Positions 1 to 29,303 of a stretch of DNA of 29,303 nt are shown in pieces. The stretch comes from a virus. Location: IMG/VR virus record IMGVR_UViG_3300044987_002095, positions 1 through 29,303 of that record, one strand, 5' to 3'. Position 1 is the stretch's first letter. Each line of letters starts with the position of its first letter. Under the pieces are notes generated by a model. That model saw nothing but the letters and a program-made list of their open reading frames with translations. It was not told where the DNA came from and did no database searches. A program made the position numbers and the translations under genes.

Positions 1-56
1 TGGCGGTCGATGTCGTCTTCTTCATCGTCTGGTGTTGTTATTTGTTGGTCTTTCAT
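1..56 (-). CDS. possible start of a leftward gene, cut by the window edge
   Basis: A leftward frame is open from an ATG at 56 to the window edge and would begin with an acidic stretch (DDEEDDID). A second in-frame-independent ATG at 25 would begin MKKTTSTA. The second choice is attractive because it leaves intact the A/C-rich leader ACAAATAACAACACC, which is also found directly before the ATPase start at 7095. Only the first residues are visible, so no function can be given and the start is undecided. The gap to the upstream gene is about 30 nt, consistent with continuation of the early leftward operon. Confidence 0.3.
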   Translation of the reverse strand, partial: MKDQQITTPDDEEDDIDR

Positions 57-85
57 TGGGATTATTCGCAGTCTGGTTGGGATAA

Positions 86-547
86 TTAACTGTTCTGCCC
101 AAGAAATGAATACTCCGAAGCGACGCGCACCTCGAACTTAGCTTTCGCATCATCAGGCACTTTCTCCCACGTCTTCGGGTGGCAGTGATACATTTCCCGT
201 AGCGGCGGAAGATCCTTGCAGGCCGCACCGAGTATGAACGACGACTTTGCTACGTATGGACGAGGCGCGAACAGGACTCCTCTTCTTGCATTTTGCAATT
301 TTACTCCGGCTTCTTTGCGTAGATCCTTGTCGGATTCATAACTCCATTCTGTGCCAAGCTCGACAAGTTCCCATTGCTTCTCTTCCCATACTTCGCCTGT
401 TTCAGGGTGTATTGCGGCCATGTGGGTTTCCGGCATCGACTCGTCCAGCATCATAAGAGGCAGAACAAGGCGTGAGACACAATCCCCACCAGCGGCCTTG
501 TTGGCTTCGATGGAGTCGGAGGGTGGTTGAGCATCGTTCGTGGTCAT
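86..547 (-). CDS. hypothetical phage protein, 153 aa
   Basis: I do not recognise this protein. It is soluble-looking, has no membrane segment or signal peptide, and is mildly acidic, with Trp-rich patches in the middle (WEEKQWELVELGTEW) and near the C-terminus. It lies 6 nt downstream of the next leftward gene, so it is probably co-transcribed with the early operon. The ATG at 547 follows an A/C-rich leader (CCTCAATAAAACTCT) with no Shine-Dalgarno sequence, as for many genes here. Its last codons, GQNS-stop, lie in a DNA element (CAGAACAGTTAATTA) that recurs at the end of the methyltransferase gene near 14161. Function unknown. Confidence 0.6.
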   Translation of the reverse strand: MTTNDAQPPSDSIEANKAAGGDCVSRLVLPLMMLDESMPETHMAAIHPETGEVWEEKQWELVELGTEWSYESDKDLRKEAGVKLQNARRGVLFAPRPYVAKSSFILGAACKDLPPLREMYHCHPKTWEKVPDDAKAKFEVRVASEYSFLGQNS

Positions 548-553
548 AGAGTT

Positions 554-853
554 TTATTGAGGTGGGGATGTGTCCACATGGACGTTCTCAAGAAATGCGC
601 GGGCGGCGCGGCCCATGAATTTCCAATCTTCGTAAGTGTCCCAGCCGTCTATGTATCGTTCTTCGATCGCGGAGATTACCGCAATGGCGGCGTCCCGCTC
701 GCGTTCGAGTTTGCGGCAGAGTCGCCACAGCAGGTGCTCGCATTCCGCGTGAGTGTGTTTTGCTTCCTCGCATTCGTCCCGCAGCGCGTCCAGCTCCGGG
801 GTGTCGGATTTGTCCATGATGTTATGGGTAAAAGGATTGGTGTTGCTTTCCAT
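554..853 (-). CDS. small coiled-coil phage protein, 99 aa
   Basis: This is a 99-aa, highly charged protein. Residues 18-60 are heptad-like and include an ELERERD-like patch (KLERERDAA), suggesting a short coiled coil. The early segment DTPELDALRDE resembles the DTPET start of the small protein at 2634-2849, and both carry an E-R/H-E-R-D-E-like patch, so the two may be distant relatives of a common class of small phage accessory proteins. That link is inference from two short patches. The ATG at 853 is preceded by AACGAAACGTAAGGACT, a variant of the dispersed GACGAAACGTAAAG motif that here also supplies a plausible AAGGA ribosome site. An internal ATG at codon 13 is an alternative start. Confidence 0.55.
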   Translation of the reverse strand: MESNTNPFTHNIMDKSDTPELDALRDECEEAKHTHAECEHLLWRLCRKLERERDAAIAVISAIEERYIDGWDTYEDWKFMGRAARAFLENVHVDTSPPQ

Positions 854-874
854 AGTCCTTACGTTTCGTTGGGA

Positions 875-1273
875 TCAAAGGCTCGTTTTTCCCGAGTCGT
901 CAATCCAAAGTTTCTCAGAATCCCACAAATCATTCACGAGCGATTCCGCGTCTGACACGCTCCGGGCGATTCCCCCGATTCCGCCGCGTCGAACGACGGA
1001 TTTCAGGAATAACTTCTGCTCGTCTCGCGTGGCTCCGGTGGTGGTCTTGACTTCGATGGCGAGGAACAGGCCAACCTTCCGCCCGACATCCTCGGGGCGT
1101 ATGACGTGCTCGACCAGCCCGATCAGGTCGGAGGTTCCTTTCCCAAGTCCCGCTTGCACCTTCCTTGTGCCGTCGAGGGTCAAGAAGAGTCCCGTGTTGT
1201 TGCGGAGCGCCACGGCTTTCTTGGTGGCGCTGACGGCTATGCGGATGGAGTTCTGGATGTCGGTTTCGCTCAT
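875..1273 (-). CDS. VRR-NUC domain nuclease, 132 aa
   Basis: A single-domain VRR-NUC protein of the PD-(D/E)XK superfamily. The core is visible as GTSDLIGL (residues ~46-53, active-site Asp) followed by LAIEVKTTTG (residues ~71-80, the E-x-K part) and a downstream T-x-x-Q-K-L-F-L helix. Stand-alone VRR-NUC proteins of this size are common in phage replication modules next to SF2 helicases, where they are thought to process branched or flapped DNA. The start overlaps the helicase stop by 4 nt (1270-1273), indicating translational coupling. The family call is firm; the substrate is unknown. Confidence 0.85.
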   Translation of the reverse strand: MSETDIQNSIRIAVSATKKAVALRNNTGLFLTLDGTRKVQAGLGKGTSDLIGLVEHVIRPEDVGRKVGLFLAIEVKTTTGATRDEQKLFLKSVVRRGGIGGIARSVSDAESLVNDLWDSEKLWIDDSGKTSL

Positions 1274-2637
1274 CTGTGGTGTCTATTTTGGATTCTAATT
1301 CTCGCCCATACCGCTGGCGCAGCGTAGCCACGGGAAACCCCCAGGGCTAAAAAGTCTTCGTAGGTCCGGCACATGCCTTCTTCCATTTTTTTCGCCTTCC
1401 TCACGATAAGCAGCTCTTCCAGCTCGCCCGCTTTGATCTCCGCTTTCGTTCGTGGCTTGGGAGGATATTCGTATCCGCAGTATGGACAGGCGGGAGTCGG
1501 CTTGTGCGCGCTGAAGCATTCCGGGCAGCTCCTCACCAGCACCTCGGGATCATCGTCTTTACGTTTCGTTGCCTTCCGTCCGTCGAGCGACCATTCCCGC
1601 ACGTCGTCGGCGAGGCCGTGGCGTTGGCAATTCCCGACGTGATCGAGGATCACTGCATGGGATTTCCCTGCGGATTTCCTCAAGACCCGCCCGATCTGCT
1701 GCAAATGCAAAACCAGCGATTGTGTCGGCCGGAGGAGTTGCGCGGCCACGCAAACCGGGACATCCAGCCCCTCGCCGATCAGCTCGCACGAAGTGATGAT
1801 TTGATATTTCCCGGTGGCCAACCCCTGAATCCGGTCGTCGCGGTCATCGTCGGAAAGATTCCCGTCCACATGCTCGGCGCGGTAGCCCGCGTTCCGGTAT
1901 TCCTCCGCAACGTCCTTGGCGTGCTGGACTGATGCGCAGAACACGAGCATCGGCTGGCCATCGGCGAACCTCTGGTAGTGCTTCACCGCGTCGCCGGTGA
2001 TGGACGGCTTATTCATCGCGGCCGCAAGCTCGGTCTGGTCGTAGTCGCCTCGCGTGGTCTTCAAGCCGGTGAGATTCGCCACGACGGGCGGGGCGTAATA
2101 TTTGGCCGACGAGAGGAAATCGTTTTCAGTGAGCCACTTCAGCGGCGGTCCTTCGATCAGGATGTCAAACACGTCTCCAAGTCCTTTGCCGTCCAATCTG
2201 CATGGGGTGGCGGTCACGCCGATCACCTTCGCGTTTGGGTAGGCGTCGAGGATCTTCCGGTATGATCCCGAGACTGCGTGATGGCATTCGTCAATGACGA
2301 TCAAATCTGGTGGAGCGAGGGTTTTCATCCGCCCCACCAGTGTTTGAACGCTCGCAACGTGAACCAATTCCTCGGGCGATTCTGGTTCGCCGGACTTGAT
2401 GATTCCATGCGAGACGCCGAACGCCGCGAGCGTGTTTCCGGCCTGCCGGATAAGCTCCTTCCGGTGGGCGATGATCCAGACGCGGTTCTCTTTTCTAGCG
2501 GCGTTCGAGGCGATGTATGAGAACACGACCGTTTTTCCACCGCCCGTGCTGAGGACGATCAGCGGGCGATTCTTGCCCTCGCCGAATGCTTTGCGGGTTT
2601 GGTCGGCTAGGGTTTGTTGGTAATTTCTCAGGATCAC
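1270..2637 (-). CDS. SF2 DEAD/DEAH-box helicase with C-terminal zinc finger, 455 aa
   Basis: An SF2 helicase or translocase related to the RAD25/UvrB-like phage helicases. Visible motifs are Q-motif-like LRNYQQTLAD at the N-terminus, Walker A STGGGKT (~30-36), DEAH-type box DECHH (~115), TATP (~142) and motif VI QQIGRVLRK (~313). A four-cysteine zinc finger follows at ~372-391 (CPEC and CPYC pairs). It likely unwinds or remodels phage DNA together with the adjacent VRR-NUC nuclease. The start is a GTG at 2637 that overlaps the upstream stop as GTGA, and the stop overlaps the VRR-NUC ATG, so the gene is locked into a coupled operon. An exact ACGAAACGTAAAGACG lies inside it near 1557-1572. Confidence 0.9.
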   Translation of the reverse strand: MILRNYQQTLADQTRKAFGEGKNRPLIVLSTGGGKTVVFSYIASNAARKENRVWIIAHRKELIRQAGNTLAAFGVSHGIIKSGEPESPEELVHVASVQTLVGRMKTLAPPDLIVIDECHHAVSGSYRKILDAYPNAKVIGVTATPCRLDGKGLGDVFDILIEGPPLKWLTENDFLSSAKYYAPPVVANLTGLKTTRGDYDQTELAAAMNKPSITGDAVKHYQRFADGQPMLVFCASVQHAKDVAEEYRNAGYRAEHVDGNLSDDDRDDRIQGLATGKYQIITSCELIGEGLDVPVCVAAQLLRPTQSLVLHLQQIGRVLRKSAGKSHAVILDHVGNCQRHGLADDVREWSLDGRKATKRKDDDPEVLVRSCPECFSAHKPTPACPYCGYEYPPKPRTKAEIKAGELEELLIVRKAKKMEEGMCRTYEDFLALGVSRGYAAPAVWARIRIQNRHHR

Positions 2638-2849
2638 GGGATCAGCTTGAATAACTGTTCAGCGGCTTGCTGGGTGTGGAATCGGCCTTTGGCGGCTTTG
2701 AGAGATCTGGCAGCATGAATTAGCTCGTCGCGCTCATGCTCCAAAGCCGCAGCATGATCCCAGATATCCCCAACGCTCACGCGGTGTTCTTGCGTTTCAT
2801 AGAGGTTCCGCAGCATGTTAGTGTTCATGGTTTCCGGCGTGTCACTCAT
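2634..2849 (-). CDS. small hypothetical phage protein, 71 aa
   Basis: A 71-aa protein beginning with MSDTPET and containing the charged patch ALEHERDELIHAAR, predicted to form a helix or short coiled coil. I do not recognise a domain. It overlaps both neighbours by 4 nt (ATGA upstream, GTGA downstream into the helicase), which supports it as a real coupled gene. Its start resembles part of the 99-aa protein at 554-853 (DTPE and ERD patches). Function unknown. Confidence 0.55.
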   Translation of the reverse strand: MSDTPETMNTNMLRNLYETQEHRVSVGDIWDHAAALEHERDELIHAARSLKAAKGRFHTQQAAEQLFKLIP

Positions 2850-3169
2850 GCCTTTGTAATGTTCAAGGTTGAAGGCACCCTCGGCAGCGTCTCGATCATC
2901 TCCCGGTCACTACTCATCAGGAAAATCCTGCCGTGGCGTATTTTCTCTTCTGTCGAGTAGATCGACCGTTTAAACATCCCGGCAATACTCGCCATGCTGA
3001 TGCCGCAGTCGTGCAGGTGGTATGCAAAGACGGTTCTCGCGTTCTGGATGTTCTGGCCTCGGTAGGCTTTTTCTGACAGCAGCTTCTCGGCGGTCGTTCC
3101 GTAGTGCACGGCGATGGCGTGAGCGCATTGCAGGATTACATCAACGCGGTCTTGTTTGGTGGGTGTCAT
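2846..3169 (-). CDS. stand-alone DnaA domain IV-like HTH protein, 107 aa
   Basis: The sequence resembles the C-terminal, DnaA-box-binding domain of DnaA. It has an initial helix (DVILQCAHAIAVHYG), a loop with LLSEKAYRGQNIQNAR where DnaA has the LL-S-x-x-R-x-x-x-x-x-x-A-R segment, then FAYHLHDCGISMASIAGMFKR as the helix-turn-helix and a STEEKIRHGR helix in the place of the DHTTV signature. The ATPase domains of DnaA are absent, so it would bind DNA without loading a helicase. It sits inside the recombination operon with 4-nt overlaps on both sides. Possible roles are origin recognition, competition with host DnaA or transcription control; these are inferences. Confidence 0.65.
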   Translation of the reverse strand: MTPTKQDRVDVILQCAHAIAVHYGTTAEKLLSEKAYRGQNIQNARTVFAYHLHDCGISMASIAGMFKRSIYSTEEKIRHGRIFLMSSDREMIETLPRVPSTLNITKA

Positions 3170-3456
3170 GCGTCCACCTTTCCAAAATCAACATCAGCCA
3201 CGATTTCGCCGCTAGGGGCAACGAGTTTGATTCCGATGTCGCCTTTGCCGTCGTCAACCCATTCGAGGGTTTCCGGCCATTCAATCGCCTTCTCTATGGT
3301 TTCGCCCTTGGTGGCGACGATCTCGACCATCTGGTCGTTCATGTCGCGTGCGGCCACCATGAGCCTTCCAAGCTCGTTTAGGCAATCGGTCATTTGTTCG
3401 ATTGTTGGTAGCTCGAAGATGTCTTTCAGGGTGGATATATTATAGGTGGTTTTCAT
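3166..3456 (-). CDS. hypothetical phage protein, 96 aa
   Basis: A 96-aa acidic protein with a helical N-terminal half and a C-terminal half rich in short beta-like segments (IGIKLVAPSGEIVADVDF). No recognised domain or membrane segment. It overlaps the HNH gene upstream and the DnaA-like gene downstream by 4 nt each. If the HNH gene is a late arrival, this gene would originally have followed the exonuclease directly. Function unknown. Confidence 0.55.
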   Translation of the reverse strand: MKTTYNISTLKDIFELPTIEQMTDCLNELGRLMVAARDMNDQMVEIVATKGETIEKAIEWPETLEWVDDGKGDIGIKLVAPSGEIVADVDFGKVDA

Positions 3457-3968
3457 GGTGTTGCGTATTCTCCGTGATTCACAAAGTCTCCGTGCAACAA
3501 AATCCTTAATGATTGAGTCGCCTGATTAGCTTCTTCTGCTATGTCAAAACATGTGGTATTGTGCGTTTTGTAGTTTTTGCAAACTCTTCCATAAAATCTC
3601 CCCGTTGAGTTTTTATAAACGCCCTTAAATCCAGTTTGTGTAGTTTTTCTAAATTTTGCGTTATGGCAGTTTTCAGATCGGGACGCTTCCCGAAGATTGC
3701 AAATTCTATTATCCGCTCTCTCTCCGTTAATATGGTCGATGTCAAATCTCGGCCATTGCTCGGTTGTTATCAACCAAGCAATCCGGTGAGCCAGTAGCCT
3801 TTTATTATTGATACCTATGTATCTATATCCAACCAAACCGACTACCCCAGCAGTGTCTCCCTTAAAAACCCGACGACTAACCTTTTTCTTCCAAGTGAAT
3901 TCTCCTGTCTCGGAATTATAATCAAGAAGCTCGGTTACTTCTTGCAGAGATGGCAAATTGTTATTCAT
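3453..3968 (-). CDS. HNH endonuclease with AP2-like tail (homing-type), 171 aa
   Basis: The N-terminal half contains the HNH core: LLAHRIAWLITTEQWPRFDIDHINGERADNRICNLR (split here in description only: H of AHR, then DHINGE, then N-x-x-N-L-R). The C-terminal part, TGFKGVYKNSTGRFYGRV, resembles the AP2-like DNA-binding domain often fused to phage HNH homing enzymes. The base composition is clearly more AT-rich than the flanking genes. It nonetheless overlaps both neighbours by exactly 4 nt, so its insertion preserved translational coupling. It probably makes site-specific nicks or breaks in phage DNA and acts as a selfish or exclusion gene; that role is inferred from the family. Confidence 0.85.
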   Translation of the reverse strand: MNNNLPSLQEVTELLDYNSETGEFTWKKKVSRRVFKGDTAGVVGLVGYRYIGINNKRLLAHRIAWLITTEQWPRFDIDHINGERADNRICNLREASRSENCHNAKFRKTTQTGFKGVYKNSTGRFYGRVCKNYKTHNTTCFDIAEEANQATQSLRILLHGDFVNHGEYATP

Positions 3969-4750
3969 GGCGCGGGAGTGTAATCACGATCAAAACACCA
4001 CAACCGGAAACACGCATGGAACGCGACCAGCGCCGCTTCCCCGTTGTCCCATTCCTTCGGAAACACTGGTCCCGGTGCGTCGGATGGAATGATGAGTGAA
4101 ATCAGGACTGGCAGCGGTTCGCCGGGTTCGCGGAGACAATCGCCATAGGCGGCGAGCTGCATCGACCATTCCTTGTAAAACGACGGAGCACGCTTGCCGA
4201 CGAGCTTCTGCGACTTGAAGTCGATCACCGCACGGCGACCGTCCTTCAACATCGCGTGAACGTCAAGGCGGCCAGCATAGCCCAAATCACCGACAACCGA
4301 TTGTTCGGCTTGGATGGTGGTTTCCACGTTCTCACGCAGCCACGTTTCCGCGCCTCTCACATAGTCGAGGATCTCGCCGGTGGCGGTGAATGCACCTCCG
4401 GTCAGCAGGTGCTCTAGCTGTTCGTGCAAGAGCGTTCCCCACTCGGCGGCCTCTCTGCCGATTCGATCAGACTCGACGGCAATTCGGGAATGCCATTGGT
4501 CTTCCGGTTCGCCTGGATTCTGCGGGGTGGCGAGTGCCGCCCGGATCGCGTTGTCCTGCAACCACGTATTCAAGGCGGGTTTCGCCTTCATGTTCAGGAT
4601 GTTCGTCACCGATGGCACAAGGTTGAGCTTACGGGCGTCGGCGACGTTCGTTGGACGTGGTAGGCCGGTGGTCTTGGCGATGACTTCGTGACAGGCGGTG
4701 CCGTCGCGGTGATACCAGTGGGATGATTGTTCGGTGCGGGTGATTTTCAT
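3965..4750 (-). CDS. PD-(D/E)XK exonuclease (RecB/Cas4-like), 261 aa
   Basis: A PD-(D/E)XK nuclease in the style of phage recombination exonucleases. The active-site block is GYAGRLDVHAML (~158-169) followed by AVIDFKSQK (~175-183), and a Q-x-x-A-Y helix (MQLAAYGD, ~197-204) completes the RecB-type signature. An upstream GTLLHEQLEHLL helix matches the G-x-x-x-H motif of the RecB/lambda-exonuclease group. It would resect double-stranded DNA ends to feed the Sak4-type recombination system encoded upstream. The start codon overlaps the 58-aa gene's stop as ATGA. Confidence is high for the fold and moderate for end resection. Confidence 0.8.
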   Translation of the reverse strand: MKITRTEQSSHWYHRDGTACHEVIAKTTGLPRPTNVADARKLNLVPSVTNILNMKAKPALNTWLQDNAIRAALATPQNPGEPEDQWHSRIAVESDRIGREAAEWGTLLHEQLEHLLTGGAFTATGEILDYVRGAETWLRENVETTIQAEQSVVGDLGYAGRLDVHAMLKDGRRAVIDFKSQKLVGKRAPSFYKEWSMQLAAYGDCLREPGEPLPVLISLIIPSDAPGPVFPKEWDNGEAALVAFHACFRLWCFDRDYTPAP

Positions 4751-4923
4751 AGTGCTGATGGTCCGAGGATAATTGCAACCTTACGCGCTTCAGGCGCGCC
4801 GACTTCGTTCTGTTGCTCAAGGTATGCTTGAAGGGTTTCTAAATCCTCGCAGGCAATGATTACTTGCTTGCCGTTGAGGTCGGTAATGGTGGCTACGCCG
4901 GTTATGGTGTTTTCTGGTTTCAT
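4747..4923 (-). CDS. small hypothetical protein, 58 aa
   Basis: A 58-aa frame translating to a protein that starts MKPENTITGVATITDLNGKQ and ends AIILGPSAL. The first half looks like a small beta hairpin and the middle like an amphipathic helix (EDLETLQAYLEQQNE). Its TGA overlaps the exonuclease ATG by 4 nt. The start is preceded by the A/C-rich leader CCAACCAAATAAC, which also encodes the end of the upstream protein. It may be a partner or inhibitor of the exonuclease, but only position suggests that. Confidence 0.5.
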   Translation of the reverse strand: MKPENTITGVATITDLNGKQVIIACEDLETLQAYLEQQNEVGAPEARKVAIILGPSAL

Positions 4924-4924
4924 G

Positions 4925-5569
4925 TTATTTGGTTGGTGGTTTCATTTTGTGAATTGGTTGAAATCTTTGGATTAAAATACTTAGAGCGTCTGCTTGCCTA
5001 AGATAGATGTCATCTAGCGTTCGATTAGCGTCTTCGCTTATTTTGTTAAAAAGATAGGATGCGCAATTAATCCTCCGGTGAAGCATCCCTATAAAGTCTC
5101 TACCCCAAAAAGGGCTATATCTTTTGTATCCAGATGGCTCTCCTGCTTTTTTAGAAAGATATTGCAGCCTATTCACCTCCTTGGTTATTAGCCCGTGATA
5201 AAATCGAGTTTGCTTTATTTCGGTTGCGTATTTTTTTGAATCTTCCTTCGTCCTTTGTTCTGCTATTCCTTTGCATTGCCTCTGTCTTCTTTCTCTTAAG
5301 AATGTTGAAATAGATTCCTCGATACGTTTTTTATCGAGCATTGGATTGCTTGGTCTAAAAAATCCGGAAATAACTTTGGTTCTTGCGTCATAGGAATACT
5401 GAGTTGCGCATCCCCCGCAAACGCTGCGCTTCTTCATGTTTCTCGCTTCTGTCGGAGTCACCTTCCCGCTAAAAAACGAAGAAGGTCGGACTAGCCCTCT
5501 AGCCACAGCGAATTTCCACCATTCGCGGCGAAGCGATTCATTGCGGCTAAAGGGCGTCTCAAAATACAT
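4925..5569 (-). CDS. AT-rich hypothetical protein, 214 aa
   Basis: I do not recognise this protein. It is basic and rich in Arg and Lys, with two cysteines in CGGC (residues ~52-55) but no second pair, a charged helical middle (RERRQRQCKGIAEQ) and aromatic patches. Together with the 67-aa gene upstream it forms an AT-rich island within a GC-richer operon, which suggests recent acquisition (a moron or a lone mobile-intron-type gene). It starts 4 nt after the upstream stop and ends 1 nt before the 58-aa gene's ATG. Function unknown. Confidence 0.5.
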   Translation of the reverse strand: MYFETPFSRNESLRREWWKFAVARGLVRPSSFFSGKVTPTEARNMKKRSVCGGCATQYSYDARTKVISGFFRPSNPMLDKKRIEESISTFLRERRQRQCKGIAEQRTKEDSKKYATEIKQTRFYHGLITKEVNRLQYLSKKAGEPSGYKRYSPFWGRDFIGMLHRRINCASYLFNKISEDANRTLDDIYLRQADALSILIQRFQPIHKMKPPTK

Positions 5570-5573
5570 GGAA

Positions 5574-5777
5574 TCAGTCTTCTAAAAACGCGATAGAAGG
5601 AACCGCACCAGTTTGTTTTGAATACATCAACTGAACCTTGCACGATGAAATAACCGCTCTGGCCGTGTTGTTGACTTCTTTTACTTCTTGAGCAGTTTTT
5701 CTACCGCTTCTTAAATCTGCATAGACTTTTAATAGGTCGTCACGCAGTTGCTTGATGTTATTTGGTGCTTTGTCCAT
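5574..5777 (-). CDS. small hypothetical protein, 67 aa
   Basis: A 67-aa mostly helical protein with the pattern LRDDLLKVYADLRSGR, then ARAVISSCKVQLMYSKQTG and a short tail AVPSIAFLED. Small proteins with this build (helix, then V-Q-L-x-Y, then a hydrophobic-acidic tail) are frequent next to phage recombination genes; this is recollection of a type, not a named family. The leader ATACAAACAACAAACAACAAGCAAA is free of T except for one and forms a CAA repeat tract before the ATG. It is AT-rich like the downstream gene. Confidence 0.5.
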   Translation of the reverse strand: MDKAPNNIKQLRDDLLKVYADLRSGRKTAQEVKEVNNTARAVISSCKVQLMYSKQTGAVPSIAFLED

Positions 5778-5814
5778 TTTGCTTGTTGTTTGTTGTTTGT
5801 ATTACAGGAGATTT

Positions 5815-7095
5815 TTAGACCGCCTCGCCGTCCACGAAAGCGATTTGCCCGTCGATGATATGCAAACCCTCCGTGCCGGGGGATTCCCTCATGACTTCCA
5901 TCCAGACTTGAAATCCACGTTCGGCGGCAAGTTCCGAAAGAACCTTGAGGTTAGAGCTATTCATAAGCGCCCCTTCCCTCACGATCACGATCTTCAAGTT
6001 AGGATTCTGACTCATAGCAACCAAAGCCGACACTCGGATTTGCTCCGCCGTGGACAACTGCGAGAAAAACACGCCGTTCATCAAAACGCCTTCGTCCGTC
6101 AACTCTAAGCCGTCCAAAGGAAGGTTCGCGTCTTTGATCGCGTTGGACTTCGCGAGGTCGATCTCCTCAATCCTGCGATCAAGCGTGGCGTATTCAGCGC
6201 GGAGTTTCTTCACCCTGGCGGTGAGTTCGCCGTGCTTGCGTGCTTGGCGCACGGCGCGGTTGGTTTCATCGACTTTGCTGATGGCTTCTTTTGCGGCGGC
6301 GAGATCAGCGTCGGTGGGGGCGGAGGTGACGGTTGTTTCCAGAAGCGTTCTCTTCTTTTCCAGCGTTTCGCTCATTTCCCGCTGCGCCCTCTTTGCTCCT
6401 TCAAGCTGTTCCGTCAGGCGAGCAACGGCATCAATGGCTTGCCCATAAGTTGCCTTCATGGTGACATAATCCGCATCAGCAGCAGACACGGCTCTGACTT
6501 TCTCCTCCATCCCCCGCAAAGTCTCCATCAACTCCGCCGCAGACAACTCCTCGGTCGGGACATCTAAAGCAGGCTCAGGCACCGCAGCGAGCTGCGCAAC
6601 CGCTTCCTTGCCGTCACGGCCTGCGGCAGTGCGTTCGGCGTAGTGGCCGGCGCGCTTTGCATCCAGTTCGGTGAAGTCGAGTCCAGCGGCAGTCTTGAGG
6701 GCTTCCACTTGTGCCTTCGGCTTCAGGCGAGTGAATTCCAGCGGGTCGAATGCGTAGTTGCCAAGCAGGCCGTTAAGAAACGTCTGAGCCTTCTGCACGG
6801 GGATTCCGTTGGCGTCAGTCAGTGTGAGATAGCTGCCCTTCTTCGTGATCTTGCGTTCCAGAAGATACTCGGCCTTGTCGGTGCCAAGGGTCAATTTCAC
6901 GGAAGCCGCTGGGCGACCGTGGCGGATCGGGTCATCCAGTCCGGTGTTGCTGAGAGCGAGGATAATGCCGTCGAGCACGGAGGACTTGCCTTGGCCGTTG
7001 TCGCCGGTCAGAACGACGGGCTTGCCAGTGGTGGGGTCGATCTCGATGGCGGAGATTTTCTTGAGGTCGGTGATTTCTAGGTGGAGGATGTTCAT
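5815..7095 (-). CDS. SbcC/RecF-like AAA ATPase, 426 aa
   Basis: An SMC/Rad50-type ATPase of reduced size. Walker A is GDNGQGKSS (~31-39), followed by the typical FDPLEFTRL segment. The middle has two helical coiled-coil arms (residues ~190-330), and near the C-terminus an ABC-signature-like SQLSTAEQIRVSALVAMSQNP precedes the Walker B strand KIVIVREG. The C-terminal lobe (WMEVMRES, then DGQIAF) fits phage RecF/SbcC-like proteins. It likely senses or tethers DNA ends during recombination. The frame is open 180 nt further upstream, but the ATG at 7095 directly follows the leader ACAAATAACAACACC, so I chose this start. Confidence 0.8.
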   Translation of the reverse strand: MNILHLEITDLKKISAIEIDPTTGKPVVLTGDNGQGKSSVLDGIILALSNTGLDDPIRHGRPAASVKLTLGTDKAEYLLERKITKKGSYLTLTDANGIPVQKAQTFLNGLLGNYAFDPLEFTRLKPKAQVEALKTAAGLDFTELDAKRAGHYAERTAAGRDGKEAVAQLAAVPEPALDVPTEELSAAELMETLRGMEEKVRAVSAADADYVTMKATYGQAIDAVARLTEQLEGAKRAQREMSETLEKKRTLLETTVTSAPTDADLAAAKEAISKVDETNRAVRQARKHGELTARVKKLRAEYATLDRRIEEIDLAKSNAIKDANLPLDGLELTDEGVLMNGVFFSQLSTAEQIRVSALVAMSQNPNLKIVIVREGALMNSSNLKVLSELAAERGFQVWMEVMRESPGTEGLHIIDGQIAFVDGEAV

Positions 7096-7333
7096 GGTGT
7101 TGTTATTTGTAGGAGAGTGGTCCGACGCGCACGGTTTCCCGTTGCTGCGCACACGCGCCGGATTGGTTGCCGGTCTTTCCCGGCTGTCACCTGTGTGCGG
7201 AGCTATTGTCGATGGTTCGACGCATTTTCCAGAACTCCTATTTGGGGCCGTGCCTTCCGTCAGTGTTGCGGCCATACCGTGACGCTCTCTACGTGGCTAT
7301 TGCCTCGGGCGCGTCTGACGTGGTAGAAATCTA
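7096..7333. other. intergenic stretch of ~240 nt without a convincing gene
   Basis: I see no firm gene here. On the minus strand the downstream ATPase frame stays open to 7275, but composition and the downstream leader argue against its use. A micro-frame of about 32 codons starting GTG near 7191 ends as ATGA over the ATPase ATG, and a 12-codon frame ends as GTGA over that GTG, so coupled leader peptides are possible but unsupported otherwise. The left end (7096-7111) is the A/C-rich leader of the ATPase gene. Confidence 0.3.
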
Positions 7334-7843
7334 TCAGAACGGGATATGATCGTCGTCCACTTCCTCCACCGGAGCAGACGGAGGTTGTTGCTTCGCGGGC
7401 GGTGTCGATAGCGTCGTGCCATCAACCGTTGTTTTTCCGTAGAGGAATGCTTCGATCGCGTTCTTCTCGCAGTCTTTCCCCGCCTTGCTGACAAATTTCT
7501 CAATCTTCAGCTTAGCTGTTCCAGTGCGAGCCTTAATCCACTTCAGCGTATCAGCGTCGGTGAAGTTGATCTTTCGGCCAGGAGCCATCTGGCCGGAGCA
7601 GGCTTTCATGAATTGGTCGATCTTCCATTTGGCGGCTTCGCAGAAGACGAGGTTTTCTTCGACTGTCGTGGTGCGGCCGGTTCCGTCGGAGAATTCAAAC
7701 TTGATGGGAAGCATTGAGTTTCCGCTGGTGCGGCCGGTGGTCATCTCGTTGATTTCGAGAATCTTCCATGCGTATTCGCCTTTCGGGAAAACAATGAAAT
7801 CGCGGTCTGCTGGGTCTTGGTATTCGTATTTTGTGGGGTCCAT
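7334..7843 (-). CDS. DUF669-like single-stranded DNA-binding protein, 169 aa
   Basis: The N-terminal two thirds resemble DUF669 proteins: FIVFPKGEYAWKILE at the start, then a beta-rich core (GNSMLPIKFEFSDG), then a VFCEAAKWKIDQFMKACSG helix and a KWIKARTGTAKLKIEKF strand pair. The last residues, EEVDDDHIPF, reproduce the acidic D-D-D-x-I-P-F tail by which SSB proteins recruit partners. I therefore infer a phage SSB that coats recombination intermediates and contacts host or phage enzymes through this tail. It sits directly downstream of the Sak4 gene, as expected for such a module. The ATG follows an A/C-rich leader with no Shine-Dalgarno sequence. Confidence 0.8.
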   Translation of the reverse strand: MDPTKYEYQDPADRDFIVFPKGEYAWKILEINEMTTGRTSGNSMLPIKFEFSDGTGRTTTVEENLVFCEAAKWKIDQFMKACSGQMAPGRKINFTDADTLKWIKARTGTAKLKIEKFVSKAGKDCEKNAIEAFLYGKTTVDGTTLSTPPAKQQPPSAPVEEVDDDHIPF

Positions 7844-7897
7844 TATAGTGGTAGTTTCAGTTGGTTGGGATCGTCAAAAATATTAGGCAGGTATGGT

Positions 7898-8848
7898 TCA
7901 TTCATCGGTGGCAGGGGCGGAGAGTTCAGCGGTGTATTTATTCACGGCGTCACGGAAGCCATCGGCTTTGTTGAGGATGTTCTTCCGCTTGGCTTCTTTC
8001 AGGTCCGTGAGCGCCTGCCCATCGACCAGCCAGCCGATGTTGACCAGATAGGCAGTCGCCTCGGCCTCGATGCCCTTGAACACGACTGCGAGTTCATCGA
8101 CACTAGCAGAGGTCTTGGCGACCGCTGCGCGCTTGGCGAATTCATCCCATGAGAGTTCCATTTCGGACGGGAGGTCGAAGCGGGACTTGGCGAGGAAACC
8201 GGGGCGCTCTTCGGTGTACATGACGCGCCGGCCTTCGCCGGACGCTTTGGATTTCTTCGCGCCTTTCTCCTTGCGGAACGATGTCTGGAAGTTGGCGAAG
8301 AACATGCAGTCCACGGCTTCGTGGAACGTCGCCGCGGATTGCTGGTGCATCTTGAGCAGATAGCGGTCGTAGCGTTCGCCTTCGATGACATCCTCGACGG
8401 TTTTCACCAGCGAGTGACCAAGACCGATGACGTTCATTTTGTTTCTCAGGCGTTTGAGGCGCTTGAAGAATTCAACCCACTGTTCAGTGGCTCGGACGTA
8501 TCCCTTGCCGAACCCGCCGTCGATCTCCTCGATGGATTTGCAATTTGATTCCCGGCAAAGGAAACTCCAAAGCAGAGGTTCCAGACCGTTGATCGTGTCG
8601 AAAACCGCTGTCTCGAATTCGTGCTTCTCGTTTTCGAGCGTGTCGATTGCGGCGATGGCTTGCTGCCATGTTTCCAAGATCGGAAACCGCGCAACGTCCA
8701 TGGTGCCGGTGCCGTCGTCGGTGCCGATAAAAATCGGTTTCGGGGCGGCTGCGGCGAACGATGATTTACCAACGCCACCAACCCCGTAGAGGCCGATGAA
8801 GTGAGGGCGGACGATTGGCCCGCGTGTGATGTTATTTAATAGGCTCAT
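7898..8848 (-). CDS. Sak4-like RecA-fold ATPase (phage recombination), 316 aa
   Basis: The N-terminus shows IGLYGVGGVGKSSFAAAAPKP with Walker A at ~22-30, followed by IFIGTDDGTGTMDVARFP and a Walker B-type strand FETAVFDTING (~83-93), then VIGLGHSLVK as the sensor strand. This arrangement is that of the AAA_24/Sak4 class of single-strand annealing-type or RecA-like phage ATPases that work with a DUF669-type SSB. The ATG at 8848 follows the leader CCCAAACAAATAATAACAGT, which overlaps the end of the MarR gene; the frame upstream is open for 33 codons but encodes an unlikely N-terminus. Confidence 0.85.
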   Translation of the reverse strand: MSLLNNITRGPIVRPHFIGLYGVGGVGKSSFAAAAPKPIFIGTDDGTGTMDVARFPILETWQQAIAAIDTLENEKHEFETAVFDTINGLEPLLWSFLCRESNCKSIEEIDGGFGKGYVRATEQWVEFFKRLKRLRNKMNVIGLGHSLVKTVEDVIEGERYDRYLLKMHQQSAATFHEAVDCMFFANFQTSFRKEKGAKKSKASGEGRRVMYTEERPGFLAKSRFDLPSEMELSWDEFAKRAAVAKTSASVDELAVVFKGIEAEATAYLVNIGWLVDGQALTDLKEAKRKNILNKADGFRDAVNKYTAELSAPATDE

Positions 8849-8855
8849 ACTGTTA

Positions 8856-9152
8856 TTATTTGTTTGGGAGAATGATGTCGAGGGCGTCACGGCCAGCGGC
8901 GGTGATCTGAAGGCGGAATGCACGGCGGTCTTTTTCGTCTGGAACACGCTTCACCAAGCCCATGGCGGCGAGTTTGTCGGCGATTGTCGTGACCGACGCC
9001 GCCTTGATCTTGAGCAACCTTGCCAGATTGGACATATAAACGCCTTTCTCGGATTTGTTGAGTATCGCCAGCGTGGCGATGTGGCTGAACGTCGTGATGT
9101 GGTGCTCTTTGCAGGCATCCAATGATTTTAGAAATTTTTCGGTGAAGTTCAT
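8856..9152 (-). CDS. MarR-type winged-helix regulator, 98 aa
   Basis: A compact winged helix. HIATLAILNKSEKGVYMSNLARLLKIKAASVTTIADKL is the HTH (residues ~24-62), and the wing is LVKRVPDEKDRRAFRLQITAAGRD with the D-x-R-R-x-x-x-L-x-x-T signature of MarR. It lacks most of the N- and C-terminal dimer helices, so it is shorter than usual MarR proteins. Its position at the head of the recombination genes suggests control of the early operon. The ATG at 9152 follows CCCTACGAAAC, a partial copy of the dispersed ACGAAAC motif. Confidence 0.75.
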   Translation of the reverse strand: MNFTEKFLKSLDACKEHHITTFSHIATLAILNKSEKGVYMSNLARLLKIKAASVTTIADKLAAMGLVKRVPDEKDRRAFRLQITAAGRDALDIILPNK

Positions 9153-9167
9153 GTTTCGTAGGGTGTC

Positions 9168-9236
9168 CCGATCCGGTGGGAGTTTTAAAGACCAGCAGGT
9201 CAGGCACTAGAGGTCGCCACCCATCCACCGGATCGG
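9168..9236. repeat. 12-bp inverted repeat with 45-nt loop
   Basis: CCGATCCGGTGG at 9168-9179 and CCACCGGATCGG at 9225-9236 are perfectly complementary. The repeat occupies almost the whole gap between the excisionase-like gene and the MarR gene. In the leftward transcript it would form a stable stem just before the MarR leader. It could be an attenuator, a processing site or a protein-binding site; there is no T-run to make it a standard terminator. Confidence 0.6.
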
Positions 9237-9243
9237 AAAATTG

Positions 9244-9501
9244 TTATCGTTCCAGATTTGCTTCGATGTAAGAGACGATGTCGGACAGGCGGTAGCCGAT
9301 ACGCTTCCCAACGCAGAGAGAGACACGGGGGATTCCCATGGCGTCCATCGTGCGAGGCTCGACGTTGAGTAAGCCAGCCGCCTGTGACCGGCTGATGAGC
9401 GTGATCCGGTCCCGGCACTCCGTGAGGATGTGCTGGACAATCTCGGCGCGCGCTTGGCTGAGAACGGTTTCGAGCTGTTCGGGGGTGAGGGTGATGTTCA
9501 T
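9244..9501 (-). CDS. excisionase/MerR-like small HTH protein, 85 aa
   Basis: The C-terminal half reads LISRSQAAGLLNVEPRTMDAMGIPRVSLCVGKRIGYRLSDIVSYIEANLE (one region, residues ~38-85), which fits the HTH_17/excisionase fold: a helix with S-x-x-x-A-A-x-L-x-V, a turn, a basic strand and a final D-I-x-x-Y-I helix. An N-terminal helix (TPEQLETVLSQARAEIVQHI) precedes it. Such proteins bend DNA and often direct excision or regulate early genes. I chose the ATG at 9501 because it overlaps the upstream peptide gene's stop as ATGA; the longer open frame has low-complexity shadow sequence. Confidence 0.65.
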   Translation of the reverse strand: MNITLTPEQLETVLSQARAEIVQHILTECRDRITLISRSQAAGLLNVEPRTMDAMGIPRVSLCVGKRIGYRLSDIVSYIEANLER

Positions 9502-9611
9502 GCGGAAAAAACGGTGATGGCGACGAGGGCGGCGAGAATGAGTGCGCAGGCGAGGATCACTCGGCCCGCCATGATCATTTTGCGGTGGCGGTATTGGTGT
9601 TCGGATTCCAT
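9498..9611 (-). CDS. single-helix membrane peptide, 37 aa
   Basis: A 37-residue peptide with a basic N-terminus (ESEHQYRHRKM) and one hydrophobic helix (AGRVILACALILAALVAITV), predicted to lie in the inner membrane with the N-terminus in the cytoplasm. It overlaps the excisionase-like ATG by 4 nt. Its position in a run of coupled genes supports expression. It resembles small phage membrane modulators in shape only; function unknown. Confidence 0.45.
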   Translation of the reverse strand: MESEHQYRHRKMIMAGRVILACALILAALVAITVFSA

Positions 9612-9616
9612 GGTGG

Positions 9617-9703
9617 TTAAATTCCTGGGCAGAGGTGGAGGTGGGCAATGACCGCGAAAACCACGGCGTTGATTCCGATGATGATGGCGAGGGTGATTTT
9701 CAT
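9617..9703 (-). CDS. single-helix membrane peptide, 28 aa
   Basis: A 28-residue frame, MKITLAIIIGINAVVF followed by AVIAHLHLCPGI, that is almost entirely one transmembrane helix. Its ATG overlaps the T5orf172 gene's stop as ATGA, and it ends 5 nt before the next membrane peptide. The coupled position and the clean hydrophobic profile support it, but there is no homology evidence I can cite. The pair of adjacent micro-membrane genes may act together. Confidence 0.4.
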   Translation of the reverse strand: MKITLAIIIGINAVVFAVIAHLHLCPGI

Positions 9704-10521
9704 GCGGTGGCTTTTCCTGCGTCTTTTTCATTCATGGCAGCCACGGCGGCGGCGATAAAATTCACGGCATCCTCAAAAGGAACGGTGAACATTTCCCCAT
9801 GCAGTCGCTCTTCATCATAATATTTATGAGAACGCCGCTCGATAACTGAGTAATGTTTGCTTTCGCATGATACAAAAACTCGCAGTATCGGAGAAGAGCT
9901 AACTGTGGATAGTGATGCCAACCGCTCTTTTGGCTTTTGTGTCTTTCCGATCTTCACGACCGAGTTTGCGTATTCAATAACATAGACAAATCCAATCTCG
10001 CTACGGCGACAGGGGCCTGCTAATTTCATGCGTTTAAGCATTTCGTTGAAAAAGCACTGGCTTTGATAATCAGGGTGCGACTTTTCCAAAAAATCAGCGG
10101 CATACGCCTCCTCAGATTCTAACCGCGACGCCTCATCATCGAAATCATCGCCGTTTAAATCGATCAATAATCGCAAAGCGCAGGCCATGAGGTCTTGCTC
10201 GACAGACTTTATGTAGAGCAACTCCCGCTTGTTGCGTGGAACGTATTTGTGAATAGCCTCGTTCCAATAATTAAGTATTGCGAGCTTACCTTGCCCATTG
10301 ACCATGTGAACGCTATCCATAACGCTGATGCCTACGGGATAATATCCTCGCACCCATTGATTCTTGTTATTGATTCCGGCACCTTGGAGGACTTCGAGTT
10401 TCGTCATTCCAATTATGCGCCCGATGTCTTTTGCGCTGATTTCAAGAATTCGGTATCCCATGCGTCCAATCGAGGTGGTGACTGATAACGATGGCGCGCT
10501 GGTTGGGATGATGTCGTTCAT
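9700..10521 (-). CDS. T5orf172/MUG113-type GIY-YIG domain protein, 273 aa
   Basis: The C-terminal ~90 residues match the T5orf172 type of the GIY-YIG superfamily: GFVYVIEYANSVVKIGKTQ, then KERLASL, then a strand LRVFVSCES and a helix ending RRSHKYYDEERLHGEMF, where the E and H/Y residues sit as in that family. The N-terminal ~180 residues are helical and unrecognised (ISAKDIGRIIGMTKLEVLQG near the start may be a DNA-binding helix). Related proteins are often fused to BRO-N or KilA-N domains and act as regulators or nucleases. The gene is less GC-rich than its neighbours. The start overlaps the RHH gene's stop as ATGA. Confidence 0.7.
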   Translation of the reverse strand: MNDIIPTSAPSLSVTTSIGRMGYRILEISAKDIGRIIGMTKLEVLQGAGINNKNQWVRGYYPVGISVMDSVHMVNGQGKLAILNYWNEAIHKYVPRNKRELLYIKSVEQDLMACALRLLIDLNGDDFDDEASRLESEEAYAADFLEKSHPDYQSQCFFNEMLKRMKLAGPCRRSEIGFVYVIEYANSVVKIGKTQKPKERLASLSTVSSSPILRVFVSCESKHYSVIERRSHKYYDEERLHGEMFTVPFEDAVNFIAAAVAAMNEKDAGKATA

Positions 10522-10718
10522 GCCCCCGTCCTCCCCGTAATGCTTGCTTGGTTTTCCCGAATCAACTGCTCCAGCCATGTCGAGAATGACAAGCCAGAGG
10601 CAAAGGCGATTTTTTGCCCCGCCTTCAAAATGGCCGGGTTGATGGAAATGTTTTGGCGAACCTTTATGACCCTTTTTTTGGGCGCGCCCCGCTTGCGTGT
10701 AATTTGCTTTGTGCTCAT
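10518..10718 (-). CDS. ribbon-helix-helix (RHH)-type DNA-binding protein, 66 aa
   Basis: A basic N-terminal tail (KQITRKRGAPKKR) is followed by VIKVRQNISINPAILKAGQK as the beta strand and first helix, and ASGLSFSTWLEQLIRE as the second helix, the RHH pattern of CopG/Arc-like proteins. It is divergent from another RHH gene at 10838. The ATG at 10718 stands 4 nt from a 28-nt hairpin-forming inverted repeat. It likely regulates the divergent promoter region and its own operon with the T5orf172 gene. Confidence 0.7.
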   Translation of the reverse strand: MSTKQITRKRGAPKKRVIKVRQNISINPAILKAGQKIAFASGLSFSTWLEQLIRENQASITGRTGA

Positions 10719-10722
10719 TCGA

Positions 10723-10750
10723 TGCGCAAGGGCTACACAAGCCTTGCGCA
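10723..10750. promoter_or_regulatory. 9-bp inverted repeat at the start of the leftward RHH gene
   Basis: TGCGCAAGG at 10723-10731 and CCTTGCGCA at 10742-10750 are perfect complements around a 10-nt centre. In DNA this is a candidate operator; in the leftward RNA it would be a stem ending 4 nt before the ATG and would occlude the ribosome-binding region. Either reading suggests autoregulation of the RHH/T5orf172 operon. Confidence 0.5.
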
Positions 10751-10786
10751 CCAAGCAACATCAATTTTACAATTATTTATTTATAC

Positions 10787-10830
10787 ACACGATAAATCGT
10801 GTTGCGGTGTGTATTCCGTGGGTGTATAGT
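10787..10830 (+). promoter_or_regulatory. palindromic operator and candidate promoter for the rightward RHH gene
   Basis: ACACGATAAATCGTGT (10787-10802) is a perfect palindrome. Immediately after it lies TTGCGG (10802-10807), 17 nt, then TATAGT (10825-10830), a reasonable sigma70-type promoter. The -10 ends 7 nt before the ATG at 10838, so the transcript may be leaderless. The region before it (10766-10786) is strongly AT-rich. Confidence 0.45.
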
Positions 10831-10837
10831 CCATTCC

Positions 10838-11179
10838 ATGAGCGCAAAAAAAACCACGAAACCAAAGGATAAAAACCCCTTGGAGGCAGTCCGCGTGAAC
10901 ATTTCCCTGACGCGCGGAACGCACGAAGTCTTAAAAGACCTCGCGGACCATCAACACCTCAGTTCCTCCGCCGTGATAACCTGCCTTATTCGCCGCAAGG
11001 CGGAGGAAGTCGGATTGCTATCCCCTTCCATCAATCCCGCAAATTACACCTACGAAGACCCCGACTCCGCTGATTATCCTCATCCCTTGGGAAACGACAA
11101 CAAATGCTCCCCTTCCATCCCTGCGCTTTCTGCTCTAAAACCTCCGTTTCAGGAGGAAAGGAGGCTTAGATCAAAATAA
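10838..11179 (+). CDS. ribbon-helix-helix (RHH) regulator with long tail, 113 aa
   Basis: After a lysine-rich start (SAKKTTKPKDKN), the segment AVRVNISLTRGTHEVLKDLADHQ is a RHH strand and helix, and SSSAVITCLIRRKAEEVGLL the second helix. The last 45 residues are polar and probably disordered. It is divergent from the RHH gene at 10518-10718 and sits just before the integrase, a typical place for a lysogeny regulator or an antitoxin-like repressor. No toxin partner is visible. The upstream ATG at 10799 is disfavoured because it lies inside the promoter. Confidence 0.65.
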   Translation: MSAKKTTKPKDKNPLEAVRVNISLTRGTHEVLKDLADHQHLSSSAVITCLIRRKAEEVGLLSPSINPANYTYEDPDSADYPHPLGNDNKCSPSIPALSALKPPFQEERRLRSK

Positions 11180-11186
11180 ACCGACA

Positions 11187-11441
11187 TCAATAATCCGAGT
11201 ATCCGCGATTATCCTGTGGCCCGCCAATATCTCCGCCGTCGCGCTCTTGAGCCTTGTCCTCAAGCTCCATCTGCCTCATTTCTGGCGATTTTTCCATTTC
11301 AAATTTTCGCGACAAATACACCTCTTTTGGGGTTTGCGGGACAGGCTTGTTTTCGGACCATATTTTTGACATCAGCCCAAAAAACAGGAGCGCGAGAAAA
11401 CCTAAAAGACCAAACATAAACAGAGGCGGGCTAATTTTCAT
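11187..11441 (-). CDS. small membrane protein, 84 aa
   Basis: One N-terminal transmembrane helix (PPLFMFGLLGFLALLFFGL) is followed by a ~60-residue charged, probably cytoplasmic or periplasmic tail rich in Glu and Lys (SRKFEMEKSPEMRQMELEDK) ending in GGPQDNRGYSDY. The gene is convergent with the RHH gene and divergent from the integrase, with only 15 nt to the integrase ATG. Candidate roles are superinfection exclusion or host membrane modulation; no family recognised. Confidence 0.5.
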   Translation of the reverse strand: MKISPPLFMFGLLGFLALLFFGLMSKIWSENKPVPQTPKEVYLSRKFEMEKSPEMRQMELEDKAQERDGGDIGGPQDNRGYSDY

Positions 11442-11456
11442 ACGCCCAAACCTACC

Positions 11457-12641
11457 ATGCACGTCGTAAAATACAAGTCCGTTTCCGTGAACGTCTATCC
11501 ATGGCGGCACCCATCCGGAAGAGAGTATTGGCGGTTCAAGCAGGGAGGCAAGGACGTGACCCGCAGCACGCTCGAAAAAGCCAAGCGGGACGCGAAGAAG
11601 CACGCTCAGACGATTTACCGTGGCAGTCTGGATCTAAACATCCTGGAAGCGGATGAAATCCGGAAACTGCAACGCATTGTCGAGGCGGGGGCACTCCAGC
11701 ACGTCGAGGAGTTCCTGCTATGGCATTCCCGGAAAGCACCTAAGAAACTCGCCATTGACGCTTACACCGAATTTCTCGCTTTGAAGGAGAAGAACGCCGG
11801 TCGTTCGACTCAGAACGTCCGAACCATCCGAAAGCACGTCAAGCCGTTCATCGACATCCACGGGAAATCCGACCTCGCATCCATCACCGTGAAGGACATC
11901 GAGGATTATATGGAATCCAACCCGAAAAACAAAAACCGGACCCGCCGCAACATCAGGGCGTCGCTGGTGACGTTCTTCCGGTGGTGCCGACTCAGGGAAT
12001 ACCTCCCCGATGAACGCACGGCGGCGGAGAAGGCGGAGATCCCGATGGTGACTGACACGGTGCCAGAAACCTACACGCCCGACGAGCTGCGCGTCTTGCT
12101 GGCCAATGTTCGCCCGGATTTCCGGGCATGGCTCGCGGGCGCCGCGCTGGCGGGCATCAGGACCGATGAGATTTGCCCGATCGCCGGGAGTCGGAAACCT
12201 CCGCTGGATTGGAGCGACATTGACTTCGAGCGCGATCAGATCGTTGTAAGCCCTGCCACGGCCAAGATGAAGCGCCGGAGGGTTATTCCCATGTGCGCGG
12301 CACTCAAGGCGATCCTGCTGCCGCTCAGGAAGCCCCAAGGCCCCATGCACGCTACAATCGCCCCCACCCGGAGCGACGGCAAGAAGATCGTGGCAGAAAC
12401 CGCCCGGCTGGGCGCATTCATCGGCGGATGGAAGGACAATGCCCTGCGGGCATCTTTCATTTCATTCCGGTGCGCCCTGAAAGGAATGGGCGTCACGGCC
12501 ATGGAGGCCGGAAATTCGGAGGATGAAATCAAGAAGTCCTACCTGGATGCCAAGAGTCCCGCCGAAGCGGAGGCTTGGTTTTCAGTGTCCGCGTTTTCGC
12601 CGATCACCGAACATTTACCGAACACAGCGAAAAAACCTTGA
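11457..12641 (+). CDS. int: tyrosine-recombinase integrase, PVC type, 394 aa
   Basis: A three-part phage integrase: an N-terminal arm-binding region (FKQGGKDVTRSTLEKAKRDAKK), a core-binding SAM-like region (~90-190), and the catalytic domain. Catalytic residues are Arg I in GIRTDEI, a Lys near KMKRRRV, and box II NALRASF, where the usual His of H-x-x-R is Asn. The segment AGNSEDEIKKSYLDA contains the position usually G-H-x and the nucleophile Tyr. EAEAWFSV follows, a signature I associate with Verrucomicrobiota/PVC integrases. The 3' end of the gene overlaps an arm-type repeat, and attP lies immediately downstream, so this is probably the enzyme that integrates the phage at the tRNA/tmRNA-end core. 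Confidence 0.9.
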   Translation: MHVVKYKSVSVNVYPWRHPSGREYWRFKQGGKDVTRSTLEKAKRDAKKHAQTIYRGSLDLNILEADEIRKLQRIVEAGALQHVEEFLLWHSRKAPKKLAIDAYTEFLALKEKNAGRSTQNVRTIRKHVKPFIDIHGKSDLASITVKDIEDYMESNPKNKNRTRRNIRASLVTFFRWCRLREYLPDERTAAEKAEIPMVTDTVPETYTPDELRVLLANVRPDFRAWLAGAALAGIRTDEICPIAGSRKPPLDWSDIDFERDQIVVSPATAKMKRRRVIPMCAALKAILLPLRKPQGPMHATIAPTRSDGKKIVAETARLGAFIGGWKDNALRASFISFRCALKGMGVTAMEAGNSEDEIKKSYLDAKSPAEAEAWFSVSAFSPITEHLPNTAKKP

Positions 12642-12798
12642 TTCTATATGGTGGAGGCGAGGGGAGTCGAACCCCTCAAGGGGTGCTTCTTTACGTTTTG
12701 TAAAGATCGGTTTTGGCTTGTTTTTTAGGTGTTTTTCTCTGTTTTTCATCCCAACGAAACGTGAAGAATCCCGGCTTTCACAGAACATTTACCGAACA
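12609..12798. other. attP: attP: tRNA/tmRNA 3'-end core flanked by two direct arm-type repeats
   Basis: Read on the minus strand, 12681-12649 is the T-arm, acceptor strand and CCA of a tRNA-like gene (GAGGGGTTCGACTCCCCTC then GCCTCCACCA) without the rest of the tRNA. This is the usual form of an attP core that restores the 3' end of a host tRNA or tmRNA gene. The 16-mer GAACATTTACCGAACA occurs in the same orientation on both sides, at 12609-12624 and 12783-12798. Each flanking copy continues into a partial tandem repeat of the same half, as expected for integrase arm sites. The right arm lies in the end of the zinc-ribbon gene. Confidence 0.7.
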
Positions 12799-12977
12799 TT
12801 TTTAAGCACCGCCTTACAATCAATGCAGACGAGCTTTCCATTTTTCTCCATCGGTGTCCCGAATTTGCAAACCGGGCAGTCCGGCAAATCAGCGTAGGAC
12901 TTCGGGGCGTAGAACGGCTGACCAGATGGCGAATGCGCGTCTTTTACCGTCGGAATGGATTCGAGTCCTTTTTTCAT
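12789..12977 (-). CDS. small zinc-ribbon protein, 62 aa
   Basis: The C-terminal half carries CPVC and CIDC pairs 16 residues apart, a classic zinc ribbon (DCPVCKFGTPMEKNGKLVCIDCK). The N-terminal half is polar with aromatic residues. Its start overlaps the next gene's stop as ATGA, and its last codons lie inside an attP arm-type repeat. It forms a coupled set with the basic 60-aa protein and the integron-type recombinase, so a role in the same process (for example a directionality factor) is possible but unproven. Confidence 0.6.
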   Translation of the reverse strand: MKKGLESIPTVKDAHSPSGQPFYAPKSYADLPDCPVCKFGTPMEKNGKLVCIDCKAVLKNVR

Positions 12978-13156
12978 GGCTTTTTCAGTTTATCCCGGCA
13001 AACCACCCTCCCGGCTGCGATTTCTCGGAGCAATGCGCGCCAACTCGGCCGGCCGGAATAGATTCCGGCGCGTGCGGTGGCGTTGCATTTTCTGGAGATC
13101 GCCAGCAATGATTTGATTTCGTCGGCGTCGAGGTCGATGGTGTGGCGTTTTTTCAT
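12974..13156 (-). CDS. small basic protein, possibly RHH-like, 60 aa
   Basis: A 60-residue protein: [21 protein letters not shown] looks like a strand and helix of RHH proteins, and [15 protein letters not shown] like a second helix. No clear family. The start overlaps the recombinase's stop and its own stop overlaps the zinc-ribbon start, each by 4 nt. It may be a DNA-binding accessory factor of the recombinase. Confidence 0.5.
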
Positions 13157-14118
13157 GCGGTTCTTCGTAAAGGGATAATATTTCTCGCTACTTCCGCATC
13201 CAGCGGGCTATCCACCGTCGTCTTGCCGGCGGTATGCAAGTAAAGCTGTGTTGTTTCCAAACTCGTATGGCCGAGCTGTTCTTGAATTGTTTTGATGTCC
13301 ACCCCATCGCGCAGTAGGCCGGTGGCATAGCTATGGCGGAGCGCATGCGGGTTCACCCGTTGCGTGATGCCTTGCAGTTCCGCCGCCTCCTTTAGCGCCG
13401 TCACCAGTCGTTTGTCAGTCGCATGCCAACGATCCGTCCCATGGACTTTCTGAGATGGAAAAAGCCAATACCATGGCAGCGTCCCAAAGGTTCGGCGGCC
13501 AAACTTGCGCATCAGACTTTCCTCATTGTGCGGGCAGATGATGCCGCTTGCGCGGTCGCGCTCCCATTGCATCCGGCAGGCCATGATTTGTTGTTCCAGA
13601 TCCGCCACCAGGAATTCAGGAATCCGCAGCGCGCGGGACTTCCCGCCCTTGGCCTCATAAATTGTCAACACCCGATCCTCAATCCGCACATCCTTCAGCC
13701 GCAGCGTCAGCATGTCGCTTTCGATCCGCATGCCGGTTCCTGCCAGCAGTCCCGCTTGCAATCGCGGCACCCTTGGCATGGTTTGCATCATGCCGAGGAT
13801 TTGGCGCATCGTGAGCACCGAGCGCATTGGCTTCGATCGGTTGCGCTTCGGAAGATCAAATTCCCCAAACTCCTTCAGCAAAACTTTTTCATAGAAAAAC
13901 TTCAGTGGATTCAAAGCGTGCCACACACTGTTCGATGAAATCTTTTTCACGCTGGCCAGGTGGTTCAGATAGTCTTGCACCCCGGTGATTTCTCCACGCT
14001 TCATCATCCCCGCAAACTCCGCGATCGTCGGCCCGTAGGTTTTTCGAGTATTCCGAGCCAGCCCCGCATTCAGCGCAGCCGTTTCGAAAGCCTTCATTAC
14101 TTCTTCAATCGTTCTCAT
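13153..14118 (-). CDS. integron-integrase-like tyrosine recombinase, 321 aa
   Basis: Catalytic residues are all present: Arg I in GTGMR (~150), HALRHS (~271), GHTS (~293) and the nucleophile in TTQLYLH. Beyond these it has features of IntI proteins rather than XerC/D: the extra segment [21 protein letters not shown] with the P-W-x-W-x-F pattern, then TDRWHATDK, and the ending VDSPLD that parallels the V-R-S-P-L-D of integron integrases. Length also fits IntI. It heads a coupled three-gene operon. A typical cassette array is not visible next to it, so it is better called IntI-like than a complete integron. Confidence 0.75.
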
Positions 14119-14160
14119 CGGATCGGATTTGTGGTTATAGACACTTATTGGTTCCTATAA

Positions 14161-14886
14161 TTAACTGTTCTGTGTATGAAATGGGAGCACGTCCTGCGCG
14201 AGACGAGCGGCGGCGATTTCGCAATAGCGTTCCTCCCGCTCGATGAGCACGGCGCGTTTCCCGAGATTCTTTGCGGCGTGTCCCGTGGTGCCGGAGCCTG
14301 CCCACGGGTCGAGGATGGTTTCCACGTTCCCCGCTTGCTGGATGCACCATTGCATCAGCCCCAGCGGCTTTTGCGTCGGGTGTTGCGGGTTGCTGTCCGA
14401 GCGGCATCGGTGGTGTTTTGCTGGCCCTGGGATATTCGTGAAGGCGATTTCCGCACTGCTTCGCGTTTCCAAGTGCTCCACATGAGGCTTTTGCCACATC
14501 AGGAACTTTTTGTGAGGCGGCAGCAGGTTGCACAAGTAGTTCATTCCCCAGATGATTTGCAGGGTGGCTTTCTCCATTGCGGCGGCGATGGCTTCCCCGT
14601 CGATTTTTTCATCATCCCAGTTTCCTTTCCTCGCCATGCCATAGCGGCGAGTCGTCCTCGATCCGTCGAGAGCGTTCATTCCATACGGCGGATCTGTCAG
14701 CAGGAGGTCAAAGCTTTCCAGCATGGGCATGATTTCCCGGCAGTCTCCGTGATAGATCGTCACGTATTCGTCGCGGTAGAACGGCACCGGCAACACAGAA
14801 CAAGGCATCGCTCCTAACAGCCCACCGCCCCGCAGTTCAGCGGTGGCGTGGCTAGGAGGCTCAGGGAGTGGCGGAGTGGCGTTCAC
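14161..14886 (-). CDS. DNA N4/N6 adenine or cytosine methyltransferase (beta class), up to 241 aa
   Basis: The catalytic motif DPPYG (~85) comes first and the AdoMet-binding motif LDPWAGSGTTGHAA (~194) comes last, with HPTQKP just before it: the order of beta-class amino-methyltransferases. No restriction enzyme is encoded nearby, so self-protection of phage DNA is likely. The start is uncertain: a GTG at 14886 or an ATG at 14808. The ATG lies 2 nt after TAGGAG, which is paired in a two-stem hairpin (14811-14858), suggesting controlled translation. The C-terminus ends TQNS within a repeated CAGAACAGTTAATTA element. Confidence 0.85.
   Translation of the reverse strand: MNATPPLPEPPSHATAELRGGGLLGAMPCSVLPVPFYRDEYVTIYHGDCREIMPMLESFDLLLTDPPYGMNALDGSRTTRRYGMARKGNWDDEKIDGEAIAAAMEKATLQIIWGMNYLCNLLPPHKKFLMWQKPHVEHLETRSSAEIAFTNIPGPAKHHRCRSDSNPQHPTQKPLGLMQWCIQQAGNVETILDPWAGSGTTGHAAKNLGKRAVLIEREERYCEIAAARLAQDVLPFHTQNS
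14811..14858 (-). promoter_or_regulatory. two-stem hairpin over the methyltransferase ribosome site; attC-like
   Basis: On the plus strand CTCCTA (14811-14816) pairs with TAGGAG (14853-14858), and CCACCGC (14822-14828) pairs with GCGGTGG (14840-14846), leaving unpaired spacers between the stems. In the leftward mRNA the outer stem hides TAGGAG just before the ATG at 14808. The same two-stem geometry, with CTGTTAGGA as a near core site, resembles a short integron attC. It is shorter than classic attC sites and its core deviates from G-T-T-R-R-R-Y at the last base. Confidence 0.45.
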
Positions 14887-14901
14887 GGGCTGTAGGAGGA
14901 T

Positions 14902-15639
14902 TTATGCGTTCTGGCCACGGAATAGATCGCCTTGCGCGAGTTCGCGCTTGATCCGTTCCACGGCGTTTTTGAAGTGTTCCGGGTCTTTCTCGATGCCAAT
15001 GGCTTTCCGCCCGGTGCGGATTGCGGCGATGATCGTTGACCCGCTGCCCATGTATGGGTCGAGCACGGTTGCACCTTCCGGCACCTTGGCTTTGTCCATG
15101 CACCACGCCATGAGCGCCACGGGTTTCTGCGTCGGATGAACGCGGGTCATCGTTTCCCCCGCCATGCTCAAGTCACGCTTGCAGTAGATTCCATGCCCGC
15201 CCTTCATCCACGCTTCCTCAGCATCACTCAGGAACGATCCGAAAGCTGCATCCATTCGCTTGATCCAGATCAGTTTGGTTCCCACTGGCAAGCGTGCGCC
15301 GAAGTGATTGGAGCCGAAGAGAACCACCTTTTCCCATGCGAGCCAAGGCGACGGGTCGAAGGGCTTGTCATCGTCGATGATGCCTTTCGCGTAGATCCTT
15401 GGATTCTTCGGGCGGCGTTTTTGGCTGGCTTCACTTCCACCCTTGAATCGGGCGTTTTCACACGGCCATGCCATCCCATATGGCGGGTCACTTATCACGG
15501 CATCCACGCCTTGCAGCGTCGGCGCAATGTCCATGCAGTCGCCCAGCCACACCTCAACCCCAAGAGCCAGAACAAGACGCTGCATGGAACGCCGAGGAGC
15601 GTCCTTGTCGAGTTCGGGCTGTAATTGGTCGGCGTCCAT
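14902..15639 (-). CDS. second DNA amino-methyltransferase (beta class), 245 aa
   Basis: Same class and motif order as the downstream gene: SDPPYGMAW (~50) first, then HPTQKPVALM and LDPYMGSGST (~196). The two share DPPYGM, HPTQKP and D-P-x-x-G-S-G-(S/T)-T but otherwise differ, so they are distant paralogues or independent captures with different specificity. The ATG at 15639 follows the Cys-rich gene's stop by 3 nt, within the repeat GAGCTAGGCGTTC. The C-terminus is GQNA. It likely modifies phage DNA against host restriction. Confidence 0.85.
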   Translation of the reverse strand: MDADQLQPELDKDAPRRSMQRLVLALGVEVWLGDCMDIAPTLQGVDAVISDPPYGMAWPCENARFKGGSEASQKRRPKNPRIYAKGIIDDDKPFDPSPWLAWEKVVLFGSNHFGARLPVGTKLIWIKRMDAAFGSFLSDAEEAWMKGGHGIYCKRDLSMAGETMTRVHPTQKPVALMAWCMDKAKVPEGATVLDPYMGSGSTIIAAIRTGRKAIGIEKDPEHFKNAVERIKRELAQGDLFRGQNA

Positions 15640-15642
15640 GAG

Positions 15643-15957
15643 CTAGGCGTTCGTCTGATAATGAATGCACCCAAAGTCCGGCCCCGTGATGAGTTCGCCT
15701 GTGCAACCTCCTTCGTCGCACGTCGATACTCCGTCGCGCCGCATCTTGCGGTTGTCGCGTTTGCCGTAAGTCGGCTGAATCACCATTGGATGCTGGCAGT
15801 ATTGAAGTTGGATTCCGTCTTCCGTGTGACCAGTTTGCCACAACTTACCCGGTTCGCCCCAGAAACGACAAGACGAACAAGTCACTCCTGGACAACCCTC
15901 ACCAGTCTCCTGTTTGAGTTCGGTTTCGGGCTTCGATGTATCATTTTCGGTTTGCAT
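15643..15957 (-). CDS. Cys-rich putative zinc-binding protein, 104 aa
   Basis: Six cysteines lie in GVTCSSCRFW, QYCQHP, STCDEGGC and FGCIHY, probably binding one or two zinc ions; small phage proteins with this C-x-x-C-R-F-W start are widespread and uncharacterised. The first 20 residues are polar and likely disordered. The gene is flanked by two exact copies of GAGCTAGGCGTTC (15640-15652 and 15989-16001), one overlapping its stop codon, as if it entered as a unit. The leader CGCTAACCACTAAAACACT is A/C-rich. Confidence 0.6.
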   Translation of the reverse strand: MQTENDTSKPETELKQETGEGCPGVTCSSCRFWGEPGKLWQTGHTEDGIQLQYCQHPMVIQPTYGKRDNRKMRRDGVSTCDEGGCTGELITGPDFGCIHYQTNA

Positions 15958-16008
15958 AGTGTTTTAGTGGTTAGCGGTGAGGGTGCCAGAGCTAGGCGTT
16001 CATGGCCT

Positions 16009-16197
16009 TCACTTCGGGCGTTTTTTGGTGGCACGGAGTTCCCGAAGAGCGCCTTCCTGCATCCAACGATGCGGGACGTTCCGTCCGGTTTCCCATGCTG
16101 TGATTTGCCCCTTGCCGAGGCCGAGCAAGGCTTCCGCCCCGGCCTGTGTCAGGCCGAGGCGGTCGCGCTCGCTTTTAAGTTGGTCGGCGAAGCTCAT
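16009..16197 (-). CDS. XRE-type HTH regulator, 62 aa
   Basis: A minimal Cro/CI-type HTH: ADQLKSERDRLGLTQAGAEALLGLG then KGQITAWETGRNVPHRWM, where the L-T-Q-x-x-A-x-x-L and W-E-x-G-R-x-x-P signatures are clear. It lacks a dimerisation or cleavage domain, so it is Cro-like in size. Its ATG overlaps the stop of the 65-aa gene (ATGA), and the operon is preceded by twin CGAGATTCTCG palindromes, its likely binding sites. The longer open frame upstream is a shadow. Confidence 0.75.
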   Translation of the reverse strand: MSFADQLKSERDRLGLTQAGAEALLGLGKGQITAWETGRNVPHRWMQEGALRELRATKKRPK

Positions 16198-16391
16198 GCT
16201 GTTTTGACGGTGACGCTTTCTCCGTTTGCACCTTCGACCGTGACGGACGTTGGGCGGTTTTGGATTCCGGTGATCTTGGAGAAGATCTTGTGCTTGCCCT
16301 TGGAGTCGAAGCCCTCGGAGGCGAGGAGTGAGCGGAAGCCGGCGGCGGTGTGCTTGGTGACTTGCTTGGCGATGTAGGATTCGAATTTCAT
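16194..16391 (-). CDS. hypothetical protein at head of an HTH operon, 65 aa
   Basis: A basic, mixed alpha/beta small protein (MKFESYIAKQVTKHTAAGFR at the start, TSVTVEGANGESVTVKTA at the end). No recognised family. The ATG at 16391 follows the leader ACAACAAACCAACCAAGAAA, a striking A/C-only tract, about 40 nt after the predicted transcription start. It is the first gene after the twin-palindrome promoter and is coupled to the XRE gene. The arrangement repeats that of 21054-21407 plus XRE. Confidence 0.55.
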   Translation of the reverse strand: MKFESYIAKQVTKHTAAGFRSLLASEGFDSKGKHKIFSKITGIQNRPTSVTVEGANGESVTVKTA

Positions 16392-16437
16392 TTTCTTGGT
16401 TGGTTTGTTGTTGGTGTTGCTCAGTGGCAACACGCAC

Positions 16438-16487
16438 AACTTACGAGATTCTCGCACAAGGTCAATATTTATTTTACGAGATTCTCG
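16438..16487 (-). promoter_or_regulatory. promoter with twin CGAGATTCTCG operators
   Basis: Reading leftward, TTGACC (16465-16460), 16 nt and TAAGTT (16443-16438) form a promoter. One palindrome, CGAGATTCTCG at 16444-16454, fills its spacer; an identical copy at 16477-16487 lies upstream, 33 bp centre to centre. A repressor bound to the first would block RNA polymerase directly. The XRE protein two genes downstream is the obvious candidate. Confidence 0.65.
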
Positions 16488-16581
16488 TTTTTATTCGGGC
16501 GTCCATTTTCGGCCATGAACAAGACGCTGATGACAAGCGCCGGAAGCGCCCTGTCAGGAATCGGAGTCTTGCGCGGCGCTG

Positions 16582-16818
16582 TCATAGCTCAGCGTTAGCC
16601 TCAGAGATTTCATCCCACAGGGAGGGCGGTAGCCATATGTCGTTATCCTTTGCCTCAAAGGCGTCTCCCGCCGTGAAGACGAGTCTGATTTCCCTCCCAT
16701 CAATGGACCGCAAGAACTCGTCCAGATACTCCCGCTCGTCGAGCGGGAGGGCGGCGCGTTCGTGTGGTAGTGCTTCGTCGTATAGGGCGATCAGCCCGGT
16801 TTTCATTCGTGCGTTCAT
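16582..16818 (-). CDS. hypothetical phage protein, 78 aa
   Basis: An acidic protein with a helical first half (MKTGLIALYDEALPHERAAL) and a second half with short strands (GREIRLVFTAGDAFEAKDN). No recognised domain. It starts at the ATG 16818 rather than the TTG two codons earlier. It is separated from the upstream membrane-protein gene by about 137 nt in which I see no gene. Function unknown. Confidence 0.5.
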   Translation of the reverse strand: MNARMKTGLIALYDEALPHERAALPLDEREYLDEFLRSIDGREIRLVFTAGDAFEAKDNDIWLPPSLWDEISEANAEL

Positions 16819-16955
16819 AATCAAGAAAGGCTAACAAGTGGATGCTGGCAACGGCGGGAAGTTGCCTGTTTGGTTTATTCGGAGTCCAGCGCCCGCCGCG
16901 CCAGATCCTTGTCGTTCTACCGAGAAGGGATCGGACCTTCCCGCGTAGATCGTGA

Positions 16956-17183
16956 TTACCAGCGTTTGCTTTTCTTCGGGCCGCTCATGAGTGCTGCGAT
17001 CAGCGCGATGATTCCCACGATTGCGATGATGCCGAGAACCAGTCCAAGGCTGATCAAGATCGGCGACAATACCCACCACCACGACCATGCAATGACATTG
17101 CAGAGTTTCAGGGTGATGAAGACGATGGTGAGGAGACCGGCGAAGCCGATTCCTCCTGATGTGCTGCTATTGGTGTTACTCAT
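16956..17183 (-). CDS. small membrane protein, TM-Fragile-X-F-like, 75 aa
   Basis: Two transmembrane helices: FAGLLTIVFITLKLCNVIAW and LSPILISLGLVLGIIAIVGI, joined by SWWWV, with a basic tail KKSKRW. The pattern I-x-L-K-L-x-x-V-I-x-W-S-W-W-W-V-L-x-P is that of the small transmembrane Fragile-X-F-associated family common in phages. Function in phages is unknown. The ATG at 17183 follows CCCCAAAACACCGAAAAA; the longer frame adds a shadow N-terminus. Confidence 0.65.
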   Translation of the reverse strand: MSNTNSSTSGGIGFAGLLTIVFITLKLCNVIAWSWWWVLSPILISLGLVLGIIAIVGIIALIAALMSGPKKSKRW

Positions 17184-17243
17184 TTTTTCGGTGTTTTGGG
17201 GTGATTCGGAAGAGGTAGAACAAGGGAGTGATGGCAACGGGAA

Positions 17244-17501
17244 CTAGCCGTCGATGTCGTTTGAGTTATCGGAGTCCTGCGCGGCTAGTTCCCGCGCCAT
17301 ACCCCCAGCGTTCTGCGGAAAAGTATCGCGCCACGCCCAGACATGGGCGGCGTGTTTCCGTTGTGCTTTTGAGATTCCAGACGAGTCCGTGAATGTTACA
17401 GGGTCATCCATTCTTTCGCGCCAGTAGGCGATCCAGATGGAATGCCAAAGACGCAGAACAAGTCGCGGCAGGACAACCGCCCATTTGCTTTTCAATTTCA
17501 T
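17244..17501 (-). CDS. hypothetical phage protein, 85 aa
   Basis: A basic, Trp-rich N-terminal half (KLKSKWAVVLPRLVLRLWHSIW) and an acidic C-terminus (ELAAQDSDNSNDIDG). The hydrophobic stretch is amphipathic rather than a clear membrane helix. It overlaps the upstream 136-aa gene by 4 nt. No family recognised. Confidence 0.5.
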   Translation of the reverse strand: MKLKSKWAVVLPRLVLRLWHSIWIAYWRERMDDPVTFTDSSGISKAQRKHAAHVWAWRDTFPQNAGGMARELAAQDSDNSNDIDG

Positions 17502-17908
17502 ATCGTTTTCCCTTCATGCGCGGCGGTGCCTGCGCTTTTTGCGTTCGGCAGAGATGAAGATCCGCAGATGAAGCATGTCCCATCCATGGCTCGGCTGAAG
17601 TTGCAAACATGTTCGCGCAATTTGCGCTCGCGTTGTTCCGTCACCGTTTCTGGTTGGCGGATTTTCACCCACTCCCCGCATTCCGGCCCACGCTCCTTCC
17701 AGACTTGGAGTGAGCGCATGACTTGTCGTGCTTCAACTTTCTGCGCCATGTATCGGCTTTGATCGTCATCCGCGCCGTAGGCGAGCACCTGCATAATTTC
17801 CCAGCGGAATGACGGAGCGCCACGCCACCAGTAGAATCCGGGAGCATCGGGCCAGCCGAACAAGGCATCGCTGCCAACCGGCACTATCTTTTCAGTTTCT
17901 TTGCTCAT
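17498..17908 (-). CDS. hypothetical phage protein with C-terminal Cys pair, 136 aa
   Basis: The N-terminus WPDAPGFYWWRGAPSFRWE resembles small phage proteins with a G-x-Y-W-x-R start that bind nothing known. A single C-F-I-C pair (CFICGSS, ~112-118) plus an upstream H-V-C could bind zinc. It is coupled to the 85-aa gene downstream. Function unknown. Confidence 0.55.
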   Translation of the reverse strand: MSKETEKIVPVGSDALFGWPDAPGFYWWRGAPSFRWEIMQVLAYGADDDQSRYMAQKVEARQVMRSLQVWKERGPECGEWVKIRQPETVTEQRERKLREHVCNFSRAMDGTCFICGSSSLPNAKSAGTAAHEGKTI

Positions 17909-17965
17909 GGTCGTTTCATTTGCTGCCGGTGGCAGGATTTTTGTCGTTCATTTCACTGGAAGAGA

Positions 17966-17986
17966 GGCGGGGGAAGAACCCCCGCC
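17966..17986 (-). terminator. GC-rich hairpin after the 97-aa gene
   Basis: GGCGGGGG (17966-17973) and CCCCCGCC (17979-17986) form a perfect 8-bp stem with a 5-nt loop, 9 nt beyond the stop of the leftward 97-aa gene. It is a strong stem but lacks a clear U-tract, so it may stop or stabilise the transcript rather than act as a canonical terminator. Confidence 0.5.
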
Positions 17987-17994
17987 CGGTCGCA

Positions 17995-18288
17995 TCATGC
18001 GGCATACCATCCGCCATTCCGCTTCGTGAACCACAGCACCCGCATCGAGCGGCTGACGATGGCGTAGCGGTTTGCGCCGTCGTAGTAGCGGACTTCGCCG
18101 CCCTCATTGCGCTTGTCCAAGTGGCCAAGGTCTTTGGCACCAAGAGCGCGGCGGGCTTTCTCTTGCTTGTCCGAGTGGCGATCCATTTCCTTGAGTTGCT
18201 TGTCGGTGGCAAAGATTGTTCCGATTCCGTTTTCTTGGATACGGTTTCCGTTGATGATTGCTGAGTTGATGATGGTTTCGAGTTGCAT
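17995..18288 (-). CDS. hypothetical phage protein, 97 aa
   Basis: A mixed alpha/beta protein: MQLETIINSAIINGNRIQE, a lysine-rich helix (KQLKEMDRHSDKQEKARRALG) and a C-terminal YYDGANRYAIVSRSMRVLWFTK sheet. It is divergent from the HTH gene at 18390 and shares its control region. One GCATTGCA operator overlaps the start codon. No family recognised. Confidence 0.55.
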   Translation of the reverse strand: MQLETIINSAIINGNRIQENGIGTIFATDKQLKEMDRHSDKQEKARRALGAKDLGHLDKRNEGGEVRYYDGANRYAIVSRSMRVLWFTKRNGGWYAA

Positions 18289-18360
18289 TGCAGTGGTTGG
18301 TTGACGGCGTTACTCTGTCCGCATTGCAGACACTTGGCAAGGATTATTTTCTGCATTGCA
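18285..18360. promoter_or_regulatory. divergent control region with three GCATTGCA boxes
   Basis: GCATTGCA occurs at 18285-18292 (over the leftward ATG), 18321-18328 and 18353-18360, in one orientation, 36 and 32 bp apart; the core T-G-C-A-n-T-G-C-A is palindromic. Rightward, TTGCAT (18356-18361), 16 nt and TATGGT (18378-18383) form a promoter ending 6 nt before the ATG at 18390. The HTH protein encoded there is the likely binder. Confidence 0.55.
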
Positions 18361-18389
18361 TACTTTTTTTTATCGGGTATGGTTTGCCC

Positions 18390-18569
18390 ATGACCTTCGC
18401 CGAATCGCTTGCCGAGTTTTCCGCCGCCCAGATCGTCGCCGCCCTTGGATGTCCCCGACAGACGGCCTATGCGTGGCTTGATGGCACGCGCCAGCCCCCC
18501 GAATGGCAGCAAGCGCTTTTCCTTGCGGCGATCCGTCGGCACGCGAAGAGAAGAGATGCCGGAAGATGA
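18390..18569 (+). CDS. YdaS/Cro-like HTH protein, 59 aa
   Basis: A short HTH: ESLAEFSAAQIVAALGCPRQTAYAWLDGTRQPPEWQQALFLAAI, with the A-x-x-x-A-L-G-x-x-x-x-x-x-x-W-x-x-G-x-x-x-P-P pattern of Cro-type proteins. The basic tail is RRHAKRRDAGR. It lies opposite a leftward operon and next to three GCATTGCA boxes, so it probably regulates that switch. The predicted -10 is so close to the ATG that the mRNA may be leaderless. The longer frame starting at 18288 is a shadow. Confidence 0.65.
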   Translation: MTFAESLAEFSAAQIVAALGCPRQTAYAWLDGTRQPPEWQQALFLAAIRRHAKRRDAGR

Positions 18570-18640
18570 CGGCAGAGAACAAGACGGTGATCCCGATGGA
18601 GACCCGCCCCGAGTCAGGCTTTCAGTGGTGGCTATCATGA
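18566..18640 (+). CDS. micro-gene, 24 aa
   Basis: A 24-codon frame (MTAENKTVIPMETR then PESGFQWWLS) whose ATG overlaps the HTH stop as ATGA and whose TGA overlaps the next frame's ATG as ATGA. The double 4-nt overlap is the main support. No function can be given. Confidence 0.35.
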   Translation: MTAENKTVIPMETRPESGFQWWLS

Positions 18641-18822
18641 TTTTTGGTGTGGCTGGCTGGCGCTCCCGTCTCCACGGGATACCTCTGCGTTCGGCGGAAC
18701 CAATCCCGGAACCAATCCCGGGAACGACTTACGATATTGGTCAGCATGAGATTCCACGAGGGTTTTCACGCACAATGCGACTGACCAATACGCCCGACTT
18801 TACGGAACATCAAGAAAAATAA
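18637..18822 (+). CDS. hypothetical protein, 61 aa
   Basis: A 61-residue frame starting MIFGVAGWRSR, coupled to the micro-gene upstream by ATGA. It contains a 12-nt tandem duplication giving EPIPEPIP. A 10-bp inverted repeat (18735-18744 and 18781-18790) lies inside it, so part of the sequence may be structural or regulatory. Weakly supported as a protein. Confidence 0.35.
   Translation: MIFGVAGWRSRLHGIPLRSAEPIPEPIPGTTYDIGQHEIPRGFSRTMRLTNTPDFTEHQEK
18735..18790. repeat. 10-bp inverted repeat, 36-nt spacer
   Basis: TATTGGTCAG (18735-18744) and CTGACCAATA (18781-18790) are perfect complements. They lie in the end of the 61-aa frame, just before the promoter region of the HTH/helicase operon. 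A long-loop stem or a paired protein site are both possible. Confidence 0.5.
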
Positions 18823-18902
18823 TCATCTGTATGGTAAATATCGTTATTTATTTTTTAAACTTCCGCCTTGATGTTTCGTGGGGAATTGTCATTTTCCCCT
18901 GC

Positions 18903-19082
18903 ATGTCCAAAATTTCCATTCCTCGCTTACTTAAAAAGAAGGACGTGGCGGCGGCGTTATCCTGCTCTGTGCGCCACGTCACCCACTTAATCCAGACAGG
19001 CAAACTCACGTCGATCAGCCTCGGCGCTAAAACCGTGCGCGTCACTTTTGAATCCGTGGAAAACTTTATATCTGGAAAATGA
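18903..19082 (+). CDS. HTH_17/excisionase-like DNA-binding protein, 59 aa
   Basis: PRLLKKKDVAAALSCSVRHVTHLIQTGKLTSISLGAKTVRVTFESVENFIS (one domain) fits the excisionase/MerR-type winged helix: V-A-x-x-L-x-C-S-x-R-x-V-x-x-L-I-x-x-G-K-L, then a basic strand and a final helix. Its TGA overlaps the helicase ATG by 4 nt, so it is co-expressed with replication. It could be an origin-binding or regulatory partner, or an excisionase. The upstream region holds CCACGAAACATCAAG on the minus strand, a copy of the dispersed motif. Confidence 0.65.
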   Translation: MSKISIPRLLKKKDVAAALSCSVRHVTHLIQTGKLTSISLGAKTVRVTFESVENFISGK

Positions 19083-20689
19083 ACGCCATGGCCCTTGACC
19101 CATCCGATTACGATTTCGAGCCTGAAAACGCCCAACCACCCAAGGACGACCTGCCGGATTACAAACCGCCATCTTCACCCCTCCGCCTAGTTCAGCCCGC
19201 CACCGAGCCAAACCCGCCCCCGCATTCGGTAGGAAGTGAGAAGTCTATCCTCTCCCTCTACTGGGCATGGCCGGAAACTCGACCAGCGATCCAGCAAGCA
19301 GGCGTTTCCGAGGATCATTTCTATTCTCCCGGAAACCGGGTAATATGGAATGCTCTCGCAGCTCATCCCGACGCCGACCTCCCGTTGCTCGCTCAACGCC
19401 TGCTCGACTCCGGTCAACTCGACCGGGCAGGCGGGGCTGCATCCTTGGCTGATATTTACAGTTATGCGCTGCTCCCTCAGTGTCTTGACCAGCATCTTCA
19501 GATCCTCGCCGAGAAATCAGCCGCGCGGTCAGCTATGACAGCATCGCGTAAGCTCATCGACGACCTCGAAGCCAGTCCCGGCGAGTCCGCAGAAATCCTC
19601 TTGCGCGCCGTCACCAGCCTCAAGGACATCGCAGACGCTGCTGGGTCCACGTCCCCGTTACTCGCTCGCGCCTACGCTCTTCAATACTCACCATTCGCCC
19701 GACCTCCCGCCGACGAGGTTCTCATGCAAATCGGCCAGGCACCCATTGCCGCCCGTGGAAACCTCACCGTCCTGCAAGGCAAAGCCAAGGTCGGCAAGTC
19801 TGCGGTCGTCGCCAGCATCCTCGGCGCAGCCCTGCGTGGCAGATTCCAAGCCAAGGGCGACACGCTGGGCATTGACTGGACAGCGGATCGCCACACCGGC
19901 GCGGTGATCCACCTCGACACCGAGCAATCCCCTGCCGACTGGTGGGCGCTCGTCACCCGCGCATTCGCCCGCAGCGGCAACAAACAATTCCTCGACCGGT
20001 TGGTTTCGATTCCTCTCGTCCAGTTCAGCCGGCGCGATCGTTTGGCGATCCTTGAATCCGTCATCGCCGACCAGATCCGCCAACGCGGCACGGTGGATCT
20101 GGTCATCATCGACGGCGTGGCCGACCTCTGCACCAGCCCAAACGACGAGGAGGAGTCTTTAGAGCTGGTCGCTAAACTCATGGCAATCTGCCACAAACAC
20201 AACGTGGCGATAGTGTGCATCCTCCACGAAAACCCCGGCACCGATCAGGGAAAAACTCGTGGGCATCTCGGGTCAGAACTCAACCGCAAAGCCTTCGCCA
20301 ACCTCCGAATCGACAAGGACAAGGACGGCGTTTCGACTCTTTACGGCACCGATATGCGCAAGCGGGACATCCCTCAGAATCAGGGCGTTTGCTTCGTCTG
20401 GAACGATGAGGAACACATGCACACGGTCATTGGATCAGCCCGTGAAGTTGAGGCCGAGCGCAACTCCGAGAAGTCTCAACGGTCGAAATCCCGCAAGCTG
20501 GATCAGGACCGCGCAGGGCTCGAAGACATCTTTGGAGATGAAGAATCCATGGCATACTCGGAGCTTTGGCCTGCCGTCGTGGACCGATTCGCGGTCAAGG
20601 AGCGCATGGCCAAGAACAAAGTTTCGGAGTGGATCAAGGCGGGAGTCGTCGTCAAAAACGCATCGGGGGAATATGAAATCGGCCCGTGA
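19079..20689 (+). CDS. replicative helicase with DnaB-like N-domain and RecA fold, 536 aa
   Basis: Residues ~50-175 resemble the DnaB N-terminal domain (SEKSILSLYWAWPE, DHFYSPGNRVIWNAL, SLADIYSYALLP). The ATPase domain has Walker A GKAKVGKSAVV (~234-244), a LDTEQSPADWW strand in the place of motif 1a, and Walker B VDLVIIDGVADL (~339-350), typical of RepA/AAA_25-type phage helicases. A C-terminal winged-helix-like segment (AYSELWPAVVDRFAV) may bind DNA. It is the main replication protein visible in the window; no primase is recognisable. The tandem starts MNAM leave the exact N-terminus open by three residues. Confidence 0.85.
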   Translation: MNAMALDPSDYDFEPENAQPPKDDLPDYKPPSSPLRLVQPATEPNPPPHSVGSEKSILSLYWAWPETRPAIQQAGVSEDHFYSPGNRVIWNALAAHPDADLPLLAQRLLDSGQLDRAGGAASLADIYSYALLPQCLDQHLQILAEKSAARSAMTASRKLIDDLEASPGESAEILLRAVTSLKDIADAAGSTSPLLARAYALQYSPFARPPADEVLMQIGQAPIAARGNLTVLQGKAKVGKSAVVASILGAALRGRFQAKGDTLGIDWTADRHTGAVIHLDTEQSPADWWALVTRAFARSGNKQFLDRLVSIPLVQFSRRDRLAILESVIADQIRQRGTVDLVIIDGVADLCTSPNDEEESLELVAKLMAICHKHNVAIVCILHENPGTDQGKTRGHLGSELNRKAFANLRIDKDKDGVSTLYGTDMRKRDIPQNQGVCFVWNDEEHMHTVIGSAREVEAERNSEKSQRSKSRKLDQDRAGLEDIFGDEESMAYSELWPAVVDRFAVKERMAKNKVSEWIKAGVVVKNASGEYEIGP

Positions 20690-20755
20690 ACGCCTAAATC
20701 TTCCCACCATGACCTTCTCTGCCACTCTGCCGCGCCTTGCGCTTCCTAACGAAAA

Positions 20756-20779
20756 ACCCGCTCCGAACTCGGAGCGGGT
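20756..20779 (-). terminator. rho-independent terminator for the leftward XRE operon
   Basis: ACCCGCTCCG (20756-20765) and CGGAGCGGGT (20770-20779) form a 10-bp stem with loop AACT. Read leftward, the stem is followed by TTTTTCG, a U-tract. It lies between the convergent helicase and XRE genes and could partly act in both directions. Confidence 0.8.
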
Positions 20780-20816
20780 CATGGTTGTGTGCGGCGTCTT
20801 GTTGAGTGTCTTTGGG

Positions 20817-21050
20817 TTAGGCGAGCGGTGCGAGCGCACGGAGTGCCAACGTGGACGGCATCCGGCCAGACTCCCAACCCTCGACGGTGCGGCGGGAAAC
20901 CCCGATCTCGTCTGCGAGCTGCTGAGTGGTCAATCCGGCCTTCTCGCGGATCGCTTTGATGCCGGGGCCGTAGTCCATGACGGACCCGTCATCCGCGAGG
21001 ATGACGGGCTGGCCATAGGGACTGGATGGGTGATGGGTGGTGACTCTCAT
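20817..21050 (-). CDS. XRE-type HTH regulator, 77 aa
   Basis: The C-terminal 50 residues are an XRE HTH: IKAIREKAGLTTQQLADEIGVSRRTVEGWESGRMPSTLALRAL, with L-T-x-x-x-L-A-x-x-x-G-V-S-x-x-T-V-x-x-W-E-x-G-R. The N-terminal 27 residues (a proline/glycine-rich stretch and VILADDGSVMDYGP) are unusual. It follows the 117-aa gene by 3 nt under a promoter with twin TTACGCA-type palindromes, its likely targets, and is followed by a strong terminator. Confidence 0.8.
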   Translation of the reverse strand: MRVTTHHPSSPYGQPVILADDGSVMDYGPGIKAIREKAGLTTQQLADEIGVSRRTVEGWESGRMPSTLALRALAPLA

Positions 21051-21053
21051 GGC

Positions 21054-21407
21054 TTAGGCAAAAAGGCTATTGGCTTTGTGATCGTCGGCCTCAAACGCTG
21101 CCTTGATCTCATCGGCATTGGCTTCGGCTTCGGCCCACTCGACAAAATCGGAGTAAGCGGCCTCGCCGATCATGCAGTTGGTAAAATTGTGGGACATGCG
21201 CTCATTGTTGCCGTCGTAGATGTCACCGTCCTCGTCCAACGAGATGTATGCGATATCACTTGCTCCGCACTTGATGAGGACCGCAACGCTGCTGTCGTTG
21301 TATCCCTGGATGCACCAAGTCCAGTCGCCCTTGAGGGACTTGACCCAGTTGCGGGAGCCGTAACGAGGGGTGGAGGTGGTCTTGCTGATTTTGATGGTCG
21401 TTGTCAT
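21054..21407 (-). CDS. hypothetical protein at head of an XRE operon, 117 aa
   Basis: An acidic protein with a short basic start (TTTIKISKTTSTPRYGSRNW), a beta-rich middle (DWTWCIQGYNDSSVAVLIKCG, DIAYISLDEDGDIYDG) and a C-terminal helix rich in Ala and Glu. No family recognised. I chose the ATG at 21407, not the upstream 21461 start, because the latter lies over the predicted -10 element. The leader CCACCAAAACAACCAAGACC is A/C-rich. The gene-plus-XRE layout mirrors 16009-16391. Confidence 0.55.
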   Translation of the reverse strand: MTTTIKISKTTSTPRYGSRNWVKSLKGDWTWCIQGYNDSSVAVLIKCGASDIAYISLDEDGDIYDGNNERMSHNFTNCMIGEAAYSDFVEWAEAEANADEIKAAFEADDHKANSLFA

Positions 21408-21457
21408 GGTCTTGGTTGTTTTGGTGGTTTGGGTAGTCGCGTCGTGCAACTGGGAAG

Positions 21458-21511
21458 ACAATACGCACGGTGCGTAAAAACAACAAGCTTTATTTTACGC
21501 AAAATGCGTAA
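21458..21511 (-). promoter_or_regulatory. promoter with twin TTACGCA-type palindromes
   Basis: Reading leftward, TTGTTG, 17 nt and TATTGT (21463-21458) form a weak promoter. The palindrome TACGCACGGTGCGTA (21462-21476) fills its spacer and TTACGCAAAATGCGTAA (21495-21511) lies upstream, 34 bp centre to centre. The downstream XRE protein probably binds both. Confidence 0.6.
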
Positions 21512-21674
21512 TTCTTTTTTCCGCCCCGAAAGGGGTCCACTCAACGCTGATGGTCTGGGACGGCGGACGTTGGACGCCGATTCCAAGTGAGACGTTCCCC
21601 GCCGTTCCCAGCACCTACTTGTTCAGCTCTTTTGGGGTGGTGTGAAAATAAACGAAGAAATATTGAAAAGCGTG

Positions 21675-21703
21675 TTGACGGAATCAAAAGGAAAGGGTAT
21701 CTC
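21675..21703 (+). promoter_or_regulatory. candidate rightward promoter
   Basis: TTGACG (21675-21680), 17 nt and TATCTC (21698-21703) precede the ATG at 21738 by 34 nt. The -35 is near consensus and the -10 weak. It would start the rightward transcript of the 91-aa and 58-aa genes. Confidence 0.45.
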
Positions 21704-21737
21704 TATTCACGTAAGCGAAAGCGAACCCCAAAACAAA

Positions 21738-22013
21738 ATGACAACCACAATCGAAATCGGAACTCAGGTCGAAAGAATCGCCAGTGACTACACCAACGGA
21801 CGCAAGGGCGAGGTGATCGAAATCAACGAAGGCCGCGCCCGCGTCGCTTGGAGCGACTCACCCCGCACATGGGTGAAGTTCTCAGCCCTCAAGGTGATCG
21901 ACCAAAAAGTGATCGCCGGGCCATGGAGCGAAACCCCAAACATGAAGAGCCACAAAGCAGCCCGCACCGTGACTCTCGCAGACGGAACCACCTACCGGGA
22001 ATATCGGAAATGA
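21738..22013 (+). CDS. KOW/SH3-like small protein, 91 aa
   Basis: The centre reads VERIASDYTNGRKGEVIEINEGRARVAWSD then RTWVKFSALKVI, the layout of a KOW/SH3-type barrel (K-G-x-V then a V-x-W strand) that could bind DNA or RNA. The C-terminus is basic (SHKAARTVTLADGTTYREYRK). The ATG at 21738 follows the A/C-rich leader GCGAACCCCAAAACAAA; an upstream GTG at 21642 is inside the promoter. Confidence 0.5.
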   Translation: MTTTIEIGTQVERIASDYTNGRKGEVIEINEGRARVAWSDSPRTWVKFSALKVIDQKVIAGPWSETPNMKSHKAARTVTLADGTTYREYRK

Positions 22014-22186
22014 AACCAACAAGAGGAGGCCCCCGAAAGGGGGCCGGGCGGAAGCCGACAGGCCGCACCGTCACAACGTCCAGCATCAACCTACCGCCCG
22101 AGCTATGGGACAAGCTGGATGCACTACGCGGGGAACTCACGCGCTCGGCATGGATCGCCGCCAAGATCAAGAATGCACGACTCTGA
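22010..22186 (+). CDS. ribbon-helix-helix protein with basic arm, 58 aa
   Basis: A basic arm RGGPRKGAGRKP is followed by SSINLPPELWDKLDALRGE and TRSAWIAAKIKN, the strand and helices of a RHH protein. Coupled to the upstream gene by ATGA. It lies directly before the GTGCAAT array and could be its binder. The stop is followed by another copy of GAACAGTTAATTA. Confidence 0.6.
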   Translation: MKPTRGGPRKGAGRKPTGRTVTTSSINLPPELWDKLDALRGELTRSAWIAAKIKNARL

Positions 22187-22263
22187 ATATCTGCTGAACA
22201 GTTAATTAAGCCGACCAGGCCGCGAATAACTACACCCCAAAAACCGCTACTCAAACGAACACA

Positions 22264-22448
22264 GTGCAATGGTGCAATATTGGTGCAATTTTTAGTGCAA
22301 TATTGCACCCCCGCCGGGTAGGTGCAATGCCCTTGGTGCAATGGTGCAATATTCCCCCCTCTTTAGAGGGGAATTGCACTATTGCAAATTGCACTACCGG
22401 CGACAGCATCGGAAATGCTGGAAATTAGTTAGAACGAAAACATTGCAC
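22264..22448. repeat. iteron-like array of 11 GTGCAAT/ATTGCAC boxes
   Basis: GTGCAAT occurs at 22264, 22272, 22283, 22295, 22322, 22336 and 22344, and its complement ATTGCAC at 22302, 22373, 22388 and 22442, with a one-base variant at 22381. A palindrome, CCCCTCTTTAGAGGGG, sits at 22356-22371 between the direct and inverted groups. The region 22187-22501 holds no other gene; its right end is a C/A-rich tract with ACTCTCCACA repeats. It is a candidate origin, partition or master regulatory site. Confidence 0.8.
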
Positions 22449-22501
22449 TGCACCAACTCTCGACAACTCTCCACAACTCTCCACGACTCGACAAACCGAC
22501 C

Positions 22502-22696
22502 ATGACCACCGGAATCCACATCATCCCGACCAACTCGACGGACCACAGAGATCCCCGCTGTTTGCGTCAGGATCAACGTGGCGGGCGTTTCGCGGATCTT
22601 GTGGGCGTCGGTGCCAAATCGGACTGGCTGACTCCGAAATCGATCCTAGAGATATTCAAACAAGCGTTTGAATATTGTCGCATCGTCGGATCATGA
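22502..22696 (+). CDS. hypothetical protein, 64 aa
   Basis: A 64-residue frame with a polar first half and a helical end (SDWLTPKSILEIFKQAFEYC). The ATG follows a C/A-rich leader (CTCGACAAACCGACC), like early genes of this element. No family recognised; expression is suggested only by leader and position just after the iteron-like array. Confidence 0.4.
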   Translation: MTTGIHIIPTNSTDHRDPRCLRQDQRGGRFADLVGVGAKSDWLTPKSILEIFKQAFEYCRIVGS

Positions 22697-22712
22697 TTCA
22701 AAAATATGAATC
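22695..22712. terminator. weak hairpin after the 64-aa gene
   Basis: GATTCA (22695-22700) and TGAATC (22707-22712) form a 6-bp stem with an AAAATA loop at the end of the 64-aa gene. It is followed by an alternating CG tract (22716-22725). A weak stop or spacer at best. Confidence 0.25.
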
Positions 22713-22784
22713 CCCTCGCGCGCGCGGGTGCGGACGCGAAAATCCGTTCTTGCCTAAAAACTACATTTGCAAGTAATTTGCGTT

Positions 22785-23183
22785 ATGGACCTGATTGAAG
22801 CAATCAACTCAAAACTCCCCGAAGGCCGCCGACCGATCACCAGCCTCTCGCACCCAGGAGAGATCAACCGACAGATTGCCGAGGTGCTCGCCGAAACCGT
22901 TTCGAGTGCCGAAGTAGGGGAGACGATTAAAAGTTTGCTCACGGCTGACAAGCGAACGAAGGAAGGCGGCTACGAACCAGACTGGCGCGCCCGTGAAGCC
23001 GGCGCAAAGCTCTGGCTCGCGTATCAGGTCGGCCTGCCCGTCCAACGCCAAGAGATCCACCAGACGATCACCACGCGCTCCGAGGAGGAGAACATGAAGA
23101 CGCTGGCGAGTCCGGCGATGCTCGCGGCGATGAAAAGCTTGATTGCGAAGGCTGAAAATGTTCCACAGGATTCCGGAAAATAA
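22785..23183 (+). CDS. candidate small terminase subunit, 132 aa
   Basis: A helical protein with GEINRQIAEVLAETVSSAEVG and the segment YEPDWRAREAGAKLWLAYQVGLPVQRQ, a type often found just upstream of large terminase genes. The C-terminal part is helical and ends in a disordered tail. The small-terminase call rests on location and helical build, not on a firm motif. The ATG at 22785 is close to a weak promoter (TTGCCT at 22750). Its 3' end and the following 95 nt carry the GTGGAAC repeats, a possible packaging site. Confidence 0.45.
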   Translation: MDLIEAINSKLPEGRRPITSLSHPGEINRQIAEVLAETVSSAEVGETIKSLLTADKRTKEGGYEPDWRAREAGAKLWLAYQVGLPVQRQEIHQTITTRSEEENMKTLASPAMLAAMKSLIAKAENVPQDSGK

Positions 23184-23275
23184 GCCCGTGGAACAATGTT
23201 AGACGCTGGTTTTATGAAATTAGATAGACGAAAAGCCCGTGGAACGCCCTAAGCAGTAGGGCTAGAGCGTGGAAC
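23182..23275. repeat. three GTGGAAC repeats with a hairpin; possible pac region
   Basis: AAGCCCGTGGAAC occurs at 23182-23194 and 23233-23245, and GCGTGGAAC at 23267-23275. A complementary GTTCCAC lies at 23158 within the candidate small-terminase gene. Between the second and third copies GCCCTA (23246-23251) and TAGGGC (23257-23262) form a stem with loop AGCAG. The location beside terminase genes suggests a packaging signal. The rest of 23184-23376 holds no gene. Confidence 0.45.
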
Positions 23276-23341
23276 ACCGATTCCGTATTATGTTTATTAT
23301 TACAAGTACTGAGGTTTTTCAGGGATTTTAGCGCGATTCTC

Positions 23342-23357
23342 TTGACGAAACATCAAG
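23342..23357 (+). promoter_or_regulatory. dispersed motif TTGACGAAACATCAAG before a late gene
   Basis: The motif starts exactly 35 nt before the ATG at 23377. A near-identical element starts 35 nt before the ATG at 27060, and both continue with TGAATC at the same distance. It is a candidate phage-specific promoter or activator site. Confidence 0.5.
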
Positions 23358-23376
23358 ACCGTGAATCTTCGCGTTC

Positions 23377-23952
23377 ATGCACATCAAAAACATCGACGAG
23401 ACATTTCCCGCCCCCGGCTATTTCCGACTTTGCAACGACGACGGAGAGTTCCGCGTGCTCGATGCCACTGGCCGCCGCTATCGCTTACGGCCTGAGTCTG
23501 GCACTCCTGTTGTCGGAGTCGCCGCCACTGGCACGATCAACCCTGCTGGCGCAGACAACTCGATCCTCTACACCGCCATCACCGCAGGTGCCGCAGGCAA
23601 CGGGATCACGATCACCTACCTCATCAGCGGCGTCGGCTCTGCCGTCCTCACCGTTGTCACCACTGACCGCAACATCGTCGTCACTGCTGGCAGCGCGACT
23701 ATCGCCTCCGCTGTCGTCACGGCCGTCAATGCTGATGCGACTGCCGCCGCTCTCGTCCTAGCTGCCGCGTCCGGCACCGTCACCGGCGCAATCGCTGCCG
23801 TGGCCGCAACCAACCTCACCGGAGGCGTCAATGCCACCACCGCGAGCAAGGGCGACCAGATGATTGATGGCGACTACCTCTACACCGCTACTGCCAACGT
23901 CGCCATCAGCTCCACCTCGGGCTGGGAAAAATCCGCCGTAGCTGCGGTCTAA
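23377..23952 (+). CDS. structural-type protein with repeated beta domain, 191 aa
   Basis: The N-terminus FPAPGYFRLCNDDGEFRVLD looks like a small beta module. The main part, NSILYTAITAGAAGNGITITYL followed by Ala/Val/Thr-rich strands (VTTDRNIVVTAGSATIASAVVTAV) is of a type found in phage virion surface proteins such as decoration or tail-associated domains. The C-terminus (DQMIDGDYLYTATANVAISS) resembles a small collar of beta strands. It probably ends up on the virion; the exact role is unknown. Two tandem hairpins follow it. Confidence 0.55.
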   Translation: MHIKNIDETFPAPGYFRLCNDDGEFRVLDATGRRYRLRPESGTPVVGVAATGTINPAGADNSILYTAITAGAAGNGITITYLISGVGSAVLTVVTTDRNIVVTAGSATIASAVVTAVNADATAAALVLAAASGTVTGAIAAVAATNLTGGVNATTASKGDQMIDGDYLYTATANVAISSTSGWEKSAVAAV

Positions 23953-23962
23953 TGATAATTCT

Positions 23963-24006
23963 CCAGCGGTCCGCGCTGGCTGTCAGGTGAGTTGTTACAC
24001 CTGACA
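23963..24006 (+). terminator. two tandem hairpins after the structural gene
   Basis: CCAGCG/CGCTGG (23963-23979) and TGTCAGGTG/CACCTGACA (23981-24006) form adjacent perfect stems of 6 and 9 bp. No U-tract follows, so they may be partial terminators or mRNA-stabilising elements that set high expression of the upstream gene. Confidence 0.5.
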
Positions 24007-24054
24007 GGCTCATACACTCAGACCCGGCGAGAGCGGACACCGGGAAATTTTCTT

Positions 24055-24201
24055 ATGGATGCACCCGAATACATCACCGCGTTGGCCGAGGACATCAAAG
24101 AGACGATCGACGCCTATCGCGTCACTCATGGCCTAACGCTCGCCTCGGTTGTAGGTGTTCTGGAGGTGGTCAAGGTGGAGTTGATGCAGGAGGCGGAGTG
24201 A
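24055..24201 (+). CDS. small helical protein before terminase, 48 aa
   Basis: Two predicted helices (YITALAEDIKETIDAYRVTH, SVVGVLEVVKVELMQEAE). It ends in TGATG overlapping the terminase start, and its last codons contain AGGAGGCGGAG, the ribosome site of terminase. It may be a small head-packaging or regulatory protein. No family recognised. Confidence 0.5.
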   Translation: MDAPEYITALAEDIKETIDAYRVTHGLTLASVVGVLEVVKVELMQEAE

Positions 24202-25940
24202 TGGACATCGCCGAGCTTATCAAGGAAGCCGCTAAGTGGGACACCGCCGCTTGGATGGAGACAGGCGGGAAGATCGCCGATGACTCAGGCAACATCGTTA
24301 GCCCAACATGCAACGAGTTCCAACGGGACGTTAGCGACATCATCAAGTGGTGCCACGAGAACGAGCGTCCATGCCGAATGATTATTCTCAAGCCTCGACG
24401 CAAAGGAAGCTCAACCGTTTCAGTGGGTGCTGGATACACGCGATTGCAGGCACAGCGCGCAACAGGGTGCATAGCGGGTGGATCACACTACCAAGGCGGC
24501 AAACTGTTCGACATGCTCAAGATCTACGCGAACAACGACACGATCAACCCGAAGACGTGCAAGGTGCAGGACATGGTGGCGCGATTCAACAATGGATCGA
24601 GCATGGACCGGATGACGCTTGCCAACGCTGCGGCTGGTCGATCAGGTGGCTATCAGTTCCTCGTCGTTACGGAAATGGCCTTGCTGTCAAACGAAGGCGT
24701 CGCCAATGCCCCGGAAGTGGTGAGCGGCCTACTGAAGACGGTGAAGTTTCTGCCGGATACCATCGTTATCCTTGAATCCACGGCATCCGGCGCATCCGGC
24801 GACTACTACGACCGGTATCAGCGGGCGATCACGTTCGAGGAATTCAAGGCCGGACAGAACGGTTACATCAAAGTGTTCTATCCGTGGTTCTCATTCAGGG
24901 ACTCGCGCACCGATCCAGCAGGCGAGGCGATTACTAGCCCTGCCGACTACACCAGCTTCGAGAAGGAATATGCGGAGAAGTGGGAGCTGGATCTATGGCA
25001 GATGGCATGGATGCGGATGACTCTGCGTGACGAGTGTAATGGAAACTTCGACAAGTTTCAGGAAGACTACCCAAGCGACGAGTTCAGCGCATTCCTTCGT
25101 TCAGGCCGTGGCCGCTTCAGTATCGAAGGACTCGCATACCAGGACAAGCGCGCTCGCGAGAATCCGCGTGAGTTCGGAGTGCTGGAGTATCGCCCCGGAC
25201 CTGACCGCGTGCAATGGGTGGCGACGACCGAGCAGCAAGCGCGGGTGGTTCGATGGGAGCAGCCGCGAATCGGATGCCGGTATCTCATGGCGATTGACCC
25301 GATGACCGGTGCCAGTCAGACAGGCGGCGATGACCCCGACAGCCATGCGGTGTTTGTGCTGCGTGCCGGATTCTTGCAGCACGGCGTGTGGAATGAGCCG
25401 GCGGTAGTCATGCGGAATATGCTCCATGCGGACGGGCAGAGGTTTGGCGATTGGTGTGACATCGACGTGCTCGAAGAAGAAGTCTGGCGGATGGCGCGCC
25501 ACTGGCAGGCGTTGATCGTTCCCGAAATGAACATGGACAGAGGGTTGGTCGAGCTGCTGAAGCTGCGTGGCGACGTGGATATTTATCAACGCGAGATGTT
25601 CAACCGGCGCGAGCAGACGAAGACGACGGCACTCGGATGGATGACAGATCTGCGGACGCGACCGATGGTGATCGAAGGACTGGCACGGATGATCCGGGAG
25701 GCAGGCCGGGGGCAGGTGAACGAAGGCATCGAGATCCGTTGTCCATGGGCGATCAAGGAGTTGCGGAATTTCATCGTGAAGCCGAATGGGCGGAGCGAGG
25801 CAGCGACGGGGCATCACGATGATGCCGTGCTTGCGCTTGGATTTGGAAGCTATTGCCTGGACTCAGCGATTCCTTATCAGGAGCGGGTGAGGGAGTCGTA
25901 TATGCAGCGGGCGGCGGTGAAGAGAAATCAATGGTCATGA
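24201..25940 (+). CDS. terL: large terminase subunit, 579 aa
   Basis: The ATPase has a Walker A-like KPRRKGSST (~64-72) and a Walker B strand QFLVVTEMALL (~153-163), followed by a coupling motif in ILESTASG (~190-197). The C-terminal nuclease shows MAIDPMTGA (~364), DSHAV and the final HHDDAVLALG (~546), the acidic residues of the RNase-H-like terminase nuclease. It cuts concatemers and pumps DNA into the prohead. The ATG at 24201 is preferred over the adjacent GTG at 24198 because of the TGATG overlap and the AGGAGG 8 nt upstream, one of the few clear Shine-Dalgarno sites in the window. Confidence 0.95.
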   Translation: MDIAELIKEAAKWDTAAWMETGGKIADDSGNIVSPTCNEFQRDVSDIIKWCHENERPCRMIILKPRRKGSSTVSVGAGYTRLQAQRATGCIAGGSHYQGGKLFDMLKIYANNDTINPKTCKVQDMVARFNNGSSMDRMTLANAAAGRSGGYQFLVVTEMALLSNEGVANAPEVVSGLLKTVKFLPDTIVILESTASGASGDYYDRYQRAITFEEFKAGQNGYIKVFYPWFSFRDSRTDPAGEAITSPADYTSFEKEYAEKWELDLWQMAWMRMTLRDECNGNFDKFQEDYPSDEFSAFLRSGRGRFSIEGLAYQDKRARENPREFGVLEYRPGPDRVQWVATTEQQARVVRWEQPRIGCRYLMAIDPMTGASQTGGDDPDSHAVFVLRAGFLQHGVWNEPAVVMRNMLHADGQRFGDWCDIDVLEEEVWRMARHWQALIVPEMNMDRGLVELLKLRGDVDIYQREMFNRREQTKTTALGWMTDLRTRPMVIEGLARMIREAGRGQVNEGIEIRCPWAIKELRNFIVKPNGRSEAATGHHDDAVLALGFGSYCLDSAIPYQERVRESYMQRAAVKRNQWS

Positions 25941-26299
25941 GAAGCGTTCGGAAGAAACTCACCCGGAAGGATTTAAAAGAACTCCCACTCCGCCCATACC
26001 CCGGCATGGTGTTCGTCACCAAGAGTCGGAAGGCGTTCGAGCGTGCAGCGATGGAGTTGTTTGGGCGCGAAGAAGACCTCAGCGGGAAAGCCGGGAGGTT
26101 TCTTATGGAGCCGTCATGGTATCATCCGCACACGTCGCTGGTCTGGTATTCGAGCCATGCGGTATTGGCGCACGAGCTGGCGCATGTGATCTTCGGTATC
26201 TTTGACGCAGTAGGGATTCGCGCCGAAAGCGGGAACGAGGAGCCATTCTGCTATCTATTGTCGCAGTTGTTTATGGAGGCTACGGAGAAGAATGGTTGA
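25937..26299 (+). CDS. phage HExxH metallopeptidase-like protein, 120 aa
   Basis: A zinc-binding motif HELAH (~76-80) lies in AVLAHELAHVIFGIFDAVG, with a downstream Glu in NEEPFCYLLSQLF as third ligand: the pattern of small gluzincin-like peptidases often found beside terminase or portal genes. It could process a virion or host protein. The ATG at 25937 overlaps the terminase TGA by 4 nt. Upstream ATG codons at 25931 are alternatives. Confidence 0.7.
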   Translation: MRSVRKKLTRKDLKELPLRPYPGMVFVTKSRKAFERAAMELFGREEDLSGKAGRFLMEPSWYHPHTSLVWYSSHAVLAHELAHVIFGIFDAVGIRAESGNEEPFCYLLSQLFMEATEKNG

Positions 26300-26324
26300 C
26301 ATCCACCACGACGAAACGTAAAGA
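26296..26324 (+). promoter_or_regulatory. sigma70-type promoter for the tRNA/tmRNA cluster
   Basis: TTGACA (26296-26301), 17 nt and TAAAGA (26319-26324) lie just before tRNA-Met at 26330. The -35 is consensus. The spacer and -10 coincide with the dispersed motif GACGAAACGTAAAG (26310-26323). Confidence 0.55.
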
Positions 26325-26329
26325 CGTTC

Positions 26330-26403
26330 AGCGCGGGTGACGAAAGGCTAGTCGGGACTCTCATACGGTTCATTACTCGGTTCGATTCCGAGTCGCGCAA
26401 CCA
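26330..26403 (+). tRNA. tRNA-Met (CAT)
   Basis: Cloverleaf: acceptor strands AGCGCGG and TCGCGCA (the first pair A-A is unpaired), D-arm GAC/GTC, anticodon stem GGACT/GGTTC with loop CTCATAC (anticodon CAT at 26362-26364), T-arm CTCGG/CCGAG with loop TTCGATT, and encoded ACCA. The anticodon stem lacks the G-C triplets of initiators, so elongator Met or Ile (CAU, lysidine type) are the choices. Confidence 0.85.
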
Positions 26404-26477
26404 AAAGGGCTTGTCGTTTGATTGCACTGTATTTGGCAGCAACCGATTCTGATTTCAAGCGACTCGCCCACCAAATA
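26404..26477 (+). other. structured spacer ending in CCA between the two tRNAs
   Basis: GGGC (26407)/GCCC (26466), GTCG (26413)/CGAC (26460), TTGA (26418)/TCAA (26455) and TTGC (26422)/GCAA (26439) nest as a long interrupted stem, and the 3' side continues into ACCA at 26470-26473. It does not fold as a normal tRNA because there is no T-arm. It may be a degenerate tRNA or a processing element. Confidence 0.3.
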
Positions 26478-26555
26478 CCCAGAATAGCTCAGCAATGAGA
26501 GAGCGGCGGAATTCTAAACCGCAGGTCGTCGGTGCAATCCCGACTTCTGGTCCCA
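26478..26555 (+). tRNA. tRNA-Arg (TCT)
   Basis: Acceptor CCCAGAA with TTCTGGT (the first pair is C-T), D-arm GCTC/GAGC, anticodon stem GCGG/CCGC with loop ATTCTAA (anticodon TCT at 26513-26515), T-arm GTCGG/CCGAC with loop TGCAATC, and encoded CCA. The T-loop has G instead of the usual T at its second position. It reads AGA codons. Confidence 0.85.
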
Positions 26556-26590
26556 TTTTTAGCAACAGCGGGAAGCCCCGCAACCATAAT

Positions 26591-27018
26591 GGGCCACTTC
26601 CGGTTTCGACAGAACAGAAGGCCCTCACGATAGCATGCAGAGGTTGATCGGTTGGCCTCTTAAAAGCCGATCACGAATCCAAATGGCAAACATCAGTTCG
26701 CCCCGACCGTCGCAGAAGCCGACGCCATCCTTGCCCGTTTCGGTTATGCCGAAGCTGGTGAACTGGCCGCAGCCTAAGCCTCGGAAGGTAACGGTCCCCG
26801 GAATGATCCGATAACTGGGAGACTTCAAAGCGGATCAAAAGACAGTCTGAGTCCTGCCGATGATTCAGTGGTGGAGGCTATTGGAAGAATCGAAAGATGA
26901 AGCCAGTCGCCCTCAAGGACTCCGGCCGCCTTGTAAAATCCGGGTTGGAGATAAGCATGTTTGAAGTTGTGAGGAGAATCAGTTCTGGACAGGGGTTCGA
27001 CTCCCCTGTGGTCCACCA
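26591..27018 (+). ncRNA. ssrA: tmRNA (transfer-messenger RNA), phage-borne
   Basis: The ends form the tRNA-like domain: GGGCCAC (26591-26597) pairs with GTGGTCC before ACCA at the 3' end, the 5' side has CCGGTTTCGACAGAAC, and the T-arm is AGGGG/CCCCT with loop TTCGACT. CAGAAC (26610) pairs with GTTCTG (26982) as helix 2. The first pseudoknot is clear: GAGG and GATCGGTT with GGCCTC and AGCCGATC. AAGCATGT near the 3' end is conserved in tmRNAs. After the pseudoknot the frame GGC AAA CAT (26685) runs 30 codons to TAA at 26775 and ends GELAAA, a proteolysis-type tag ending. Length 428 nt. It rescues stalled ribosomes with SmpB. Confidence 0.92.
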
Positions 27019-27024
27019 TTTTTC

Positions 27025-27040
27025 TTGACGAAACGTAAAG
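27025..27040 (+). promoter_or_regulatory. dispersed motif TTGACGAAACGTAAAG before a virion gene
   Basis: The motif begins 35 nt before the ATG at 27060 and 7 nt after the tmRNA 3' end, following a short T-run that may help end the tmRNA transcript. It matches 23342-23357 in the first ten bases and in TGAATC further on. Confidence 0.5.
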
Positions 27041-27059
27041 TTCATGAATCGTCACAGGC

Positions 27060-28625
27060 ATGGCAGCCAAGGACGAAGACATTGGAGGAGTGGGGCAACG
27101 CGCAGCAGGAGCCGTTGCGGCGAACAAGCTGGAGATTGTTGAGGGCTATCCAGGCAAGGAGAAGAAGAAGGAGGAAAAGAAGAAGAAAGGTGCCGTGAAT
27201 CAGATCCAGCCGCCGACCGATGACGGAGTGGTGAAAGATCCGAAACTCTACGCGAAAGCCCGCGCCAAGCAGTCGATGTTTTCAGGCTCCGGGCGTGTGA
27301 TTACGCCGGGGAAAGACGGCAACGACCGCTTCCAAGGCCGGTATCAGATGGGCCGTTTTGCAGGCAAGACGCCGGAAGAGGCGGATGAGATTTTTGAAAG
27401 GACATACGAAAAAGCCACCCCCGCCCAGCGCGAGGTGTATGCGAAGAAGGCCGACCCCGGCGCAGGCATGGCCCCGAGCGAACGAGCGAAGCAGTTGAAG
27501 CTGCAACGGGACAAGGAGGCGAAGGAGAATCCGGTTCCGCAGGCGAATGCGAAGGACGAGAAACCCGCCCCCGGCGCTGACTTCGAGAAGCTCACCGTAT
27601 CCCGCCCACACAATTTCAACATGGATGCCTCGGGACTGGCCACCGGTCCTGATGGGAAGATCAACGCGATTGGCGATGGATCTACGAAGGATGGGAAGTG
27701 GATTGCTGCACTTGGAAACGACGCAAGCCCGTTTGCCGCGATGGACGCGAATCCATACTCCCAAGCCGCGAAAGACGTTGCGAAAAATCAAGCCCTCGCC
27801 ACCGAAAACACGGCACGAGAAAAGGCGACAGCCGAAAGGACCGCCCAGATGAAGAGCCAAGGTCAGGCCGCCGCCGTAGGACTTGGGGTCCAACCTGCTC
27901 CGACTGTCGGACCGCCAGCATTTGTCGGACCGCCAGCTTCAGCAATGAATCCCGCGCCCAACGTCCAGCCCAACGTCCAGCCCGCCGCTGCCGCAGTTAC
28001 ATCTGCCGCTACTCCCTCCGCACCCCCGTTCGTCGGACCACCCGCCCCCGCCCCCGCCCCCGATAGCAAATACGATTTTGAACCCGGCGAAGGCAAAGAA
28101 CTCACAGGCATGGTCGGAGGCCGCAAGACCTACACCAAGGCTGACACGTTGTATGGCGCAGCGAAGCCGCCGATGGCAGCACCGTCGCTTGACGCCATGC
28201 GCGCCGACTACCAAGCCCGCAACCAGAACGTCGCTGCCGCCGACCGCGCCTTGCCGTCGTCACTGAGAACCCCGACGGCACCAACTCCCGCCGCTCTCCC
28301 GATGCGCGGACCCGCCAGCCAACCAGCGGCCGTCACCGCGCCACGCGCAATCGTGAAGCCGAACCAAGACGTGATGAATCAGCACGCCTCTGCCATGGAA
28401 CGCCAGCACGCTTACGGCGCAGATCCGGCACTGGCCAAGGAAACGCAAGGGATCTTCAACAATGCCGACGTGAACACCCGGAACGCCATCGGCGGTCAGG
28501 TGGCACTCCGGGCGCAGGGGATTGACAAGCCGGCCATTCAGAAGCCGCAACCAGTCTCCCAGCGCGTAGTCGCCCAACGTCCGGCCACGCCGGAGGAACT
28601 GCGGACCGGTAAAGCGAGAATTTAA
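27060..28625 (+). CDS. large Pro/Ala-rich, mostly disordered virion-type protein, 521 aa
   Basis: The N-terminal 60 residues carry a lysine-rich run (KEKKKEEKKKK). A folded-looking part follows at ~70-150 (FQGRYQMGRFAGKTPEEADEI, TPAQREVYAKK). From ~250 on the sequence is dominated by Ala, Pro and Gln with repeats such as VGPPAFVGPPAS, NVQPNVQP and FVGPPAPAPAPD. No family recognised. Its place after terminase and its coupling to a late-type motif suggest an internal or scaffolding virion protein. The GTG/ATG choice is clear: ATG at 27060. Confidence 0.55.
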   Translation: MAAKDEDIGGVGQRAAGAVAANKLEIVEGYPGKEKKKEEKKKKGAVNQIQPPTDDGVVKDPKLYAKARAKQSMFSGSGRVITPGKDGNDRFQGRYQMGRFAGKTPEEADEIFERTYEKATPAQREVYAKKADPGAGMAPSERAKQLKLQRDKEAKENPVPQANAKDEKPAPGADFEKLTVSRPHNFNMDASGLATGPDGKINAIGDGSTKDGKWIAALGNDASPFAAMDANPYSQAAKDVAKNQALATENTAREKATAERTAQMKSQGQAAAVGLGVQPAPTVGPPAFVGPPASAMNPAPNVQPNVQPAAAAVTSAATPSAPPFVGPPAPAPAPDSKYDFEPGEGKELTGMVGGRKTYTKADTLYGAAKPPMAAPSLDAMRADYQARNQNVAAADRALPSSLRTPTAPTPAALPMRGPASQPAAVTAPRAIVKPNQDVMNQHASAMERQHAYGADPALAKETQGIFNNADVNTRNAIGGQVALRAQGIDKPAIQKPQPVSQRVVAQRPATPEELRTGKARI

Positions 28626-28631
28626 TAACGG

Positions 28632-28673
28632 GCATCCCCGATAGGATGCAAACGACCGCCGGTGGATTCCGGC
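28632..28673 (+). terminator. two small hairpins between virion genes
   Basis: GCATCC/GGATGC (28632-28649) and GCCGG/CCGGC (28658-28673) form adjacent stems in the 67-nt gap. As after the gene at 23377, there is no U-tract. Confidence 0.35.
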
Positions 28674-28692
28674 ACCAACTCAATGAACACTC

Positions 28693-29303
28693 ATGGATGA
28701 TGAAATTTTCCGCCAGAAAGGGCCAGGCGTTGCGCGTGGCGAAGCCGTCGATGCGAATCCGAGTGAACGGAGTGGTGGCGGAGGGTCCGGCACACCGATT
28801 TGGAAGTCGTTTATCACCAATGAATCCATCAACAAGCGGGACCGCGTAGCGATTGCCAACGAGCAGCGGGCGATCGCATCGAAGGACAACGAATCTTCCG
28901 CTCCCCACGAAACATGGGGAGGCGACAATGGCCGCCTACTGAGAAAAACCCGCAACGGCATCGAGCAGTTCGACGCGGAACTCTACACGGAAGATCCGAA
29001 CGTCGGCGGATTCGCTCGCAAGAGTCTGTTTGACCGCGAGAAACGCACGGCGGCCGCCGAATACGACTCGCACGCTTTGCGGTTGGAAGATCCGGCGTTC
29101 AAGGCGAAGCAGTTGAGCAAGAAGGCTCGGGAGGACATCGAGCTGGAGGGTTCCGTGCTGGCGGAGACCGATCCTCGACACAAGCAGCTCAAGGCCCAAC
29201 TCGTCGCCGACGACGAATACCGCGCCGAGCGCGCCGACTTGGAGCAGCGGAAATACGACGCCAAGGTCAAGGCGACGAATCTTGGCAACACCGACCATGA
29301 ATC
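28693..29303 (+). CDS. virion-type protein, partial (first ~203 aa)
   Basis: The frame from ATG 28693 is open to the window edge. It starts MDDEIFRQKGPGVARGEAVD, has a glycine-rich linker (SGGGGSG), then a charged helical region rich in Glu, Lys and Arg (FDREKRTAAAEYDSHALRLE, AKQLSKKAREDIELEGSV). It looks like a long coiled-coil-containing internal virion or scaffold protein. No family recognised from this part. Confidence 0.6.
   Translation, partial: MDDEIFRQKGPGVARGEAVDANPSERSGGGGSGTPIWKSFITNESINKRDRVAIANEQRAIASKDNESSAPHETWGGDNGRLLRKTRNGIEQFDAELYTEDPNVGGFARKSLFDREKRTAAAEYDSHALRLEDPAFKAKQLSKKAREDIELEGSVLAETDPRHKQLKAQLVADDEYRAERADLEQRKYDAKVKATNLGNTDHE

Follow-up and report, generated by a model that had tools for sequence, protein, structure and literature searches.

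The stretch of viral DNA analysed here (an IMG/VR virus record of 29,303 bp, hereafter the window) contains 14 perfect copies of the heptamer GTGCAAT, 11 of which are packed into positions 22264-22448. This motif count confirms the eleven boxes, seven direct and four inverted, of an earlier note, which had called the array far beyond chance. Dinucleotide shuffles of the whole window contain 4.3 copies on average and 10 at most, so that none comes to 14. As a control, other viral contigs were cut into 3,450 segments of 320 bp; in 12 of these any 6-mer occurs at least seven times, and two of the 12 are themselves GTGCAA arrays. An RHH-like open reading frame precedes the array, as the earlier note stated, and a replicative helicase gene lies further upstream. 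The features are as follows.

22264, 22272, 22283, 22295, 22322, 22336 and 22344, plus strand: direct copies of GTGCAAT (n = 7)
22302, 22373, 22388 and 22442, minus strand: inverted copies of GTGCAAT (n = 4)
22381-22387 and 22448-22454: one-mismatch boxes in the array, ATTGCAA and CTGCACC, respectively
22264-22454, no strand assigned: iteron array including the one-mismatch copies, proposed replication origin
22356-22371, no strand assigned: 16-bp palindrome or GC hairpin, CCCCTCTTTAGAGGGG, with the boxes converging on it
19079-20689, plus strand: replicative helicase with DnaB N-terminal domain (PF00772), AAA_25 motor (PF13481) and C-terminal winged helix; proposed to act as initiator and to bind the iterons
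20462-20686, plus strand: C-terminal winged-helix domain, residues about 462-536, from AlphaFold2 models, winged-helix matches and box co-variation
20612-20614, plus strand: K512 codon, within the predicted recognition helix (508-521); boxes are of the GG/GTG kind where this residue is Lys and of the CC kind where it is Glu
20817-22186: genes between helicase and array, namely an HTH_3 protein (20817-21050, minus), two open reading frames (21054-21461, minus; 21642-22013, plus) and the RHH-like frame (22010-22186, plus)

The palindrome was described earlier as lying between the direct and inverted groups of boxes; it is present, but the separation is incomplete, the inverted copy at 22302 being on its left. 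Together with the flanking boxes, the hairpin forms a longer, cruciform-capable stem. Folded as single-stranded DNA, the core at 22336-22394 reached a z-score of -5.96, which no shuffle equalled. A reading of the hairpin as an intrinsic terminator was rejected, since a terminator scan did not list it, and an Rfam search of 20600-23000 returned no match. The cumulative GC-skew minimum falls at ~24 kb, 1.5-2 kb off the array, at a place where the genes change strand and in a contig that may be incomplete, and was for these reasons not counted as evidence. Directly past the last box, a 10-bp direct repeat, CAACTCTCSA, occurs three times in near-perfect form (22454-22489) and may belong to the origin. 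Elsewhere in the window, two integrase-like genes (11457-12641 and 13153-14118) lie 0.5 kb apart on opposite strands.

The helicase matches the two Pfam domains with E-values of 5e-7 (PF00772) and 1.5e-12 (PF13481), and Pfam detected no primase domain in it. Its AlphaFold2 model is DnaB-like, with a best Z of 20.8 to Escherichia coli DnaB (9oa1_D; rmsd 8.4, 345 aligned, residues 50-458), while its score against the curated DnaB equivalog TIGR00665, 30 bits, is below the cut-off of 385. At the C-terminus, the model displays a winged helix set apart from the rest, made up of helices 493-504 and 508-521 and strands 524-526 and 532-534, with a pLDDT of about 90; it falls outside the region aligned with DnaB and RSF1010 RepA. 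Taken alone, this domain only matched winged helices of a generic kind (Foldseek E 0.016 and VIA Z 8.3 at best), which point to no closer family, and all matches from a PDB sequence search were weak and non-specific.

Exchange of helicase and array in a sister phage

The closely related phage L020 encodes a terminase protein identical to that of the window, and the two sequences are 98% identical from 22647 to the end. On the left side, several blocks are 96-100% identical, with 17541-18785 at 100%. Only the stretch at about 19132-22647 differs. There, L020 carries a helicase that is 53% identical to the window helicase, followed, right past its stop codon, by an array in which the box is ACCGCAAAG instead of GTGCAAT. 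These boxes likewise surround a GC hairpin, GGCCCCCTTTAGGGGGGGCC. Of all genes in the swapped stretch, only the helicase is present in both phages. From this swap, we read helicase and array as a cassette exchangeable as a unit, each cassette having its own box. The four genes that separate helicase and array in the window look like cargo; the L020 cassette is devoid of them. A perfect 10-bp inverted repeat with a 4-bp spacer, ATATTCAAAC/GTTTGAATAT, is located at 22652-22675, near position 22647 where identity to L020 resumes, and may mark the recombination junction of the swap.

Helicases and arrays in relatives

Helicase relatives were collected from GTDB species genomes and viral contigs, most of them metagenome or prophage fragments; an alignment of the core motifs outperformed two-sequence alignments. 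Almost all homologous helicases from phages and genomes of Verrucomicrobiota have an array of their own behind them, with boxes converging around a hairpin. The boxes usually start directly past the stop codon, mostly direct upstream and inverted downstream of the hairpin, whose loop is in most cases TATA-like. In 28 of the 31 verrucomicrobial relatives, the top 6-mer past the helicase stop beats at least 95% of Markov shuffles. The array is displaced from the helicase in the window (1.6 kb, with four genes in between), in L189 (2.9 kb) and in L192 (about 0.4 kb). The earlier note had asked for the boxes to be sought in related phages: what is conserved is the array behind the homologous helicase, the box sequence itself varying. 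Based on these relatives, the host of the window phage is probably a member of the Verrucomicrobiota.

Boxes of the GTGCA type follow the helicases of L178, L181, L183, L186 and L189, the recognition helix of which resembles that of the window helicase (ERMAKNKV). Some homologous helicases are found without a nearby array: none was detected within the 13 kb read around that of L174, nor near those of L226 and L243. These cases (L174/L205, L226, L243) may be decayed elements or have another origin arrangement. Among the Bacteroidota relatives, L150-L157 displayed no consistent array directly past the helicase stop, and L060 has one.

We also scanned viral contigs with the box pattern only. Dense GTGCAA arrays, the box class of the window, were found in L122 and L060, in both instances directly after the gene of a distant AAA_25 helicase. 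In L076, L100 and L124, the GTGCAA array comes after a replication gene of another kind, PriCT_2/DUF3987-type, which has no relation to the AAA_25 helicase; this suggests that replication proteins use such boxes convergently. These three arrays (7051-7293 in L124) contain TATATA stretches.

Box sequence and the C-terminal domain

Among 27 non-redundant helicases, box similarity correlated with the identity of the C-terminal domain (Mantel r = 0.57). This correlation persisted once motor identity was accounted for (partial r = 0.475, p = 2e-4), whereas that between box and motor given the C-terminal domain did not (partial r = 0.04, p = 0.27). Hence, the box sequence tracks the C-terminal domain, not the motor. 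The pair L192/L193 has motors with 294 of 304 residues identical (97%) and C-terminal parts with 35 of 66, and the box is ACCGTCA in L192 versus AGGTTCA in L193.

In the first set of helicases, a rule became apparent by inspection: Glu at one position of the predicted recognition helix goes with CC boxes, and Lys with GG or GTG boxes. The rule was then applied to a held-out set of 16 helicases, 14 gathered after its formulation plus L224 and L225, of which 14 have arrays. All three Glu helicases had CC boxes and all eight Lys helicases, some of them close relatives, had GG boxes; the held-out Met and Arg helicases had GG boxes as well. Fisher's exact test (3/3 versus 0/8) gives 1/165, about 0.006, relatedness being ignored. 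Box orientation was scripted from the nearby hairpin, except for L192, which the script mis-oriented and which was read by hand from its TATATA hairpin. On a tree of the motors, the Glu/Lys label changes seven times, at least three of them on well-supported branches, and the box changes alike every time; the box labels were entered by hand, and three well-supported pairs are too few for significance. Taken together, these sequence comparisons with dozens of relatives suggest that the helicase recognises the boxes through its small tail domain, in which one key residue allows part of the box to be predicted.

Interpretation and known replication systems

We propose, with a probability of roughly 0.8, that the array is the iteron origin of a Verrucomicrobiota phage, and that the DnaB-fold helicase of this phage binds it through its C-terminal winged helix. 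Observed here are the array, its linkage to the helicase across relatives, the co-variation of box and C-terminal domain, and the cassette swap; from these we infer physical binding, loading of the helicase and activity as an origin. Several copies of the winged helix would bind the GTGCAAT boxes which, converging on the hairpin from both sides, would place helicase rings there, probably two; the duplex would then melt at the hairpin and replication start. This scheme is modelled on SaPI Rep, SCCmec Cch2 and PICI origins. Of the three functions considered in the earlier note, replication origin, partition site or decoy, the first is the best supported, through helicase-array linkage, swap and co-variation; the binders proposed there find no support.

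In an unlikely alternative, the helicase C-terminal domain does bind the array, but the main role of the site would be regulation or copy control, or termination of the helicase operon, rather than the start of replication. In its favour, relatives have the hairpin behind the helicase gene, and the iterons of iteron plasmids often control copy number as well. However, the array lies past the end of the helicase gene instead of at the promoter, 1.6 kb off in the window; absence from the terminator scan speaks against the terminator variant, and the variable box number and converging orientation fit the assembly of a nucleoprotein complex better.

It is very improbable that the RHH protein (22010-22186), one of the binders put forward earlier, contacts the boxes in the manner of omega, ParG or CopG-type proteins, for autoregulation or partition. 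Its gene adjoins the array, and omega-like RHH proteins bind arrays of 7-bp repeats. However, relatives 80-89% identical to it, in L004-L006, have no boxes nearby, and the L020 array exists with no RHH gene in the swapped stretch; this candidate was therefore rejected. As the product has no Pfam match and weak PHROG matches, the label RHH mainly comes from the look of the sequence. In addition, a Pfam scan of a subset of the window proteins found no known partition gene (ParA or ParB). Window 22010-22199, made up of the RHH-like gene and a few bases past its stop (GAATATCTGCTGAAC), recurs in the otherwise different phages L004, L005 and L006, as if it were a mobile cargo unit. After a distant RHH relative, L008 bears at 3640-4120 a long run of near-identical, pentapeptide-repeat-like GGTGCC-(A/G)AT-CTCAG units.

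The earlier note had also linked the array to CATTGCA operators at 18285-18360, and three copies are indeed present at about 18284-18360, at and upstream of an HTH protein (frame 18288-18569). That this or another regulator, such as the HTH protein at 20817-21050, binds both regions, which have ATTGCA in common, is the least probable reading, and a common binder was rejected, because L020 keeps 17541-18785 at 100% identity and yet has ACCGCAAAG boxes, indicating that operators and array are read by different binders, and because the HTH_3 gene is missing from the L020 cassette.

The proposed layout, an origin read by the C-terminal domain of a helicase, has precedents. SaPI Rep uses its C-terminal domain to read iterons located right behind its own gene, the C-terminal domain of SCCmec Cch2 binds a similar site (PMC7581432), and PICI origins are immediately 3' of rep (PMC6092414). 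As in these Rep-ori modules, known from Gram-positive and Gram-negative PICIs, and in the Cch2 system (PMC6092414, PMC7581432), the helicase has a C-terminal DNA-binding domain, here a predicted one, and two module-specific iteron sets lie just 3' of the helicase gene in nearly all relatives, with the displacement of 1.6 kb in the window. By contrast, iteron sets flank an AT-rich region in SaPI/PICI and here converge on a GC hairpin with a short TTTA- or TATA-like loop. Moreover, SaPI/PICI are satellites that depend on a helper phage; the window, which carries a terminase-like gene (24198-25940, PHROG terminase), is probably from a phage, possibly an incomplete one. Finally, Rep and Cch are DUF927 or D5/Primase_C-type helicases and the window helicase, with DnaB-N and AAA_25, has a DnaB fold. 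For this difference in motor type, we do not class it as a SaPI/PICI member.

The alpha protein of phage P4, with ori1/crr, is likewise a helicase with a built-in domain for origin binding, and recognises short iterons of either orientation; it is a fusion of a primase with an SF3 helicase. The window helicase differs from it by its DnaB-N and AAA_25 motor, with no primase domain found. pRN1 ORF904 resembles our case in that it ends in a winged helix and that a stem-loop, essential in pRN1, lies past the replication gene, as described in a paper that also compares pRN1 with P4 (PMC4234260). It differs as an archaeal prim-pol/SF3 protein with a large stem-loop without iterons. The window helicase has the same motor fold as DnaB and RSF1010 RepA, and its C-terminal winged helix lies beyond the region that aligns with them. 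To get to an origin, bacterial DnaB relies on an initiator and a loader, which are proteins distinct from it. In RSF1010, the iterons are the task of RepC (PMC4234260). Hence, the SaPI/PICI layout is known, and a DnaB-type motor with a readable specificity appears to be new. We found no description of such a helicase-array family in the literature, the incomplete coverage of which makes this weak evidence of novelty.

More generally, and as a tentative extension that we hold at somewhat below even odds, Verrucomicrobiota phages and elements, and some in Bacteroidota, may possess self-placing DnaB-type helicases that read their own origin without initiator or loader, through a near one-residue code (Glu for CC, Lys for GG), which would give a large number of helicase-origin pairs that exclude one another. 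Normally, no DnaB-family helicase reaches an origin unless an initiator and a loader assist; here, the helicase appears to carry a swappable origin-reading domain. If true, initiation without a separate initiator becomes testable in a simple system. The family would supply dozens of natural helicase-origin pairs in which the protein makes the box partly predictable, and would show where replication starts in Verrucomicrobiota phages that otherwise lack annotation.
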